This document shows, piece after piece, positions 1-64,000 of a stretch of 64,000 nt of DNA. Origin of the DNA: Methanofollis aquaemaris (GTDB taxonomy: Archaea; Halobacteriota; Methanomicrobia; Methanomicrobiales; Methanofollaceae); assembly GCF_017357525.1 (NCBI RefSeq), contig NZ_CP036172.1:1400561-1464560 (forward strand), written 5' to 3'. The number at the start of each line of letters is the position of its first letter. Positions within the stretch are counted from its first letter, which is position 1. The notes under the pieces are model-generated. The model was not told the origin of the DNA. It worked only from the letters and a program-made list of their open reading frames with translations, and made no database searches. A program made the translations under genes and the position numbers.

Positions 1-139
1 CCAGCGGATTGCCGGTTCTGAAGTTGAGCGGATGCTCGGAATTTTCAAAATGCATGGCCTGAATATCCCCAACCAGCTCGTGCCATACAATATTCTGGAC
101 GACGGCCTCGAACTCTCCACCACCAAACGGGTGGTCTGA
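1..139 (+). CDS. C-terminal fragment of a protein, possibly a RecA/KaiC-type ATPase
   Basis: An open frame enters from the left edge (codons begin at base 2) and ends at TGA 137-139, giving 45 residues. The pattern KMHG...VPYNI.DDGLELSTT resembles the last beta strands of RecA/KaiC-like (RAD55 family) ATPases, where a KM-x-G segment is followed by a P-F/Y-x-I-x-DxGI stretch. That assignment is a memory-based inference from a short tail. The start and catalytic core lie outside the window. It could equally belong to another family. Confidence 0.5.
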   Translation, partial: QRIAGSEVERMLGIFKMHGLNIPNQLVPYNILDDGLELSTTKRVV

Positions 140-179
140 GGTCAGAACCCTCTATTTTTGATTCTGAGCATATCCGACT

Positions 180-365
180 CTGTTGCATTCCTCTTCTGGA
201 GTGACCATGAGGGGCTGCTCACACCCTTGCCCCTCCGTGATGGACCGGCAGAGGACGGGAACCCCCTCTGAACGATTCCCCGCCCGCCTTCCCACCCTAT
301 CTTCATCCCGGGGGTCCGGGGGCAGCGCCCACGGCGCGATGGATGAGGGAAGGCACGTCGATCAG
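180..365. repeat. 186-bp composite intergenic repeat, copy 1
   Basis: This stretch is nearly identical, in the same orientation, to 47731-47916. Both begin CTGTTG.ATTCCTCTTCTGG and end GGCACGTCGATCAG. It contains an inverted GC-rich module (CCTTCCC at 287-293, GGGAAGG at 347-353) found at many other intergenic sites in the window. No convincing gene lies in it. Confidence 0.85.
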
Positions 366-664
366 ACGGCCCGCCCACATATGAGGATAGGTGGGGGCGG
401 CGATTGAGCGGCGTCCTCCCCGCCGCCATGTCGTGAAGAGAGGGAAGGTCACGAGGAGAGGAAGCAAGGATTCCCTCAACACCCAGAAGATTTCCTCAGA
501 ACAATGTTCATCCGGTATGCCTGAGACATACTCCCGGCTCATGCTCGATTCAACAGAGCCAGACAAAAGATCCTGAAGGGTGTGTTGCCGTCCCCGGTTC
601 AATCTTCACGCGAGGGATGGGCGGTCCCCCACAAAGAGATCGGCCCAGAGGATTTTTACACAGC
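366..664. other. Non-coding stretch with a partial repeat module
   Basis: No gene is supported here. The segment 494-525 is a reverse-complement match to the module at 35930-35961 (both carry a CTCA-GCATACCG...TTGTTC core). The phrase TCAACAGAGCCAGA near 551-565 recurs near 48069-48084, after the other copy of the 186-bp repeat, so the composite element probably extends to about 565. Confidence 0.5.
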
Positions 665-1567
665 TTATTTTTCGTATTCAGGCCTGAGCCGATCGGCCGC
701 CTTCGTCATGGCTGTGAGTTTCTGGAAGGCCACCTCGCGCTCAAGCATACGGAGTCCGCAGTCAGGATCGACGAGCATGTTCTCGGCACCGAAGAGATCG
801 ATCCCCTTCTGGAGACGTTTCTCGACGGTCTCGATACTCTCGACACCGGGGTCGGCCGAGGCGATGCACCCGTAGCCGATCGGGCGCCCTCTGAGATCTT
901 TTCCCGAGAGGATCTCAAGGTTCTCCTGGTTTTCCGAGAACTCAAAGTCGAAGACGGAGACCTGGGTCTTGAGCACCTCGTCGACGACCTCACCAAGGTT
1001 CCCGCAGACATGGAGGCAGGAGGGGATCCTGAGGACCGAGGCGATGAGGTCGACCGCCTGCCGGCCGACCGCAAGGTCCGCGGCGCCGGTCGAAAAGATC
1101 GGTTCGTCGATCTGGACCATCGTCACCCCCGCGGCTTCAAGGGCCCGCGCCTCCGAAACCAGTGCCTGGGCCAGGTCAAGGACCAGTTCCTCCCTGCCGC
1201 GGTAATTCGGGGTCTCGATCCGCAACCCATGGGCAAGAGTGGAGGGACCGGTGATGATCCCCTTCACCTTAGCATGTTGGGAGAGCGCATATTTTGTATC
1301 GGCAACGGTGAGGGGCTTTGCCGGCGGCTGGACCCGCCCCACGACGCTCTGCCCCTTGATCCCGGGCAGGTGGGAGACAAAGGCGGTGATCATGTCGCCC
1401 CGCACCTGCCCGTCAGAGATGATGTCCACCCCGGCCCTGACCTGGTCGGCGACCGCTGTCTCGACCGCACCCCTGAGCGGGTCGAGAAGCGAGCGCAGAC
1501 CCCCGGTCTTCACGACCGGGTAACTCCCGACAACGGTCGTCGGCAGAACCTTGGTGATAAAGTTCAT
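665..1567 (-). CDS. metE: Archaeal MetE-type methionine synthase (methylcobamide:homocysteine methyltransferase)
   Basis: The 300-residue product corresponds to the catalytic C-terminal barrel of cobalamin-independent methionine synthase without the N-terminal half, the form found in methanogens. Those enzymes take the methyl group from a methylated corrinoid rather than from polyglutamyl folate. Zinc ligands expected for the family are visible as His186-x-Cys188 (HVCG) and Cys270 (DPDCG). A GSYP motif stands at 14-17 and an IDEP motif near 153-156. The start ATG overlaps the aspS stop (ATGA), so the two genes are co-transcribed and probably translationally coupled, aspS first. Confidence 0.85.
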   Translation of the reverse strand: MNFITKVLPTTVVGSYPVVKTGGLRSLLDPLRGAVETAVADQVRAGVDIISDGQVRGDMITAFVSHLPGIKGQSVVGRVQPPAKPLTVADTKYALSQHAKVKGIITGPSTLAHGLRIETPNYRGREELVLDLAQALVSEARALEAAGVTMVQIDEPIFSTGAADLAVGRQAVDLIASVLRIPSCLHVCGNLGEVVDEVLKTQVSVFDFEFSENQENLEILSGKDLRGRPIGYGCIASADPGVESIETVEKRLQKGIDLFGAENMLVDPDCGLRMLEREVAFQKLTAMTKAADRLRPEYEK

Positions 1568-2853
1568 GGCACTACTCTGTGTCTGTCACGCGGGAAGAGC
1601 ACGGCCTCCCTGATATTTTTGAGACCGAGCATCGTCATGATCACCCGCTCCATACCCAGGCCCCAACCCGCGTGCGGGGGCATCCCGTACTTGAACGGTC
1701 TGAGGTAGAACTCGAAGCTCTCAGGGCTTAACCCCTTCGCTTTGATCTGCTCGACGAGCAGGTCGTGCTGGTGGATACGCTGAGCACCGGAGGAGAGTTC
1801 CATCCTGGGGTGCATCATGTCGAAGGCCCTGCAGATGGAGGGGTCGTCCTCGTACGGCATGGCATAGTACGGCTTGATCGCCGTAGGCCAGTCGGTGATG
1901 AAGTAGTGCTGACCCATCTCCTCACCGATCGCTCTCTCGGCCGCGGTCGAGAGGTCGTCCCCGTACTTGATCGGCTCGTCCACCTTTGCGGCGGCGATCT
2001 CGATCGCCTCGGCGTATGGGAGTCTCGGGAACGGCGTTGTCAGAACCTCAAGTTCGACGCCGAGGTCGGCGAGGGCGTCGGCACACCGGTCGGCGACGGT
2101 GGCGTACAGGTGGGCAACCAGGTCTTCGAGGAGGACCATCACGTCTTTGTCGTCGGCGAACGAGACCTCGACATCGATGGAGGTGGCCTCGTTGAGATGC
2201 CTGACCGTGTTGTGCTCCTCGGCCCGGAAGATCGGCCCGACCTCGAAGACCTTCTCGAACCCGCCGGCCATCATCATCTGCTTGTAGAGTTGAGGGCTCT
2301 GGTTGAGGAAGGCCTCCTTCTCAAAGTAGGCGATCGGGAAGAGTTCGGTCCCGCCCTCGGTCGCTGCGGCGACAACCTTGGGGGTGGCGATGTTGTAGAA
2401 CCCGCGCTGGCTGAGGAAGTCGTAGGTGGCGGTGGTGACGGTGCTGCGGATCTTGAAGATCGCAGCGACTCTCGGCTTCCTCACGTCGAGGAACCTGGCG
2501 TCGAGCCTGGTGTCCAGGTCGGCCGGCACCTTCTCCACGACATCGAGAGGAAGAGGAGTGGCGCAGGGCGAGACGATCTCAAAGGTTTCGGGAGTGATCT
2601 CTCTGCCCCCCGGTGCCTTGGCGATGGCCTTGACCGGTCCGGCGACCCGGACGACCGACTCTCTGGAGACCTCCTTCGCAGCCTGGAGGACTGTCTCGGA
2701 TGCCTTCTTCTTGACAACGGTCGTCTGGACGATCCCGGTCCTGTCGCGGATGAGGAAGAAGGTGAGACCGCCGAGGTCACGGATCTCGTGGACCCAGCCC
2801 ATGACCTCTGCTCGCTCTGTTTCTGGTGTTACCTCGCTGATTGGGACGCGCAT
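1564..2853 (-). CDS. aspS: Aspartyl-tRNA synthetase, archaeal, probably non-discriminating
   Basis: The 429-residue class II synthetase attaches Asp to tRNA. It has an N-terminal OB-fold anticodon-binding domain (about 1-100), motif 2 around FRAEEHNTVRHLNEA and motif 3 near GWGLGMERV. At the position of Trp26 of discriminating Thermococcus AspRS this protein has His22 (GWVHE), and at the position of Lys85 it has Pro81 (KAPGG). Those two replacements are the reported signature of enzymes that also charge tRNA-Asn. Asp-tRNA-Asn would then be amidated by GatCAB, not seen here. Length and start fit archaeal AspRS. Confidence 0.95.
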   Translation of the reverse strand: MRVPISEVTPETERAEVMGWVHEIRDLGGLTFFLIRDRTGIVQTTVVKKKASETVLQAAKEVSRESVVRVAGPVKAIAKAPGGREITPETFEIVSPCATPLPLDVVEKVPADLDTRLDARFLDVRKPRVAAIFKIRSTVTTATYDFLSQRGFYNIATPKVVAAATEGGTELFPIAYFEKEAFLNQSPQLYKQMMMAGGFEKVFEVGPIFRAEEHNTVRHLNEATSIDVEVSFADDKDVMVLLEDLVAHLYATVADRCADALADLGVELEVLTTPFPRLPYAEAIEIAAAKVDEPIKYGDDLSTAAERAIGEEMGQHYFITDWPTAIKPYYAMPYEDDPSICRAFDMMHPRMELSSGAQRIHQHDLLVEQIKAKGLSPESFEFYLRPFKYGMPPHAGWGLGMERVIMTMLGLKNIREAVLFPRDRHRVVP

Positions 2854-2922
2854 GTATAATCCTGTATTTATTGGGACGGGGGGGATATGGTCTTTATGAT
2901 AGAGGGAACGACCCGGTGTGGG

Positions 2923-3264
2923 TCAGGTCTCCTCAAGAAAAGAAAGCGCCCTGCCGCCCGCCGGGGTGAGCGAGTAGATGATCCAGGTGCCCTGCTGTTC
3001 GCCTGTGATCAGGTCGGCTTTTTTGAGCACATTGAGGTGATAGGAGAGGCGTGAGTCGGCGATCCCGAGCACCTCACGGATCACACAGACACAGAGGGGT
3101 CCGGGAGCCAGGAGGAGGAGGATCTTCAAGCGCATCGGGTCTGCAAGGGCCTTGAATCGGCCGGAGAGATGGTCGAGATCGTCATCGTCAGGGATCAGGC
3201 CCTTAAGTCCTTCGATACCGCCGATCTTTGCAAGGTCATCTTCAAGAGGTTCGGGAATTGCCAT
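2923..3264 (-). CDS. arsR: ArsR-family metal(loid)-responsive repressor
   Basis: The 113-residue winged-helix protein has the ArsR core ALADPMRLKIL...SYHLNVLKKADLI. A Cys58-Val-Cys60 pair sits just before the recognition helix, the position of the ELCVCDL arsenite/antimonite site of classical ArsR. A short acidic N-terminal extension precedes the DNA-binding domain. The gene diverges from the Cys-rich peptide/permease operon starting at 3360. Two inverted repeats lie in the shared promoter region, one next to its own start and one over the likely transcription start of the operon. Arsenic, antimony or a related thiophilic ion is the inferred inducer. Confidence 0.9.
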   Translation of the reverse strand: MAIPEPLEDDLAKIGGIEGLKGLIPDDDDLDHLSGRFKALADPMRLKILLLLAPGPLCVCVIREVLGIADSRLSYHLNVLKKADLITGEQQGTWIIYSLTPAGGRALSFLEET

Positions 3265-3269
3265 GGTCT

Positions 3270-3289
3270 ATTTCAAAATGATATGAAAT
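3270..3289. promoter_or_regulatory. Inverted repeat next to arsR start, candidate operator
   Basis: ATTTCA at 3270-3275 and TGAAAT at 3284-3289 form a 6-bp dyad with an 8-bp spacer, six bases upstream of the arsR start codon. It shares the TTTCA half-site with the stronger palindrome at 3324-3341, consistent with autoregulation by ArsR. Confidence 0.55.
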
Positions 3290-3323
3290 GGGTAACTCTA
3301 TATAGGTTCGGGCCATGACATTA

Positions 3324-3341
3324 TTTCAACAATTGTTGAAA
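3324..3341. promoter_or_regulatory. Perfect 18-bp palindrome, candidate ArsR operator
   Basis: TTTCAACAATTGTTGAAA is a perfect palindrome. A TATA-like box (CTATATAGG, 3297-3305) stands about 25 bases upstream, so the palindrome covers the expected transcription start of the operon beginning at 3360, an ideal place for repression. It argues against using the upstream ATG at 3315 as start, because the palindrome would then be coding. Confidence 0.65.
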
Positions 3342-3359
3342 CAACAGGAGCAACTGATC

Positions 3360-3506
3360 ATGGACACACCAGAGAAGAACGAGAAGAAATGCGACATCAT
3401 GGGAAAGATCATGGGGGCACTGAAGTCCGAAGGGAGCGGCGGGTGTTGCTGCTGTGGGACGAAGATCATGCCGAAGAGTGAGAAATCAGAAGAGAAAAAG
3501 GAGTAA
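3360..3506 (+). CDS. Small Cys-rich peptide leading the metalloid operon
   Basis: A 48-residue hydrophilic peptide with Cys11 and a four-cysteine run at about 29-32 flanked by glycines (GGCCCCG), then a lysine/glutamate-rich tail. The start at 3360 is preferred over the ATG at 3315 because AGGAG (3346-3350) lies nine bases before it and the upstream region is taken by the operator palindrome. The cysteine cluster suggests binding of a thiophilic metal or metalloid, perhaps as a chaperone for the permease encoded 24 bases downstream. No named family is recognised. Confidence 0.7.
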   Translation: MDTPEKNEKKCDIMGKIMGALKSEGSGGCCCCGTKIMPKSEKSEEKKE

Positions 3507-3530
3507 CGGCACCGGAGCGGGAGCGGGAGC

Positions 3531-4454
3531 GTGGACTTCACATCAGCCATCACGACGGCCGCAGGGTTCTTCGCCGTCATCACTGCAGAACTCGTCCTTC
3601 TCTTCATCGGGATCTCCTTCCTGGTCGGACTCATCCACGAGTACGTCCCTGAAGAGCGGATGCGGCGGGTGCTTGCAGGTCGCGGTCATGGTGCAGGCAA
3701 TTTCATCGGCGCAGGCTTCGGGGCGCTCACCCCCTTCTGCTCATGCTCCACCATCCCGATCCTCCTCGGCCTCCTGGACGCGGGCATCCCCTTCGGCGTG
3801 TGCATGTCCTTCCTCATCGCCTCGCCCCTCCTCAACCCGGTCATCCTCTCCCTCCTCGCGGCGCTGGTCGGCGTCGTCCCGACCGCCATCTACGCGGGGA
3901 TCACCTTCCTGGCGGCGGCCGGGCTCGGCGCCCTCCTCGGGAAACTCGGGTACGAGCGGTATGTCAAAGATGTGATGGTGGAGCGGGACGGGGAGGAGGC
4001 GTGCGCCGGCGGCGCGGAGAGCGGCCACGGCCCCAGGGTCAGGCGGGCACTTGACTTCTCGCTTGCGCTCTTCCGCCACGTCCTCCCGTACCTCGTCCTG
4101 GGCGCCGGGATCGGAGCCTTCATCTACGGGTTCGTCCCCGAAGACTTCATCGTCAACCTCGCCGGCCCTCAGAATCCCCTCGCCATCCCGGTCGCGGCCC
4201 TCATCGGGATCCCGATGTACATCAGGGCCGAGACGATCATCCCGATCTCGGCCGTACTCCTGGAGAAGGGGATGGGTATCGGGGCGGTGATGGCCCTGAT
4301 CATCGGCGGGGCCGGGGCAAGCATCCCTGAGGTGACCCTGCTCTCGGCGATCTTCGAACGGCGCCTGGTCGGCGTCTTCGTCGGGGTAATTCTCACCGTC
4401 GCCATCGCCACCGGCATCGCCTTCTCCATCCTCGCAGCAGGAGGAGTGCTCTAA
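3531..4454 (+). CDS. ArsP-like permease (DUF318/PF03773), first copy
   Basis: A 307-residue integral membrane protein with about eight hydrophobic segments. The PFCSCSTIP motif (Cys70, Cys72) matches the conserved cysteine motif of the DUF318/ArsP permease family, whose characterised members export trivalent organoarsenicals. A second hydrophobic half follows a soluble loop at about 150-170. The start is GTG at 3531 after a GGGAG site. It lies between the Cys-rich peptide and a second permease of the same family, so the two may work as a pair or carry different substrates. The substrate is inferred only from family and context. Confidence 0.85.
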   Translation: MDFTSAITTAAGFFAVITAELVLLFIGISFLVGLIHEYVPEERMRRVLAGRGHGAGNFIGAGFGALTPFCSCSTIPILLGLLDAGIPFGVCMSFLIASPLLNPVILSLLAALVGVVPTAIYAGITFLAAAGLGALLGKLGYERYVKDVMVERDGEEACAGGAESGHGPRVRRALDFSLALFRHVLPYLVLGAGIGAFIYGFVPEDFIVNLAGPQNPLAIPVAALIGIPMYIRAETIIPISAVLLEKGMGIGAVMALIIGGAGASIPEVTLLSAIFERRLVGVFVGVILTVAIATGIAFSILAAGGVL

Positions 4455-4489
4455 AATATCCATAGACAGAACCAGGAGAGAAAACAGTC

Positions 4490-5557
4490 ATGACAGACCC
4501 AATCACCGGCGCCCTCCTTGCAGGCGCCGACACACTCATCGGTTATCTCGCAGAACACGTCCTCACCTGCCTGGTCCCGGCCTTCTTCATCGCGGGAGCG
4601 ATCGCCGCCTTTGTGAAGAAGGACGCGATCCTGAAGTACTTCAGTCCTGACGCCAAGAAGAGCGTCAGTTACGGGATCGCATCGATCTCGGGAACGGTGC
4701 TCGCCGTCTGCTCGTGTACGATCCTCCCGATGTTCGCCGGGATCTACAAAAAAGGGAGCGGCATCGGACCGGCGATCACCTTCCTGTACGCGGGCCCGGC
4801 GATCAACGTGCTTGCAATCATCTACACCGCGAAAGTGCTCGGCTTCGACCTCGGCCTGGCCAGGGCGATCTCGGCCGTGCTTCTTGCCATCGTCATCGGC
4901 CTCATCATGGCGGCGATCTTCAGGAAGCACGACGAGACAGTGAGGGCGACGGCACCGGCGCGGGCCTACGGGAGCGACGGAGACGAGCGGCCGCGCTGGG
5001 CGACCCTCGGGTTCTTCGCCGCGCTCGTCGGCATCCTCATCGTCGGGGCCTCGCAACTCCCCTGGACAATCAAGTTCCCGGTCGTCTACCTCCTCACCCT
5101 CGGCGTCGCCGTCCTGCTCATCTACTTCTTCGAGCGCGACGAGGTGACCGACTGGGGCTACGAGACCTGGGATCTGACAAAAAAGATCTTCCCGATCCTG
5201 TTGATCGGTACCTTTGCCCTGGGGATGCTCGCCTATTTCCTCCCGCCCGAGACCTTCGCCCCGTACTTCGGGGAGACCTCGATCGGGTCGACCCTGCTTG
5301 CCGCAGTGGTCGGCGGGATCCTGTACATGCCCACCCTCCTGGAGGTCCCGATCATCGGCACGACCTTCGGCTACACCTCAGGCGTGATGGCCGGCGGGCC
5401 CGCGCTCGCGCTCCTCCTTGCCGGGCCGAGCGTGAGTCTGCCCTCGCTGATGGTCATCTACCGGGTGATGGGGGCGAAGAAGACGGCCGTGTACGCCGTG
5501 CTCGTCATCCTCTTCTCGGCCCTGGCCGGGTTCGTGTACGGCACCATCGTGGGGTAG
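4490..5557 (+). CDS. ArsP-like permease (DUF318/PF03773), second copy
   Basis: A 355-residue membrane protein of the same family as the preceding gene but only distantly similar. The signature is VCSCTILPMF (Cys74, Cys76), followed by FLYAGPAINVLA. A charged loop at about 140-165 separates two hydrophobic halves. Its distance of 35 bases from the previous stop and 3 bases to the next start fits one operon. Two DUF318 paralogues side by side are common in bacterial and archaeal gene sets of this type; the transported species is not established by sequence. Confidence 0.85.
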   Translation: MTDPITGALLAGADTLIGYLAEHVLTCLVPAFFIAGAIAAFVKKDAILKYFSPDAKKSVSYGIASISGTVLAVCSCTILPMFAGIYKKGSGIGPAITFLYAGPAINVLAIIYTAKVLGFDLGLARAISAVLLAIVIGLIMAAIFRKHDETVRATAPARAYGSDGDERPRWATLGFFAALVGILIVGASQLPWTIKFPVVYLLTLGVAVLLIYFFERDEVTDWGYETWDLTKKIFPILLIGTFALGMLAYFLPPETFAPYFGETSIGSTLLAAVVGGILYMPTLLEVPIIGTTFGYTSGVMAGGPALALLLAGPSVSLPSLMVIYRVMGAKKTAVYAVLVILFSALAGFVYGTIVG

Positions 5558-5560
5558 ATC

Positions 5561-5830
5561 ATGAAAGAAGACAAACCATGCTGTGCAGCAGAGGCCCTCA
5601 GACGCATCAGACAGGTGGACGTCGGGGGCATCGTCGTCGGGCTTTCGATGCTCGATAAGGTGATCGCAGACGTGGAAGCGCTCGGGATCACCTCGGAGCC
5701 CGGACTCACCGAAGAGTTGGTGAAGCGAACAAAGATCTACAACTATATCCCGAAGAGCGCGGAGCAGATGTACGGTGAAGCGCTCCTCGGAATCTATCAA
5801 AAAGAGGCGAACAACCATGGTAAAGATTGA
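5561..5830 (+). CDS. Small conserved-looking protein of unknown function in the metalloid operon
   Basis: An 89-residue soluble protein with a CC pair at residues 7-8, a hydrophobic central segment (GGIVVGLSMLDKVI) and a C-terminal part rich in Tyr (KIYNYIP...MYGEALLGIY). It begins three bases after the second permease gene and its end overlaps the thioredoxin start by 14 bases, so it is co-translated with the operon. I do not recognise a named family. The paired cysteines and the position suggest a small redox or metal-binding partner. Confidence 0.65.
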   Translation: MKEDKPCCAAEALRRIRQVDVGGIVVGLSMLDKVIADVEALGITSEPGLTEELVKRTKIYNYIPKSAEQMYGEALLGIYQKEANNHGKD

Positions 5831-6059
5831 AGTGTTTGGCACAGGCTGCGCAAAGTGCAAGCGGACGGCAAAGAATGTTGAGAAGGCGGTGGCCGAGACG
5901 GGTGTCCAGGCCGAGGTTGTCAAGGTCGAGGAGATCAACGCGATCACCGACCGCGGCGTCATGCTCACCCCGGCCCTTGCGGTCGACGGCGAGATGAAGG
6001 TCGAGGGCCGCGTCCCGACGGTCGACGAGATCAAGGAGATCCTCTCGGAGGTGGCCTGA
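5817..6059 (+). CDS. Thioredoxin-like small redox protein (TM0996/MTH895 type)
   Basis: An 80-residue protein with a single thioredoxin-fold domain. It starts VKIEVFGTGCAKCKRT, placing the redox pair Cys11-x-x-Cys14 after the first strand, and continues with the cis-proline segment MLTPALAVDG. This is the compact glutaredoxin-like family common in methanogens. The start at 5817 is chosen because the fold begins exactly there; an upstream in-frame ATG at 5775 would add 14 basic residues overlapping the previous gene. It could reduce the ArsC-like enzyme encoded at 6932, or the cysteine-rich partners, but this is contextual inference. Confidence 0.9.
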   Translation: MVKIEVFGTGCAKCKRTAKNVEKAVAETGVQAEVVKVEEINAITDRGVMLTPALAVDGEMKVEGRVPTVDEIKEILSEVA

Positions 6060-6511
6060 TGGCGGAGTGCAGCTGCGGGTGCGGCGGCGGCGAGGGCGAG
6101 GGACCGAAGCGGATCATCTTCGCCTGCGCCGGCGCCTCCAATGTCGGGCAGATCACCAACCTCGCCGCGATCCAGCTCGCGGTCGAGGGCTTCGGCAGCC
6201 CGGCCTGCACGGCGCAGCTCGCCACCGGGGCCGGGCCGGTGAAGACAAAGTGCGGCGAGGCCGACGAGGTCGTCGTCCTCGACGGTTGCCCGGTCGCCTG
6301 CGCCTCGAAGATTGCCGAGGCCCAGGGGATCGCACCCGACCAGGTGATCATCGTCACCAAAGAAGGGGTCGCCAAGTCCTCTGACCTCGCCATCTCGGAC
6401 GAGGAGATCGAGTGCATCGTCTCCGCGGCCTGGGAAGGGAAGGGAAAGCCAGGGCAGCAGGAAAACTGCGGCTGTGGCGGGGGCTGCGGCTGCGGCTGTA
6501 ACGAGGAGTGA
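6059..6511 (+). CDS. DGC-domain putative zinc-binding protein, first copy
   Basis: A 150-residue protein with the Asp-Gly-Cys signature of the DGC family (PF08859) at residues 75-77 (VLDGCPVACA) and an N-terminal FACAGASNVGQ segment. Both termini carry additional Cys/Gly clusters (CSCGCGGG at the start, CGCGGGCGCGC at the end) that the short paralogue downstream lacks. They resemble metal- or cluster-binding tails. Its start codon shares a base with the thioredoxin stop (TGATG). The biochemical role of DGC proteins is not established; their cysteines are thought to bind zinc. Confidence 0.8.
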   Translation: MAECSCGCGGGEGEGPKRIIFACAGASNVGQITNLAAIQLAVEGFGSPACTAQLATGAGPVKTKCGEADEVVVLDGCPVACASKIAEAQGIAPDQVIIVTKEGVAKSSDLAISDEEIECIVSAAWEGKGKPGQQENCGCGGGCGCGCNEE

Positions 6512-6517
6512 ACCTCC

Positions 6518-6853
6518 ATGGACGGCGTGGTGCTGGTGACCTGTTCGGGCGTCTCAAACACCGGAAAGTTGACGACGCAGGCGGCGGCGACCTTCAGGCA
6601 GCGCCACCCCTCGGCCCTCGATGACGTCGTCCAGGCCGGAGACCTGGCACCGGCGGCCGTCCCTGCGGGCGGTCGGGTGATCGCCCTCGACGGCTGCACC
6701 GACGCCTGCGGACGAAAGAAACTCGTAAATCTCGGGATCGTGCCTGACGTCCATATCGTGGCGACCGATCTCGGGGTCGTCAAGAACGGTATGGCAGAGG
6801 TGCGGTACGACGAGATCGCACGGGTCGTTGCAGTTCTGCGGGAGACGGTCTGA
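6518..6853 (+). CDS. DGC-domain putative zinc-binding protein, second copy
   Basis: A 111-residue paralogue of the preceding gene without the Cys/Gly tails. It has VTCSGVSNTGKLT near the N-terminus and ALDGCTDACGRK at about 56-67, the same two cysteine motifs. It begins six bases after the previous stop, so the pair arose by duplication or forms a heteromer. It is the last gene before a 78-base gap leading to the ArsC-like gene. Confidence 0.8.
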   Translation: MDGVVLVTCSGVSNTGKLTTQAAATFRQRHPSALDDVVQAGDLAPAAVPAGGRVIALDGCTDACGRKKLVNLGIVPDVHIVATDLGVVKNGMAEVRYDEIARVVAVLRETV

Positions 6854-6931
6854 GAAGGGCCGTCGCCGTTCATCTCTCTTTTCTCGCAGGAGAGGCGCGA
6901 TTATTATAACAGACCGCGACAAGGGGGGTGC

Positions 6932-7336
6932 ATGAAAGAGAAGGTGCTCTTCATCTGCACCCACAATGCCGCCCGTTCCCAGATGGCCGAGGGGTATCTG
7001 AGGGGGCGCTATGGGGAGCGGTACGAGGTATATTCTGCCGGCACCGCCCCCGCCGAAGAGATCGACCCGAGGGCCGTGACGGTGATGGCCGAGATCGGGA
7101 TCGACCTCTCCGGCCAGGAGACAAAGGCCCTCTCGGTCTATTTTCATCAGGAGATGGACTTTGTGGTGACCGTCTGCGAGGGAGGGATCTGCCCGATGTT
7201 TCCCTGGGCAAAGACCGTCATCCACGAGGAGTTCCCCGACCCGCGGGCCTTTTCCGGGAGCGATGATGAGGTGCTCGACGGGTTCAGAAAGGTGAGAGAC
7301 GATATCATCAGGTGGATCGACGGGCGGTTCGGGTGA
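6932..7336 (+). CDS. arsC: ArsC-like arsenate reductase / low-molecular-weight phosphatase family
   Basis: A 134-residue protein with the P-loop C-x5-R at Cys9-Arg15 (CTHNAARSQ) used by low-molecular-weight tyrosine phosphatases and thioredoxin-coupled arsenate reductases. Cys82 and Cys87 in VCEGGICPMFPW match the second and third redox cysteines of that arsenate reductase class, and a DPR segment supplies the general acid. GGGGGGTG precedes the ATG. The enzyme would convert arsenate to arsenite, using the operon's thioredoxin as reductant. Placement downstream of ArsR, permeases and thioredoxin supports the reductase reading over a protein phosphatase. Confidence 0.85.
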   Translation: MKEKVLFICTHNAARSQMAEGYLRGRYGERYEVYSAGTAPAEEIDPRAVTVMAEIGIDLSGQETKALSVYFHQEMDFVVTVCEGGICPMFPWAKTVIHEEFPDPRAFSGSDDEVLDGFRKVRDDIIRWIDGRFG

Positions 7337-7605
7337 ACCGGGGCGTCGGGAGGGGGAGGGATTTTCGATGTGCATGGCCGAGTGTCCCCATAGCCGACTA
7401 CTCGCCATCTCTTCTCTACCCCTACTGGCGGGCGACAGGATTCGGTCGAGAGACGGGGCAACCGTCTCATCTGATCCCCCTGCCGTCCCCCCTCAATCGC
7501 CACACAGTGGGGATTCAGGGAACCCGAACCCCTTATCGCGAGGATAGGAGCGTGCGAGATTCTGCGGATAAATGATATGATTGCTCCCACTTGATCCACT
7601 CCCCC
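7337..7605. other. Spacer between convergent genes
   Basis: A 269-base gap between the ArsC-like gene (plus) and the CDF gene (minus). No gene, long repeat or RNA is seen. It contains short T- and C-rich stretches that could terminate either transcript. Confidence 0.4.
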
Positions 7606-8499
7606 TCACTCCCCCTTCCCCTTCAATCTCCTGAGCAGCGCAGACTCAGGGCAGGGTTCGGGCTCGAACTCGAGGATGCTGTACTGGACGTCATACCGCC
7701 TGAGCCTTCTCCTGATCTCCCTCTTTATCTCCTCGATCTCCACGATATCGTCGGTGCAGGCGACGACATGGGCGTCGAGGACGTTGATGTGCGAGCAGAG
7801 CGCCCAGAGATGGACATTATGCACCTCCTCCACGCCGTCCACGCTCTCCATCGCCGTCACCACCTCGTCGAAGTCGATCCCTGAGGGCACGAACTGGAGG
7901 AGGATCCCGACCGTCTCCCGCAGAAGCGAGATCGAACCGAGGAGGATCAGGAGGGCAATCCCGATGCTGAGAAGGGGGTCGACGATCGTCTGGCCGGTGA
8001 CGGCGATCCAGACCGCGGCGACGACGACCGCCACCGAGGAGAGGGTGTCGCCGACGACGTGGAGATAGGCGCTGCGGACGTTGAGGTCTTCTGCCCCGTG
8101 CAGTCTCCAGGCGACATAGAGGTTCACCAAAAGCCCGACCGTTCCCACCGCGGCCATAAGGGGCCCGGCGACCGGCACCGGATCGGCGAGACGCCTGAAG
8201 GCTTCCCAGACGACCGTGCTCGCGAGAACGACAAGGAGCAGTCCGTTGACGAAGGCGACGAAGACTTCCACCCGGTGATACCCCCAGGTCCGCGTCCTGG
8301 TGGGCAGGCGCTCGGCGATGACCACCGCACCCAGGGAGAGGAGGAGGGCGAGGACGTCCCTGAACATGTGCCCCGCGTCCCCTATGAGGGCAAGCGATCC
8401 CGAGAACACCCCGGCCACCGCCTCGACCGCAAGATACCCTGCGGTGAGGATGACGGCGACCTTCAGGGCCGCCCGCTCGCCGCCCCGCCTGAGTGGCAT
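7606..8499 (-). CDS. Cation diffusion facilitator (CzcD/ZnT-type) divalent metal exporter
   Basis: A membrane antiporter of about 297 residues exporting divalent metals such as Zn2+, Cd2+ or Co2+. About six membrane segments are evident. The first metal-site helix reads IGDAGHMFRD and the second HVVGDTLSSVAV, giving the paired H-x3-D motifs of the family. A C-terminal cytoplasmic domain with HVHLW-type histidines (VHNVHLWALCSH) follows. The start at 8499 (MPLRRGG...) is preferred; an upstream in-frame ATG at 8580 would add 27 proline/glycine-rich residues not seen in the family. Its position beside the metalloid operon forms a metal-homeostasis neighbourhood, though it is convergently oriented. 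Confidence 0.9.
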   Translation of the reverse strand: MPLRRGGERAALKVAVILTAGYLAVEAVAGVFSGSLALIGDAGHMFRDVLALLLSLGAVVIAERLPTRTRTWGYHRVEVFVAFVNGLLLVVLASTVVWEAFRRLADPVPVAGPLMAAVGTVGLLVNLYVAWRLHGAEDLNVRSAYLHVVGDTLSSVAVVVAAVWIAVTGQTIVDPLLSIGIALLILLGSISLLRETVGILLQFVPSGIDFDEVVTAMESVDGVEEVHNVHLWALCSHINVLDAHVVACTDDIVEIEEIKREIRRRLRRYDVQYSILEFEPEPCPESALLRRLKGKGE

Positions 8500-8609
8500 G
8501 CCGGGGTGTGTGGGTTCCTGTGGGTATGAACCTGCCCCCGGCGGTGAAGATCCTGCGGGGGGGCGGCACTGTGACCTCATACGGCCCCCTCACAATTTCC
8601 GATCACATG

Positions 8610-8675
8610 CCTTCCCACATCCCCGCGCCGGGGCGCTGCCCCCGGACCCCCGGGATGAAGATAGGACCGGGAAGG
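8610..8675. repeat. GC-rich intergenic element, module A
   Basis: It begins CCTTCCC (8610-8616) and ends GGGAAGG (8669-8675). Inside is the dyad CCGGGG-CGCTG-CCCCGG followed by ACCCCCGGGATGAAGATAGG. The same architecture recurs at 287-353 (reversed), 14933-14999, 31087-31155, 32894-32959, 34616-34665 (reversed), 47837-47904 (reversed) and 51778-51842. Confidence 0.85.
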
Positions 8676-8739
8676 CCGCGACCGAGATCCCGATCACTCT
8701 CCTCACAGCAAAACAACAGATGAGAAACATCGCCTCTCA

Positions 8740-8830
8740 CCGCCCCACCCCTATCTTCATCGTGGGGGGTTCCGGGGGGTGCAACCCCCCGGCGCGAGAC
8801 GGCGGTGAAATTCCTATAATGGGGGGCGGC
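8740..8830. repeat. GC-rich intergenic element, module B, copy 1
   Basis: Terminal CCGCCCC and GGGGCGG repeats bracket CTATCTTCAT, a GGGGGG-TTCC-GGGGGG core, GCGCGAGA and GCGGTGAAATT. The element at 18231-18320 has the same order of words. It directly follows a module A copy. Confidence 0.75.
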
Positions 8831-8931
8831 ATTATGATCTCATACTCTTCCCCTCAAGACTTCTGATTCCCACACCCACTCCTCCAGGCCCTTCACCACA
8901 CCTTTATCAAACCGCCTTCCCCACCATCCCC

Positions 8932-9753
8932 ATGGACATCACCCCCCTCTGCGACAACACCGTCCTCACCGACCACTATTATCTCGGCGAACCCGGCCTT
9001 TCCATCCACATCAGGGACCGGGACACCGAGGTGCTCTTCGACCTCGGATACTCGGACGTCTTCCTCAGAAACGCCCTCGCGATGGGGATTGCGCCCTGCG
9101 ACGCCGATTATGTCGTCTTCTCCCACTGCCACCTCGACCATACCTGGGGACTCGGTCCGCTCCTCCGCCACCTCGTCACCGCAGGGAACAAGAAGAGACC
9201 CGAGTTCCTCGCCCACCCCGCGCTCTTCAGGAGCGTGCAGTTCGACGGCGACGAGATCGGGATGGTCGCCTCAGAGGAGACGCTTGCCCGCTACGGGAGG
9301 GTGCGGCTCTCGCGCACACCTCACCGGATCACCGACGAGATCGTCTTCCTCGGCGAGATACCCCGGCGCTTCGCCTTCGAGGGGAGGGACGCCATCGGGA
9401 CGTCGGAGGGCGCGCCCGACCTGGTTCCCGACGACACCGCCCTTGCCTGCCGCACCGACGAAGGACTGGTGGTCGTCACGGGTTGCGCCCATACCGGGAT
9501 CTGCTCGACGGTCGAGTACGCACGGGAGGTCTCTGGAGAAAAAAAGGTGGCGGACGTTATCGGAGGCTTCCACCTCCTCGACGCATCGTCCGAACAGATC
9601 GAGGCGACCTGCCGCTATTTCAGAGACCTCGGCGCGGAGCGGATCCACCCCTGCCACTGCACCGGCCTGCCCGCAACCGTCGCCCTCGCGGGGGCGGCGA
9701 ACGTCTGCGAGACCGGGGTCGGGCTCAGGCTCTCCTTTGAACAGCGCTCCTGA
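8932..9753 (+). CDS. Metallo-beta-lactamase-fold hydrolase
   Basis: A 273-residue protein with the MBL zinc motif His65-x-His67-x-Asp69-His70 (SHCHLDH). A later metal histidine lies in [10 protein letters not shown] and another in IGGFHLLDA. The spacing and the GCAHTGI/GGFHL motifs match the MBL subgroup named after dihydropterin-methyl-ribofuranosylaminobenzene phosphate synthase, frequent in methanogens. The true substrate is unknown. Its 3' end overlaps the convergent cofD gene by 29 bases. Confidence 0.85.
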
Positions 9754-10642
9754 CCACCGCCATCAGTTCCCAGGCAAGGGCCTCGGCCTTCCCCTCGTTG
9801 GACATCAGGGTGTCGAGGCGCATCGCACCCGGCACCTCGGTCTCGTCCCGCCGGTCCTGGACAAAGACGTCCACGAAGTCTTTGTAGAGTTCGTAGGTTC
9901 CTGCCGACGAGGGCTCCATCCCCCACGCTTCCATCAGGGCGGCGGCCGGGCCTGAGACCGGGCGGTCCCCGATGAAGGGAGAGACGGCGATGACGAACTG
10001 ATCCTTCAACACCTCCCTCACCCCTGCACACTCCAGGATCGGCGAAATACTTGTCACCGGGTTGGACGGCCCGATGATTACAGCGTCGGCCTCGCGGATC
10101 GCGGTCAGGGCCTCGGGCGTCGCCTTTGGCGCGGCCTCCCCTTTCCTGATCACGCCCTCGATCGGCACCTCGCCGCGGTGGCCCACCCAGTACTGCTGGA
10201 AATGCATCGGCCCCTCCGGCGTCTCCACATAGGTCGTCACCTCGGCGTCGGTCATCGGGAGGACGCGGGCCTGGACTCCCAGCGCCCCGGCCAGGGCCGC
10301 CGTCGCCCCGGTAAGCGTGGCGCCGTCCCAGAGCATCCGCGCCCTCGCGATATGGACCGCCCGGTCCTTGTCACCGATGCCGATAAACTCGTCATGGGTG
10401 AACTGCTCCAGGAACTTGTGGGTCGAGAAGGTGTCGCCCCTGATCCCCCACCAGGTGTCGGTGTTCAGGAGTCCGGCAAAGAGGTAGAGCACGGTGTCGA
10501 TGTCGGGAGACATGTGGTTGCCCGAGACCCACATGTCCTCCGCCGTGTTGACGATGACCGCAATCTGATCGTCGTTGACGAGATTGCGCATCCCGCGCAG
10601 GAGTTTCGGGGTGCCGGTCCCGCCTGAAAGGAACGTAATCAT
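9725..10642 (-). CDS. cofD: 2-phospho-L-lactate transferase (coenzyme F420 biosynthesis)
   Basis: A 305-residue protein starting [17 protein letters not shown], the nucleotide-binding glycine loop of CofD. It contains [10 protein letters not shown] and [10 protein letters not shown], typical for the family, and the later GPSNPVTSI segment. CofD transfers a phospholactyl group to Fo to make F420-0, the hydride carrier central to methanogenesis. The start at 10642 is fixed by the family N-terminus; an upstream in-frame ATG at 10789 would overlap the divergent HD gene. It shares a roughly 50-base promoter region with that gene. Confidence 0.97.
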
Positions 10643-10691
10643 AGAGAATAGTTTAATTGTCCATACATGAAGATTTTTAACTGAACGCCTG

Positions 10692-11894
10692 ATGAAAATC
10701 ATCAAAGACCCGGTACATGGCGACGTGGAAGTGGGAGAGACCGCGCTCACCCTCCTGGACTCGCCGGTGCTCCAACGTCTCCGCCACATCAGGCAACTCG
10801 GCTTCGCCCACCTCGTCTATCCTGGCGCCAACCACACGCGCTTCGAGCATTCGCTCGGGACAATGCACCTGGCGACCACCCTCGCTCGCCACCTCGACCT
10901 GGCCCCTGACGAGACCGACCTGGTCACCGCCGCCGCACTCCTGCACGACATCGGCCACGGCCCCTTCTCCCATGTGAGCGAGGCTTTCATGGTCGAACTG
11001 CTCGGATGGGGCCACGAGGAGGTGGAGCGGCTCCTGGCCACCGGGGCGACCGCCGCACTCCTCGACGCCTGCGGGCTCGACCCGGACGAGGTGGCGGCGG
11101 TCATCAACGGCCGTCACCGGTTCGCCGGGCTCATCCATGGCGACCTGGACGTGGACCGCATGGACTATCTGCTACGCGACGCCCACTATACCGGCGTCCC
11201 CTACGGGCTTGTCGACGCCGGACGACTCGTCCGCTCGACGGTGCTTACCGAGAACGGTGTGGGCCTCGACTTCAGCGGGATCAACGCCGCCGAGTCGCTG
11301 CTCATCGCCAGAACCCTGATGCGCCCGGTCGTCTACTATCACCACGTCTCCAGGATCGCAACCAGCATGTTCCACCTCGCCCTCCTCTCCCACCTGGAGG
11401 GGACCGGCGAGGACGTAGGCGCCTTGATGCGGATGGACGATGCCGCCCTCTTCACCCGCCTCCTCGGCTCGCCGGACGCGGTGGCCAGAGACCTCGCGGC
11501 GCGTTTGTATACGAGGCGGCTCTATAAGCGGGCGGCATATGTAGGACGAGACCGGGTGAATGCCGCGGCCGTGCAGGGCCGGACCTCGATGAGAGAGAGC
11601 AGGCAGATCGCGAGGGCAGTCGCGGAGACCGCCGGCGTCGAGCCCTGGACGGTGCTCGTCGACATCCCACCCTTCCCGACCGACATGTCGATGGGAGTGC
11701 GGGTGCGCGACCGCGACGCCCTGGTCGGGCTCGAAGAGGTCTCGCCCCTGCTCACCACCCTGAACGAGACGCGCCGGCAGCAGTGGCGGCTCGGCGTCTA
11801 CACCGTGCGGGACCAGCGGGAGGTGGTGGAGCAGGCGGCGACCGAGGTGCTCCACATCAAGAGGCCGACCCAGCAGGACCGGCTGCCGATCTGA
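10692..11894 (+). CDS. HD-superfamily phosphohydrolase (SAMHD1/dNTPase-like)
   Basis: A 400-residue protein with the HD metal site: His53 in RFEHSLG, His85-Asp86 in [12 protein letters not shown], and a later Asp in DRMDYLLRD. The opening [13 protein letters not shown] is typical of archaeal and bacterial SAMHD1-like proteins, which hydrolyse deoxynucleoside triphosphates or related phosphoesters. It is followed 14 bases later by ubiX, perhaps in the same transcript, with no evident functional link. A second, distinct HD protein occurs at 41851. Confidence 0.88.
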
Positions 11895-11908
11895 GGAGAA
11901 CAAGAGAG

Positions 11909-12466
11909 ATGAAGAAGAAATATGTTGTCGGGGTGACCGGGGCAAGCGGGATCGTCTATGCCCGCCGCCTCCTCGAGGTGCTCAGCGAGCAGGCGACGGT
12001 ATATCTTGTAGTTTCTGAAATTGCAGAGGAGATCGCACGCCACGAAGGGATCGACCTCTCCGACCTCCCGGTGATCAGGGAGGACAACCACAACCTGGCC
12101 GCCGAGATCGCCAGTGGGTCGTTCAGGTACGACGGGATGGTCATCGTCCCGTGCTCGATGAAGACCCTGGCCTCGGTCAGCACCGGGCTTTCGAGCACCC
12201 TCATCGCCAGAGCCGCCGACGTCTGTCTCAAGGAAAGGCGGCGGTGCATCCTGGTCCTGCGGGAGATGCCGCTCTCCAGGGTCCATCTCAAGAACATGCT
12301 CGCCGTCGACGAGGCCGGCGCAACGGTGATGGTGGCTAGTCCCCCATTCTATGGGAGACCACAGACGATCGACGACCTGGTGGATATGGTGGTGGCGCGG
12401 ATCCTCGACCACCTGGGAGTCGATCACGATATCGGGACACGATGGAGTGGATATGATGATGCGTAA
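11909..12466 (+). CDS. ubiX: UbiX-type flavin prenyltransferase
   Basis: A 185-residue flavoprotein starting MKKKYVVGVTGASGIVYARRLLE, with the GASG flavin-phosphate loop, the PCSMKTLASVSTG segment and RRCILVLREMPLS near the C-terminal half. All are UbiX hallmarks. UbiX prenylates FMN to make prFMN, the cofactor of UbiD decarboxylases. GAGGAG lies about ten bases before the start. The gene overlaps the downstream ubiD by 14 bases, which supports cofactor supply to that enzyme. Confidence 0.95.
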   Translation: MKKKYVVGVTGASGIVYARRLLEVLSEQATVYLVVSEIAEEIARHEGIDLSDLPVIREDNHNLAAEIASGSFRYDGMVIVPCSMKTLASVSTGLSSTLIARAADVCLKERRRCILVLREMPLSRVHLKNMLAVDEAGATVMVASPPFYGRPQTIDDLVDMVVARILDHLGVDHDIGTRWSGYDDA

Positions 12467-13700
12467 GTTTATCGACGAGATGCGGGAGCAGGGACTGGTC
12501 GACGAGATCGAGCGGCCGGTCTCGACCAGGTTCGAGGCGGCGCAGATGGCGGTGAAGACCGACCGGGTCCTTTACTTCCATGACTGCGACGGGAAAGAGG
12601 CGGTGATGAACCTCACCGCCGACCGCAGGGCCCTTGCAGCGGCCCTCGGCGCCGACGAGAAGGGACTGATCCGGCGGCTTGCCGCGGCGACGTATGAGGG
12701 CAACCTCAAACCGATGGGCAGACTCGAAATGCGCCCGGCCGACTTTTCAGAGTTCCCGGTGATGACCTTTTACCCGAAGGACGGCGGCCCGTATATCACC
12801 GCAGGGATCGTCTTCTCCCGCCTCGACGGCGTGGAGAACGCCTCCATCCACCGGATGATGGTCACCGGCAAGGACCGGGTGGCCGCACGCCTGGTGGAAG
12901 GCCGGCACACCTACGTGATGCACCGGGAGGCCCTGGCGCGGGGCGAGCGCCTGCCGGTCGCGGTGGTGATCGGGGCGCACCCGGCGGTGACCTTTGCGAG
13001 TTGCACCCGCGTGCCGGAAGGCCGGGAACTCCAGTTCGCCGCAGAACTCCTCGGCGGCGACCTCCCGGTCTGGGAATGCCCCAACGGCGTCCTGGTCCCT
13101 GAGGCAGAGATCGTCCTTGAAGGTTATATCGGGAACGAGACCGCCGAGGAAGGGCCGTTCGTCGACATCACCGGCACCTACGACTTCGAACGGATTCAGC
13201 CGGTCATCGAGTTCACCGGGATGTGGACGAAAGAGAACCCGGTCTACCACTCCATCCTTCCCGGCGGGAGCGAGCACCGTCTCCTGATGGGAGTCCCGTA
13301 CGAGCCCAAGATCTACCGGGCGGTGGCAGGGGTGACGACGGTCAGGAACGTCGTCCTCACCACCGGCGGCTGCGGTTACCTCCACGGGATCGTGCAGGTC
13401 CGCAAGAACACGCAGGGCGACGGGAAGAACGCGATCATGGCGGCTTTCGCGGCGCACACCTCCCTCAAGCATGTGGTGGTCGTCGACGAGGACATCGACC
13501 CCTTCGACCCCGAGGACGTGGAGTACGCCATCGCCACCAGGGTACGGGGCGACCGCGACCTCCTGGTGGTCGCCGGGGTGCGGGGCTCCTCCCTCGACCC
13601 CTGCCGCGAGGGCGACGGGACGAACGTGAAGATCGGGGTCGACGCCACGATGACCCTGGGAGAAGAAGAGAAATTTGTACGTGCAGGATGGGATGAATGA
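12453..13700 (+). CDS. UbiD-family decarboxylase, probable anhydromevalonate phosphate decarboxylase
   Basis: A prFMN-dependent decarboxylase of about 415 residues. The start is among three consecutive ATG codons at 12453-12461, after GGAG at 12444-12447. Family signatures include the FSRLDGVENASIHRMMV segment, GAHPAV, and the EGPFVDITGTYDF stretch with acidic active-site residues. It sits between ubiX and an aconitase-X gene. In most archaea that trio supplies two steps of the modified mevalonate pathway: dehydration of phosphomevalonate and decarboxylation of trans-anhydromevalonate 5-phosphate to isopentenyl phosphate. The substrate is inferred from this context rather than from residues unique to one substrate class. 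Confidence 0.88.
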   Translation: MMMRKFIDEMREQGLVDEIERPVSTRFEAAQMAVKTDRVLYFHDCDGKEAVMNLTADRRALAAALGADEKGLIRRLAAATYEGNLKPMGRLEMRPADFSEFPVMTFYPKDGGPYITAGIVFSRLDGVENASIHRMMVTGKDRVAARLVEGRHTYVMHREALARGERLPVAVVIGAHPAVTFASCTRVPEGRELQFAAELLGGDLPVWECPNGVLVPEAEIVLEGYIGNETAEEGPFVDITGTYDFERIQPVIEFTGMWTKENPVYHSILPGGSEHRLLMGVPYEPKIYRAVAGVTTVRNVVLTTGGCGYLHGIVQVRKNTQGDGKNAIMAAFAAHTSLKHVVVVDEDIDPFDPEDVEYAIATRVRGDRDLLVVAGVRGSSLDPCREGDGTNVKIGVDATMTLGEEEKFVRAGWDE

Positions 13701-14863
13701 TGCAACTGGAACCGGAAGACGAGCAGATCCTCAATGGTGAATATGGCGAAACCCGCCAGAAGATGATGGAACTCCTGGTCGGCCTCGGGAAGGTCTTCGG
13801 GGCCGACGAACTCATCCCGATCACGAGCGCCCAGGTGAGCGGAGCCTCGTACAAGACCATCGGGAAGTGGGGGCTCGAGTGGCTGCGCAAGATGGACGCG
13901 AAGGTCGTGGTCCCGACAGTCCTCAACCCGATCGGGATGGACCGGCTGCGCTGGAAGGAGATGGAGATCCCTGAGGACTTCGCGGCAAAGCAGAAAGAGG
14001 TGGTCGAGGCCTACGAACACCTCGGGATCGAACTCGAGTGCACCTGCACGCCGTATTATCTCTCCATCACCCAGTTCGGCGAGCACCTGGCATGGGCCGA
14101 GTCCTCCGCGGTCTGCTATGCCAACTCGGTCATCGGGGCGCGGACCAACCGCGAGGGCGGGCCGGCGGCCCTGGCCGCGGGGATCATCGGGAAGACTCCC
14201 TTCTACGGGCTGCACATCTTCAAGAACCGTCAGCCCGACGTCGGGGTCGTCATCGATGATCCCTCAGACCTGAAGGACGCCGCGGACTTCGGCGCACTCG
14301 GGTATGTGGCCGGCAAGAGCATCGGGAACAGGATCCCCTTCTTCACCGGGATCAGGCCCAACCGCGACCAGCTCAAGGCGATGGGCGCGGCGATGGCGGC
14401 GAGCGGGGCGGTGGCCCTCTTCCATGTGGACACCATTACGCCCGAGACCCGCTTCCCGGCCTTCAAAAAAGATGTTCCCGATACGATCGAGGTGAGCATG
14501 GCCGAGGTGCGCGAGGTCTTCTCGGCGATGGACGTCGACGCCGTCGCCGTCGGGTGCCCGCACCTCTCCCCGGAGGAACTCGAAACCCTCAGCAGTATGC
14601 TGATCGGCAAGACGGTGACAAAACCGTTCTTCGTCTTCGCGGCCCGCGGGGTCATCGCCGACCACCCGCAGGCGGTCAGCGCGATCGAGCGGAGCGGGGC
14701 AAAGGTCTATGCCGACACCTGCGTCGTCGTCTCCCCGGCCCTGGACCGCTACGACCGGATCATGGTCAACTCGGGCAAGGCCCTCGCGTATGTCCCGACA
14801 ATGTGCGGGGCGGTGGCCAGGATCGGCACCCTCGAAGAGTGCGTGACCGTCGCCACGTCGTGA
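13697..14863 (+). CDS. Aconitase X catalytic subunit (phosphomevalonate dehydratase large subunit)
   Basis: A 388-residue DUF521/AcnX-type protein. Cysteines suited to an iron-sulfur cluster lie in LECTCTPYYLS (about 114-124), VGCPHLSPEE and VVPTMCGAVA-type segments. It overlaps ubiD by four bases (ATGA). In the archaeal mevalonate route the large subunit dehydrates (R)-5-phosphomevalonate together with a small swivelling subunit of about 130 residues. No small-subunit gene is seen on either side, so it must be encoded elsewhere. Length matches the archaeal large-subunit form rather than the fused bacterial form. Confidence 0.9.
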   Translation: MMQLEPEDEQILNGEYGETRQKMMELLVGLGKVFGADELIPITSAQVSGASYKTIGKWGLEWLRKMDAKVVVPTVLNPIGMDRLRWKEMEIPEDFAAKQKEVVEAYEHLGIELECTCTPYYLSITQFGEHLAWAESSAVCYANSVIGARTNREGGPAALAAGIIGKTPFYGLHIFKNRQPDVGVVIDDPSDLKDAADFGALGYVAGKSIGNRIPFFTGIRPNRDQLKAMGAAMAASGAVALFHVDTITPETRFPAFKKDVPDTIEVSMAEVREVFSAMDVDAVAVGCPHLSPEELETLSSMLIGKTVTKPFFVFAARGVIADHPQAVSAIERSGAKVYADTCVVVSPALDRYDRIMVNSGKALAYVPTMCGAVARIGTLEECVTVATS

Positions 14864-14888
14864 AACAAGAGTTCCAGAGAGAACAGAG

Positions 14889-14909
14889 AACCATTTTTCT
14901 TTTTTTGTT
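14889..14909 (+). terminator. Oligo-T terminator of the ubiX-ubiD-acnX unit
   Basis: T-rich runs (TTTTT then TTTTTTT) begin about 30 bases after the acnX stop, as expected for archaeal intrinsic termination. Confidence 0.6.
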
Positions 14910-14932
14910 GGGGGGACAGATCTCAACATTTG

Positions 14933-14999
14933 CCTTCCCCCACCATCGCACCGGGGGCGCTGCCCCCGGACCCACGGGATGTCGATAGGGACGGGAAGG
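14933..14999. repeat. GC-rich intergenic element, module A
   Basis: CCTTCCC (14933-14939) and GGGAAGG (14993-14999) bracket the perfect dyad CCGGGGGC-GCT-GCCCCCGG and GGGATGTCGATAGGG. It lies between convergent genes, just after an oligo-T stretch. Confidence 0.85.
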
Positions 15000-15095
15000 T
15001 GAAGTGAAAACCATAATGAGAGGGCGGCCCGCCCCCCCACGCAGAACGATCGTCAGAACGATTCTACAAAACTCGAAAATCCTCGCTCCCCTGAT

Positions 15096-17141
15096 TCACC
15101 TCATCCTCCACGGCGAAGCCACCGCCGTCTGTTCACGGGCGGCGATATCCCTGAGACCCTCGGGAGTGAGGTCGCCGATGCGGTAGTACCGCCCCCCCGC
15201 CTGCTCGGCGATATCCCGGCAGTACCCGAGCCTGATCCCGAAGGGCGTCCTTCCGGTCGTCTCGGTGTCGATGACGACGGTGCGGATCCCGTTCGCCCTG
15301 ATCTCTCCGGCGAGACCGATGATCTCGTCCCTGACCTCGCTTCCCCCCGGGCTGTTTGCGCGGCCGTCCGAGATCAGCACCATCATCGGGATCACCTCCC
15401 CGTTCTTTCTCCGTTCGTTGATGAGGGCCTCGAGCCCCTTCGAGAGTCCGGCCTGGAGGGGGGTTCTGCCCCCGGTCGGCAGGTCTTCAAGCCGTTTTCG
15501 TGCGAGGTCGACGCTCGAAGAGAGAGGGAGGAGGAGGTCGGCCTCGGTCCCCTTGAAGGCCACCAGCCCGATCCGGTCGCGGTGCTGGTACGAATCGAGG
15601 AGCATCGAGAGGACCGCCCCTTTCGCCGCCTCCATCCTCTTCTCGGCCCCCATGGAACCGCTCGCATCGACGACGAAAAGACACGAAGTCGAGACCCGGC
15701 CGACCCTGACCCGCTCTCTGAGGTCGCCTTCCTGAATCGCGACGGCAAGCCCGTTGTGTTCCCGGCGGCGCTGGTACGGTGCCGCCGCCCTGAGCGTGGC
15801 GTCGAGGGCGATGTCCCCGGTGCCGTTCGGGTACCGCGAGGAGAGCACCGTGCCCGCGCGGGTTGCGGAGAGGGTCTCCACCCGTCTCCCCCTCAGGTTC
15901 CGTCGTCTCACCCGGTCGCGCCGCCGGGACATCTCCACGCCGGAAGGATCGATCGGGGTGCCGATATCATAGACCTGCTCTTCGACCTCGCCGCCCCGGG
16001 GAGGAGGAGTGTCGGGCATCCCCCCCTGCTCACCCTCGCCGCCCTCCTGCTCGGGCGGCCTCTCGTCCGCCTCTCCCTGATGCCGGGACCGTTCCTCGCG
16101 CTGCTGCTCAGCATGCTCCATCGCCTCGTCGAGGTGTTCCCGGTCAAGTTTCGGTTCTTCGAAGGGCTTCTTCCGCATCCTGTGGGGCAGGGCAAGTTCC
16201 ATCGCCTCCCTGACATCCTCGGCATCGACCTCGGTACGTCCGTCGAAAGCGGCGATCGTCTTTGCCGTTCTCACGACGGTGATCTCGGCGCGGTGTGTCC
16301 TCACCCCCATCCGGACACAGGTGCCCACCACGAGTTCGAGGATCTCGTCAGAGACCGTGACCGAAGGCAGCAGCCGTTGCGCTTCGAAGATCTTCTCCCT
16401 CACATCGCCCTGTTCGGATGTGCAGGAGCGCGCGAACCCGTCCGGGTCTGCTTCGAACCCCTCCGCGACCTTCACGATCGCCATCCGCTTCGCGACGTCC
16501 TCGATCCCCTCGACGCTCACCTGGAGCCCGAAACGGTCGAGGAGTTGAGGGCGGAGTTCTCCCTCCTCCGGGTTCATCGTCCCGATGAGGATGAACCGCG
16601 CCGGGTGGGAGAGGGAGATCCCCTCGCGCTCAACGACATTCACACCCATCGCAGCGGCATCGAGGAGCACGTCGGCAACATGATCATCGAGGAGATTGAC
16701 CTCGTCGATGTAGAGGATCCCCCGGTTCACGCCGGCGAGGATACCAGGCTCGATCGCCCTGACCCCCTCCTTGATCGCCCGCTCGATGTCGATCGTCCCG
16801 CAGAGCCGATCTTCGGTCACACCGAGAGGGAGGTCGACGACCCTGACCTGTCTCTTTTCTGCCGTGATGCCACCGGTCCGCATCTTTTCCGCACAGGCCT
16901 CGCACATCTCCCTGAGGGTCGCCGGGTTGCAGTTGAACGGACACCCTTCCGAGACCTCGATCTCGGGAAGAAGTGCCGCGAGCGCCCTCACCGCGGTGGA
17001 CTTTGCCGTTCCTTTCTCACCCCTGATCAGGACTCCGCCGATCCTGGGATTGATCGCATTGAGAAGAAGGGCCTTTTTCATCTCTTCCTGCCCGATGATC
17101 GCGGTGAAAGGGAGGACGTGCCTCCGTGCATGGAAAACCAT
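15096..17141 (-). CDS. Magnesium-chelatase-like fused AAA+ (ChlI) and VWA (ChlD) protein
   Basis: A 681-residue fusion. The N-terminal AAA+ ATPase (about 1-330) has Walker A GEKGTAKS at 41-48, Walker B-like [12 protein letters not shown], and a cysteine-rich insert near 68-83 of the C-x-C-x8-C-x2-C kind. An acidic/proline linker (about 340-400) precedes a von Willebrand A domain with the MIDAS motif DASGSMG near residue 490. Such ChlI-ChlD fusions energise metal insertion into tetrapyrroles together with a large CobN/ChlH-type subunit, absent here. In a methanogen the metal is more likely cobalt or nickel than magnesium; this is inference. A strong dyad lies 33 bases upstream of the start. 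Confidence 0.88.
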
Positions 17142-17173
17142 TCACAAAAATTCTCGTCCCCTCCGTAATAAAC

Positions 17174-17197
17174 TTTTCATAATTGGTGTTATGAAAA
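17174..17197. promoter_or_regulatory. Perfect 9-bp dyad upstream of the chelatase gene
   Basis: TTTTCATAA (17174-17182) and TTATGAAAA (17189-17197) are exact inverted repeats with a six-base spacer, centred about 44 bases before the start codon at 17141 on the minus strand. Its position suits an operator. The TCATAA/TTATGA half-sites recall sites of metal-responsive regulators, but no regulator is encoded nearby. Confidence 0.5.
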
Positions 17198-17345
17198 ACA
17201 AGCCCGATTATTTTGAATAATATCACGTATGAGAACCCTCCGGATGCTACCGTTCCCGTCGATCAGGAATAATGTGCCGGAGACCGAGAAGAACAGATCC
17301 TGAAGATGATGATTCCGCCCGCATAAGGGCGATAAATAGCCCCAT

Positions 17346-17705
17346 ATGCCGCAACAGCCCGAAGAAAAGCGATCAATATCAGAATATGTATTTCATACCG
17401 AATCCTATGAATTCATAATACGTCAGCGGCAACAATATATGATATCATCGAAGTCGAGTCCTTCTCCAAACGGTTCAAGACCATCGCGATCGTCAACCCG
17501 CTCACCTACCCCGTCACCGGGATCCGGTCCTTCACCATCGGCGCCCTCTGCCTCTTCACGCTGCCCCGGAGCGCCGTGAAGCATATGGTGCTGACGCGAT
17601 ACCGCCGGAGAGGGTCACAGAACACCGTCAGACCCGGAGCCCTGGCCCTGATCTTCGGGCGGAGAGAGAGTACCAGATCGTTCATCACGGATGAAAGCGA
17701 TCTCT
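17346..17705 (+). pseudogene. Possible decayed coding sequence
   Basis: A short open frame starts at 17346 (MPQQPEEKRSISEYVFH) but degenerates into Ser/Pro-rich codons after about 30 residues. From about 17440 a different plus frame reads plausible protein (YDIIEVESFSKRFKTIAIVN, then LTYPVTGIRSFTIGALCLF). This looks like one gene broken by a frameshift near 17437. I do not recognise the product. The first part is unusually AT-rich for the window. Confidence 0.25.
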
Positions 17706-17709
17706 CCTC

Positions 17710-18087
17710 ATGTCTCGTCGACAGAATCCGACTTCCCACCCTTCACAGACCACAGGACACGACCTCATACCGGGCGACACCGTCGACCTCGCCACCCTCC
17801 GGGCGATGAAGGAGGACAACGATATCGAGGTCTGGATCTACTTCGACGAAGACCTCGCCCGCTCCTCCTCCATCGAAGCAGACCTGAAGGCCTTCGAGTT
17901 CGTCGCCGAACCCGCTCGCCCCTTCCTGGAACTGCGCCGCTTCCTCCAGTACATGGAGAGCAGGGAACCGGGTTTCACAGAGACGATCGGAAGTATGAAA
18001 ACCGAGGTTGTCGCCGTCGGCGAACGGGAGGCCTTCTGCGCCTGCGTCCTCTGCCCCAGGTCGTACGTGAAGGTGCTGCTCAGGTGA
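17710..18087 (+). CDS. Hypothetical protein
   Basis: A 125-residue frame with codon use like the neighbouring genes, at least from the internal ATG at 17806 onward (MKEDNDIEVWIYFDEDLARS). The C-terminal part contains EAFCACVLCPRSYV with three cysteines. No family is recognised, and the first 30 residues look less protein-like, so the true start may be 17806. It ends just before the module at 18101. It may be the surviving 3' part of the broken gene to its left. Confidence 0.4.
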   Translation: MSRRQNPTSHPSQTTGHDLIPGDTVDLATLRAMKEDNDIEVWIYFDEDLARSSSIEADLKAFEFVAEPARPFLELRRFLQYMESREPGFTETIGSMKTEVVAVGEREAFCACVLCPRSYVKVLLR

Positions 18088-18100
18088 ATTTTTTCGGTTG

Positions 18101-18201
18101 TGTAGAATTTGACATGAACCCCGGGCTCAAGCATACGTGATGAAAATTTCTCGTTGCAGTTCTCCTGAGTGCGGAGGGATACTTGATTCCTCTCCTCGCA
18201 A
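18101..18201. repeat. 101-bp intergenic module D, copy 1
   Basis: It aligns without gaps to 63900-64000 with five mismatches (about 95% identity by eye). It begins TGTAGAATTTGACAT, then CCCCGGGCTCAAGCAT, and ends TTGATTCCTCTCCTCGCAA. A shorter relative begins at 51665. Confidence 0.9.
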
Positions 18202-18230
18202 CAGGGCACCTGAAGGATACTGTTCAATTG

Positions 18231-18320
18231 CCGCCCCCCGGTTATCTTCACCGTGGGGGGTCCGGGGGGCAACGCCCCCACGGTGCGAGAGGGCAGTGAA
18301 AATTCTTCAGTGGGGGCGGC
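18231..18320. repeat. GC-rich intergenic element, module B, copy 2
   Basis: It starts CCGCCCCCCGG and ends GGGGGCGGC. The interior words (TATCTTCACCGTGGGGGG, then GCGAGAGGGCAGTGAAAATT) match the order in 8740-8830. Confidence 0.75.
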
Positions 18321-18539
18321 ACTCAGTTCACCTGCAGGTCCACCTCGCACCTATCGATCAAGCAGAAGAGAAGAACACCGGGAAAAGATCCTGAAAAACG
18401 CGACACCGTCCCCCGGCATCCCATCAGAAACATAACGGCACAGAATCAGCGACGCCATCCCCCCTGCCTGCAGCCAGAGGAGACAGAAGGGACTCCGCCA
18501 CTGTCCACATCTTAAAAAATTATTCTGGAGAGAGGGAAT

Positions 18540-20732
18540 TCACGCCAGATAATCGTCAGGCTTCGGGATCTGTTCCTTCAGACCCTTACGCTTCCTGATG
18601 CTCATCACGACCTCGCTCAGGAGACCGGACGGCACCATCTCGAACCCGGCAAACTCGGTGGACCACATCGCACGCCCTTCGGTCGCCGACCTGAGGTCGC
18701 CCGCAAACCCGAAGAGTTCGGCCACCGGCGCCCTGCCGACGACAGTGATCGTGTCGCCGATGCTCTGCATGTCAAAGACCTGGCCGCGCCGACCCTGGAT
18801 CTGACCCGTAGCAGCACCCATCTGGTCCATCGGGACCGTGATCTGGATCTTCTGCATCGGCTCAAGGAGCGTGTCGCCTGCCATGAGGACACCGGCCTTG
18901 ACCGCCGACCTGACCGCAGGGATGACCTGGGCGGGACCGCGGTGGATGGCGTCCTCGTGGAGCTTCACATCGACGAGGCGGATCTTGAGGTTCTGAACCT
19001 CTTCCTCGGCGAGCGGACCGCCGGCGAGAGCCTCGCGCCAGCCCTCGAAGACCAGTTCCATCGTCTCGTTGAGGTACTGGATACCCTTGGTCATGTCGAA
19101 GAAGGCGTTCGTGCCGTGGATAGCCTTGATATTCTTGGCCTCGTCCTTCTCCATACCTGCCTCCATAAGGGCTTCACGCCGTTCGATTTCAGGCAGGTTC
19201 ATGGAGATCTCACCGCTCTTGATCAACTCGACGATCTTCGGGTCCATCGGTTCGAGTTCGATGTAGAACCTGTTGTGGCGGTTCGGGGACTTGCCCTCCA
19301 CCGGTCCGGCCTTCTGGGAGACCGTCTCACGGTAGACGACGATCGGCGGGGAGGTGACGATCTCGACACCCTTGTCCCTCGCGATCCTCCCGGTGATGAT
19401 CTCAAGGTGGAGTTCGCCCATCCCTGAGATGAGGTGCTCGCCGGTCTCCTCGTTGATGGTGACCTTGACCGTCGGGTCTTCCTTGGCGACCTGACGGAGC
19501 ACGGTGACGAGCTTCGGGAGGTCCTTCATGTTCTTCGCCTCGACGGCGACGGTCATGACCGGCTCGGAGTAGTGCTGGAGGGACTCGAACGGAGTCATCT
19601 CCATCATCGACGTGACGGTGGAGCCGACGATGGCGTCCTTGAGACCGGTGACGGCGGCGATGTTGCCGGCGCAGAGGCTCTCGACCTCGATCCTCTCGGG
19701 GCCCATGAAGATACCGACCTGCTGGAGACGGTTGGACTTGCCGGCGGTGCCGGAGATGTAGACCTCTTCACCGCGGCGAAGCGTGCCGGAGAAGAGACGA
19801 CCGGTGGCAACCTCACCCGCATGCGGGTCGAAGGAGATGTCGGTGACCATCATGGCGACCGGCCCCTTCGGGTCGCAGTCGATCATGGACTTGCCAACCT
19901 GAGAATCATAGTCGCCGTGCCAGATGATGTGGACACGACGGTCCTGTGCCTCGATCGGGTTTGGCAGGTGCCTGACGACCATATCAAGGAGAACCTCGGC
20001 GAGCGGGCTCTTCTTGGCGAGGGTCTTCATGTCCTCGGCGCGGCAGCGATCAAAGACCTCGCCGAAGTTGACGCCAGACTTCTTCATGAACGGAGCAGAG
20101 ACCGCCCAGTTGTACAGTGCCGAGCCGAATGCGACGGTGCCCTTTGCAGCGTCGAGCTTCCAGCCTTCGTTGTACATCTTCTCGTTCATGCCCTTGATGA
20201 GCTTGTTCACCTTGTCGATGACACGGCCGAGACGGATCTGCATCTCGGTGGCATCGACCTGGAGCTCGTTGATCAGGCGGTCGACCTTGTTGATGAACAG
20301 GACAGGCTTGACACCCTCCTTGAGGGCCTGGCGGAGCACTGTCTCGGTCTGGGGCATGGTGCCCTCGACAGCGTCCACGACGACAACCGCGCCGTCCACC
20401 GCGCGCATCGCACGGGTGACGTCGCCACCGAAGTCGACGTGACCGGGGGTGTCGATCATGTTGATGAGGTACTCGTCGCCGGAGTACTCGTGGACCATCG
20501 AGACGTTGGACGAGTCGATGGTGATCCCGCGGGCCTGCTCCTCCTCGTCAGAGTCCATGAAGAGCTGACGACCGGCGAGTTCCTCGGAGATCATCCCGGC
20601 GCCTGCAAGCAGGTTGTCCGAGAGGGTGGTCTTTCCGTGGTCGATGTGTGCTACAATACCAATGTTACGGATCCGCTCCGGCTTGTCCATCAGCTCGGTG
20701 ACCCGCTCTACCATCTTTTTTCTTCTAGTCAT
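18540..20732 (-). CDS. fusA: Translation elongation factor EF-2
   Basis: A 730-residue translocation GTPase. The G domain shows AHIDHGKTT (G1), [10 protein letters not shown] (G3) and NKVD (G4). The late [11 protein letters not shown] loop contains the histidine (about residue 596) that is converted to diphthamide in archaea and eukaryotes. Length and domain order are normal for archaeal aEF-2. It lies 31 bases downstream of rpsG, the classical rpsL-rpsG-fusA order. No tuf or rpsJ gene follows, unlike in many archaea. Confidence 0.98.
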
Positions 20733-20763
20733 GGAAACGCCTCAGAACTCAAAAAAAAGTTAT

Positions 20764-21387
20764 TTATCGTGCAGCCTTGGCAACACGCTCGCGTTCCTCT
20801 TTCTTTGAGACCGAGAAGCACTTGGCGTCACCCTTGGCTGCGGCGATCAACTCGTCGGCAAGGACGTCGGAGGCCGACCGCCTGCTCTTGTGAGAGCCAT
20901 TATAGGTTGCGGTGGCGAGGAACCCGATAGCCGCATCCACCCGGCGCTGCGGGGCGGTGTCGACGGACTTGGGGACATTGATACCACCGTATTTCAGACG
21001 AACCGTCTCCTCGCGGGGGCCCGCATTGGAGACTGCATCGACAAGCACCTGGGCCGGGTTGTTCTTCGTCTTCTGGTAGACCCGTTCAAAGGCCCGCTCG
21101 ACGATCCCGATTGCCACCTGCTTCTTGCCGGTGTTGTGTTCGGTCTGCATGATCTTGTTGATCAGCCGCTCAACGATGAGCATCTCGCTCTTTGCAAACT
21201 GCTGCTGCGAGAGTTTCCCGCAGGAGTGCGGCACGATCATGGAGGTGAGGTTGACGTACCTGGCAAGGCCGGGGTCGTTGATCTGCACCTCAGAGAGATC
21301 CCACTTGTTGAAGAGGAGCCTCTTTACACCGCTTTCTTGCGGTTCTTCTGCCTCGACAGGAACTTCTACTTCAGTCATCACGATCAC
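20764..21387 (-). CDS. rpsG: 30S ribosomal protein S7
   Basis: A 207-residue archaeal S7 with an acidic N-terminal extension (about 1-20) before the conserved [19 protein letters not shown] region and the rRNA-binding core containing [16 protein letters not shown] and [11 protein letters not shown]. It contacts the 3' major domain of 16S rRNA. Its start overlaps the rpsL stop by four bases (ATGA), giving translational coupling. Confidence 0.98.
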
Positions 21388-21812
21388 CTGCGCGGCTTCT
21401 CCTTACGGCCGAGGACCATCTCAGGGAGAGATACGTCGTTGACCTTGGTCACCGCAAAACGGACACCAGGGATATCACCCTTGGAACGGCCGAGACGGCC
21501 GCCGATACCTTCGATTGTCACTTCGTCGTGCTCGTCGATGAAGTTGATAGCACCGTCGCCGACGGCAAACGCCGTGACCTGACGGCCGTTCTTGATCAAC
21601 TGGACACGCACGCACTTTCTGATTGCCGAGTTCGGCTGTTTGGCCTCGACACCAACCTTCTCGAGCACGATGCCGCGGGCCTGTGGGGCGCCCTCGAGCG
21701 GGTCAGACTTAATGTCGAGCATCAATTCACGACGTGCGTAGTTCACATCGTTCCAACGAGTCTTGTTGGCCTCGCGCTTCAGCTTTCTGGCTGCAAATTT
21801 TCCCTTTCCCAT
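21384..21812 (-). CDS. rpsL: 30S ribosomal protein S12
   Basis: A 142-residue archaeal/eukaryal-type S12 (S23e). The decoding-centre loop [18 protein letters not shown] and the [12 protein letters not shown] loop are intact. It is the first gene of the rpsL-rpsG-fusA unit. GAGAGGG lies shortly before the ATG on the minus strand. Confidence 0.98.
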
Positions 21813-21862
21813 TGAATACCCTCTCTGGAGTCGAATTCCTGGATGTGGATACTCCTCACTGT

Positions 21863-21872
21863 GGTATATACC
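21863..21872 (-). promoter_or_regulatory. Probable TATA box of the rpsL operon
   Basis: GGTATATACC reads identically on both strands and lies about 50 bases upstream of the rpsL start, placing the expected transcription start some 25 bases before the gene. A second AT-rich candidate (21888-21896) is possible. Confidence 0.4.
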
Positions 21873-21948
21873 AAAGCGCGGATTGAATTTATGTATTGTC
21901 CATCATCCAGAAACCTGGTAGTATTCATGAGACGTACTGTATAATAAT

Positions 21949-21957
21949 CTTATATCC
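21949..21957 (+). promoter_or_regulatory. TATA box of queD, suggesting a leaderless transcript
   Basis: CTTATATCC is centred about 23-26 bases before the two possible queD start codons (21976 and 21979), so transcription would begin at or next to the start codon. No ribosome-binding site is visible in the gap. Confidence 0.45.
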
Positions 21958-21975
21958 CCGCCCGCCGAATGATAC

Positions 21976-22392
21976 ATGATGGTCACCTGTATCTACAAGG
22001 TCGCGCACTTTGACGCGAGCCACCGCCTGCTCCATTACCAGGGCAAATGCAACCGGCTCCACGGTCACCGGTGGCGGGTGGAGGTCTGGGTGAAGGGGAC
22101 GCCGGACCCGCGGACCGGGATCCTCGTCGACTTCAATACCATAAAGGACGTGGTGGACCGCTTCGACCACCAGGTCATCCTCAACGAGGAGGATCCCATG
22201 GCAGAATGTCTGGGGCATTTCCAGGAGGTCGTGACCACGACGGGCGACCCGACGAGCGAGGTGCTCGCAGCGGTCATCGCCGACCTCATCAATAGGGCGT
22301 GTGCCGAGGAGGGGAGCGATGCAACGGTGACAAAGATCAGGGTCTGGGAGGCCGAGACCTGCTACGCGGAGATCGAGTATGCGGGTCTGTGA
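21976..22392 (+). CDS. queD: 6-carboxytetrahydropterin synthase family (QueD)
   Basis: A 138-residue member of the 6-pyruvoyl-tetrahydropterin synthase family. Zinc histidines are seen in the opening FDASHRL and in the LHGH pair of GKCNRLHGHRW, with the catalytic cysteine in the same CNRLHGH motif. It would convert dihydroneopterin triphosphate to 6-carboxytetrahydropterin, the first step specific to preQ0. It overlaps queE by 14 bases. In archaea preQ0 is inserted into tRNA position 15 and converted to archaeosine. Confidence 0.93.
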   Translation: MMVTCIYKVAHFDASHRLLHYQGKCNRLHGHRWRVEVWVKGTPDPRTGILVDFNTIKDVVDRFDHQVILNEEDPMAECLGHFQEVVTTTGDPTSEVLAAVIADLINRACAEEGSDATVTKIRVWEAETCYAEIEYAGL

Positions 22393-22993
22393 GATCTTCG
22401 GGTCCCTCCAGGGAGAGGGGATACACCAGGGCCGACCCACCACTTTTCTCCGCCTTGCCGGGTGCAACCTGCGGTGCCGGTGGTGCGATACGCCGGGAGC
22501 GCAGGATCCGCGCCAGGGCGAAGAGGTGAGTGTCGATGTCGTCCTCGACCAGATCTGGCGGATGCGTCGTCGGCACGTCTGCATCACCGGCGGCGAACCG
22601 CTCCTCCAGGCAGGGGAGGTGGCCGAGATGTGCCGCCGCCTCCACCGGATGGACTACACCGTCGAGATCGAGACGAACGGGACCGTCGACTTCCGTCCGG
22701 TCCAGCCGTTTGCGTCCGTCTGCATGGATGTCAAGTGTCCGTCGTCGGGGGAGAAGAGCGACATCGCCCTTCTCCAGCATATCAGGGCCTCCGACTCGGT
22801 GAAGTTCGTCGTCGGCGATGCCCGCGACCTCACGTATGCCGAAGAGGTCATCACTCGCTGCCCGGTCAGGGGCGAGGTTTTCATCTCGCCGGTCTATGGA
22901 TCGGACGAGCGTGGGATCGCCGCCTGGGTGCTCAACTCAGGCCTGCCGGTGCGGTTCCAGATCCAGCTCCATAAACACCTGGAGATGAGATGA
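22379..22993 (+). CDS. queE: 7-carboxy-7-deazaguanine synthase (radical SAM, QueE)
   Basis: A 204-residue radical-SAM protein. The [4Fe-4S] cysteines are Cys29, Cys33 and Cys36 (CNLRCRWC), preceded by the QueE opening [10 protein letters not shown] and followed by the SAM-binding TGGEPLLQ. It converts 6-carboxytetrahydropterin to 7-carboxy-7-deazaguanine. It overlaps queD upstream and queC downstream, so the three are made together. Confidence 0.95.
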
Positions 22994-23667
22994 CGATGCG
23001 AGCGGTATGTCTTCTTTCAGGCGGGATGGACTCGACCACCCTCGCCTATACGGCAGCAGAGATGGGCTACGAGATCCTGGCCCTCCACCTCACCTATGGC
23101 CAGCGGACCGAGGAGAAGGAACGGGCGTGTGCAGAGAAGATCGCCGGGCTCCTCGGTGCCGAAGAGTTCTGTAAGGTGGACGTGGGGTACTTCAGTCAGT
23201 TCGGGGCGAGCGCCCTGGTCGACCCCTCGATCCCGGTCAAGGACTTCAGGGAGGAGCAGGACGGCGTCCCGAAGACCTATGTGCCGTTCAGGAACGGGAA
23301 CCTCCTCGCGATGGCGGTCAGTTATGCCGAGTCTCGGGACGCCGACGCCGTCTTTATCGGGGTGCAGTCGTCCGATTTCTCAGGCTATCCTGACTGCAGG
23401 CCTGAGTTCATCGAGGCCTTCCAGCGTGCGGTGGATCTTGGAACCGCACGGGAAAAGCCGATCACACTGATGACCCCCTTTGTCAGGATGAACAAGACCG
23501 AGATTCTCAGGAAAGGTCTGGCTCTCGACGTGCCCTACGAGCACACCTGGTCCTGTTACCAGAACTCGGACGCCGCGTGCGGGGTCTGCGAGTCCTGCCA
23601 CTTCAGGCTCGAAGCGTTCAGGGCCCTGGGGATCGAAGACCCGATTCCATACGTGGAGAGAGCATGA
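22990..23667 (+). CDS. queC: 7-cyano-7-deazaguanine (preQ0) synthase (QueC)
   Basis: A 225-residue ATP-dependent amidotransferase-like enzyme. The PP-loop is [10 protein letters not shown] at about 8-17. The C-terminal zinc site is formed by cysteines in [17 protein letters not shown]. It turns 7-carboxy-7-deazaguanine into preQ0. The start overlaps queE by four bases, and its stop overlaps the NUDIX gene in the same way. Confidence 0.96.
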
Positions 23668-24161
23668 CTGAGATCTATGCAGGGAAACGCCTGAAGGTGG
23701 AGTTGAATAAGTTCACCCTGCCAGACGGAAGGGAGAAGGAGCGGGTCGTCGTGAGACCGGGGAACGCGGCGGCGATGCTCCCGATCGAGGACGACCATTG
23801 CTACCTGATCCGGCAATACCGGTTTGCGATCGGGGAGTACATCTACGAGGCCCCGGCCGGCACCCTCGACCCCGGCGAAGCACCGGTCGAGACGGCGCAC
23901 CGGGAGTTGATCGAGGAGTGCAGACTGGCGGCGGCGGAGATGATCCCGCACGGGTTCGTCTACACCACCCCCGGTTTCTCGGACGAGAAGATCTACCTCT
24001 TCGAGGCACGGGGGCTGACGCCGTCGCACGAGTTCGACCCCGACGACGACGAGATGATCGAGGTCGTGCGGGTGCCGCTCTCCGAGGTGAGAGCGATGTG
24101 CCGGGACGGCCGGATCGCCGACGCCAAGACGATTGCGATCGTCTGCCGGTGCCTCAGGTGA
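23664..24161 (+). CDS. NUDIX hydrolase, ADP-ribose pyrophosphatase-like
   Basis: A 165-residue protein. The NUDIX helix reads G-x5-E-x7-REL-x-EE ([20 protein letters not shown], about 66-85). The usual small residue after EE-x is Arg here. The [18 protein letters not shown] segment before it is typical of ADP-ribose/sugar-nucleotide pyrophosphatases. It follows queC with a four-base overlap; a role in clearing nucleotide by-products is possible but not shown. The start at 23664 is preferred to earlier in-frame codons inside queC. Confidence 0.88.
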
Positions 24162-24242
24162 AGGCCTGTACGCCGGGATGCGTGTGGTTTATCTGACGCT
24201 GAAGAGAACACATACTAGCTTTGAAGATTGGTGAGCCAAGAG

Positions 24243-25514
24243 ATGACCGAGAATGTGGAGATGGACAGTGCGAGGCAGCGCTACGAGTTCAAAAAGATGC
24301 TCGAACGACTGGAAGCGAAGCAAGGAAGCGGGACCGAACTTATTTCGCTCTATATCCCGCCTGACAAACAGATCTATGACGTGACGGCCCAGTTGCGAGA
24401 CGAGTTCGGACAGTGCTCGAACATCAAGAGCAAGCAGACCAGAACCAATGTGCAGAGCGCCATCTCTTCCATCCTCTCCAGGCTCAAGTACTTCAAAAAA
24501 CCCCCCGAAAACGGCATAGCGATCTTCTGCGGGACCGTCAGCACGGTCGGCGACCGCACCGATCTTGCGTGCGAGATCGTCCATCCTCCGGAGCCGTTGA
24601 ACCTCTATATGTACCGGTGTTCTTCCTCCTTCGAACTCGAGCCCCTCAAGGAAATGCTTGAGGAGAAATATGTTTACGGTCTCCTGGTCATCGACCGAAG
24701 AGAGGCTTACTGGGGGTTCCTGAGAGGCAACCGGATCGAACCGATCGGCGGATCGACCTCGACGGTCCCTGGCAAGCAGCGAAAGGGAGGTCAGTCTTCG
24801 GCTCGTTTCCAGCGGCTGCGACTCATCGCCATCAACGAGTTCTACAAGAAGGTCGGCGACCACTCAAGCGAGATCTTCATGGCCGAGAAGGACTTCTTCG
24901 AACGGTTCAAGGGTCTGCTCATCGGCGGCCCGTCCCCGACGAAGGAGGAGTTCAACGAGGGCGGGTACCTCCACCATGAGGTCCAGAAGCGGGTGCTCGG
25001 GCTCTTCGATGTGGCCTACACCAATGAGAGCGGTCTCTCCGAACTGGTCGACAGCGCCCAGGACGCCCTCAAGGGTCTGACCGTCGTGGAAGAGAAGCAG
25101 GTGATGGAACATTTCCTGAAAGAACTGGTCAAAGACGACGGGGTCGCCGCCTACGGTGAGGAGAGCGTGAGGCGCAACCTGGAGACGGGGTCGGTCGATA
25201 CCCTCATTCTTTCAGAACGGCTGCGGGAGACCCGCCTGAAGATCACCTGCGGCAATTGCGGCTACTCGAAGGACGAGACGATCCGGAACGAGCCCGGCAA
25301 GACGGTCAAGGATCTCGATCTCGGGATCTGTCCGAAGTGCAGTTCACCGCTCCGTATCGAGGAGGAGACCGACATCATCGACGAACTGACGGCCCTGGCC
25401 GACCAGAGCGGGACGAACGTCGAGATCATATCAGATGAATTTGAAGAGGGGTCGATGCTCTTCTCCGCCTTCGGCGGGATCGCAGCGATCCTCAGGTACA
25501 GGACGGGATACTGA
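24243..25514 (+). CDS. prf1: Archaeal peptide chain release factor aRF1
   Basis: A 423-residue class I release factor. The stop-codon-recognition motif NIKS is at 60-63 and the catalytic GGQ at 182-184. A C-terminal mini-domain has two CxxC pairs (CGNCGY and CPKCSS) likely to bind zinc. It recognises all three stop codons and triggers peptidyl-tRNA hydrolysis. The start at 24243 is chosen because GGTGA (24230-24234) lies eight bases before it; an in-frame TTG at 24228 would absorb that site. It heads a unit continuing into argS, taw1 and sepS. Confidence 0.96.
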   Translation: MTENVEMDSARQRYEFKKMLERLEAKQGSGTELISLYIPPDKQIYDVTAQLRDEFGQCSNIKSKQTRTNVQSAISSILSRLKYFKKPPENGIAIFCGTVSTVGDRTDLACEIVHPPEPLNLYMYRCSSSFELEPLKEMLEEKYVYGLLVIDRREAYWGFLRGNRIEPIGGSTSTVPGKQRKGGQSSARFQRLRLIAINEFYKKVGDHSSEIFMAEKDFFERFKGLLIGGPSPTKEEFNEGGYLHHEVQKRVLGLFDVAYTNESGLSELVDSAQDALKGLTVVEEKQVMEHFLKELVKDDGVAAYGEESVRRNLETGSVDTLILSERLRETRLKITCGNCGYSKDETIRNEPGKTVKDLDLGICPKCSSPLRIEEETDIIDELTALADQSGTNVEIISDEFEEGSMLFSAFGGIAAILRYRTGY

Positions 25515-27178
25515 TGTTCATCGAAACACGAAAGGAGATTGAGGAGGCACTCCGGGCATGCACCGGAGAGGAGGACGTCGACGTCGTCGATGGTGGCGAA
25601 CACGCCGACTTTGCAACGACGATCGCCTTTGCCCTGGCAAAGAAGCAGCGCAAATCTCCGGTGGTCATTGCAGGCGAACTGGCGACAGCACTGAAAGAGA
25701 ACCTTGCACCGGCGGGAATCGTCGTCGAGTCGATGGGGCCCTACATCAACTTCACCGTGGGCGAGGCGTACATCCAGGAGGCGTTGAAGGCCGCCCTGGA
25801 GCCCGGTTTCGGGAAACTCCCGGCACACACCGAGCGGGTGCTGCTGGAGCACACGAGCGCCAACCCCAACGGCCCTCTCCATGTCGGGCATATCAGGAAC
25901 TCGATCATCGGCGACACCCTGGCGCGGGTCTTCAGGAAGGCAGGCTATCCCCTCGAAGTCCAGTACTATGTCAACGACATGGGCCGCCAGATCGCCATCG
26001 TCTCGTGGGGCTTTGACAATCTCGATATCCCGGCCGACGAGGACGAGAAGGAAGACCACCACATCGCCAGGGTCTATGTGGCCGCAAACCGGGCGATCGA
26101 GGCGAAGCCCGAGATCAAGGCGGAGATCGACCGCCGGATGAAACTCATCGAGGAGGGCGACGCCGAGACCGCGAGGAAGTTCAGGGAGGTCGTCTCCCAC
26201 TGTCTCGACGGGTTCAAGACGACGATGGGTAGGCTCAACGTCGTGCACGACCGGTTTGTCTGGGAGTCGGACTTTGTCCGCAACGGCGACATGGACCGGA
26301 TCATCGGCCGGATCGAGCGTCTGCCCGAGGCGAGGCACGAGGAGACCCTTGCCCTCGACCTGACCGAGTGCGGGTTCGAGAAGAACTATGTGATCCGGCG
26401 GTCTGACGGGACGTCGGTCTATGCGGCCCGTGACCTTGCCTATCATACCTGGAAGGGACGGAACTTCGACCGGATCATCGATGTCCTGGGCGCGGACCAC
26501 AAACTCATCGGGGCGCAGCTCCAGTGTACCCTGAAGCTCCTCGGCGAGAAGGCGCCCGAGATCGTCAACTTCGAGTTCGTCTCCCTGCCCGAGGGTTCGA
26601 TGTCGACGCGGGCCGGGAAGTTCATCTCGGCCGACGAACTCGTCGCCGAGGTGACGAACAAGGCCTTTGCCGAGGTCTCGGAACGCCGGCCCGAACTCCC
26701 CGAGTGCGACCGCGAGCGGATCGCGAGGTCGGTCGCCCTCGCGGCGATCAGGTACGATATCGTCAAGATCTCGCCAGAGAAGTCGACGGTCTTTGACTGG
26801 GAGGAGGCCCTCAACTTCGAACGGCAGAGCGGACCGTACGTCCAGTACTCGCATGCACGCGCCTCTTCGATCCTGGAGAAGGCGGGCGAGTTCGAACCTG
26901 CCTTCGTCTTCACCGAGGAGCACGAGGTGGCACTGGCAAAAGAGATCGCCCGCTTCCCGGCGGTCGTCGACCAGGTGGTTCGCGATCTCCGCCCGCACTT
27001 GCTGGCGGCGTACGCCCGCGACCTTGCGGACCTCTTCAACTCCTTCTACCGGTACGTGCCGGTGCTGAAGAGCGAGGGGGTGACCAGGCAGAGCAGGCTT
27101 ACCCTTGTGAAGGCGGCACAGAATACCCTCAAGGAAGCCCTGGAGACGCTTGGTATCGATGCGATCACCACGATGTAA
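25514..27178 (+). CDS. argS: Arginyl-tRNA synthetase
   Basis: A 554-residue class I synthetase. The HIGH signature appears as HVGH in SANPNGPLHVGHIRNS, and the KMSKS position as GSMSTRAGKF, the relaxed form common in ArgRS. An N-terminal Add-1-type domain (about 1-105) and a C-terminal anticodon domain of the DALR type are present. Its ATG shares a base with the aRF1 stop (TGATG). Confidence 0.97.
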   Translation: MFIETRKEIEEALRACTGEEDVDVVDGGEHADFATTIAFALAKKQRKSPVVIAGELATALKENLAPAGIVVESMGPYINFTVGEAYIQEALKAALEPGFGKLPAHTERVLLEHTSANPNGPLHVGHIRNSIIGDTLARVFRKAGYPLEVQYYVNDMGRQIAIVSWGFDNLDIPADEDEKEDHHIARVYVAANRAIEAKPEIKAEIDRRMKLIEEGDAETARKFREVVSHCLDGFKTTMGRLNVVHDRFVWESDFVRNGDMDRIIGRIERLPEARHEETLALDLTECGFEKNYVIRRSDGTSVYAARDLAYHTWKGRNFDRIIDVLGADHKLIGAQLQCTLKLLGEKAPEIVNFEFVSLPEGSMSTRAGKFISADELVAEVTNKAFAEVSERRPELPECDRERIARSVALAAIRYDIVKISPEKSTVFDWEEALNFERQSGPYVQYSHARASSILEKAGEFEPAFVFTEEHEVALAKEIARFPAVVDQVVRDLRPHLLAAYARDLADLFNSFYRYVPVLKSEGVTRQSRLTLVKAAQNTLKEALETLGIDAITTM

Positions 27179-28070
27179 AGACGATAGTCCGAGGGCGGCC
27201 CTGCAGAAGCAGGGCTACCAGTTTTTTTCCCCCGCGTCCACGGCGGCGGTGAAGCCGTGCATGTGGAACAAGCGCTCCCTGAAGGGGGGCGAGATGTGCT
27301 ACAAGCACCAGTTCTACGGGATCACCAGCCACCGGTGCGTGCAGATGACCCCGACGCTGCGGTGCAACCAGCGCTGTCTTTTCTGCTGGCGGTCCTTCGA
27401 GTACGAGGTGGAGGAGGCGGAGGAGTGTCCGCCGGAGGAGATCTTCGCGAACCTGAGAAGGCTCCAGAAGCGGGCGCTCTCGGGGTACAAGGTCTCGCCG
27501 TACGTGACCGAGGAGCGGTTCAAGGAGGCGCTCGAACCCGACATGGTCGCGATCTCGCTCTCCGGCGAGCCGACCTGCTACTCGCGTCTGCCAGAACTGA
27601 TCGACATGCTCAACGACGACGGGTACACGACGTTCCTGGTCTCGAACGGGACGCACCCGGAGATGATCGAACGGTGCCGCCCGTACCAGACCTATGTCTC
27701 GGTGGACGCACCGGACCGCGAGACCTATCTCGAACTCTGCAACCCTATCGAGGACTTCTGGGAGAAGATCCAGGAGAGTCTGGGGCTGCTTGCGTCCAGG
27801 CGGTCGGCGGTCCGCACGACGATCGTCAAGGGGATGAACGATTTCGACCCTGCCGGGTATGCGGCGATGTACGATGCGGCGAGGCCGAAGTATATCGAGA
27901 TCAAGGGATATATGTATCTTGGATACAGTCGTAACCGTCTGTCACGGGAGAACATGCCCGAGCACGCCGAGGTCCACCGGTTTGCCGAGGCGGTCGCGGG
28001 GCACAGCGAATATGAGATCACGGACGAGTCCCCGATTTCGCGGGTCGTCTTGATGGAGAGAGTGGAATGA
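27159..28070 (+). CDS. taw1: tRNA 4-demethylwyosine synthase (TYW1/Taw1)
   Basis: A radical-SAM enzyme of about 303 residues that condenses pyruvate carbons onto N1-methylguanosine-37 of tRNA-Phe. The SAM cluster motif is [11 protein letters not shown]. Extra N-terminal cysteines (KPCMW, MCYK, HRCVQM) suit the second cluster of TYW1. GEPTCYS and SNGTHPE are family segments. The start is uncertain: ATG 27159 overlaps the end of argS by 20 bases, a TTG lies at 27150, and the conserved region begins only near 27210. Its stop overlaps sepS (ATGA). Confidence 0.92.
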
Positions 28071-29650
28071 GGTTTGATCCGGAAGAATGGAAGGAACGTG
28101 CACGCAAGGACTTTGAGGCGGCGTGGCATGAGGGGCCGCAGGTCCTGGACCAGCCAGGGATAGCGGGGACGTACCCACGGAAGTTTTACCCGCGGGCGCG
28201 CCCGCACCCGATCGCGGAGACGATCCAGCGGCTCCGCGAGGTGTACCTGGAGATGGGCTTTGCGGAGGCGCGGGTCCCGCTCTTCATCGAGGAGCAGGAT
28301 GTGTACAAGCAGTTCGGGCCCGAGGCGAGCGCCGTCCTGGACCGGGTCTTCTACCTGGGCGGGCTGCCGCGTCCGAACGTGGGGATCGGCAAGAAGCGTC
28401 TGGAGGAGATCGGGGCGATCCTGGGCCGCGAGGTCACCGACGTTGAGGAAGAAAAACTCCGCGAGACGCTCCACGGCTACAAGAAGGGGACGGTCGACGG
28501 GGACGAACTGACCCACGAACTTGCGGCGGTCCTCTCCTGCGACGACGGTCTGGTGGTCAGGATCATGGACGAGGTCTTCCCCGAGTTCAAAGAACTCGCA
28601 CCCGAGTCCTCCCGCACGACGCTGCGCTCGCACATGACCTCGGGATGGTTCCTCACCCTCGGGGCGATGTGGGAGAAGGCGGCCCTGCCGGTCAGGATGT
28701 TCTCGATTGACCGGTGTTTCCGCCGCGAGCAGGAGGAGGGGCCGACCAGGTTGATGACCTACCACTCGGCCTCCTGCATCGTGGCCGGGGAGGACGTGAC
28801 GATCGAGGACGGCAAGGCGGTCTCCGAGGCGCTCCTCTCGGCCTTCGGGTTCACCGACTTCGAGTTCCGGCCCGATGAGAAGCGCTCCAAATATTATATC
28901 CCCGACACCCAGACCGAGGTCTACGCGAAGCACCCGGAGCTCGGGTGGGTCGAGGTGGCCACTTTCGGGATGTACTCACCGGCGGCCCTGGCGCAGTACG
29001 GCGTCGGCGTGCCGGTGATGAACCTGGGCCTGGGCGTCGAGCGTCTGGCGATGATCGAGTATCAGGCCGACGATATCAGGGCGCTCACGTACCCGCAGTT
29101 CTTCCCGCAGCACCTCACCGACCTGGACCTCGCCCGGGCGGTCAGGCCGCGGGAGGAACCGCAGACCGCCACGGGACGCGAGATCGCCGAGGCCGTCGTC
29201 GCGACGGCGACCGAACACGCCGCCGAACCCTCGCCCTGCGCCTTCACCGCGTGGGAGGGCGACCTCTTCGGCCGGAAGGTCCGCGTCTCGGTCGTCGAGG
29301 ACGAAGAAGACTCCAAGCTCTGCGGCCCGGCGACCTTCAACGAGATCTATGTCCAGGACGGCAAGGTGCTCGGCGTCCCCGACACCCCGCAGTTCGGGAA
29401 GGTCAGGAAGAAGGGCACCCCGGCGCATCTCTCGTACGTCCAGACGGTGGCGGCCCTCGCGGCGGCGAGGATCGAGGAGGCCGTCCGCTGCGGCGAGGAG
29501 ACGAGCGTGCAGGTGAAGATGGCGAAGGTGCCCTCTGACGTGAACCTCAGGATCGCGGGGCACGCGATGCGGTACCTGACTGATAATAACAAGAAGATCG
29601 ATCTCCGCGGGCCGGTGTTTGTGACGGTAAGGGCGGAGATTGTGGAATAA
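28067..29650 (+). CDS. sepS: O-phosphoseryl-tRNA(Cys) synthetase (SepRS)
   Basis: A 527-residue class II synthetase that charges tRNA-Cys with phosphoserine, later converted to Cys-tRNA by SepCysS. Segments matching remembered methanogen SepRS include [41 protein letters not shown] and MTYHSASC. The enzyme occurs almost only in methanogens and Archaeoglobus-like archaea, which supports the organism call. No SepCysS gene is in the window. Confidence 0.97.
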
Positions 29651-29658
29651 TTTTTTTT
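29651..29658 (+). terminator. Oligo-T8 terminator of the aRF1-argS-taw1-sepS unit
   Basis: Eight T residues follow directly after the sepS stop codon. Confidence 0.65.
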
Positions 29659-29697
29659 GAGAAGGGCCGGGATATCCGGGCTTTCATTGTGTTCCTG

Positions 29698-29976
29698 TCA
29701 CGAATCCCCACGTGATCCTACGTCTCGATCACCGTCCATACGCCGAGCCGCATACAGCGCAATGCATGCTATCAGGACTGAGAGAGGAGCGCCGTACCGG
29801 ATGATCGCGTCTGAAGCACCCTCTCCGGTCATGAGGTAATGAGAGAGATCATAAGCGAGGAGAAGAGCGCCCAGGATCAGACCGATCTTCCAGATCCATA
29901 TCAGGTCGTTTTTGATCTCCACGACCTGAGATCTATCTTTTGTAATATATACGCGTTGCGAACAGATCCTTTTCAT
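29698..29976 (-). CDS. Small membrane protein of unknown function
   Basis: A 92-residue frame with two hydrophobic segments (IWKIGLILGALLLAYDL and YGAPLSVLIACIALYAA) separated by a short loop. A basic/polar N-terminus and an Asp/Arg-rich tail flank them, consistent with a two-span inner-membrane protein. No family is recognised. Codon use is less GC-biased than in the core genes. It is convergent with sepS, 47 bases away. Confidence 0.5.
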   Translation of the reverse strand: MKRICSQRVYITKDRSQVVEIKNDLIWIWKIGLILGALLLAYDLSHYLMTGEGASDAIIRYGAPLSVLIACIALYAARRMDGDRDVGSRGDS

Positions 29977-30142
29977 GTCGCATCGACTTCATAGGGCCGG
30001 GAAGACGGTGAGACCCCAAAATATTTCTATATCATACATCAGCATCTCACGAGACCGAGATCATGGACGAACCGTGCGGACCTTCGTGGCAATGTGGAGA
30101 CCGGCGCCAGATTGACCGGAAGACACCGGCTTGCATTATCCT

Positions 30143-30478
30143 TCAGTCCTCGTTTATATTCTCATACCCTGGTACTGCATATGAAGGATAGAGATAGAAG
30201 ATCGTTGTTTTGTTATAAACCAGTGCAACTCTCTCGTTTTTCTGGTCGAAGACATGATAGGTTCTCGAAATCTTCTCCAGCGCCTGGTGGTACCCTTCCG
30301 GAAGGGGCCCTGAAATTGGAGTCGCATACCAGTATTCTGCGCCACAGTACCCATCGAGGGTGCGCCTCTCCTGTTCGTCGACACCGATGAAGAACGATAA
30401 CTCATCTTTCTGGAACTCGACCTCGACATACGTTCTGTCTGGATCCGATTCTTCGCGTTTCATGGTTGCTGAAGTCAT
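30143..30478 (-). CDS. Hypothetical protein downstream of a lipoprotein gene
   Basis: A 111-residue, Tyr- and Glu-rich frame without membrane segments (TYVEVEFQKDELSFF, then GYCGAEYWYATPISG). A strong AAGGAGGG site lies six bases before its ATG, which argues for independent translation. Its start overlaps the upstream lipoprotein stop by four bases. Alternatively both are halves of one secreted protein split by a frameshift near 30476: the second frame also reads upstream as a continuous Gly-Gly-Trp stretch. Family unknown. Confidence 0.5.
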   Translation of the reverse strand: MTSATMKREESDPDRTYVEVEFQKDELSFFIGVDEQERRTLDGYCGAEYWYATPISGPLPEGYHQALEKISRTYHVFDQKNERVALVYNKTTIFYLYPSYAVPGYENINED

Positions 30479-30744
30479 GGTCCACCCTCCTTCAAGGAGA
30501 ATCCCCGTCCGGGATCATCGAGAAGGATAGAGATAACCGAAGAGAGATTTGCAGTGAAATTTTCCCTCTCCTTTATCTCTATGTCTGAGAGGTTGATTGG
30601 TATCGTCGTACTTCCGTTCTCATAATAAAGGATCATAGGAAGTTTTTCCTCCATCGATTCGTTTCCGGTTGGAGGGCCTGTGTTCACACACCCAGCACAG
30701 GCGAAGAGGAGGATCATGATAAAAATAGATAGTATTTTTTGCAT
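30475..30744 (-). CDS. Small lipoprotein
   Basis: An 89-residue protein with a signal peptide MQKILSIFIMILLFACAGC, whose lipobox-like FACAGC places the lipidated cysteine at about residue 19. The mature part is short and Asn/Ser-rich with several N-x-S/T sequons. It would be anchored to the outer face of the cell membrane. The gene overlaps the next one by four bases; see that entry for the frameshift alternative. Confidence 0.6.
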   Translation of the reverse strand: MQKILSIFIMILLFACAGCVNTGPPTGNESMEEKLPMILYYENGSTTIPINLSDIEIKERENFTANLSSVISILLDDPGRGFSLKEGGP

Positions 30745-31336
30745 TAAAATCCCTCATTTGCCGTATTGAGTCTCACCTTTGAAGAACTTCGAATCATGTC
30801 CTCGGAACAATACCCTGTGATCTCTCCTCGCAAGAACGAACACAAGACCATGCCTCAGGGCATTATGGGGTTCATTCAGTGTCCTGACAATACAACAGAG
30901 ACCCACCATGAGATCATTGTGATCTATACGTCAGCAATTATCTCTGAAGTAACATATATTTATTGTGAGCAGTTCCTCTACCCATCCAGTCCAGCTCAAG
31001 GGACTTCATACCCGTCGACCCCAAAAACCATCAGAAGGGCTTTGTTGAAACCCCAACTTTTTCCTGATGCAAGCGCGATTCAACTGCCTTCCAAAATCTT
31101 CTCGCCGGGGGCGCTGCCCCTCGGACCCCTCGGGATGAAGATTGGGACGGGAAGGCTCAATCAATGACGATAAAGAGCGTATTGCCGCCCCCCGCCTATC
31201 GAATCGCACGGGGGGACTCGGGGGGCGGCCAGTCCCCCGCAGAGAGAGCAATCCAGATGATTTCAACAGAGCCTACCAGACACAAAGATTGATAGGACAT
31301 CCCACCGACCATGTGCATAATCGAGGAGGGTAGACC
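30745..31336. other. AT-rich then repeat-bearing intergenic region
   Basis: The first part (to about 31080) is relatively AT-rich; the one long frame on the plus strand (30766-31167) has poor coding character and runs into the repeat, so it is not called. 31087-31155 is a module A copy. 31177-31250 is a module C element containing GCCGCCCCCC, GGGGGG and CCAGTCCCCCGCAGAGA. The final 65 bases belong to the segment duplicated with the antitoxin gene. Confidence 0.5.
31087..31155. repeat. GC-rich intergenic element, module A, followed by module C
   Basis: It begins CCTTCC and ends GGGAAGG with CGCCGGGGGCGCTGCCCCTC and GGGATGAAGATTGGG inside. A module C element follows at about 31177-31250, as also happens at 32894/32973 and 51778/51866. 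Confidence 0.8.
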
Positions 31337-31528
31337 ATGAGCGGCATCGAAACAGACGTGAGGGAGATCAAGGAGAACATCAGAGTGCTCACCGAAAAGA
31401 TCGATGAACTCCTCCATGAAAGAGAGACGGCAGCGATGATGAAACTCTCAGAGCAGTCGCTCTCCACATTCCTGAACGAAGAGCCCGATCTCTATACGGT
31501 CAGAGATGTCAGGGTCGTGTATCGATGA
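31337..31528 (+). CDS. Antitoxin of a MazF-like pair
   Basis: A 63-residue, helical, charged protein (REIKENIRVLTEKIDELLHE) overlapping the toxin start by four bases (ATGA). It contains no obvious ribbon-helix-helix motif. It is called an antitoxin from size, charge, overlap and order. GAGGAGGG precedes the start. A close copy without toxin lies at 33402-33617, sharing about 65 bases of upstream sequence as well. Confidence 0.75.
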   Translation: MSGIETDVREIKENIRVLTEKIDELLHERETAAMMKLSEQSLSTFLNEEPDLYTVRDVRVVYR

Positions 31529-31854
31529 AAGGGAAGATTGTTCTGATACCTTTCCCCTTCACCGATCTCACCGCAGCAAAACTGCGCCCGGCACTTGTCC
31601 TTCATGAGGGCGACCAGGATGTCGTCCTCGCATTCATATCATCACGAATCCCTGCCAGACCGAATCCGGCAGGGGTCATGGTCCCCGTTTCAGATCCCGG
31701 CTTTGCGAAAAGCGGCCTCAAAGTCGATTCGGTGATCCGGCTGGATAAGGTCGCAACCGTTCTGAAAGATCTGGTGGTCGGAGAACTTGGAGAACTCGAT
31801 AACGACCTCAGGACAGAGGTCAATACAAAACTGCCCTCTGTGTTCAGGTTATGA
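31525..31854 (+). CDS. PemK/MazF-family toxin
   Basis: A 109-residue protein with the MazF-fold opening GKIVLIPFPFTDLTAAKLRPALVL, including the conserved FPFTD and K-x-RPA elements. A central strand (DVVLAFISS) and a C-terminal helical region complete the fold. MazF-type toxins are ribosome-independent RNases. It is paired with the small charged gene just upstream. A TATGGG palindrome lies about 70 bases after its stop. Confidence 0.88.
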   Translation: MKGKIVLIPFPFTDLTAAKLRPALVLHEGDQDVVLAFISSRIPARPNPAGVMVPVSDPGFAKSGLKVDSVIRLDKVATVLKDLVVGELGELDNDLRTEVNTKLPSVFRL

Positions 31855-31921
31855 TCTGAGGGCGCCGTCCGGGTAACCCCTCCACCCTGAGTCGATGCAT
31901 TCGATCAAGATTATGGAACTT

Positions 31922-31937
31922 TATGGGCGCGCCCATA
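31922..31937. promoter_or_regulatory. TATGGG-N4-CCCATA palindrome (single copy)
   Basis: TATGGGCGCGCCCATA lies in the 18-bp perfect palindrome 31921-31938. The flanks (GATCAAGATTATgGAAC on the left, TCTCATTTCGAC on the right) match those of the three-copy array at 33174-33317. Confidence 0.6.
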
Positions 31938-32109
31938 ATTATGGACCAAAATCTCATTTCGACGGGCCCTCCTCCCGGACAGAATACACACCTCTCCGCG
32001 CTCCCCTCATTAAACCGGAGATCCATTCCAGGAGGTCATCCCTGAAATATTCACGGCTCGAACCATCCCGTGGATCAAAAACATTTTTCGACCCGGTAAA
32101 ATTGCTTTT

Positions 32110-32180
32110 CTGGAGTGCACGTGCCGGGGGGCTGGCCGCCCCCCCGGACCCCCGACGTCAGGATAGGGGGAGGACGGCAA
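32110..32180. repeat. Degenerate GC-rich intergenic element
   Basis: It has the module-A-like order GTGCCGGGGGGCTGGCCGCC, then CCCCCGGACCCCCG and CAGGATAGGGGGAGG, but without clean CCTTCCC/GGGAAGG ends. Confidence 0.55.
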
Positions 32181-32559
32181 ACCCCCACCATACAAAAGAA
32201 GCCATCGGGGGAAACTCACTTCGATAGAACAGCCCCTGTTCTTCATAAAGGCGATACAGCAACCTTCCCCCTATCGTCCGCGGGGGAGGGTGCGGGAGGG
32301 GGTGGCAACCCCCTCCCGGTCGGGAGTTCTGTGATATGCTCCAGGAGAAGACGGTACACGCTCGCCCGGCCCGAATGAAAAATTCAGGATAGCCTCTGGA
32401 AGAAAAATCGGATCTCATGCAGGTACATCCCACGACCGAATTCAAAAGGAGAAAAGAAAGAGTTTCACCTATTTCTTAGAAGGGCCGATCCATTCGATCG
32501 CGTTCCAAAAATGTATACGAATGTATCAAAAATGTATTCAAATCACGAAACTCCAGACA

Positions 32560-32748
32560 TCAAAGTTCTTCCACAGGAAAGAACTCATCCCCCTCAAGGA
32601 TGCGATTCCAGCGCCGGTCCAGCGAGGCGATCGCCCGCTCTTCGATCAACCGCTTGAGAATCTGATCGTCGCTCTCACCCTCGCATCCCATCTCCCTCAG
32701 AAGAATCAGCGTCTCCTCCGAGATGGTGATCTGTGCCGCGGCAGTCAT
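32560..32748 (-). CDS. VapB-like/DUF7557-type antitoxin, orphan
   Basis: A 62-residue protein: an ITISEETLILLREMG strand-helix opening, then ESDDQILKRLIEE and an acidic C-terminal tail ending FFPVEEL. This matches small archaeal VapB-like antitoxins. The start at 32748 is preferred; ATG at 32778 would add ten residues. No toxin gene (for example a PIN-domain VapC) follows within the AT-rich region downstream, so the partner seems lost. Confidence 0.7.
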   Translation of the reverse strand: MTAAAQITISEETLILLREMGCEGESDDQILKRLIEERAIASLDRRWNRILEGDEFFPVEEL

Positions 32749-32893
32749 CAAAGAGAGTGATCTCCGGCAGCGGAACATAAGGGTTTCGGACCGGAGCGTT
32801 CACGCGTGGTACCGCCTTCGCACGATAAAAATCGGCTCTTGAGAAACCATCCTCTTTTCATCACCGCAACCCCCCGGTGAACCCAACCCATCG

Positions 32894-32959
32894 CCTTCCC
32901 ACATGCTCGCGGCGGGGGCGTTGCCCCCCGCCCCCGGGATTGCGATCGGGCCGGGAAGG
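32894..32959. repeat. GC-rich intergenic element, module A, followed by module C
   Basis: CCTTCCC (32894-32900) and GGGAAGG (32953-32959) bracket a GCGGGGGCG-TTG-CCCCCCGC core. Module C follows to about 33045 and ends CCAGTCCCCCCCGCAGAGAT, as at 31250 and 51935. Confidence 0.8.
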
Positions 32960-33192
32960 CGGAGCGATGACCATGAAGAGGGGGTTTCCGCCCGCCGACC
33001 ATCTTCGCGCGGGCGGCCAGTCCCCCCCGCAGAGATCGTTATACCAAAGATTCTACAGGGCCGAAAAAAACAAAAAAAAAGTTCAGCCCGTCCCCGGCTC
33101 TTCGAAGCCATACAACCATGCACACCAGAGTTCAGACCGATTGGAGACAATGATCCGGGATCCAAAGGAAAAGATCAAGATTATAGAACCAT

Positions 33193-33283
33193 TATGGGGG
33201 TGCCCATACCATGAGCCATGAGGTTATGGACTTGATTATGGGCGCACCCATAAAATCCATTCCTGCATATGGGCAAGCCCATA
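33193..33283. promoter_or_regulatory. Array of three TATGGG-N4-CCCATA palindromes
   Basis: Exact copies stand at 33193-33208 (spacer GGTG), 33237-33252 (CGCA) and 33268-33283 (CAAG), centred 44 and 31 bases apart. They lie 120-210 bases upstream of the orphan antitoxin. The identical arms and variable spacers suggest a binding site for one dimeric protein. Confidence 0.65.
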
Positions 33284-33401
33284 TCCTATGGACGAGGATC
33301 TCATTTCGACCAAACCTCATCTCGCACCGGCAACGGTACGCCGGACGCAAAGATTGATAGGACGTCCCACCGATCAGGTGCATGATCGAGGAGGGCGGAC
33401 C

Positions 33402-33617
33402 ATGACCGACATCGAAGCAGACGCCAGAAAGATCAAGGAACGCACAGAAGTGCTCACCGAAACGATCGACGAACTCCTCCATGAAAGAGAGACGGCGGCG
33501 ATGATGAAACTCTCAGAGCGGTCGCTCTCCACGTTCCTGAACGAAGAGCCCGATCTCTATACGGTCAGAGACATAAGATCAGAAGAAAACATTCCGCCCC
33601 CTCAAACCCTCCATTGA
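33402..33617 (+). CDS. Duplicated orphan antitoxin
   Basis: A 71-residue near-copy of the antitoxin at 31337, with the same core (ELLHERETAAMMKLSE, then FLNEEPDLYTVRD). After that point the sequence diverges to IRSEENIPPPQTLH and no toxin frame follows. The upstream GATTGATAGGAC...GAGGAGGG region is also shared. It is a duplication in which the toxin was lost or never copied. Whether it is still made is unknown; it could neutralise the toxin at 31525 as an anti-addiction module. Confidence 0.7.
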   Translation: MTDIEADARKIKERTEVLTETIDELLHERETAAMMKLSERSLSTFLNEEPDLYTVRDIRSEENIPPPQTLH

Positions 33618-33665
33618 ATCTTCCCCGTCACAACCTTTATCCCCGCCCCCTACAGATCTCCCCTC

Positions 33666-33959
33666 ATGAAGTCCCGGGAGGAGGTGCTTGCCACCCTCGC
33701 AAGCCTCAAAGACGAACTCTCGATCCGTTTCCATGTCAGGCGGATCGGAGTCTTCGGGTCGGTCTCCCGCGGCGAACAGACGCCGGAGAGCGACATCGAC
33801 ATCCTAGTCGAGTTCTCCCGGCCGGTCGGTTTTTTTACCTTCATGGAACTGGAAGCATTTCTCTCCGAACACCTTGCAGCCCCGGTCGACCTGGTGACAC
33901 CCGACGCCGTCAAACCGGTCATGAAGGAGAGGATCGCGGCGGAAACGGCCTATGTCTGA
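33666..33959 (+). CDS. MNT-type nucleotidyltransferase of a HEPN-MNT pair
   Basis: A 97-residue minimal nucleotidyltransferase. The catalytic motif G-S-x9-S-D-x-D is seen in FGSVSRGEQTPESDIDI, with the third acidic strand at PVDLVTP. MNT antitoxins of this class inactivate the HEPN partner, in characterised cases by adenylylating it. The gene overlaps the HEPN gene by eight bases. Confidence 0.9.
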   Translation: MKSREEVLATLASLKDELSIRFHVRRIGVFGSVSRGEQTPESDIDILVEFSRPVGFFTFMELEAFLSEHLAAPVDLVTPDAVKPVMKERIAAETAYV

Positions 33960-34296
33960 GCCCGACCCGGTTCTCTCCTGTCATGACATCCTCGAAGCCA
34001 TCGATCGTATCGAACGCTATACGGGGCCCATAACTTTTGAAAACTTTTTGCAGGATACGAAAACACAGGACGCCGTGATCAGAAACCTCGAAATCATCGG
34101 AGAAGCGGTGAAAAATCTCCCTGCCGATTTCACGAAGGCGCACCCCGGGGTGGAATGGCGTGCCGTCGCCGGGATGCGGGACAAACTCATCCACCATTAC
34201 TTCGGTGTCGACATGAGGATCGTCTGGGAGACGGCACGCACCGACCTCCCGCTTTTTCGGGGCCGGGTCGAGTCGATCCTTAGAATACTGTCGTGA
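33952..34296 (+). CDS. HEPN-domain (HepT/DUF86) toxin
   Basis: A 114-residue all-helical protein. The RNase motif R-x4-H is at Arg76-His81 followed by His-Tyr (RDKLIHHYF), and NLEIIGEAVKNLP is the conserved DUF86 helix. HEPN toxins of this class cleave RNA. Translation is coupled to the MNT gene upstream, and its stop overlaps an in-frame ATG of the next frame. Confidence 0.9.
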   Translation: MSEPDPVLSCHDILEAIDRIERYTGPITFENFLQDTKTQDAVIRNLEIIGEAVKNLPADFTKAHPGVEWRAVAGMRDKLIHHYFGVDMRIVWETARTDLPLFRGRVESILRILS

Positions 34297-34379
34297 GACC
34301 GGACGACATCCGCCCCATCACAAGATCCATTTCATCCATACCCCGCCACAACCGATCGATCCAGTTGGAGAGGAAAGAA

Positions 34380-34574
34380 ATGCGCCGCATCAGTTGCCGC
34401 ATTCTTCTGCGGAAAGGACGGGAAGGAGGTTACACCGTCATGGTACCGACGCTCCCGGGTTGCGTCGCCTTCGGCGGCACGATCGAGGAGGCGATCGAGG
34501 TGTACCTCGAAGACCTGACCGAAAGAGGAGAAGAGATCCCGACCGAGAAGGACACCCTCGAAGCGTACGCCTGA
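34380..34574 (+). CDS. HicB-like antitoxin without HicA
   Basis: A 64-residue HicB-fold protein (ILLRKGREGGYTVMVPTLPG, then GTIEEAIEVYLEDLTERGEEIP). The start at 34380 is favoured by GGAGAGG six bases upstream; a frame continues upstream to 34293. HicB normally pairs with a small HicA RNase, but no HicA-like gene lies on either side, so this is an orphan antitoxin or free regulator. The usual C-terminal DNA-binding domain is also missing. Confidence 0.8.
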   Translation: MRRISCRILLRKGREGGYTVMVPTLPGCVAFGGTIEEAIEVYLEDLTERGEEIPTEKDTLEAYA

Positions 34575-34615
34575 GAGGCAGAGGACAGGATCACTCTCTG
34601 AATGATCACACCCTG

Positions 34616-34665
34616 CCTTCCCGGCCCTATCGCAATCCCGGGGGTCCGGGGAGCGTGCGGGAAGG
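34616..34665. repeat. GC-rich intergenic element, module A (reversed, short)
   Basis: CCTTCCC (34616-34622) and GGGAAGG (34659-34665) bracket CCTATCGCAATCCCGGGGGT and CCGGGGAGCG. The left half is the same as in 47837-47870. Confidence 0.75.
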
Positions 34666-34749
34666 CGTGATGATCAGACGTGCCGGCACCCCTGTCGCAG
34701 AATCTTCACTGCCGTCTCGCACCGGGGGATCCCCCGACTCGTCCCCGAT

Positions 34750-35646
34750 TCAAGCGATATACCCGGAGATCATGTAATAATTCCCATTATACTCTACAAT
34801 TTTTCCGTCATATCTCTCCCTTATGGTCATAAATTCGTCATCTGTTAATTCTATTCCGCTCCTTCCGTCAGCCCTGATCGTTCTGTTTACCGCCGGGAGG
34901 TCTTTGAGGTCAGCATCATCGATCCTGACAAGTTCCCATCCGGCACGAATGAAATCATCCGCTGTGCTGTCCCTGGGGATTTCAGGATATTCCCCGTTGC
35001 TGATATTGAATAGAAGGAGGAAACTCCCATCCAATCTTCCAGGCGGCCCTTCCGGGACTACATCGTCTGAAGAGTACGCATAATGGAGGATCCTCTCAGG
35101 GCACCTGGTGTCGGGCACTCCGGTGCTATCGGTATAGTATTCTGTGTAATTGACCCGGATCCTGCTCAAGAGCGTCCGATCACTGACCGTCAGCACAACC
35201 TCGCTCTTCTCGACATCGAGCAGCGTGCCGGCAAAAGAATAGATCCCGATGCTGCGGGATTCGGTATCAGTTGTATGCTCCTGAAGATCAGTCTTGAAGA
35301 CCTGTCCTCCAAGAGAGAGAGTCAGGGGTTCGCCGCGGAGCAGCACGTCCCTGATCTTCTGCGTGTCAAAGACCACGACGTCGTACTCCGTGATCGATCG
35401 AGGGATGTCGAGTTCCTCACACTTCTCCGGAGAGAGGTCTCTTCTCTCTGTCATCGACTCGATACAGAACACCGTCTCTGGAGAGGGGGCGCTCGTCTCA
35501 TTCACGGTATCGATACCTGCCGGCGTGATGTTCTGCTGCTGTGTGGGGTAGGCGGTATTCCCACCGGCGACCACGAGCATGATCACAAGTGCGCCGAGTG
35601 CTCCGATCAGAAATATTGCCACCAATACAGGTTTTTCTGGAAGCAT
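34750..35646 (-). CDS. Membrane-anchored extracellular protein of unknown function
   Basis: A 298-residue protein with one N-terminal membrane segment (VLVAIFLIGALGALVIMLVV) and a long polar exterior domain rich in acidic residues. It carries several N-x-S/T sequons and cysteines (VFCIES, EKCEEL, DTRCPE) that could form disulfides. GAGGTGG lies five bases before the ATG and a TATATAAAA-like box (about 35719-35730, minus strand) some 75 bases upstream, so the gene looks expressed. I recognise no domain; it resembles lineage-specific secreted proteins of Methanomicrobiales. Confidence 0.65.
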   Translation of the reverse strand: MLPEKPVLVAIFLIGALGALVIMLVVAGGNTAYPTQQQNITPAGIDTVNETSAPSPETVFCIESMTERRDLSPEKCEELDIPRSITEYDVVVFDTQKIRDVLLRGEPLTLSLGGQVFKTDLQEHTTDTESRSIGIYSFAGTLLDVEKSEVVLTVSDRTLLSRIRVNYTEYYTDSTGVPDTRCPERILHYAYSSDDVVPEGPPGRLDGSFLLLFNISNGEYPEIPRDSTADDFIRAGWELVRIDDADLKDLPAVNRTIRADGRSGIELTDDEFMTIRERYDGKIVEYNGNYYMISGYIA

Positions 35647-36293
35647 TCCGCCACCTCAAATACAAACGACACTATCTCCGGACATTTTCGACCACCACAC
35701 CTCAAGAATTATCATTTGTTTTATATATTGGCTCTGGGCTGATCCTCTACATGTCGGGCCACGCTCATGGGATCTCAGATCTTTCGACCCAAAAAAATCA
35801 GTAAAAAAATATAAATCTCTTGAATTCGGCGTACTTTCTGCCATGCCGTCACTCTCGCTCTCTCATCACCGGCGTTCTTCAAGACGAAAATCCCCGGCCC
35901 TGAGGATCACATGTGATTCGAAAACACACCTCAAGCATACCGCGTGAAAATTGTTCAGAACAGATCTCCGGCGTGTGGAAAGATCCTTGCTCTCCTCCCT
36001 GATCAATGCTCCATCGCCACCCCCCGGCGCGAGAGAACAGTCGAAATGTCTTCATCCTTCCAGTGGGGCGGCACGTCTGATCATCCGTGACCCTCGTCCT
36101 TGTGCCCTTCGATCTCATGCCCTCCCACCAGCCGCACCAGCGACCGCCAGACCCCCCAATAAGGCAACCTTAAGACCCCCGCCACCCATTCACCCACATG
36201 CACCGAAAGAAAAAAACAGACGGCAGCCCCCGTGACCACCTGTGCGCCAACACCGGTTCAAGGAGCATTGCCGACAAACCCTCGACCCGCCGG
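35647..36293. other. Intergenic region with promoter and partial repeat
   Basis: It includes the TATA-like box for the minus-strand gene (about 35719-35730), an AT-rich stretch near 35790-35825, and a partial module D at about 35895-35961 (CTCAAGCATACCGCGTGAAAA) that matches 494-525 in reverse. The in-frame extension of the primase gene from 36198 to 36293 lies here and may or may not be coding. Confidence 0.45.
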
Positions 36294-38588
36294 ATGACGA
36301 ACCCGATCGCCGCCGCCCTCGACACACTCTTCCCGGCGGGCGGCGTCGTGGAACTCCGCGCCCTCGCCGACCGGTTCACCCACTCCGGCTACTTCGACGA
36401 CTATGCAAAACTCACGGCCGCCGCCGAGGCGCTCGACGCCGATCCTGAAGTGAAGGGGATCTATGTCACCCTCAACGTCGTGGACCCGGCGCTCCTCGCA
36501 AGGCGGGCGAACCGTGTGAAGATGCGGCTGACGCGCCACGATCCCACCACCGCCGACGCCGACATCCTCCGTCGCCGGTGGTTGCCCATCGACCTCGACC
36601 CGGTGCGGCCGAGCGGCGTGTCGTCGACCGACGAGGAACACGACGCGGCGCTTGCACGGGCCGATACGATCGCCGGATGGCTCTCCGGGCAGGGCTTCCC
36701 TGATCCGATCAAAGCCGACTCAGGCAACGGCGCCCACCTCCTCTACCGGATCGACCTTCCGAACGACGACGGGGCGACGGCCCTGGTGAAAGGCGTGCTC
36801 GCCACCCTGGACATGGTCTTCTCCGACGATGTGGTCGTCGTCGATACGGCGAACGTCAACGCCGGCCGCATCTGGAAATTGTATGGGACGGTCTCGCGCA
36901 AAGGCGACCACACCCGGGACCGCCCGCACCGGCGGGCAAAGATCCTCTCGGCGTCCGAGCACGCGGAGATCGTCACGCCCGAAATGCTCCGGGCGATCGC
37001 CGCCCCCCTCCCCGTCGATGCCCCGGCGCCGCCGAAAGGGAAGAAGGCGTTCGACCTCGACGCATGGCTTTCAAAGCACGGGATCGGCGTGCGGAGCACC
37101 AGAGCCTGGCAGGGCGGGACGCTCTACGTCCTGGAGGACTGCCCCTTCAGCGGCGCCCACCGCGACGGGGCGTTCGCGATTCAGTTCCCGAGCGGCGCGA
37201 TCCATGCCGGATGCCACCATACGAGTTGCGGCGGCGGGGCGCAGCGGTGGCCTGAGTTGCGGGCCATGCACGAGCAGAAGCGGCAGAGCAGAACCCCCCC
37301 GCCGCCCGAAGCCGAAGCCGACGCGGTCAGGGAACGGGCGATGGAGATCCTCACCCGCGGCGACCCCCTCGCCTTCATCCTCGACACCTTCCACCGGGAG
37401 CACGTCGGCGACCACACCGTCGCCGAGTGCCTCGTCCTCTCGGTCGCCTCCCAGTCGGTCGAGAACACGCACGGCCTCCACGTCGCCATCTCCGGCATCT
37501 CCGGGAAAGGCAAGACCCACACCTGCGAGACCATGCTCGACCTCATCCCGAAAGCCTTCCAGATCACAGGCACGGTCTCGGACAAAGCGCTCTACTACCA
37601 CGACGACCTCAGGTCAGGCAGCGTCTTTCTCTTCGACGACGTCTCCCTCTCCGACGACATGCAGGAACTTCTCAAGTCGGCCACCACCCGGTTCAGAGAA
37701 CCCATCGAGCACCGGACCCTCACCACCGACCGCCGCCTGCGGGTCTGCACCATCCCGGAGCGCTGCGTCTGGTGGCTCGCGAAGGTGGAGAGCGTCGGCG
37801 ACGACCAGGTGATGAACCGCATGCTCACCGTCTGGATCGACGACTCGAATCATCAGGATCTGGAGGTGCTCGGCCACATGAAAGCGGCAGAGGCAAAGCG
37901 CCGGCGCGACCGGGAGCAGGACGAGGACGTGCACGTCTGCCGTGCCATCTGGGAGATCCTCAAGGAGCGGACCGTCTACGTCCGCATCCCCTTCGCGACG
38001 CGGATCTCTTTCCAGTCGGCCAGGAACCGCCGCAACCCGGCCATGCTCTTCGACCTCATCAAGGCCTTCGCCCTGCTCAAGTTCTACCAGCGCGAGCAGG
38101 ACGAGGACGGGAGCCTCATCGCCACCCGCGAGGACTTCGACGCCGCCCGCCGGGTGTTCCTTGCGATCAACCGCGACGCCGGCGGGCAGGAGACGAAACA
38201 GACCAGGAACGAGGCGGCGGCGCTGGAGACGATCGCGGCGATGGGCCTGGAGATCTTCACGATCAGGCAACTGCAGGACGCCCTCGGGCTTTCATATCAG
38301 AAGACCTACCGTCTGCTCCACGGCTACTCCAACAACAAAACGACCTACACCGGCATCCTGGACAAGTGCCCGGCGGTGAGTCTCATCGACGCCACGGTGG
38401 CCGAAGAACGGTACGGGATCGAGATGAAACGCCGGGAACATTATTTCTCGTTCGATTACCGGGTCTACCGCGAGTGGGCGGCGAATGCGGATGTCTGGCT
38501 CGACGACGATCCCGACTCTTTCACCCTCGCGCCCGGTTTACACCCGGCGGGTGAAAACCAGACGGCCGCGGAAGAGAGCCGATCATGA
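36294..38588 (+). CDS. Primase-polymerase (AEP) with zinc module and P-loop ATPase, replicon-type
   Basis: A protein of about 764 residues from ATG 36294, where the conserved NPIAAALDTLFPAGGVVELR begins; ATG 36198 would add 32 poorly conserved-looking residues. The N-terminal half resembles archaeo-eukaryotic primase-like proteins of plasmids and viruses: Asp100-x-Asp102 in LPIDLDPVRP, a GNGAHLLY motif near 144-151, and RIWKLYGTVSRKGD near 192-205. A zinc-like segment follows at about 283-312 (CPFSGAH, CHHTSC). The C-terminal half has Walker A GISGKGKT near 402-409 and Walker B-like FLFDDVSL near 445. It would prime and unwind DNA for an integrated element. Iteron-like repeats start inside its 3' end. 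Confidence 0.8.
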   Translation: MTNPIAAALDTLFPAGGVVELRALADRFTHSGYFDDYAKLTAAAEALDADPEVKGIYVTLNVVDPALLARRANRVKMRLTRHDPTTADADILRRRWLPIDLDPVRPSGVSSTDEEHDAALARADTIAGWLSGQGFPDPIKADSGNGAHLLYRIDLPNDDGATALVKGVLATLDMVFSDDVVVVDTANVNAGRIWKLYGTVSRKGDHTRDRPHRRAKILSASEHAEIVTPEMLRAIAAPLPVDAPAPPKGKKAFDLDAWLSKHGIGVRSTRAWQGGTLYVLEDCPFSGAHRDGAFAIQFPSGAIHAGCHHTSCGGGAQRWPELRAMHEQKRQSRTPPPPEAEADAVRERAMEILTRGDPLAFILDTFHREHVGDHTVAECLVLSVASQSVENTHGLHVAISGISGKGKTHTCETMLDLIPKAFQITGTVSDKALYYHDDLRSGSVFLFDDVSLSDDMQELLKSATTRFREPIEHRTLTTDRRLRVCTIPERCVWWLAKVESVGDDQVMNRMLTVWIDDSNHQDLEVLGHMKAAEAKRRRDREQDEDVHVCRAIWEILKERTVYVRIPFATRISFQSARNRRNPAMLFDLIKAFALLKFYQREQDEDGSLIATREDFDAARRVFLAINRDAGGQETKQTRNEAAALETIAAMGLEIFTIRQLQDALGLSYQKTYRLLHGYSNNKTTYTGILDKCPAVSLIDATVAEERYGIEMKRREHYFSFDYRVYREWAANADVWLDDDPDSFTLAPGLHPAGENQTAAEESRS

Positions 38589-38839
38589 CCCTGATTGGTG
38601 TATAGAGTACATAGAGAGAAGTGTGTACAGGTACCCCCGATAATTTACACACATTTCCAGGAACACCCGGCACACCTGATCGGTGGCCGGGCGGCTCCGG
38701 CTGTGAAAACGTGAAGGGTGTAAACGATGGGAGACAAACTGGCATTCAGGTCGCCATTCCCGGATCGACCGGCACAGGCGAGGGCGTTCTCGGCGCAAAC
38801 CGGAAGTAAAAGAGTGAAAACCGTTGTAAAGGTGTAAAC
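38535..38839. repeat. GGTGTAAAC iteron-like repeats
   Basis: GGTTTACACCC (38535-38545, inverted), TTTACACAC (38644-38652, inverted), GGGTGTAAACG (38716-38726) and GGTGTAAAC (38831-38839) share one word, with variants GGTGTATAG (38597-38605) and GTGTGTACAGG just after. They surround the end of the primase gene and fill the AT-richer gap behind it, as replication-origin iterons often do. Confidence 0.5.
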
Positions 38840-39018
38840 CACCGCCGGAAGAGGAGCGGCACGCCGATCATTTCGACCGGGGAAACGACGGAAAAAAGGG
38901 CGTGGCACCCTGCACCCACTCGCATGCATCGCCGTCGGCCTTCTCAGATCCGCCGGGAATCAGGGACGCTCCATCAGAAAGAAAAGTCTATTGCACACTT
39001 GACGGCAAATATCTCTAT
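38589..39018. other. Gap after the primase gene, candidate origin
   Basis: No gene is supported. The left 250 bases hold the GGTGTAAAC words; the right part is GC-rich and leads into the lipoprotein promoter. Confidence 0.45.
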
Positions 39019-39780
39019 ATGAAACAGATATTCTGGATCGCCCTTCTTCTTGCAGGCATGCTCCTCGCATGCGGCTGCACAGAACAGGGCACCGCTCCCC
39101 AGACACCGACGCCGACGCCAACGGCAACGGCGACAGTGACGCCGACACCGAACGCTACCGCGACCGTCACCCCTGCCGCATCGCTCCCGGTCGAGCTCTC
39201 CTCGTCCAGCCCCTACGCCACGCTCTCCCTCGACGCCGGCGTGCTCTTCGTCTCGTTCCACGCCGAAGAGGCACAGAAGATGGAGATCAATTTCGCGAAT
39301 GCCACGCAGGGATTCGCCGAGATGGATGAGTTCTCCATGACCGGACCGTACAACGGATCGGTCGTCTACGAGATCCCGCAGAAAGACGAATATCTGCTGA
39401 ACATCTCCGGGACCGGCGCATGGACCGCGGAAGCCTCAAGGTATGTCCCCGGCGAAGGCCTCAAAGCGCCGCTGAACCTCACCGGCACCGGGACCGAGGT
39501 TCCATCGGCGGTGTACCTGGAGCAGGGGCAGTATGTATTCGAGCGAAACGAGACCGGTGAAGCCTCGCCGCTGTACATCATGAGACACGCGAACGGCAGT
39601 TACCTCATGGACGCAAACCTCTCCCGTAGCCAGACCGCATTCGGCGTGCTGTCCACGGAAACCTCAAAGAACCTCACCATCTCAGAGTCGGGCACGTACA
39701 TCCTGAGCGTCATCGCCAGCGAGAACCCGGCCCCATGGTCGGTCTCCATCTCCCCGGCAAACGAAAGCGCTTCGGCCTGA
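39019..39780 (+). CDS. Secreted lipoprotein with Thr/Pro linker
   Basis: A 253-residue lipoprotein. The signal peptide MKQIFWIALLLAGMLLACGC carries the lipobox LLACGC, followed by a TPTPTATATVTPTPNATATV linker of the kind used as a glycosylated stalk. The remaining domain is Ser/Thr/Asn-rich, predicted all-beta with several sequons. The start at 39019 is set by the signal peptide; the frame upstream has no such features. The ligand or partner is unknown. It may be substrate-binding or structural on the cell surface. Confidence 0.75.
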   Translation: MKQIFWIALLLAGMLLACGCTEQGTAPQTPTPTPTATATVTPTPNATATVTPAASLPVELSSSSPYATLSLDAGVLFVSFHAEEAQKMEINFANATQGFAEMDEFSMTGPYNGSVVYEIPQKDEYLLNISGTGAWTAEASRYVPGEGLKAPLNLTGTGTEVPSAVYLEQGQYVFERNETGEASPLYIMRHANGSYLMDANLSRSQTAFGVLSTETSKNLTISESGTYILSVIASENPAPWSVSISPANESASA

Positions 39781-39896
39781 AACCGCGAACCCCGGGCGCC
39801 GTCGCAGACGCGGCGGCTCCGGTCTCTCCCCCCTTTTTTATCCGGCACCTGCCAGAAGATAATTATGCTCCAGGAAGGATCTCCCCTCCACCGACG

Positions 39897-41426
39897 ATGA
39901 ACGACAACGCACCCATCGACCTGAAGGCGATCGCACGGGGCGCCATGCAATCCTACGGCTTCTATTCCGGATTCTCCCGCGCTGTCGAGCGGGAGGTCGA
40001 CATCATCGAGGCGCCGGCCGCCCCCGAGGACGTCGCCGACCTCCGGTCTCTCCTCTGGTCGTCCATCGACAACATCGACTCCATGGACCTCGACCAGATC
40101 GAGCACTGCGAACGCACCCGCCGCGGCGGGATCCTGGTCAGGGTGGCGATCGCCGACGTGGACGCCGCCGTCCCGAGGGCCTCGGCGACCGACCGGCACG
40201 CCGCCCACAACGGCACCGCGGTCTACACCGGCGTCGAGACCTTCTCCATGCTCCCGGAACGCCTCTCGCACGGGATCACCTCGCTGCTCCCGGGTGGACC
40301 GGGCCGCCTCGCGATCGTCGTGGAGTATACCGTCCGCAGGGACGGGAGTACCCGGCCGGGACGGATCTACCGGGCGGTCGTCTCAAACCGGGCAAAACTC
40401 GTCTACGAAGAGGTCGGGGACTGGCTGGAAGGCGTCGGCGGTCCACCTGCGACCGTCTCCGATCTTCCCGGCCTGAAAGAGCAACTCCTCCTCCAGGACG
40501 AGGCGGCCCGCCGCCTGCGAAGGCACCGGATCGAGCACGGGGCGCTCGACCTCGAGACCATCGAGGCCAGGGCCGTGATGGAGGAGGGGACGGTGACGAG
40601 CCTCGTCGTCCCGCGGCAGAACGCCGCCCGGCGCCTCATCGAGGAGTTCATGATCGGGGCCAACCGGGCGATGACAGCATTCCTGGACGGGGCCGGCGTC
40701 CCGATGATCCAGCGGGTCGTGCTGCGGCCGAAGAACTGGGAGGGGATCGTGAAGACCGCCGCAGAATATGGCTGGCGCCTCCCGGCGAGACCCAGCGCGA
40801 AGGCCCTCTCGAAATTTCTCGCCAGACAGAAGAAGGCCGATCCCGAACGGTTCCCCGACCTCTCCCTGACGATCGTGAAACTCATCGGGCACGGGATCTA
40901 CCTGCCCCTCGGACCCGGCGAACCCCCGTACGGCCACTTCGGCCTCGCGGTCACCGACTACACCCACGGCACCGCCCCGAACCGGCGCTACGTCGACGTG
41001 ATCATCCAGCGCCTGATCAAGGCGGCCCTCCGCGGGGAGCGGTGCCCGTACACCCGCGACGAACTCGAAGACCTCGCCGCATGGCTGACCAACCGCGAGA
41101 TCGCCTCCGAGAAGGTGGAGCGGTTCATGCGCAAGGCGGCGGCCGCGGTGCTCTTGCAGGACCGGACCGGCGAGGTCTTCGACGCCATCGTCACCGGCGC
41201 CTCGGAGAAAGGGACGTACGTCAGGCTCCTCGACCTCCCGGTCGAAGGACGGGTCATGGAGGGCGAACTCGGGCTCTTCGTCGGGAAAAAAGTCCGCGTC
41301 CGCCTGATACGCACCGACCCGTACAGCGGCTACATCGATTTCGAACGGGTCTGGGGGCGAGAACGCTCCCATCTCACCCGCACGCCTGCACGCACGCCAT
41401 ACAGATCGCGATCTCGAGGACGGTGA
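39897..41426 (+). CDS. RNase II/R family exoribonuclease (RNB domain)
   Basis: A 509-residue protein with the RNB catalytic signature as a run of acidic residues in SIDNIDSMDLDQIE (about 56-69), then VRVAIADVDAAVP. GITSLLPGG and ENPYGHFGLAVTDYTH-type segments (residues about 335-360) complete the domain, and NRRYVDVIIQR matches the conserved R-Y-x-D motif. A small S1-like beta domain at the C-terminus (GTYVRLLDLPVEGRV) may bind RNA. The start at 39897 follows a T-rich box and AGGAAGG. Such enzymes degrade RNA 3' to 5'; archaea with RNB proteins may lack the exosome. Confidence 0.88.
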   Translation: MNDNAPIDLKAIARGAMQSYGFYSGFSRAVEREVDIIEAPAAPEDVADLRSLLWSSIDNIDSMDLDQIEHCERTRRGGILVRVAIADVDAAVPRASATDRHAAHNGTAVYTGVETFSMLPERLSHGITSLLPGGPGRLAIVVEYTVRRDGSTRPGRIYRAVVSNRAKLVYEEVGDWLEGVGGPPATVSDLPGLKEQLLLQDEAARRLRRHRIEHGALDLETIEARAVMEEGTVTSLVVPRQNAARRLIEEFMIGANRAMTAFLDGAGVPMIQRVVLRPKNWEGIVKTAAEYGWRLPARPSAKALSKFLARQKKADPERFPDLSLTIVKLIGHGIYLPLGPGEPPYGHFGLAVTDYTHGTAPNRRYVDVIIQRLIKAALRGERCPYTRDELEDLAAWLTNREIASEKVERFMRKAAAAVLLQDRTGEVFDAIVTGASEKGTYVRLLDLPVEGRVMEGELGLFVGKKVRVRLIRTDPYSGYIDFERVWGRERSHLTRTPARTPYRSRSRGR

Positions 41427-41646
41427 GGCCCCCGATCTCGAGGAAGACGAGAGCGTGGGGAAGGCCGCCGAGAAACCGCCAGATAAGAAGAGTTCCGGCC
41501 CCGAGAAGGATCACCAGCCCGTTCAGGACCACGAGGAGAAGCGAGGCTGTCGTGAGCCACAGGAGGGCGGTGGCGGTGGCACCGAGTCGAAAGCCGTTCG
41601 AGAGACCGAGGAACACGACGCCGTTCCGGGGCGAGGGGGAGATCAT
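41374..41646 (-). CDS. Small hydrophobic membrane protein
   Basis: A 90-residue frame with at least two strong membrane segments (ALLWLTTASLLLVVLNGLVI and FLEIGGLTVLEIAICMACV). It overlaps the convergent RNB gene by 53 bases. No family is recognised. Because antisense frames over GC-rich genes can look hydrophobic, confidence is limited; more than 200 of its bases, however, lie outside the RNB gene. Confidence 0.4.
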   Translation of the reverse strand: MISPSPRNGVVFLGLSNGFRLGATATALLWLTTASLLLVVLNGLVILLGAGTLLIWRFLGGLPHALVFLEIGGLTVLEIAICMACVQACG

Positions 41647-41813
41647 GGAATGGCGGGAATGAGGCGGGAAAAGGGCTAAACATTCTGAAATGAAGCGCGG
41701 GGATAAAAGGAGATTTTTAAGAGTCCGATAATCTCCTAAACGGTGAAAAAATACTTAAAAGAGAGATCCCGACGCGGAGGGCCTCACGGCCCCCTCTCCA
41801 GACCGGCCGCACC

Positions 41814-41821
41814 CAATATAT
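41814..41821 (+). promoter_or_regulatory. TATA box of the dGTPase-like gene
   Basis: AATATATA lies 30 bases before the start at 41851, implying a very short leader. A 7-bp inverted repeat (AGGAGAT at 41708, ATCTCCT at 41731) lies further upstream. Confidence 0.5.
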
Positions 41822-41850
41822 AGCATCGACAATGAGATCCTGACATTCAG

Positions 41851-43053
41851 ATGGAAATTAAACCCGAGATCCTCGAAAAAATCAGAGAGCGGCAGGTGTC
41901 CGTCGAACAGTACTCCTCCCCACAGGCGACGCGGAACGCCGACGCCGTCCGGAGAAAAACCGACCCGGCCAGACCAGAAGAGCCCGTCATCCGCCCGCCC
42001 TTCTACCGCGACGCCGACCGGATCCTCCACTCCAAGGCCTACACCCGCTACATCGACAAGACCCAGGTCTTCTATCTCATCGACAACGACCACATCACTC
42101 ACCGCGTCCTTCACGTGCAACTCGTCTCCAAGATCGCCCGCACCATCGGCCGGGCCCTCGGGCTCAACGAGGACCTCATCGAGGCGATCGCCCTCGGCCA
42201 CGACATCGGGCACGTCCCCTTCGGGCACAAGGGCGAGGAGTTTCTCAACGAGATCTGCGTGCGGGAGGGGATCGGCGTCTTCAAGCACAACCTCCAGAGC
42301 ATCCAGTCCCTCGACGTCATCGAAGACCTTGACCTCACCCTCCAGACCCTGGACGGCGTCCTCTGCCATGACGGCGAGCGCTTCGTCCGCCGCCTCCGGC
42401 CGACCGGATCTCTCGACGCGGCAACGCTCACGTCCAAGCGCGAGCAGATCCGGCGAGGGGCGGACGACCCGCCGGTCCTTCCGTCCACGATGGAGGGGTG
42501 CGTCGTCAGGGCCGCGGACGTCATCGCCTACCTTGGCCGCGACCTCCAGGACGCGATCGAGGTCGGGCTGATCGACGAGGACGACGAAGAACTCCTCGCG
42601 ATCTGCCGTGATAGTCTCGGCATCGAGGATTACCAGACGATCAACTGGACGGTCATCGACACCCTCATCAAAGATCTGATCAACGAGAGTTTCGGAGAGG
42701 CGGAGATCGCGTTTTCCCGCGATGCCGCTGAGGGAGTGACGCGGATGCAGGAGTTCAGCATCGACCGCATCTACCAGAACCCCAGACTCACCGCCCAGCA
42801 GGAAAAGATCAGAACGATGTTCGTCACCCTCTTCGACCACTTCTCCGGCGACCTGGCGGAGGGGAAGGCGGACTCCCCCATCGCCACCGAATTTCTCGAC
42901 GCCTCCTGGGTCTCCCGGACATATCTCGAGCATGCACGCGACGGCGAGAAGGTGCGCGACTTCATCGCGGGGATGACCGACCGCTACTTTGCCGAGACAT
43001 TCCAGGTGGTCACCATTCCCGAACGGGTCAGGGGCACCTACCGGAGAGCATAG
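41851..43053 (+). CDS. dGTPase-like HD phosphohydrolase
   Basis: A 400-residue HD-domain protein of the Dgt/dNTP triphosphohydrolase group. Metal residues are His in ITHRVLH, the HD pair in ALGHDIGHVPFGHKGE, and Asp in VVRAADVIAYLGRD. The RDADRILHSKAYTRYIDKTQVF opening is the classical family start. It would hydrolyse dNTPs to nucleoside and triphosphate. It is unlike the SAMHD1-type HD protein at 10692. DUF2115 follows 50 bases later. Confidence 0.9.
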   Translation: MEIKPEILEKIRERQVSVEQYSSPQATRNADAVRRKTDPARPEEPVIRPPFYRDADRILHSKAYTRYIDKTQVFYLIDNDHITHRVLHVQLVSKIARTIGRALGLNEDLIEAIALGHDIGHVPFGHKGEEFLNEICVREGIGVFKHNLQSIQSLDVIEDLDLTLQTLDGVLCHDGERFVRRLRPTGSLDAATLTSKREQIRRGADDPPVLPSTMEGCVVRAADVIAYLGRDLQDAIEVGLIDEDDEELLAICRDSLGIEDYQTINWTVIDTLIKDLINESFGEAEIAFSRDAAEGVTRMQEFSIDRIYQNPRLTAQQEKIRTMFVTLFDHFSGDLAEGKADSPIATEFLDASWVSRTYLEHARDGEKVRDFIAGMTDRYFAETFQVVTIPERVRGTYRRA

Positions 43054-43103
43054 GAGGAGAGAACCCGCACTCCTCATATCCTCCCGCACCAAAAGTATCA
43101 CTG

Positions 43104-43682
43104 ATGCCAGACGCCGCCGACCGCATCCATGCCGCTGTCCCCCGCCTCGCCGCCTGCCAGACCAGAGGCGAACTCGGCGAGGCGATCGCGGAGGAACTGA
43201 AGCGATACTCTCTCTTCGATCTCCAGGTCATCGGCGGCGGCATGAAAAAAGAGGTCGACCCCCTCCCCGAACCCTACCGGAGCCGCGCCCGCCCGTACTT
43301 CGAGGAGCAACTTTTCGGGGCCTATCACCGGGCGATGAAGGCGTACCGGAGCGGGAGTTTCAGGGGGATGGACGAGGCGATCCCTGACCGCGAGCGCTTC
43401 GAGCGGTTCGTCGCCCTCGTCCCCGACGGGTGCCTCAAGAAGGAGCCGGAGACCGACTTCGGTCTCGGAGGAGCGCTCAACACGCTCTTCTATTATCTCG
43501 TCACCGGGTATGCGATGTTTGTCGAGGGCGGCCCCGGCCACCCGGTCGGCACCCCCTTCCCCGGCGGGTTCGCGGTGGAGCGCCGGGGCAAGAGGTACCT
43601 CTGCCCGATCCGGGACAAAGAGGAGGACGTCCCCTTCTCGATCTGCAATGTCTGCCCGGCGGAGCAGATGGAAGGGGTGTGA
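43104..43682 (+). CDS. DUF2115/UPF0305 family protein
   Basis: A 192-residue protein. The C-terminal YLCPIRDKEEDVPFSICNVCPAEQ segment, with three cysteines spaced for a metal or iron-sulfur site, matches the methanogen-specific DUF2115 family. The N-terminal part is helical. Function unknown. It converges with the large surface-protein gene, separated by 22 bases carrying short T runs. Confidence 0.85.
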   Translation: MPDAADRIHAAVPRLAACQTRGELGEAIAEELKRYSLFDLQVIGGGMKKEVDPLPEPYRSRARPYFEEQLFGAYHRAMKAYRSGSFRGMDEAIPDRERFERFVALVPDGCLKKEPETDFGLGGALNTLFYYLVTGYAMFVEGGPGHPVGTPFPGGFAVERRGKRYLCPIRDKEEDVPFSICNVCPAEQMEGV

Positions 43683-43704
43683 CCCCCCGGAAAAAAGATT
43701 GTTT

Positions 43705-46700
43705 TTATCTCTTCTTCCGGAAGGCGCAGATCACACCGGCCAGGACCAGAGCCGCACCGACGCCGGCCACCTTCAACCAGGGAAGACCGCCTGAAGAAAC
43801 CGGTTCTTCTGATGTCGCTACGCCATCCGATGTCTCCGCCAGGGCACCGACAGACGCTGTCTTCGTCACCCCGACAGAGGTGGTTTCAGATGGCGGCGTC
43901 ACGGGTACAGGTTCGGCGAAGATTGCAAAGGTGGTGAAGTGGGACGTCCTGGCAATGACCTGGCGCTTCGCCGGGTTGAGCTTCGTCCTGAGCCGCTCCC
44001 AGGTGTCGGTCTTCGTGTTGTACCACCTGACCACAAACTCCTCGCCGGCGCCGAGGCTTTCCCACTCATCCTCGGTGAGGGTGAAAACGATCTCCACCGC
44101 CGGGTCGAACGTCGCCCCGTCGGGGCCGCACTTCAGGCCGGAACCGACCTGCCTGAGGTCGTCGTCGCCGGTTTCGGGAAGGCTCCCGGCAGAGATCTGT
44201 TTGACGCTGACCCTCTCCAGGGGCCTGCCGAAGAGGTCCAATGCCCTGACGCCTGTGTCGAGGGAGAGGGAGCCGTTCTTCTCGGTGGTCAGGACGACGG
44301 TCATGGTCTCGACCGTGCCGTTCACATTGAGTTCAAGATAGGCGCTCCCGATCTGTTCGACCACCTGAGGAACAGGCTGAGCCGGGGGACGCGGTGCGGC
44401 ACCGCCGCCTCCGCCTCCGCCTCCTCCACCGCCGCCCGAGGGTGCGCCGGCCTTTGTGACGACAAAACTGAGGTTCTCGTAACTGTCGTCGCTGTTGGGC
44501 GAGTGCAGCGCATCGGTCAGGGCGGCCACCGCATCCCCGGCCGAGAGTTTGCCGAGATCGATCGTCTCCCCCTCTGCCGTCACCATCCAGGACTGTTTCC
44601 CTGCTTCAGCGGAGGGCCTGACATTGAAGATGCCGTCGGCCATCGGGTGCTGGACGATTACGGAATACGATCCTGAGAGTTTCTTCGTCTCGTCGGCCTT
44701 GAGGGTGTAGGCAAAGGTTCCGTCGTCGGCGACCGGCACCGGTGCCCCGACGACCCGACGGTTCGCGCCGAAGATCCAGAGCTGGAGCGTCTCGGGACTG
44801 CCGGTGGCCCCACCCGAGATCAACAGGGCGTCGCCCTGCTTGAGACTTGACTGATCGAGGGTGGCGGCGAGAGTAGGTCTGTGTAAGGACACGTCTACCG
44901 CGGCATGCCTCACCCGATGCAGGTGGGCGGCGTCGATAGCATGTCCGTAGAGATCATGGTCCGTGGCTGCAGCATAGAACGTATAGGTGCCGGGGTCGGG
45001 CGGCCAGACCGTGGAGGAGGTGTCCCATTGATATTCCCAGGTGCCGTCGGTCGCCACCTCACAGACAACATAGTTTCCATCTGACACGGGGGTACCAAGA
45101 TTGTCGGGCGGGCACCCATCGCCGAGGTTCGGGCCGTGCACGAAGAGGTAGAGCGTGTCGGTGTCGGCGGCGGTGCCGGAGAACGTGATCGTGTCGCCGA
45201 TCGCGTAGTTCCCATCTCCTTCGAAGGTGGTGGTGACGCCGTGCTCTCCGATCATGATGGAGAGAGCGTTATAAAGATCGTCGGATCCCGACGCCGTCAT
45301 CGCATCGACGAGGGCACTTTCGGCCTCTGAGGCAGTCAGAGGGCCGAGGTCGATGAGGTTTCCGGCGGCGTCCTCGATCTGGTACGGCTTCCCATCCGCC
45401 GGGGCCGGGAGGACGTTGAAGATGCGGTCCGTCATCGGGTGCTGGACAAGGACCCTGACATCCCCGGAAAGGGCGGCGGACTCCCCGGTCCCCAGCACAT
45501 ACTCGTAGGTGCCGTCGTCGGCGACCGGCACGGAGACACCCGGAACCTTGGAGCCGTCCCCGAGGGCCCAGACACGGACAGTCGCCGGACTGCCGGTCGC
45601 CGTTCCCGAGACCTCAAGGCCCTCCCCCTTCAGGATATATGTACTCCGATTGAAGGAAGCGGAGAGAGTGGGCCGCGTCAGGGTCATGGTCGCCGTGGCG
45701 TTTCGCACCCCGTCGAGGTGGCTGCGGTCCACCGCGTGCCCGCCGAGGTCGTGGTCGCGGTCCGCGGCATAGAGGGTGTAGGTGCTGGCAGCAAGAGCGC
45801 CGCGGAGGGCGGCGGTGTCCCACCGATACTCCCAGGTGTCGTCTGCCGCCACCTCACAGATGACATAGTTCCCCTCCGACGCCGCGGCACCGAGATCGTC
45901 GGGCGCGACACCGTCGCCGAGGTCCCCACCGGTCAGGAAGAGATAGACCTTCTCGCTCCCGCTGTTGGTGCCCGAGATCGTCACTTCGTTACCCAGGACA
46001 AAGATCCCCGCGCCCTCCACGGCAACCGTCATCCCGTCGTCGTCGACGGTGAAAGAGGTCTCCGCATGGATGTCGTCTGAACCCGATCCCTCGATGGCGG
46101 AGAGGAGGGTGGCGACGGCTTCGGATGGGAGACAGGCGCCGAGGTCGATCCGACCCCCTGCTCCGTCCCGGATCTGGTACGGTTTCCCTTCCGCTGGCTC
46201 GGGACACACATTGAAGACGCCGTCATACATCGGGTGCTGGACGACGACGAAGTACTGCCCGTCGGGGAGGTTCGCGGTCACGTCGCCCCCGAGGGTGTAC
46301 TCGAAGGAACCATCGCTCTGAACCGGTGCGACGATGCCAAACGCCGGGCGCTCTCTCCCGATGATCCAGATCAAAACCTCGTCAGGATCGCCATCGGCAT
46401 ACCCACTCACTTTGAATTCGTCGCCCCCGGCGATCCCGGACGCACCGTCATCAAGCGTCACCTTCGGTTCTTTCAGGTAGACACCGATGGTCTGGTACTT
46501 CACGTCCTTCAGGTTTGTCTGGCTGACGAGGCCGTCGGCGTTCTCTCTCTTGCTGGCCGCGTAGATGGTGTAGGTGCCCTGGTTCTGGAGGGCACCGAGG
46601 GGGGCGGTGTCCCACCGGTACTCCCAGGTCTCGTCGGACTCGACATCGCACCTGACCGCACCGTCGATGTCGAGATCGGTCTTGAGCCCGATGTCTTCAA

Positions 46701-47442
46701 GCGAGACGCCGTTGCGGTTCCAGAGGTCCCACCCGGTCATGAAGAGGAAGACTTCGTCGTTTTCGGTGTTGGTACCCGAGATCTTGATCTCCTCACCGAG
46801 GTAGTAGGTGCCCGCCCCCTCTGCGGTGATGGTGACCTCGCCCTCCTGGATCGTTACCCCGACGGCGTCGTTCCTGTCCTCATCCCCGGGGTCGACGACG
46901 CTGATGGTGAAGGAGCGGGGCGTGGTGTCGGAACTGGTCGAGAGACCGACCGTCCTGAAGCCGCTGTCGCGGGTCTGCACGATTGCAGCGGTCCGGTCGG
47001 GGAAGTGGGTACCGTCCCCGGCACGTCTCTCGTTCGCAAAGGCGGCGGCAGGCGCGTCAGGGAAGGGAGCGTCGCCAATGATCTCCACGCCCGGTTGACC
47101 CATCTTGATCAGCGGGTAACCGGCGTCACTGATGCTGGCGTCCTCAATGAAGAGGTAATACTGCTTTTTGGACTCGCCGCTGACAGTCACACAGAAGTCG
47201 TTGCTCCTGACAATGTTCTCCCTGTTAGCCTCAATGCTGACATTGGTCGACGCGGCGGCGATCTCGCCGGCAGGGGCGGGGCCTTCTTCGGCACTCAGAG
47301 CGAGGGTGTCGTTCCCGGCACCTCCATCATAAGTGGTATTTCCGCCGCCGCTCTCAACGAGATCCGATGCCGCTGCAGGAAGAGCGAGGAGCATGAAGGC
47401 CACCAGGACAACAGCAAAGACATGCATTCTATTCGAGATCAT
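43705..47442 (-). CDS. Large surface protein with three tandem repeats and PGF-type C-terminal region
   Basis: A 1245-residue exported protein. A signal peptide (about 1-26) precedes an N-terminal domain. Three imperfect repeats of about 265 residues follow (about 199-465, 470-730, 735-1000). Each contains words such as ISGT-x2, a TWEYRWDTA-like motif, VQHPM-x-DxIFNV and a short helical end SGSDD. A run of twelve glycines (about 1003-1014) leads to a domain of the PGF-pre-PGF kind (LELNVNGTVETM, then WYNTKTDTWERL). A Thr/Ser-rich stalk and a C-terminal membrane helix with a basic tail (AFRKKR) end the protein. It would be an S-layer-associated or adhesive protein outside the cell. Confidence 0.85.
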   Translation of the reverse strand: MISNRMHVFAVVLVAFMLLALPAAASDLVESGGGNTTYDGGAGNDTLALSAEEGPAPAGEIAAASTNVSIEANRENIVRSNDFCVTVSGESKKQYYLFIEDASISDAGYPLIKMGQPGVEIIGDAPFPDAPAAAFANERRAGDGTHFPDRTAAIVQTRDSGFRTVGLSTSSDTTPRSFTISVVDPGDEDRNDAVGVTIQEGEVTITAEGAGTYYLGEEIKISGTNTENDEVFLFMTGWDLWNRNGVSLEDIGLKTDLDIDGAVRCDVESDETWEYRWDTAPLGALQNQGTYTIYAASKRENADGLVSQTNLKDVKYQTIGVYLKEPKVTLDDGASGIAGGDEFKVSGYADGDPDEVLIWIIGRERPAFGIVAPVQSDGSFEYTLGGDVTANLPDGQYFVVVQHPMYDGVFNVCPEPAEGKPYQIRDGAGGRIDLGACLPSEAVATLLSAIEGSGSDDIHAETSFTVDDDGMTVAVEGAGIFVLGNEVTISGTNSGSEKVYLFLTGGDLGDGVAPDDLGAAASEGNYVICEVAADDTWEYRWDTAALRGALAASTYTLYAADRDHDLGGHAVDRSHLDGVRNATATMTLTRPTLSASFNRSTYILKGEGLEVSGTATGSPATVRVWALGDGSKVPGVSVPVADDGTYEYVLGTGESAALSGDVRVLVQHPMTDRIFNVLPAPADGKPYQIEDAAGNLIDLGPLTASEAESALVDAMTASGSDDLYNALSIMIGEHGVTTTFEGDGNYAIGDTITFSGTAADTDTLYLFVHGPNLGDGCPPDNLGTPVSDGNYVVCEVATDGTWEYQWDTSSTVWPPDPGTYTFYAAATDHDLYGHAIDAAHLHRVRHAAVDVSLHRPTLAATLDQSSLKQGDALLISGGATGSPETLQLWIFGANRRVVGAPVPVADDGTFAYTLKADETKKLSGSYSVIVQHPMADGIFNVRPSAEAGKQSWMVTAEGETIDLGKLSAGDAVAALTDALHSPNSDDSYENLSFVVTKAGAPSGGGGGGGGGGGGAAPRPPAQPVPQVVEQIGSAYLELNVNGTVETMTVVLTTEKNGSLSLDTGVRALDLFGRPLERVSVKQISAGSLPETGDDDLRQVGSGLKCGPDGATFDPAVEIVFTLTEDEWESLGAGEEFVVRWYNTKTDTWERLRTKLNPAKRQVIARTSHFTTFAIFAEPVPVTPPSETTSVGVTKTASVGALAETSDGVATSEEPVSSGGLPWLKVAGVGAALVLAGVICAFRKKR

Positions 47443-48108
47443 ATTCTTTTACCTCGTCTTTTTTTCCGGGGGATGCGACTCGTCAGGCAGATCAACCTCA
47501 AAATCAAGATCTGAGAGCGACCGAGATGAATCAAAGAGCCAATAAAGACCTAATGACGAATCATAACCCCATATATGGTTAGATCCATACATTTGGCTCC
47601 GCATATAGTTTTCGATATATGATTTGATCCTGCCCAAACAGTTAACCACAATCATTGAACTCAAATGGACGCACGGCGGGGGGTCTCAAAATGGATATCG
47701 ATAAAACAAAAAAAAGATAGAAAAACGGCCCTGTTGAATTCCTCTTCTGGAGTGAACATAAGGGCTGCTCACACCCCTGCCCCTCCGTGATGGACCGGCA
47801 GAGGATGGGAACACCCTCTGAACGATTCCCCGCCCGCCTTCCCGCCCTATCGCAATCCCGGGGGTTCCGGGGGCAACGCCCCCGGCGAGAGCGTAGGGGG
47901 AAGGCACGTCGATCAGAAGGGTCCCCCCGCCAGAAGAACGAGAAATGTTACCCTGCTCTCCCTCGCCGGGGGGAGAAAACCCTGACCCCTCCACGGCGAA
48001 GATAACCGAGGGGCGGCGAAGTGCTCGGTTCCCGTCACCCTCAAGGCCGGAAGAAGAGGGATTGAGGGTTTCAACAGAGCCAGAAAAACCCGGAGAAACC
48101 TCCCCGGT
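47443..48108. other. AT-rich promoter region and repeat-bearing gap
   Basis: Bases 47443-47700 are AT-rich, contain CCATATATGG and other TATA-like words, and hold a 71-codon minus-strand frame (47449-47664) with weak support. 47731-47916 is the second copy of the 186-bp repeat, and repeat-like GC-rich sequence continues to about 48090. Confidence 0.5.
47731..47916. repeat. 186-bp composite intergenic repeat, copy 2
   Basis: Matches 180-365 in the same orientation with scattered mismatches. It contains the reversed module A (47837-47904). TTTCAACAGAGCCAGA at about 48067-48084 corresponds to the phrase near 551-565, so the shared unit may be about 350-390 bp long with a variable centre. Confidence 0.85.
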
Positions 48109-48498
48109 TCAGTCCGCCATCTTCCGGTAAAAAAATGTCACAAAGAAGACCTGGAGAAGGAGAAGCCCGACCGAGATGTAGGCCATCGTATACCCGACCA
48201 TCTCATATCCAGGCAAGGCCTCCCGCCCCGCGATGAGCGCCATCCCGCCGACCGCAAGAGCGGGTGCCGCGATCATGACGGTCAGGTACGCCGCCTTCCC
48301 CGCGATCATCCCGGTCATCTCGTCCTTCTCCACCTCGCCGCTGACATACCGCTTTCGAAGGAGGAGGACGGCAAAGAGACCGGCAAACCAGGCGGCGATC
48401 GCAATGAGCGGCGACTTTTCCGCCACCGCCGCCCCGATCCCGGCAGCCATGGCGATGACGATGAAGAGTTTCACAATCTTGAAATGTTTGTTGTCCAT
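48109..48498 (-). CDS. DUF2178-like small membrane protein
   Basis: A 129-residue protein starting MDNKHFKIVKLFIVIAMAAG with four hydrophobic segments in two pairs. Between the pairs is a charged loop, EVEKDEMTGMIAGKAAYLTV, fitting the DUF2178 pattern (DE-x2-x3-I-x2-KAA). The start at 48498 is chosen because an in-frame extension to 48588 would run through the dyad at 48523-48547, better read as an operator. Function unknown; such proteins are often encoded next to Xre-type regulators. The genes at 52042 and 52642 are relatives. Confidence 0.75.
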   Translation of the reverse strand: MDNKHFKIVKLFIVIAMAAGIGAAVAEKSPLIAIAAWFAGLFAVLLLRKRYVSGEVEKDEMTGMIAGKAAYLTVMIAAPALAVGGMALIAGREALPGYEMVGYTMAYISVGLLLLQVFFVTFFYRKMAD

Positions 48499-48522
48499 GA
48501 TACGGAGTCCCCTGAAGTTTGA

Positions 48523-48547
48523 AATATCTAACATCAAGTTAGATATT
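48523..48547. promoter_or_regulatory. Perfect dyad upstream of the DUF2178-like gene
   Basis: AATATCTAA (48523-48531) and TTAGATATT (48539-48547) are exact inverted repeats with a seven-base spacer, ending about 25 bases before the start at 48498. A 25-base window here matches 52001-52025 at 19 positions. It is a candidate operator of the Xre regulator encoded at 55163. Confidence 0.65.
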
Positions 48548-48556
48548 CCCAACATA

Positions 48557-49918
48557 TCAGGGTGTCGGCACCACAGAATTCCATCCAATCCCTGAAGAGG
48601 GGGACGAAAGATCCCCGCCGCTCCGCAGCCCGAAGGTGAAGGGCTCTGAGAAGACGAGCGTGGGGTCGCCGGTCGCCGGGTCGAGGGGGCCGTCGCGGAG
48701 GTAGAACTTCACCGTCATCTCGCCGTTATCCAGGTCTGAACAGACATTCCAGAGCGTCCTGATGGGGAAGGGGTGGCCCGCACCCTCGGAGTCGTCGTCG
48801 GCATGGGCATAGACGCGGGCGAGAGCCGCCTCCGCATCGGCGGGCGAGGAGAGACCATGATGGGTTTCGAGCGCATCGGCAAGGGTCAGGTGGCGATGGA
48901 AGGTGTTGTACGACTTGTTCTCCGGCACCTCCGGGAAGGTCGAGGCGTCGGGGTATCGGAAGACCGCGTGGTTGGTCATGATGAAGGGATCGTCTGCCGC
49001 GTCGGTGAAGTGGACGTCGCCGTTCGTCGGGTCGATCTCGACGATGGAGGCATTGCCCGAACGATCGTAGACCATGAAGTGCATCCCCGAGACCGGGAAG
49101 TAGACGCGACTGTTGAGGATGATCATCTTCGCCTCGTCGACGGTCGCCGCCTGGTCGAGGACCGACCGGATCATCTGCAACCCGTTCAGACCCGAGGCAT
49201 TGCCGCCATAGAGGGGCGAGGCGCTCGGCGTGAACCCGCCCACCGCAAAGGTCGCAACCCCGAGCCCGGCGGAGTTGACCCCGTCGAAGACACCCGACAT
49301 CAGGTCCATGGACCCGACGGCAAGGGAGGCATACCCCTCGTCGGGATAGAGTTCCATCACGTAGGTCCGCGAGAAGAGGGCGTTCCCTTCATCGGTGGTA
49401 TTGAGGCAGACCAGCACGTCGACCGGCACCATATAGTAGTCCATGTTCCGGCACGCCATCGCGTGGCCGGCGGTCGTGGTGTTCGGCGGGTAATAGATCA
49501 TCGAACAGGCAAATGACCCGAGGTCATAGGGCAGGCCGCTGGTGTCATGGGTCGTGTTCGCCGGGTCCACGCCGTATGCCGAGGCGACGCCGAGCATCCT
49601 CTCGTAGAGCACCGGCGCGTTCCTCTGGAGATATTCCCGGCGGGCATCCGCATGCAGACGGTCGGAGAACGAGGAGAGGTTCGAGACGCCGTAATCGTCC
49701 TGTGCAATTTTTCCAAGGGCCGAGCCGATCTCCTCGTTCGTCCCCGCCACCACGATGTGGCGCACCTCCATGAAGGTGCCCGGTTCCTTCTGGAGCACCA
49801 CCTCATCGGTGACGGTCGGCACGTCGCCGACCTCGGGAGAATACGCCAGAGCAGGCGATAGCAGCACAGATATCATGAGAAGCATGAGAGATATCCTGTA
49901 CAACTGGAAAAATATCAT
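48557..49918 (-). CDS. Secreted Ntn-type hydrolase (C45/choloylglycine hydrolase-like)
   Basis: A 453-residue exported protein. The signal peptide (IFFQLYRISLMLLMISVLLS, cleavage after PALAYS-like) precedes a domain with HAMACRNMDYYMVPVDVLV. The Cys-Arg-Asn-x-Asp motif there is the N-terminal nucleophile region of acyl-transferase/choloylglycine-hydrolase-like Ntn enzymes, here internal so activation would need processing. Further family words are NSAGLGVATFAVGG and NHAVFRYPD. The start at 49918 is used; a TTG at 49942 is the alternative. Substrate unknown; an amide bond is the likely target. Confidence 0.78.
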   Translation of the reverse strand: MIFFQLYRISLMLLMISVLLSPALAYSPEVGDVPTVTDEVVLQKEPGTFMEVRHIVVAGTNEEIGSALGKIAQDDYGVSNLSSFSDRLHADARREYLQRNAPVLYERMLGVASAYGVDPANTTHDTSGLPYDLGSFACSMIYYPPNTTTAGHAMACRNMDYYMVPVDVLVCLNTTDEGNALFSRTYVMELYPDEGYASLAVGSMDLMSGVFDGVNSAGLGVATFAVGGFTPSASPLYGGNASGLNGLQMIRSVLDQAATVDEAKMIILNSRVYFPVSGMHFMVYDRSGNASIVEIDPTNGDVHFTDAADDPFIMTNHAVFRYPDASTFPEVPENKSYNTFHRHLTLADALETHHGLSSPADAEAALARVYAHADDDSEGAGHPFPIRTLWNVCSDLDNGEMTVKFYLRDGPLDPATGDPTLVFSEPFTFGLRSGGDLSSPSSGIGWNSVVPTP

Positions 49919-50119
49919 ATTAAAATCCTGATTCTGCCTCAAAAAAACATTCCGATATTCATTTCGACGATAGAGAGATCAAAAGGGCATATTTCAGATA
50001 TTAGAGATGAAAAATGCGACCACATACCCCTGACCACAGCAGGCACGAAACCATCGATCTCTTCACAACCTTTTCATAGCACCACACCGATTCACCGGGA
50101 ACCGCGGGGGGCGGCACCG

Positions 50120-51643
50120 ATGTTCCCGGACCTCAAACCAAAGCCAGAGTTGAGCAAGAGCGATAAGAAGCAGGGGCTCTCGATGGTAATCTGGGACGGC
50201 CTGGCCACGCAGGCGATGGTCACCCTCACCGGTGGGATCTTCCTCGTCGCCTTTGCCCTGGAACTCGGCGCCTCCAACACCGTCATCGGCCTTCTTGCCG
50301 CCATCCCCCCGCTTGCCGAACTCCTCCAGGTTCCATCGGTCTATATTATCAGGAAAGTGCGGAACCGACGACTCATCACCGTCACCGCCTCGACCGCCGC
50401 CAGACTGGTCTGGTTGCTCATCGCCGCCATCCCCTTCCTCTTCGGGACAGAATCGGGAGTATGGGTACTTGTCGGGGCGATGCTCTGTTACTCGACCATC
50501 TCGTCGATCTCCCATTGTTCCTGGAACTCCTGGATGCACGACCTTGTCCCGCAACAGAAGATCGGCGCCTTCTTCTCGCGCCGGATGGGGATGTCGACCG
50601 CCCTGGCGATCCCACTCTCAGTCGCCGCCGCCCTCTTCGTCGACACCTGGAAAGTCAATCCGGGGGGCGAGGTCGTGGCCTATGCTCTGCTCTTCTTCGG
50701 GGGGTGCATCGCCGGACTGATCGGCGTCATCTTCCTTGCCAGAACTCCGGAGCCTGAACTTGGTGAAGATCAGAAACCCGACTTCGGTGAAGTGTTAAAG
50801 GAGCCTTTTGCCGACAAAAACTTCAGGAATCTTCTCATATTCCTGGGTTCCTGGAACTTCGCCATCAACCTCGCCGCCCCGTTCTTCACCGTCTACATGC
50901 TCCAGCGGATCGGTCTCGATATCTCATGGGTGATCGCCCTCGCCGTGATGAGCCAGATCGTCTCCATCATCTTCTTCAGGGTCTGGGGGGAGGTCGCCGA
51001 CCTCTTCAGTCACAAGTCGGTCCTGCAACTCAGCGGCCCGATCTTCATCCTGGCCATCATCGCCTGGACCTTCACCACCCTCCCCGACCCCTACATCCTC
51101 ACCGTCCCCATTCTCATCGTGATCCATATCCTCATCGGCCTCTCGACCGCCGGCGTCACGCTCTCGACCAACTACATCGGACTCAAACTCGCACCAAAAG
51201 GTAAGGGCACTGCATATCTCATGGCCTCGAGCATCATGACCTATCTTGCCGCCGGGGTCGCCCCGATCCTTGGCGGGGTCTTTGTCGATTTTTTCGCCTC
51301 ACGCGAGGTCGCCCTCACCATCACCTTCAGCGACCCTTCGGGCGTCCTCATCCTCCGCCCCCTCGACTTCCAGCACTGGGACTTCTTCTTCTTCTTCGCT
51401 TTTCTCATCGGTCTTTACTCCCTCCACCGCCTCTCTTTTGTCAGAGAAGAGGGAGAGGAAAAGAAGCGGGTCGTCGTCCACGAACTCCTCACCGAGGTGC
51501 GTCGGGAGATGCGCAACCTCTCCACCGCCGGCGGGTTGCGGATGATGGTCAGCCCACCGGTATCGGAGTACCTTAAACCACCGAAAAAAGAGAAAAGACG
51601 GCGAAAACCGGTCTGGGAAGAAGAGGGGGAGCAAACAATTTAG
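50120..51643 (+). CDS. Major facilitator superfamily transporter
   Basis: A 507-residue membrane protein with about twelve hydrophobic spans. The family loop between spans 2 and 3 appears as VYIIRKVRNRRLIT, and a cytoplasmic loop SRRMGM lies in the first half. The first span starts near residue 30 after a Lys-rich N-terminus. A long basic C-terminal tail (KKEKRRRKPVWEEE) is unusual. Substrate unknown. No partner gene is adjacent. Confidence 0.85.
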   Translation: MFPDLKPKPELSKSDKKQGLSMVIWDGLATQAMVTLTGGIFLVAFALELGASNTVIGLLAAIPPLAELLQVPSVYIIRKVRNRRLITVTASTAARLVWLLIAAIPFLFGTESGVWVLVGAMLCYSTISSISHCSWNSWMHDLVPQQKIGAFFSRRMGMSTALAIPLSVAAALFVDTWKVNPGGEVVAYALLFFGGCIAGLIGVIFLARTPEPELGEDQKPDFGEVLKEPFADKNFRNLLIFLGSWNFAINLAAPFFTVYMLQRIGLDISWVIALAVMSQIVSIIFFRVWGEVADLFSHKSVLQLSGPIFILAIIAWTFTTLPDPYILTVPILIVIHILIGLSTAGVTLSTNYIGLKLAPKGKGTAYLMASSIMTYLAAGVAPILGGVFVDFFASREVALTITFSDPSGVLILRPLDFQHWDFFFFFAFLIGLYSLHRLSFVREEGEEKKRVVVHELLTEVRREMRNLSTAGGLRMMVSPPVSEYLKPPKKEKRRRKPVWEEEGEQTI

Positions 51644-51663
51644 AAGAACGCCCGGCGTCGGGC

Positions 51664-51722
51664 TTTGTAGAATTTGACATGAACCCCGGGTTCAAGGCTT
51701 ATACACGATTCAACAAAGCCGA
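51664..51722. repeat. Partial module D
   Basis: TTTGTAGAATTTGACATGAA followed by CCCCGGGTTCAAGG matches the first 30 bases of 18101-18201, then diverges; GGCTTTGTAGAAATC repeats the opening word at 51727-51741. Confidence 0.7.
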
Positions 51723-51777
51723 TTTTTGGGCTTTGTAGAAATCCTCCCCTCTTCTGGGTACAAGCATGACCCAACCA

Positions 51778-51842
51778 CCTTCCCGATGCTCGCGCCGGGG
51801 ACGCTGCCCCCGGACCCCCGGTATGAAAACAGGGTTGGTAAG
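51778..51842. repeat. GC-rich intergenic element, module A, followed by module C
   Basis: CCTTCCC at 51778-51784, the core GCGCCGGGGACGCTGCCCCC, and a decayed right end GGTAAGG. Module C follows to about 51940 and ends GCCCCCCGCAGAGATAAC. Confidence 0.8.
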
Positions 51843-52000
51843 GCAAAATCAGCGAACATGAAGAGAGAGAGAGTTCCCGTCCCCTGTCCTATCTTGACGC
51901 GGGGGGACCGGGGGGCGACTAGCCCCCCGCAGAGATAACCACCTGGAGGATTTCCTATGACCTCTCCCTTCCAGACCGCACAGAGAGGGGAGACGTTAAC

Positions 52001-52025
52001 TCTATCTAACATAAAGTGCGATATA
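52001..52025. promoter_or_regulatory. Operator-like site upstream of the DUF2178/ABC operon
   Basis: TCTATCTAACATAAAGTGCG followed by ATATA agrees with 48523-48547 at 19 of 25 positions, including the TATCTAACAT half-site. It ends 16 bases before the start at 52042. Confidence 0.6.
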
Positions 52026-52041
52026 CCGCACAGATGCCTGC

Positions 52042-52422
52042 ATGAAGACACAATACCTCCTCCAGATCTGCGCCGGTGTCCCGGTGGCGGCGGCCGGCAT
52101 CGCCCTCACGCTCACCGGCACAGACACCACTCTCTCCTCGGCCCTCATCGTGGTCGGGACCGGGATGGTCACTCTCGGAATTTTCAGACACCGCCGTTTC
52201 GGCGACGGGATCGAGTCAGACGAGAGGACGGAGAGCATCGACGCCAGGGCCGCGACGAGATCGTGGTTCGTCACTCTCCTCTTCCTCTGCACCCTCTTCG
52301 GGGTCAACGAACTCGGCCTCCTCGCCTTCGACATCAGAACCACCATTCTGGCGACGATCCTGGTCATGGCTCTCTCGGGGATGATCTTCTCATGGCACCT
52401 CGCACGGAGGGTCGCGGCCTGA
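52042..52422 (+). CDS. DUF2178-like membrane protein, first gene of the exporter operon
   Basis: A 126-residue protein with four hydrophobic segments. The central loop IESDERTESIDARAATRSW carries the DER-T-x2-I motif typical of DUF2178. It is the first of four short overlapping membrane-protein genes before the ABC transporter. Function unknown. The preceding operator-like site suggests control by the Xre protein encoded at the operon's end. Confidence 0.8.
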   Translation: MKTQYLLQICAGVPVAAAGIALTLTGTDTTLSSALIVVGTGMVTLGIFRHRRFGDGIESDERTESIDARAATRSWFVTLLFLCTLFGVNELGLLAFDIRTTILATILVMALSGMIFSWHLARRVAA

Positions 52423-52432
52423 GGTGATGGAT

Positions 52433-52645
52433 ATGGACAGAAAAACACGATCCATCTTCCGGACCGTCATGGGCACCCTCTGGCTCCTCGTCGGGGTCGC
52501 CGGGACGGTCATGGGCAGGCAGGACACAACGGTGTCGGGCATGTTCGTCACCATCGGGATCATTATCCTTGTCTTCTCGGGGGAGCGGGCGATCTCGGCG
52601 GAGGTGTTTCAATGGTGGCTCTTCAGGAAGGGGGATCTGGAATGA
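52433..52645 (+). CDS. Small two-span membrane protein
   Basis: A protein of about 70 residues with two hydrophobic segments (TVMGTLWLLVGVAGTVMG and MFVTIGIIILVFSG). The start at 52433 has GAGGTGA (52421-52427) five bases before it; ATG at 52427 is the alternative. It overlaps the following gene by four bases. No family recognised. It may be a short relative of the neighbouring DUF2178-like proteins. Confidence 0.6.
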   Translation: MDRKTRSIFRTVMGTLWLLVGVAGTVMGRQDTTVSGMFVTIGIIILVFSGERAISAEVFQWWLFRKGDLE

Positions 52646-53049
52646 AGCAAAAAAGAAAAGAAAATTACTGGCTCGGCCTGGTCGCCGGACTTCTCCTCAT
52701 CACCGCGGCGATACCGGCCCGGGCCGTCTTTACGGACCAGCCGCGGATCGCCCTCTTCATCATCGTGGCAGGTGCGGCCCTGATCATCACGAGTATGACC
52801 GGGATCTATCTCAGGTCGCGGAAAGAAGAGGCAGAGGATCCGGACGAACGCGACAAAAAAATCCGGAGGGCAGCGTTTTCGGACTCGTGGATCATTACGT
52901 TCTGGTTCGCAACGGTCCTCCTCTGCATTGACTTCACCGGCATCGTTGAACTGCAGACCACCGATGTGCTTATGGCTATATTTTATGCTATGGGCATCAG
53001 TGCGACATTCTTCGGATGGAAATACAGAGAGAAGGGGGACGCGGAATGA
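52642..53049 (+). CDS. DUF2178-like membrane protein, second in the operon
   Basis: A 135-residue protein with four spans in two pairs; between them DPDERDKKIRRAAFSDSW gives the DER-x3-I motif of the family. It starts at 52642 after AGGGGGA, overlapping the previous stop (ATGA), and its stop overlaps the next start in the same way. Confidence 0.78.
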   Translation: MKQKRKENYWLGLVAGLLLITAAIPARAVFTDQPRIALFIIVAGAALIITSMTGIYLRSRKEEAEDPDERDKKIRRAAFSDSWIITFWFATVLLCIDFTGIVELQTTDVLMAIFYAMGISATFFGWKYREKGDAE

Positions 53050-53459
53050 CTCTCACGCGAAACAGTCTCGTCGTCAGCGCCGCCGGCCTCCTTGTGACAT
53101 GGCTCGGCCTCACCCTCGTCTGGCTCGGCGTCGTTGACGAGAAGAGCCCGGTCACCCTGGTCCTGGTCCTCGGCGGCATGATCGGAGTCTTTCTCCCGGC
53201 CCTGCGACAGACGTACCAGGACGAGATAGCCAGGTTCCCGGCAGATGTCGTCAGGAGGGCATGGTACGTAGGGTGTGCCGCAGGAGCGGCGACGGTCGTC
53301 GTCTTCATCGCCCTCAGGGCGGCAACGGCGGGCGACCCGAAGTTGCACACCCTCTTTTCTCTCCCGGTCGCGGCGATCGCCGGGGTTTTCATCTTTATGG
53401 TGACGGAAAAGAGCGTGATCAGGATCTTATCCAGGCAGAGAGGCGATCGTGATGACTGA
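53046..53459 (+). CDS. Four-span membrane protein of the same operon
   Basis: A 137-residue protein of the same size and topology as its neighbours (two hairpins, GLLVTWLGLTLVWLGVV first). The loop reads RQTYQDEIARFPADVVRRAW instead of a clear DER motif, so it is a diverged relative or a different family. Start ATG 53046 overlaps the preceding stop. Confidence 0.7.
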   Translation: MTLTRNSLVVSAAGLLVTWLGLTLVWLGVVDEKSPVTLVLVLGGMIGVFLPALRQTYQDEIARFPADVVRRAWYVGCAAGAATVVVFIALRAATAGDPKLHTLFSLPVAAIAGVFIFMVTEKSVIRILSRQRGDRDD

Positions 53460-53528
53460 GGACTCCGAATCTCCCGCGACCATCGCCCCCTCCCCCACCA
53501 GCACACAACATCTAAAAAGGAGTAATCT

Positions 53529-54458
53529 ATGAGCATCATTAAGGTCAAAAATCTCAAAAAAATCTTCAATGGGAGAGAAGTCCTCGAAGGGATCTCCTTC
53601 TCCGTCGAAAAGGGAGAGGTCTTCGGCTTCCTCGGCCCGAACGGCGCCGGAAAGACCACGACAGTCCGCTGTGTCCTGGGGCTCCTCCACCCCGATGCAG
53701 GGAGTGTCGAAGTTCTCGGCGGAGATCTGGGAACCGATGACCCACTGCGCCGGCGTGTCGGCGTGCTCCTCGAAAGCAACGGTCTCTCCGACCGACTCAC
53801 CGCCCAGGAGAACCTCGACTACTTCGCCAGGCTCTACGACCTGCAGAACCCTGAAGAGAGAGTCGCCGAGATGCTCAGGTTTGTCGGACTCGAAGAACGC
53901 AAGGACAACCCGGTCGGCACCTTCTCGACCGGGATGAAACGAAAACTCGGGATCGCACGGGCCGTCCTCAACGACCCCGAGGTTCTCTTCCTGGACGAAC
54001 CTTCCTCCGGCCTGGACCCGGAGGCACAGTTGATGGTCCGCGACCTCATCCTCGACCTCTCGAAGAAAGAGGGAATGACCGTATTCCTCAACTCGCACAA
54101 CCTCGACGAAGTCCAGCGGGTCTGCACCTCGGTGGCCATCCTCCACCAGGGGCGCATCCGTGCATTCGACACCGTCGAACGACTCAGAGGAGAGGAGAAA
54201 GGCACCCACCTTGAGGTCGTCCTCGGGGATCCGGCCTCGGCAGAACGAGCCTCCGAGATCCTGCGGGGGATGCCCGGCATCACCGAGGTCGATCGTGAGA
54301 ACGAGAGCGTCACCGCAATCCTCACCGACGGAAGCGCCGCAGCGGCGGTCAGAGAACTGGTCCAGGCCGGCTGTGCCGTTGAAGAAATCAGAAAGGTCCG
54401 GAGGTCTCTGGAACAGATCTATCTTGAGGCCGTGCACCAGGCGGAGGGGTCGACATGA
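53529..54458 (+). CDS. ABC exporter ATPase
   Basis: A 309-residue nucleotide-binding subunit. Walker A is GPNGAGKTTT (about 39-48), the signature is FSTGMKRKLGIARA, Walker B VLFLDEPSSGLDP, and the H-loop NSHNLDE. The extended C-terminal part is as in DrrA/NatA-type exporters. Together with the permease gene that overlaps its stop it forms an ABC-2 efflux pump. Substrate unknown. Confidence 0.93.
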   Translation: MSIIKVKNLKKIFNGREVLEGISFSVEKGEVFGFLGPNGAGKTTTVRCVLGLLHPDAGSVEVLGGDLGTDDPLRRRVGVLLESNGLSDRLTAQENLDYFARLYDLQNPEERVAEMLRFVGLEERKDNPVGTFSTGMKRKLGIARAVLNDPEVLFLDEPSSGLDPEAQLMVRDLILDLSKKEGMTVFLNSHNLDEVQRVCTSVAILHQGRIRAFDTVERLRGEEKGTHLEVVLGDPASAERASEILRGMPGITEVDRENESVTAILTDGSAAAAVRELVQAGCAVEEIRKVRRSLEQIYLEAVHQAEGST

Positions 54459-55156
54459 GCAGCATCATGACCGTGGCGCAGAAGGAGGCGAGGTTGATCC
54501 TCATGTCCAGACAGACGCTCATCTCGGCGATCATCATCGTCGCCGTCTTCTCGCTGACGATGGTTCCGACCATCCTGAGCATCGAGGGAGAGGAGGGCAA
54601 CTCGATCGACCAGGCACTCTTCATGCTCCCGGTGGTCATCGGGGTCTTCCTGGGATACATCTTCACTGCCCAGGTCTTCCTGCGCGAGAAGACCGAAGGC
54701 ACCATCGAGACCCTCCTCTGCACACCCATCTCACTCCGAAACCTCTGGGCGGGAAAGGTCATCGGGACCGTCGTCCCGGCTTACGCCCTCACACTTGTCG
54801 GCGTGCTGCTGATCGTGGGTACGGCCTCCACGCTCGGAGGAGAAACCGTCCTCCCCTCTCCCCCGATCATCGCCCATCTCCTGACGGTGGTGCCAGCGTT
54901 CATTGCCGCCGCCGTCGGGGGACTGGGTTTTGTCCAGCTCCTCCTCGGACTGAAAGAGAACCAGATCATCAATGTCATCATTATCTTCCTGGTGATCTTC
55001 TCCTTCTCACTCATGACAGGATTGCTGGACCCGGCATTCGGGATCGGTTGGAGTATGGTCGGCAGCCTCGCCGCCGTCGCCGCCGTACTCCTCCTCATCC
55101 TTGCCTGGGGGACGAGGTACCTGAACAAAGAGCGGATCGTGACCACCATACCGTGA
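54455..55156 (+). CDS. ABC-2 type exporter permease
   Basis: A 233-residue protein with six hydrophobic segments, starting MSSIMTVAQKEARLILMSRQ and containing FLREKTEGTIETLLCTPISL, the conserved ABC-2 cytoplasmic segment (EKE-x-GT-E-x-LL). It overlaps the ATPase gene by four bases. Confidence 0.9.
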   Translation: MSSIMTVAQKEARLILMSRQTLISAIIIVAVFSLTMVPTILSIEGEEGNSIDQALFMLPVVIGVFLGYIFTAQVFLREKTEGTIETLLCTPISLRNLWAGKVIGTVVPAYALTLVGVLLIVGTASTLGGETVLPSPPIIAHLLTVVPAFIAAAVGGLGFVQLLLGLKENQIINVIIIFLVIFSFSLMTGLLDPAFGIGWSMVGSLAAVAAVLLLILAWGTRYLNKERIVTTIP

Positions 55157-55162
55157 TGCCTG

Positions 55163-55369
55163 ATGCAGACACGGATGCGTGAATATCGGGCCCGCCTCGG
55201 GCTCACCCAGGAGGAACTTGCCAGGCGGGTCGGGGTGCGCCGGGAGACGATCGTCTTCCTGGAGAAGGGGAAGTACAACCCTTCTCTCCGTCTGGCCTGG
55301 CGGGTCGTCCGCGAACTCGGGGCACAGATCGAAGAGGTCTTCGTCCTCGGGGAAGAGGATCTCGAGTGA
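55163..55369 (+). CDS. Xre-family (YozG-like) transcriptional regulator
   Basis: A 68-residue helix-turn-helix protein: [27 protein letters not shown] is the DNA-binding unit, and the tail [15 protein letters not shown] is that of the short YozG-type regulators often found with DUF2178 proteins. It follows the permease gene by six bases and overlaps the next gene by four. The dyads at 48523 and 52001 are plausible targets. Confidence 0.9.
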
Positions 55370-56016
55370 TGAACAGAGACGAGGTGATGGCCCGCCTACA
55401 CACCCTCGCCGACCCGGCGTACCGGGAAGGGATGACGCGTTTCGGCCTTTCGGATCAGAACGCCGTCGGCGTCCGGGTTCCGGAACTGCGCAAACTTGCG
55501 AGGGAGATCAAAAAAGATCACGCCCTTGCCGTCGCACTCTGGGAGGAAAGTTCCAGGGAGGCGAAGATCCTCGCCACCCTCATCGATGATCCGGCACAGG
55601 TGACTCACGCACAGATGGAGGCCTGGGCCGGCGTGTTCGATTCCTGGGAGATCTGCGACCTGTGCTGTCAGAACCTCTTCGTCCTGACACCTCACGCCAG
55701 AAAGACGGCCGAGGCATGGATGCGGCGTGACAAAGAGTATGTGAAGAGGGCCGGATTCGTTCTGGTTGCAAAACTCGCCCGCGCCGAGAAGGACAGCGAC
55801 GACGAATGGTTTCTCGCATCGTTCGATGCGATCAGGGCCGGGGCAAAAGACCCGCGCAACTTTGTGAAGAAGGCGGTGAGCTGGGCCCTCCGGGAGATCG
55901 GGAAACGGAACGAAAGATGTCGGGAGGAGGCGATCGCCCTGGCGGAGGAACTCGCGGCATCCAACGACCCGACCCAACGATGGATCGGAAAAGACACCCT
56001 CCGCGATCTCAACTGA
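55366..56016 (+). CDS. AlkD-like DNA alkylation repair protein
   Basis: A 216-residue all-helical HEAT-repeat protein. Words such as [23 protein letters not shown] and [15 protein letters not shown] match the AlkD/DNA alkylation repair family, glycosylases acting on N3- and N7-alkylpurines. Catalytic Asp and Trp residues are plausible ([20 protein letters not shown]). Its start overlaps the regulator gene. The 3' end overlaps the convergent ROK gene by eight bases. Confidence 0.88.
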
Positions 56017-56932
56017 GACCGAGAGCATACACCGCCGCACCAAGGAGAGGGGCGCGGCCCTCAAGAGGGCTGACCACAATCTCAGGGGTCGGGAGGTAGC
56101 GGTCGAGATGCGGGCACATGTGCCTGATGAGAAGGGCACCGTGGGCCCGCGCGATCGGGCCGTCCAGGACGATCACCTCAGGCGAATAGGCGACGATGAT
56201 GTCGGAGAATGCCCGCGCACTGATCGCTCCGAGGGCGTCCATGAACGCACCGGCCAGAGAGTCGCCCCGCGCCGCCGCGCCCAGGATCCCTCGACTGGAC
56301 GAGGCATCAAATGAAGAGGCCGGGAGATTGTTTTTCGCCAGCCATGCCGCAAAAAATCGGGGCATCCCGGTCCCGGATGCGTAGGCCTCCCAGTGGCCGG
56401 CGTGGCCGCAACCGCAGGAGAGGGCATACTCTGAGTCCACAAAGAGATGGCCCACCTCCCCGGCATTCCCGTCCCTGCCCTGGAGGAGTCGGCCGCCGAC
56501 CACCGCTCCCCCACCGATCCCGGTCGAGAGTGTCAGGTACACCAGGTTGTCCACACCCTGTCCGGCTCCAAGCCACCGCTCGCCTAGGGCCCCGGCCCGG
56601 CAGTCGTTGAGAAGCCTGACCGGCAGACCGAACCGTTCAAAGAGCGGTGCGACAAGGGGGACTTCCTCAAAAGCCATGTTCGGCGAGCAGACGACCCGAC
56701 CGGATGTCAGGTCGAGGGGACCGGCCGAGGCCACCCCGATCCCTGCAGCGCGGGACCAGCCAGGGATCGAGGCGATCGCATCTCCGACCGCCCGGGCCAC
56801 CACCTCGCCCGATGCCCCCTCTCTCGGAGTGTCTCCTCGTACAAAATCCCTCACACAACCCTCAGACGTGACAAGGGCCGTACGGTAATGAGTCGCCCCG
56901 ATGTCCACAGCGATGACGGAACCCTCTCCCAT
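56009..56932 (-). CDS. ROK-family sugar kinase
   Basis: A 307-residue protein. The phosphate-binding opening is AVDIGATHYRTALV. STGIGGGAVVGGRLLQGRDGNAGEVGH holds the sugar-binding region. The ROK zinc site is CGCGHAGHWEAYASG. It would phosphorylate a hexose, for example glucose, using ATP or another phosphate donor. It is the last gene of a minus operon with an NTPase and a paralogous pair. Confidence 0.9.
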   Translation of the reverse strand: MGEGSVIAVDIGATHYRTALVTSEGCVRDFVRGDTPREGASGEVVARAVGDAIASIPGWSRAAGIGVASAGPLDLTSGRVVCSPNMAFEEVPLVAPLFERFGLPVRLLNDCRAGALGERWLGAGQGVDNLVYLTLSTGIGGGAVVGGRLLQGRDGNAGEVGHLFVDSEYALSCGCGHAGHWEAYASGTGMPRFFAAWLAKNNLPASSFDASSSRGILGAAARGDSLAGAFMDALGAISARAFSDIIVAYSPEVIVLDGPIARAHGALLIRHMCPHLDRYLPTPEIVVSPLEGRAPLLGAAVYALGLS

Positions 56933-56959
56933 CCATCAGACCTTGCACCGCAGAGCATA

Positions 56960-57490
56960 TCAGGGCATTTGTCCTTCCAGAAGGACCGTGACCGACCGCC
57001 TCACCTGAGGGAGGAGCGCGTCGCGGTTCTCCCGGGTAACCACAAAAATCTCCATGTCAGGTCTGGCCTTCACTTCCTCGACGAAGGGATCGCCGCGCAG
57101 CGCAGCCGTCGCTACGACCGGCATGGGGCCGTCGAGGAGATCGGTTACCAGTTCTCGAAAGTGCTCAGAGAGACATTCCATCCTCCCGATCTCATCGATC
57201 ACCACAAGACCGGCCTCTGGTCGGTCAAAGGGCGTCGTCTCCAGGAAAGCCTCGAACGCCTGGAGATCGACACCATACCGCCCGACGCGGTGATGACTGA
57301 TCGAGTGGACATGCGCAAAGAGCGCCCTGCGGCCGTCAAAACCGACCAGTTCAAACCCGGTCCGCTCACCCTGATCCCGTATCTCCTGGGTGTAAAAACC
57401 CACAACCCCGGGGAGACCGCGGACCGCCCGCCGAACCAGTGTCGTCTTCCCCGCCGCCGGTGCTCCGGTTACCAGCAAATTTTTCATCAT
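56960..57490 (-). CDS. THEP1-type nucleoside-triphosphatase (NTPase_1)
   Basis: A 176-residue P-loop protein. Walker A is TGAPAAGKTTL at about 8-18. GFYTQEIRDQGERTGFELV and VVIDEIGRMECLS (Walker B) are signatures of the archaeal and thermophile NTPase/nucleotide kinase family. Its cellular role is unclear. It lies 27 bases before the ROK gene and 41 after a Cys-rich gene. Confidence 0.92.
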   Translation of the reverse strand: MMKNLLVTGAPAAGKTTLVRRAVRGLPGVVGFYTQEIRDQGERTGFELVGFDGRRALFAHVHSISHHRVGRYGVDLQAFEAFLETTPFDRPEAGLVVIDEIGRMECLSEHFRELVTDLLDGPMPVVATAALRGDPFVEEVKARPDMEIFVVTRENRDALLPQVRRSVTVLLEGQMP

Positions 57491-57531
57491 ATCACCTCCG
57501 TATGCCCCGTAAAAATTCCAGGATCAATCGA

Positions 57532-58044
57532 TCACGCCTCCTCTTTTCTTCGGACCGTCATCTCGCAATGGGTGTCCCCCATACACCTGGCACGGACAAA
57601 ACGCAGGGTATAAGCCGGGTTGAGGGACTCGACCGCCGCAAGAGAGAAGGGCAGGCACCACGAGAACCCGGTCTCCTCTCCGGCCCCCGCCTCACGCAAC
57701 GTCCCCTGATGAGGACAGCCCTTCATGATGAGTGTCGCCGACGCCTCTGAGGTGCCGAGGATTGAGATCCTGAATTCAGGACCGAAGATCACGGCCGTAC
57801 CGGCCTGCAAAGCCTCACAGATCTCCTCTGCCGATCCGGTCGGGAAACCGAAGGTTCCAGCGATCGTCTTCACCTCCTGTCCCAGAGTGTACCAGACCAT
57901 CTGCTCGCGCTCCCCGGGATCCTCTCTCTCATCCCTGAGGGCGCGGGCATACAGGGCCGGCAGGAGAGAGGCCGCCCGGGCTGCAAACCGCCACCGCACC
58001 AGAGGCCGGATCTCCTCGATCAGGTCGCGCCCCACCGCCACCAT
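57532..58044 (-). CDS. Cys-containing protein, paralogue B (ATC-hydrolase-like)
   Basis: A 170-residue protein paralogous to the next gene upstream. The shared pattern includes KGCPHQGTLREAG...FSWCLPFSLAAVESLNPAYTLRF and the end CMGDTHCEMTVRRK. Cysteine spacing and the GD-x2-CE ending resemble the L-2-amino-thiazoline-4-carboxylate hydrolase-like family, but substrate and even family assignment are uncertain. It lies 21 bases after its paralogue. Confidence 0.7.
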   Translation of the reverse strand: MVAVGRDLIEEIRPLVRWRFAARAASLLPALYARALRDEREDPGEREQMVWYTLGQEVKTIAGTFGFPTGSAEEICEALQAGTAVIFGPEFRISILGTSEASATLIMKGCPHQGTLREAGAGEETGFSWCLPFSLAAVESLNPAYTLRFVRARCMGDTHCEMTVRRKEEA

Positions 58045-58065
58045 CTCCGACAGCCGACGGCCCTC

Positions 58066-58563
58066 TCAGCGCCTCGGCTCGATCTGCACCTCGCACCGCC
58101 GGTCGCCAACACAGATCCCGCTCCTGTACGTGACTCCATACTCGGGGTTGAGTGAGGACACCGCTGTAGCGGTGTATGCACGGCAGGCCGGACAGAGTGA
58201 GTTCGTCTCTTCACCGACCTCACGGGCCCTGGAGACCATCGGGCATGCCGTCGTATACAATGCTGCACAGTCTCGACCCTCTGCAACCTTCACCTCTCCC
58301 TGGAGCTCCGGGCCGAGGAGGAGCACCGAAAGAGTCCCGAATGCGCGGGCAACATCCCCTGCATCCCTGAGGGGGAAGTTGAAGGCACGCGCCAGCCCGG
58401 CCTGACTCTTTCCGATCTCCTCCCAGACCTCCTCGTCCAGGTCTTCAAAGCCACTCCCAAACCGCCCCCTTATCGCCCGGCCATATGCGATCGGGATCGC
58501 TGTCGTTGCCCGAGTGGCAAGACTCCAGCGAACCTCGGCCGGGATCTGGTTCATTTCAACCAT
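58066..58563 (-). CDS. Cys-containing protein, paralogue A (ATC-hydrolase-like)
   Basis: A 165-residue protein heading the minus operon. Conserved elements shared with the downstream paralogue: an N-terminal helical region (VRWSLATRATTAIPIAYGRA), TACPMVSRAREVGEETNSLC-P-AC, AVSSLNPEYGV, and the ending ICVGDRRCEVQI. The cysteines could bind a metal or form the active site of an ATC-hydrolase-like fold; this is a pattern-level inference. An AT-rich TATTTATATC box about 60 bases upstream may be its promoter. Confidence 0.72.
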   Translation of the reverse strand: MVEMNQIPAEVRWSLATRATTAIPIAYGRAIRGRFGSGFEDLDEEVWEEIGKSQAGLARAFNFPLRDAGDVARAFGTLSVLLLGPELQGEVKVAEGRDCAALYTTACPMVSRAREVGEETNSLCPACRAYTATAVSSLNPEYGVTYRSGICVGDRRCEVQIEPRR

Positions 58564-58761
58564 GGCTCACACCTCCGCACCGCCACCCATCAGCGGTGCA
58601 ACAGAGACATCTCGCACCTGATATAAATATTACCGGAAAACAAAAGGAGCATATCATATCGGCCCTGAGATCCTCTTCGAGGCCTCATCAACATTTTCCT
58701 GTTCAGTAGTTCCTGTTCGACCACCGGTTACCCGACCACCCCGGTCGGGACGGGGGGACAG

Positions 58762-58770
58762 GTATATATA
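58762..58770 (+). promoter_or_regulatory. TATA box of the transglutaminase-like gene
   Basis: GTATATATA in a GC-rich setting, about 55 bases before the start at 58822, followed by a short leader. Confidence 0.5.
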
Positions 58771-58821
58771 CTGGCTGTCGGGAATCCCCACAGAACACAT
58801 AAACCGGGGGAGACGTGAAAT

Positions 58822-59943
58822 ATGCGTACCATACCAGATTGGGCAGGCATCGCCATGATCGCCCTGCTCTGTTCAAGTGTCCTTGTTGTCTCGGGAGTGG
58901 TGCCCTTTCTCAGGCCGGCCGCAGTATATCCTTCCATCACGCCGGTGGCCGGAAGTGACGACCTTGATCCCGCTGAATTCGTATTCCCATTCGAAAAAGA
59001 ACAATACCGCCTGCAGATGCCGGTAGACGCTGCCGTGTATGGCGGGGCAAGGGGGGGGGCAAAAAACGCCATTCTGTACGAAGATCTTGCAGATGAAATA
59101 TGGATGGCCGATTACTACCGGGCCTTTCTTGAAGATCCCCATCAGGAAGACCTGTACACCGGTCTACTCAGGGCCTTCGAAGAAGTTCGAAACAAAAAAA
59201 ACCTCGACTCCGATCGCTATCTTGAGATGATCACGGCGTTCGTGCAGGCAATCCCATACCAGGTCCATCCTCCCGACACCCCCCCCAAGTTCCCGGTGGA
59301 GACCGTCGCCGAACGGAAAGGGGACTGTGACGATAAAAGTCTCCTGCTCGCAGCCCTCCTTTCCAGAGAGGGCTATGACGTCGCGCTCTTTAATTTCGTG
59401 GACGACGGACACATGGCGGTAGGCGTTGCGAGTGACGGGAATACCTTTTGCCAGACCGGATACGCCTATATCGAGACAACCGACTCAGGTTTCGTCGGGT
59501 CTGTCCCTGACAACCTCGCAGGCGGGGTGACCCTCAACGAGGAACCCCAGGTGATCAGGATCGGGAACGGGACCATCAGATATACGAGCGGTGCCGAGAC
59601 CGCCTACATCATCTCACGAGAAAAGGAGGCGAAAGAGGCTGCAGGCACGATCAACGAGAATATCGCCCACTATTCAGAGGCGCTCAGAACATCTGAAGAG
59701 AGACTCAGAGAAGAAAAAACCTCGATAATAACTCTGCTCGACATGGGAGATACTGCAGGCTACAATGCGGAAGTAATACCATTCAACAGGGACGTGAGAA
59801 CCTACAATCAGAATCTCACCACCTACCAGAGCAAGGTGGAGCAGTACGACCGGATCGCAGGCATCTACAACTATATCCTCGAGCACCGCCATGACCGGGC
59901 CGGTACCTACCGGTGGCTTCTCGACCACCCGCTTCCGGCATAA
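58822..59943 (+). CDS. Membrane-anchored transglutaminase-like protein
   Basis: A 373-residue protein. One N-terminal membrane segment (about 8-30) precedes an extracellular domain with the transglutaminase core: catalytic Cys in ERKGDCDDKSLLLAALL (about residue 169), His in DDGHMAVGV and a later acidic/Tyr region. The C-terminal 120 residues are helical and probably coiled coil (NENIAHYSEALRTSEERLRE). A peptidase-like or cross-linking activity on surface proteins is possible. Neighbours give no further hint. Confidence 0.78.
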   Translation: MRTIPDWAGIAMIALLCSSVLVVSGVVPFLRPAAVYPSITPVAGSDDLDPAEFVFPFEKEQYRLQMPVDAAVYGGARGGAKNAILYEDLADEIWMADYYRAFLEDPHQEDLYTGLLRAFEEVRNKKNLDSDRYLEMITAFVQAIPYQVHPPDTPPKFPVETVAERKGDCDDKSLLLAALLSREGYDVALFNFVDDGHMAVGVASDGNTFCQTGYAYIETTDSGFVGSVPDNLAGGVTLNEEPQVIRIGNGTIRYTSGAETAYIISREKEAKEAAGTINENIAHYSEALRTSEERLREEKTSIITLLDMGDTAGYNAEVIPFNRDVRTYNQNLTTYQSKVEQYDRIAGIYNYILEHRHDRAGTYRWLLDHPLPA

Positions 59944-60138
59944 ATCGGTTCCCGGCTCTGTGCCCGGGCCTTCCAGATTACCCTGGAAATCTGGTTCCTG
60001 CGCTGGACCGCCGGGTAATCCTTTGCCCGCTGTGCGAGTGCAGAGAAGGTCATGTCTTCCATGATCATGCTGGGGGCGTGGGGGTATATGACTCTGGACC
60101 GGGCGGGGGGTGAAAGTGTCGTGCAGACGCGACAACGG

Positions 60139-60146
60139 TATTTATC
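60139..60146 (+). promoter_or_regulatory. TATA box of the suf operon
   Basis: TATTTATC lies 33 bases before the sufC start, giving a short leader. Confidence 0.45.
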
Positions 60147-60178
60147 CCCGGCGCGTGATATACTCTGAAGAGATACCC

Positions 60179-60910
60179 ATGCTCAAAATCGAGAACCTGA
60201 AGGTCAAAATCGGGGACCGTGAGGTCCTCCATGGGATCGATCTTCAGATCAATGACGGGGAGACCCATGTCCTCATGGGACCGAATGGCTCCGGGAAGAG
60301 CACCCTTCTCATGACCATCATGGGGTTTGGCAACTATGAGATCACCGATGGGCGGATCATCTACAATGGCAGGGACATCACCCACATGCCCATTCATGAC
60401 CGGGCGAAAATGGGTATTGGCATGCTATTCCAGCGCCCGCCAACCATATCGGGCCTGAAACTCGGCAAGCTCCTTTCGGCCGTCTCAGGCGGAAAGACCG
60501 GCGACATCCCGGCTTTCGCCAGGACGGTGAATATGGAGAACTTTCTTGAGCGCGACATCAACAAAGGGTTTTCAGGCGGTGAGATCAAGCGGAGCGAAGT
60601 GTTGCAGTTGATGGTGCAACGGCCTGACTTCGTGATGATCGACGAACCCGAGAGCGGGGTCGACCTGGAGAATATCGCACTGATGGGCAACTCGATCGCC
60701 CAGCTCCTCCAGAAAGACCAGCATATCGTGAACCGTCAGAAGAGCGGATTGATCATCACGCACACCGGCCATATCCTCAACTACATCGAGGCCGACTTCG
60801 GTCATGTGATGATCGACGGGCAGATCAGGTGTCACGGGAACCCGCGTGAGATCCTGAGTGTAATCAAGGAAAAAGGCTACAAGGAGTGCCTCGCATGCCA
60901 GCAGATATGA
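60179..60910 (+). CDS. sufC: Fe-S cluster assembly ATPase SufC
   Basis: A 243-residue ABC-type ATPase. Walker A is GPNGSGKSTLL (about 34-44), the signature is the SufC form KGFSGGEIKRSEVLQL, and Walker B FVMIDEPESGVD. It drives the SufB/D scaffold in iron-sulfur cluster assembly. The start at 60179 is set by the family N-terminus (MLKIENLKVKI). The following scaffold gene overlaps it by 16 bases. Confidence 0.97.
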   Translation: MLKIENLKVKIGDREVLHGIDLQINDGETHVLMGPNGSGKSTLLMTIMGFGNYEITDGRIIYNGRDITHMPIHDRAKMGIGMLFQRPPTISGLKLGKLLSAVSGGKTGDIPAFARTVNMENFLERDINKGFSGGEIKRSEVLQLMVQRPDFVMIDEPESGVDLENIALMGNSIAQLLQKDQHIVNRQKSGLIITHTGHILNYIEADFGHVMIDGQIRCHGNPREILSVIKEKGYKECLACQQI

Positions 60911-62004
60911 ACGAGTTTTTCAGACTGCCCGAGTCAGAGCGGGAGCGGCTCACCGAGACCGGTCTTGAGGTCGGGCTTGAGAACCGGTGCGGGAGCTTCT
61001 TCCAGATGGACCAGGAGATCGTCCAGACCACCTGCTCCAGCGAAGGGGTCGAGGTCCTTGCCCTCCAGGATGCCCTTGATCGCTACGACTGGATGGAAGA
61101 GCGGTACTGGAACGCGGTCAAGAAGGACAAGGACAAATACACGAAGTACGTGGCAAAGCAGGAGAAACCCCGGGGCGTCGTCGTCATCGCCCACAAGGGA
61201 ACCCGGACCGTCTACCCGGTCCAGGCCTGCCTGTACCTCTCTGCCGAACCGGTCCAGACCGTGCACAACATCATGATCGCCGAAGAAGGCGCCGAACTCC
61301 ATGTCATCTCCGGGTGCGCGAGTGCCGCCGGGGCCAAAAGCGGCTCGCATCTCGGCATCACCGAGTTCTATGTCGGGAAAGACGCCCAGATCACCTCGAC
61401 GATGATCCACAACTGGAACCCGCACATCTCGGTCTACCCGAGGAGCGCAGCAGTCGTCGAAGAGAACGGGGTCTTCCTCTCCAACTACATCTGCATGCAG
61501 CCGGTGTCACGGGTCCAGATGTACCCCGAAGCGCGGCTTGCTGAGAACGCCACCGCCAGATTCTCTTCCATCGTCGTCGCCCACCCGGGTTCGCACCTCG
61601 ACCTCGGTTCACGCGCCATCCTCCAGGGCAAGGGGAGCAGTGCCGAACTGCTCACCAGGGCGATCACCAGGGGCGGGACCGTCATCTCCCGCGGCCATGT
61701 GCAGGGCACGACCGAGGAGACGAAAGGGCACATTGAGTGCCGGGGACTGATCCTGGAAGACGGGATCATCCATGCCATCCCCGAGATCGAGGGGCAGGTC
61801 ACCGGCACCGAACTCACCCACGAGGCGGCGGTCGGCAAGATCGCAAAGGACGAGATCGAGTACCTGATGGCCCGCGGTCTCTCCGAAGAAGAGGCGACGG
61901 CGACGATCATCCGCGGCTTCCTCGACGTCAAGATCGAGGGACTGCCGCCGGTGCTCCAGCAGCAGATCGACGCCGCGATCGACGCCGCAGAATCGGGGTT
62001 CTGA
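60895..62004 (+). CDS. sufB: Fe-S cluster assembly scaffold SufB/SufD
   Basis: A 369-residue beta-helix scaffold. NRCGSFFQMDQ occurs early, then HKGTRTVYPVQACLYLSAEP, and a C-terminal region with RGHVQGTTEETKGHIECRGL and AIPEIEGQVTGTELTHEAAVGK, the conserved SufB/D stretch. Together with SufC it forms the two-gene SufBC system of methanogens. The start at 60895 has AAGGAG (60881-60886) eight bases upstream; GTG at 60886 is less likely. Confidence 0.94.
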   Translation: MPADMNEFFRLPESERERLTETGLEVGLENRCGSFFQMDQEIVQTTCSSEGVEVLALQDALDRYDWMEERYWNAVKKDKDKYTKYVAKQEKPRGVVVIAHKGTRTVYPVQACLYLSAEPVQTVHNIMIAEEGAELHVISGCASAAGAKSGSHLGITEFYVGKDAQITSTMIHNWNPHISVYPRSAAVVEENGVFLSNYICMQPVSRVQMYPEARLAENATARFSSIVVAHPGSHLDLGSRAILQGKGSSAELLTRAITRGGTVISRGHVQGTTEETKGHIECRGLILEDGIIHAIPEIEGQVTGTELTHEAAVGKIAKDEIEYLMARGLSEEEATATIIRGFLDVKIEGLPPVLQQQIDAAIDAAESGF

Positions 62005-62008
62005 GGGG

Positions 62009-62671
62009 ATGACTGAGGAGTTCACGCATGAGCGCCACCAGATGGTGGAGCGCCAGATCAGGGCGCGGGGAGTATCGGACACCCGGGTTCTCTCTGCCAT
62101 GCGCGACCTCCCGCGTCACCTCTTCGTCCCCCCCGGCCTGAGAGCGGCGTCCTACGGAGACCATCCTCTCCCGATCGGGAGCGGGCAGACGATCTCCCAG
62201 CCCTACATCGTCGCCGTGATGACCGAACTCCTCGAAGTGGAGCCTGAAGATCGGGTGCTCGAGATCGGGAGCGGGAGCGGGTACCAGGCGGCCATCCTTG
62301 GGAAACTGGCACACGAGGTCTGGAGCATCGAACGCCTCCCCGAAATTGCCGACATGGCGCGCCAGAACCTGGCAACGGTCGGTGCGGAGAATGTCCATGT
62401 GGTCGCGGCGAACGGGACGCTGGGCCTCCCCGAACATGCCCCCTTCGATGCCATCATCATCACCGCCGGCACCCCGTCGGTCCCGCAGCCGCTCTTCGAC
62501 CAACTCGCCGACGGCGGACGGCTCGTCGCCCCGGTCGGCGGGCGCGAACTCCAGTTCCTGGTCGTGTACACCCGGCAGGGCGACGAGATCATCCACCGTT
62601 CCTGGGGGGCGGTATGTTTCGTTCCGCTCATCGGGAGACATGGGTGGGAGGAGGGAGACCTTGTTCTATGA
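62009..62671 (+). CDS. pcm: Protein-L-isoaspartate O-methyltransferase
   Basis: A 220-residue SAM-dependent methyltransferase that repairs isoaspartyl residues. The SAM loop is VLEIGSGSGYQAAIL. The family motif GSGQTISQPYIVAVMTELL precedes it, and PFDAIIITAGTPSVPQPLFDQL follows. It starts four bases after sufB, so it is in the suf transcript. Confidence 0.96.
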   Translation: MTEEFTHERHQMVERQIRARGVSDTRVLSAMRDLPRHLFVPPGLRAASYGDHPLPIGSGQTISQPYIVAVMTELLEVEPEDRVLEIGSGSGYQAAILGKLAHEVWSIERLPEIADMARQNLATVGAENVHVVAANGTLGLPEHAPFDAIIITAGTPSVPQPLFDQLADGGRLVAPVGGRELQFLVVYTRQGDEIIHRSWGAVCFVPLIGRHGWEEGDLVL

Positions 62672-63266
62672 CATCACCCGCGCCCTCACCGAAGAGATCC
62701 TCATCTTTCCGGGTGACCCGGCGCCGGTCTTCAGACAGGAGGATCACGGGGAGTATCTCCTCTCCCTCCTCTCCCTCTCGACGCACACCGGCACCCACAT
62801 CGACGCCCCCTCCCACTATCTAAAAAACAACCGGACCGTCGACCTGATCGACCCGGCCAGACTGATCGGCCGGTGCCGCGTCCTCGACCTCGGCGAGCGG
62901 ACGGCCATCACACGGGCCGACCTGGAGGGACGGGTCGGCGGGACCGGACGTATCCTCCTCAGGACCTGGTTCTCCGGGGAAACAGCGTTCAACCCGGAAT
63001 TTCCCCACCTCACCCAGGACGCTGCATCATTCCTCGTCGAGCAGGGGATCTCCTGCGTCGGGATCGACTCCCCCTCCATCGAGGCCTATGACGGGGACGG
63101 CTCGGTCCACCGCACCCTCCTGCAGAGAGAGATAGCCATAATCGAACTCCTCGACCTCTCGGGCGTGCCCAAAGGTGACTATTATATGGCCGCACTCCCA
63201 CTCCGGCTCGAAGGGCTCGACGGGTCACCGGCACGGGTGATCCTCTCCGACCAACCCATTTCATGA
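62640..63266 (+). CDS. Cyclase-family / kynurenine formamidase-like metal hydrolase
   Basis: A protein of about 208 residues. The family zinc motif is HTGTHIDAPSHYL (about 49-61), preceded by YDITRALTEEILIFPGDPAP and followed by GIDSPSIEAYDG. The start is uncertain: ATG 62640 overlaps pcm by 32 bases, while TTG at 62661 has GGAGG just before it and begins right at the conserved FYDIT. Members hydrolyse formylkynurenine or related amides; no tryptophan-pathway gene is nearby. Confidence 0.85.
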   Translation: MGGRRETLFYDITRALTEEILIFPGDPAPVFRQEDHGEYLLSLLSLSTHTGTHIDAPSHYLKNNRTVDLIDPARLIGRCRVLDLGERTAITRADLEGRVGGTGRILLRTWFSGETAFNPEFPHLTQDAASFLVEQGISCVGIDSPSIEAYDGDGSVHRTLLQREIAIIELLDLSGVPKGDYYMAALPLRLEGLDGSPARVILSDQPIS

Positions 63267-63273
63267 GGTGAAT

Positions 63274-63879
63274 ATGAATCTGATCGCATCTGCTGTTGCC
63301 GAACTCAAAGAACAGATCAAAGACTCGGGGTGCGAGGACGGTGTCGTCGCCCTCGCCCGGAACGCAACCAGACCTCTCTGCCAGTACCCGCGGGGGATGT
63401 GTGTGGAGGCCCGTTTCGGTGACCGCACCGGGCATGTCGTCACCACCGACCCCATCGAGGTCGCGACCCGCATCTCCTTCATGTACGGGGCCCCGCTCAA
63501 GAGTCCGGTCGAACGGACCGCGGCCTGCGCGATCCTCAACGCCGTCACCGGGTTCTTCTGTATCAACCGGAAGATGAACGCCTGCGACCGGGCGCACCAT
63601 GCCCCGTGCCTCGCCGAACTCGCCGCAACACTCGAAGGCAAACAGGTCTGTCTCGTCGGCGAAGCGGAGGGGGTCGCCGCGGTGCTCGGAGCGTCGGTCA
63701 CCGCAACACCGGAGGAGGCCGATGTCCTCCTGGTCACCGGCCCCGGACTCATCTCAGACGAGGGACTTGCCGCGGTCGAAAAGGCCCTCGGGGAAAAACA
63801 GGTGATCTTTCTCGGCCCTTCGACCGCAGGGGTGGCCACTGTTCTCGGGATAGAACACTGGTGCCCTTACGGGAACTGA
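63274..63879 (+). CDS. DUF364-like putative metal-chelation protein
   Basis: A 201-residue protein. The C-terminal half (GKQVCLVGEAEGVAAVLGAS, then PEEADVLLVTGPGLISDEGL and FLGPSTAGVATVLG) resembles the DUF364 heavy-metal-chelation domain. The N-terminal half has several cysteines (DSGCED, RPLCQYP, GMCVEA, NACDRAHHAPC). GTG at 63268 is an alternative start. Last gene of the suf-pcm-cyclase transcript. Confidence 0.72.
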   Translation: MNLIASAVAELKEQIKDSGCEDGVVALARNATRPLCQYPRGMCVEARFGDRTGHVVTTDPIEVATRISFMYGAPLKSPVERTAACAILNAVTGFFCINRKMNACDRAHHAPCLAELAATLEGKQVCLVGEAEGVAAVLGASVTATPEEADVLLVTGPGLISDEGLAAVEKALGEKQVIFLGPSTAGVATVLGIEHWCPYGN

Positions 63880-63899
63880 ATCCCTTCTTTTTTGGACCC

Positions 63900-64000
63900 T
63901 GTAGAATTTGACATACACCCCGGGCTCAAGCATCCGTGATGAAAATTTCTCGTTGCAGTTCTCCCGAATGCGGAGGGATACTTGATTCCTCTCCTCGCAA
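63900..64000. repeat. 101-bp intergenic module D, copy 2 (runs to the window edge)
   Basis: Gapless match to 18101-18201 with five mismatches by eye. It begins 21 bases after the last gene, following a T-rich stretch (CTTCTTTTTTGG) that may terminate the suf operon. Confidence 0.9.

Follow-up and report, generated by a model that had tools for sequence, protein, structure and literature searches.

Archaeal promoters preceded by operators with several sites have been described, an example being that of Ss-LrpB (PMC2995911). Other described systems with clustered or repeated palindromes are the autoregulatory operators of type II toxin-antitoxin systems, the OR/OL operators of phage immunity regions, and MITE and REP-like repeats. 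Here we analysed four copies of the palindrome TATGGG-N4-CCCATA in a 64,000-nucleotide stretch of DNA (the window) from Methanofollis aquaemaris, for which the published genome of strain BCRC 16166T is an Illumina-read assembly (PMC9583781). One palindrome is located in a cassette designated copy A and three in a cassette designated copy B (Table 1). A literature search for the palindrome motif found nothing.

Palindrome copies and cassette architecture

A motif scan of the window gave exactly four copies of TATGGG-N4-CCCATA, with starts at 31922, 33193, 33237 and 33268. When up to two mismatches were allowed, the window contained 6 matches, whereas shuffled sequences averaged 1.2 and never had more than 4, and in 40 Markov simulations of the window every 6-N4-6 palindrome occurred at most twice. 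Since none of the shuffles reached 6 and no simulated 6-N4-6 palindrome occurred more than twice, chance was excluded, and the four exact copies claimed in a preliminary description of this DNA were confirmed. The genome scan suggested there returned these four copies only: the 2,746,416-bp genome contains no exact match outside the span 31922-33283, and all four lie within 1.4 kb. No degenerate fifth site was found near them in the window scan with up to two mismatches. The looser genome-wide motif count was 53, close to the 47 of the control, and a diffuse palindrome family is therefore absent. A dispersed repeat family was also rejected because the exact palindrome, unlike REP/BIME-like repeats with their many copies across a genome, is confined to a single locus.

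Table 1. Coordinates of the cassettes, palindromes and neighbouring features in the window.
Feature	Position	Strand	Basis
Cassette copy A: left flank, 1 palindrome, right flank	31903..31963	+	flank comparison
Palindrome A, TATGGG-CGCG-CCCATA, perfect 18-bp dyad TTATGGGCGCGCCCATAA	31922..31937	.	motif scan
TATGGA half-site-like words beside palindrome A, at 31912 and 31940	31912..31945	+	
Cassette copy B: flanks as in A around 3 palindromes	33173..33310	+	flank comparison
Palindrome P1, TATGGG-GGTG-CCCATA	33193..33208	.	motif scan
Palindrome P2, TATGGG-CGCA-CCCATA	33237..33252	.	motif scan
Palindrome P3, TATGGG-CAAG-CCCATA	33268..33283	.	motif scan
Antitoxin gene A (63 aa, without a Pfam family above cut-off)	31337..31528	+	
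PemK/MazF-type toxin gene A	31525..31854	+	PF02452, E 1e-11
VapB-like antitoxin gene	32560..32778	-	sub-threshold PF02697
Stretch shared with G003, ending in the 3' end of the lost Cache-type gene	33064..33112	.	
Conserved predicted core promoter of antitoxin B, BRE/TATA-like CGCAAAGATTGATAG	33346..33360	+	
Antitoxin gene B, 71 aa, without toxin	33402..33617	+	88% DNA-identical duplicate of A
MNT gene, 3' of antitoxin B	33666-33959		
HepT-like gene, 3' of MNT	33952-34296		

The two cassettes are 1.27 kb apart and are the only two copies in the genome. Their left flanks (ATCAAGATTATGGAAC in A and ATCAAGATTATAGAAC in B) share ATCAAGATTAT[G/A]GAAC, and their right flanks (TATGGACCAAAATCTCATTTCGAC in A and TATGGACGAGGATCTCATTTCGAC in B) share TATGGAC-N4-ATCTCATTTCGAC with 21/24 positions identical. 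The p value of the homology was about 0.0005 for each flank, which bore out the earlier claim of one versus three palindromes between shared flanks, with adjusted limits: copy A moved from 31904-31965 to 31903-31963, and the end given for copy B, 33317, was 7 bases too far, placing this cassette at 33173-33310. Beyond the flanks no homology between A and B was found (p 0.36 on the left and 0.82 on the right), and therefore the cassette edges are sharp in two different contexts. More extended homology, linking the leader of antitoxin B with the sequence to the right of copy A, was considered and rejected as not significant (p 0.82).

In copy B the palindrome centres are 44 and 31 bp apart, and further TATGGA half-site-like words are found at 33225 and 33287. 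The interval between P1 and P2 contains GGTTATGGACTTGATTATGG, which is first right-flank-like and then left-flank-like (p about 0.011 and 0.004), a pattern that tandem growth of a single unit, or its collapse, would produce. Based on this interval, we propose that the change from one to three palindromes may have occurred by unequal recombination between the repeated units. The copy-number variation described earlier holds between two places in one genome, and only there.

The arms are invariant in all 12 of 12 columns of the four copies and the spacers and near flanks in 0 of 24, a contrast somewhat inflated by observer selection because the copies were recognised by their arms. That the arms are perfect in all four copies while the flanks have diverged suggests that constraint continues, and we infer that one dimer would bind each dyad. 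The dyads can also fold as 6-7-bp stems with 4-base loops, and copy A lies a short distance (50-70 bp) behind the PemK stop codon, both of which would be compatible with terminator- or processing-like RNA hairpins rather than DNA sites. Such hairpins are extremely improbable, since there is no U-tract, all copies agree in the stem sequence itself and not in complementarity alone, copy B occupies a leader region, and no Rfam RNA or tRNA match was found.

The toxin-antitoxin island and its promoters

Judged by its gene content, the locus is a decaying toxin-antitoxin island from which a Cache-type gene, a RelE partner and the second PemK toxin have been lost. Antitoxin B is followed in the island by MNT/HepT-like and HicB-like genes. 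The antitoxin A and B genes with their promoters form a 231-bp duplicate of 88% identity, and the equivalent core promoter for antitoxin A is at 31281. In the closest relative (G003), which has no antitoxin A/PemK unit at the locus, both the RelE-like partner of the VapB-like gene and the Cache-type gene are present (these two names were read from translations, with no Pfam scan). In M. aquaemaris the RelE-like partner is absent and the Cache-type gene is deleted, its place being occupied by copy B. Another congener (G006) has about 70 bp without palindrome between the VapB-like gene and antitoxin B, and in two more (G001 and G004) the units of antitoxin and MNT/HepT are present but palindromes are absent.

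Several other features of this region were observed. The orphan antitoxin B is open in two species, here and in G003 (L191, about 9866-10110), and has lost its PemK partner in both. A 796-aa protein (window 36198-38588) is syntenic in G001, G003 and G006 and had no Pfam or NCBIfam match. A GC-rich repeat, intergenic and as long as about 210 bp (window 31037-31250, 32120-32330 and 32895-33040) exists in dozens of copies here and in G003, G006 and G007, several of which surround toxin-antitoxin duplicates. It is adjoined by a second interspersed repeat, AGGTCATCCC...GCTTTTCTGGAGTG (window 32032-32118), also present in G003, G007 and elsewhere in this genome (G000), and the two may together be one MITE-like element.

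Copy A is located 3' of the toxin gene, 50-70 bp past the PemK stop codon, between two gene ends and facing the 3' end of the VapB-like gene, and it cannot act on a nearby promoter. Copy B is located 60-150 bp upstream of the predicted promoter of the orphan antitoxin B; about 35 bp separate the end of this cassette from CGCAAAGATTGATAG, and about 60 bp separate its nearest dyad from that element. The proximity of the palindromes to toxin-antitoxin genes, with copy B upstream of antitoxin gene B, is what would be expected if they were operators of the neighbouring systems bound by their antitoxins, a link that the preliminary description implied. However, about 20 orthologous antitoxin promoters share another element, a BRE/TATA-like core ACGCAAAGATTGATAG with a block of the TCCCACCGATCA type after it, and none of them has the palindrome within 450 bp. 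No palindrome was found at the corresponding sites in four congeners, nor upstream of antitoxin A, the one that has retained its toxin. Copy A is downstream of the toxin and not upstream of a gene, and the sites of copy B neither overlap nor abut the core promoter. Because the orthologous promoters are without the palindrome, the toxin-antitoxin operator was rejected as highly improbable, the implied link was dropped, and the candidate regulator, on this comparison of promoters, is not a neighbouring antitoxin. Type II autoregulatory operators are, as here, palindromes near toxin-antitoxin genes, but the palindrome of this locus is not common to orthologous promoters and does not overlap the core promoter.

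Distribution in relatives and mobile elements

The exact single palindrome was found in 1 of 11 congeners (G009, contig L011), alone and in another context, and a 17-base form in 3 of 232 genomes of the order. Clustered palindromes were seen in this genome alone, both among 393 genomes of the phylum and, when a looser form was allowed, among 231 genomes of the order. With no orthologous site in any searched relative, there is no phylogenetic conservation. The preliminary description had named missing conservation of the arms in related genomes as evidence against it: the clustered palindrome is indeed absent from the searched relatives, but the arms are kept in the four copies here. A 41-bp match to G053 right of copy A reads as coding sequence without palindrome and was discarded. 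The cassette DNA had no similarity match in phage and plasmid collections. In IMG/VR the right flank had no match, the left flank matched 13 scattered contigs, which were taken as chance, and the single-palindrome scan gave mostly background among the matches listed.

The two sharp-ended copies in non-homologous contexts and the absence of the cassette from congeners at corresponding sites are compatible with two insertions of a tiny non-autonomous mobile element, either MITE-like or the target of a recombinase or transposase, whose hairpins would be recognised by an enzyme encoded elsewhere. Copy A also folds as an extended imperfect hairpin, but no better than many shuffles (z -1.3), and its outer stem is not kept in B. 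Terminal inverted repeats with a target-site duplication, as in MITEs, were not found: the weak inverted ends in A are absent in B, and no duplication is visible in the flanks. There are only two copies in the genome, and the palindrome number differs between them. We regard a mobile element as somewhat unlikely. MITE and REP-like repeats resemble the cassette in being short, palindromic and intergenic with sharp ends, and differ from it in that the cassette has two copies, no terminal repeats shared by both and no target duplication.

It is unlikely, too, that the palindromes are no longer used and are fragments of a lost virus or plasmid immunity or control region. The decay of the island in M. 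aquaemaris, the GC content of the palindrome locus (0.47, compared with 0.61 for the window) and the use of these arms in phage immunity regions would agree with such a relic, but the perfect arms point to constraint, no viral genes were seen in the cassette, and phages, plasmids and, by the right flank, IMG/VR gave no match.

Phage-type arms and a putative operator cassette

The clustered form was found in one IMG/VR contig (L098), in which dyads have a repressor gene (HTH_3 + Peptidase_S24) on one side and a P22-Cro-like gene on the other (3 sites, one imperfect), with two more dyads at 915-952. A looser pattern gave 31 contigs. Three of these (L226, L242 and L245), and by layout L243, have two or three dyads beside CI, Cro or antirepressor genes, and the rest include coding repeats or unrelated families. 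Since sets of dyads stand beside CI/Cro genes in several phage contigs, these arms are, as far as gene context indicates, an operator type that CI/Cro regulators of bacterial phages use repeatedly. In these five contigs ATGGG-N4-CCCAT is an apparent CI/Cro operator and the recognition helices are similar (NQTSIS, DQSTIN, DQSTIS, NQGTVS), and a helix-to-operator code is possible. The recognition helices of all nine HTH_3 proteins of the M. aquaemaris genome were compared with those of the phage repressors; a Q-S match in two of them (encoded at 2667050 and 2486566) was not counted because Q-S there is too common.

We see an even chance that the palindromes are operator-type sites for one dimeric sequence-specific DNA-binding protein, arranged in a compact one-site/three-site cassette. 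The invariant arms, the four copies within 1.4 kb, the sharp homologous flanks, the phage immunity-region arms, the half-site-like words, the flank-like P1-P2 interval and the precedent of multi-site archaeal operators argue for such operators; the lack of an adjacent CI/Cro gene, a spacing unlike that of phage sets, the position of copy A away from any promoter that it could act on and the lack of an orthologous site in relatives argue against them. The earlier proposal that a site bound by a protein exists once in one place and three times in another agrees with the invariant arms, the diverged spacers and flanks, and the phage CI/Cro operator arms, but without its toxin-antitoxin part. The cassette appears species-specific, its regulator possibly of CI/Cro type, and it is perhaps a relic of a mobile element.

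If the palindromes are operators, copy B could carry three dimers 60-150 bp ahead of the BRE/TATA that precedes the orphan antitoxin and MNT/HepT genes, and these dimers could influence the predicted promoter, and copy A, between two gene ends, would be a relic or titration site. The putative regulator, possibly of CI/Cro-like helix-turn-helix type, was most likely brought in by a mobile element, now or in the past. A bolder extension, which we think very doubtful, is that the methanogen has acquired a functioning operator switch: a CI/Cro-like regulator, encoded by a temperate archaeal virus or plasmid, would bind the three-site array in the host and control the orphan antitoxin and MNT/HepT genes. 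Toxin-antitoxin expression would then be coupled to infection, and recombination would tune the number of sites.

If bound, the palindromes would add a regulatory site not described before to the few operators mapped in methanogens, and would show on a small scale, in nature, a shift in operator number from one to three between shared flanks; if a relic, they would be the trace of a mobile element since lost from a toxin-antitoxin island in decay. Either reading corrects the idea of a toxin-antitoxin operator, and the palindromes supply an exact DNA bait.

Compared with the OR/OL operators of phage immunity regions (L098, L226, L242, L245), the cassette has the same ATGGG-N4-CCCAT dyads, often TATGGG-N4-CCCATA in the phages, and likewise sets of two or three near-identical dyads with variable spacer. 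The phage dyads, as in lambdoid arrays, adjoin CI (HTH_3 + S24) and Cro genes or lie between them, at a regular spacing of about 23-25 bp, whereas here the spacing is 44 and 31 bp, no such gene is adjacent, the neighbouring proteins are without HTH_3, and one has to go about 22 kb, to about 55163, to reach the first HTH_3 gene of the genome. The phage operators belong to bacterial phages and the host of the cassette is an archaeon; the phage CI/Cro likeness is an analogy. Ss-LrpB of Sulfolobus (PMC2995911) recognises another sequence and regulates its own Lrp-family gene, in contrast to the orphan antitoxin downstream of copy B. Its control region, which is bound cooperatively, has three dimer sites ahead of an archaeal promoter, a layout that the putative dimer sites of copy B would share.
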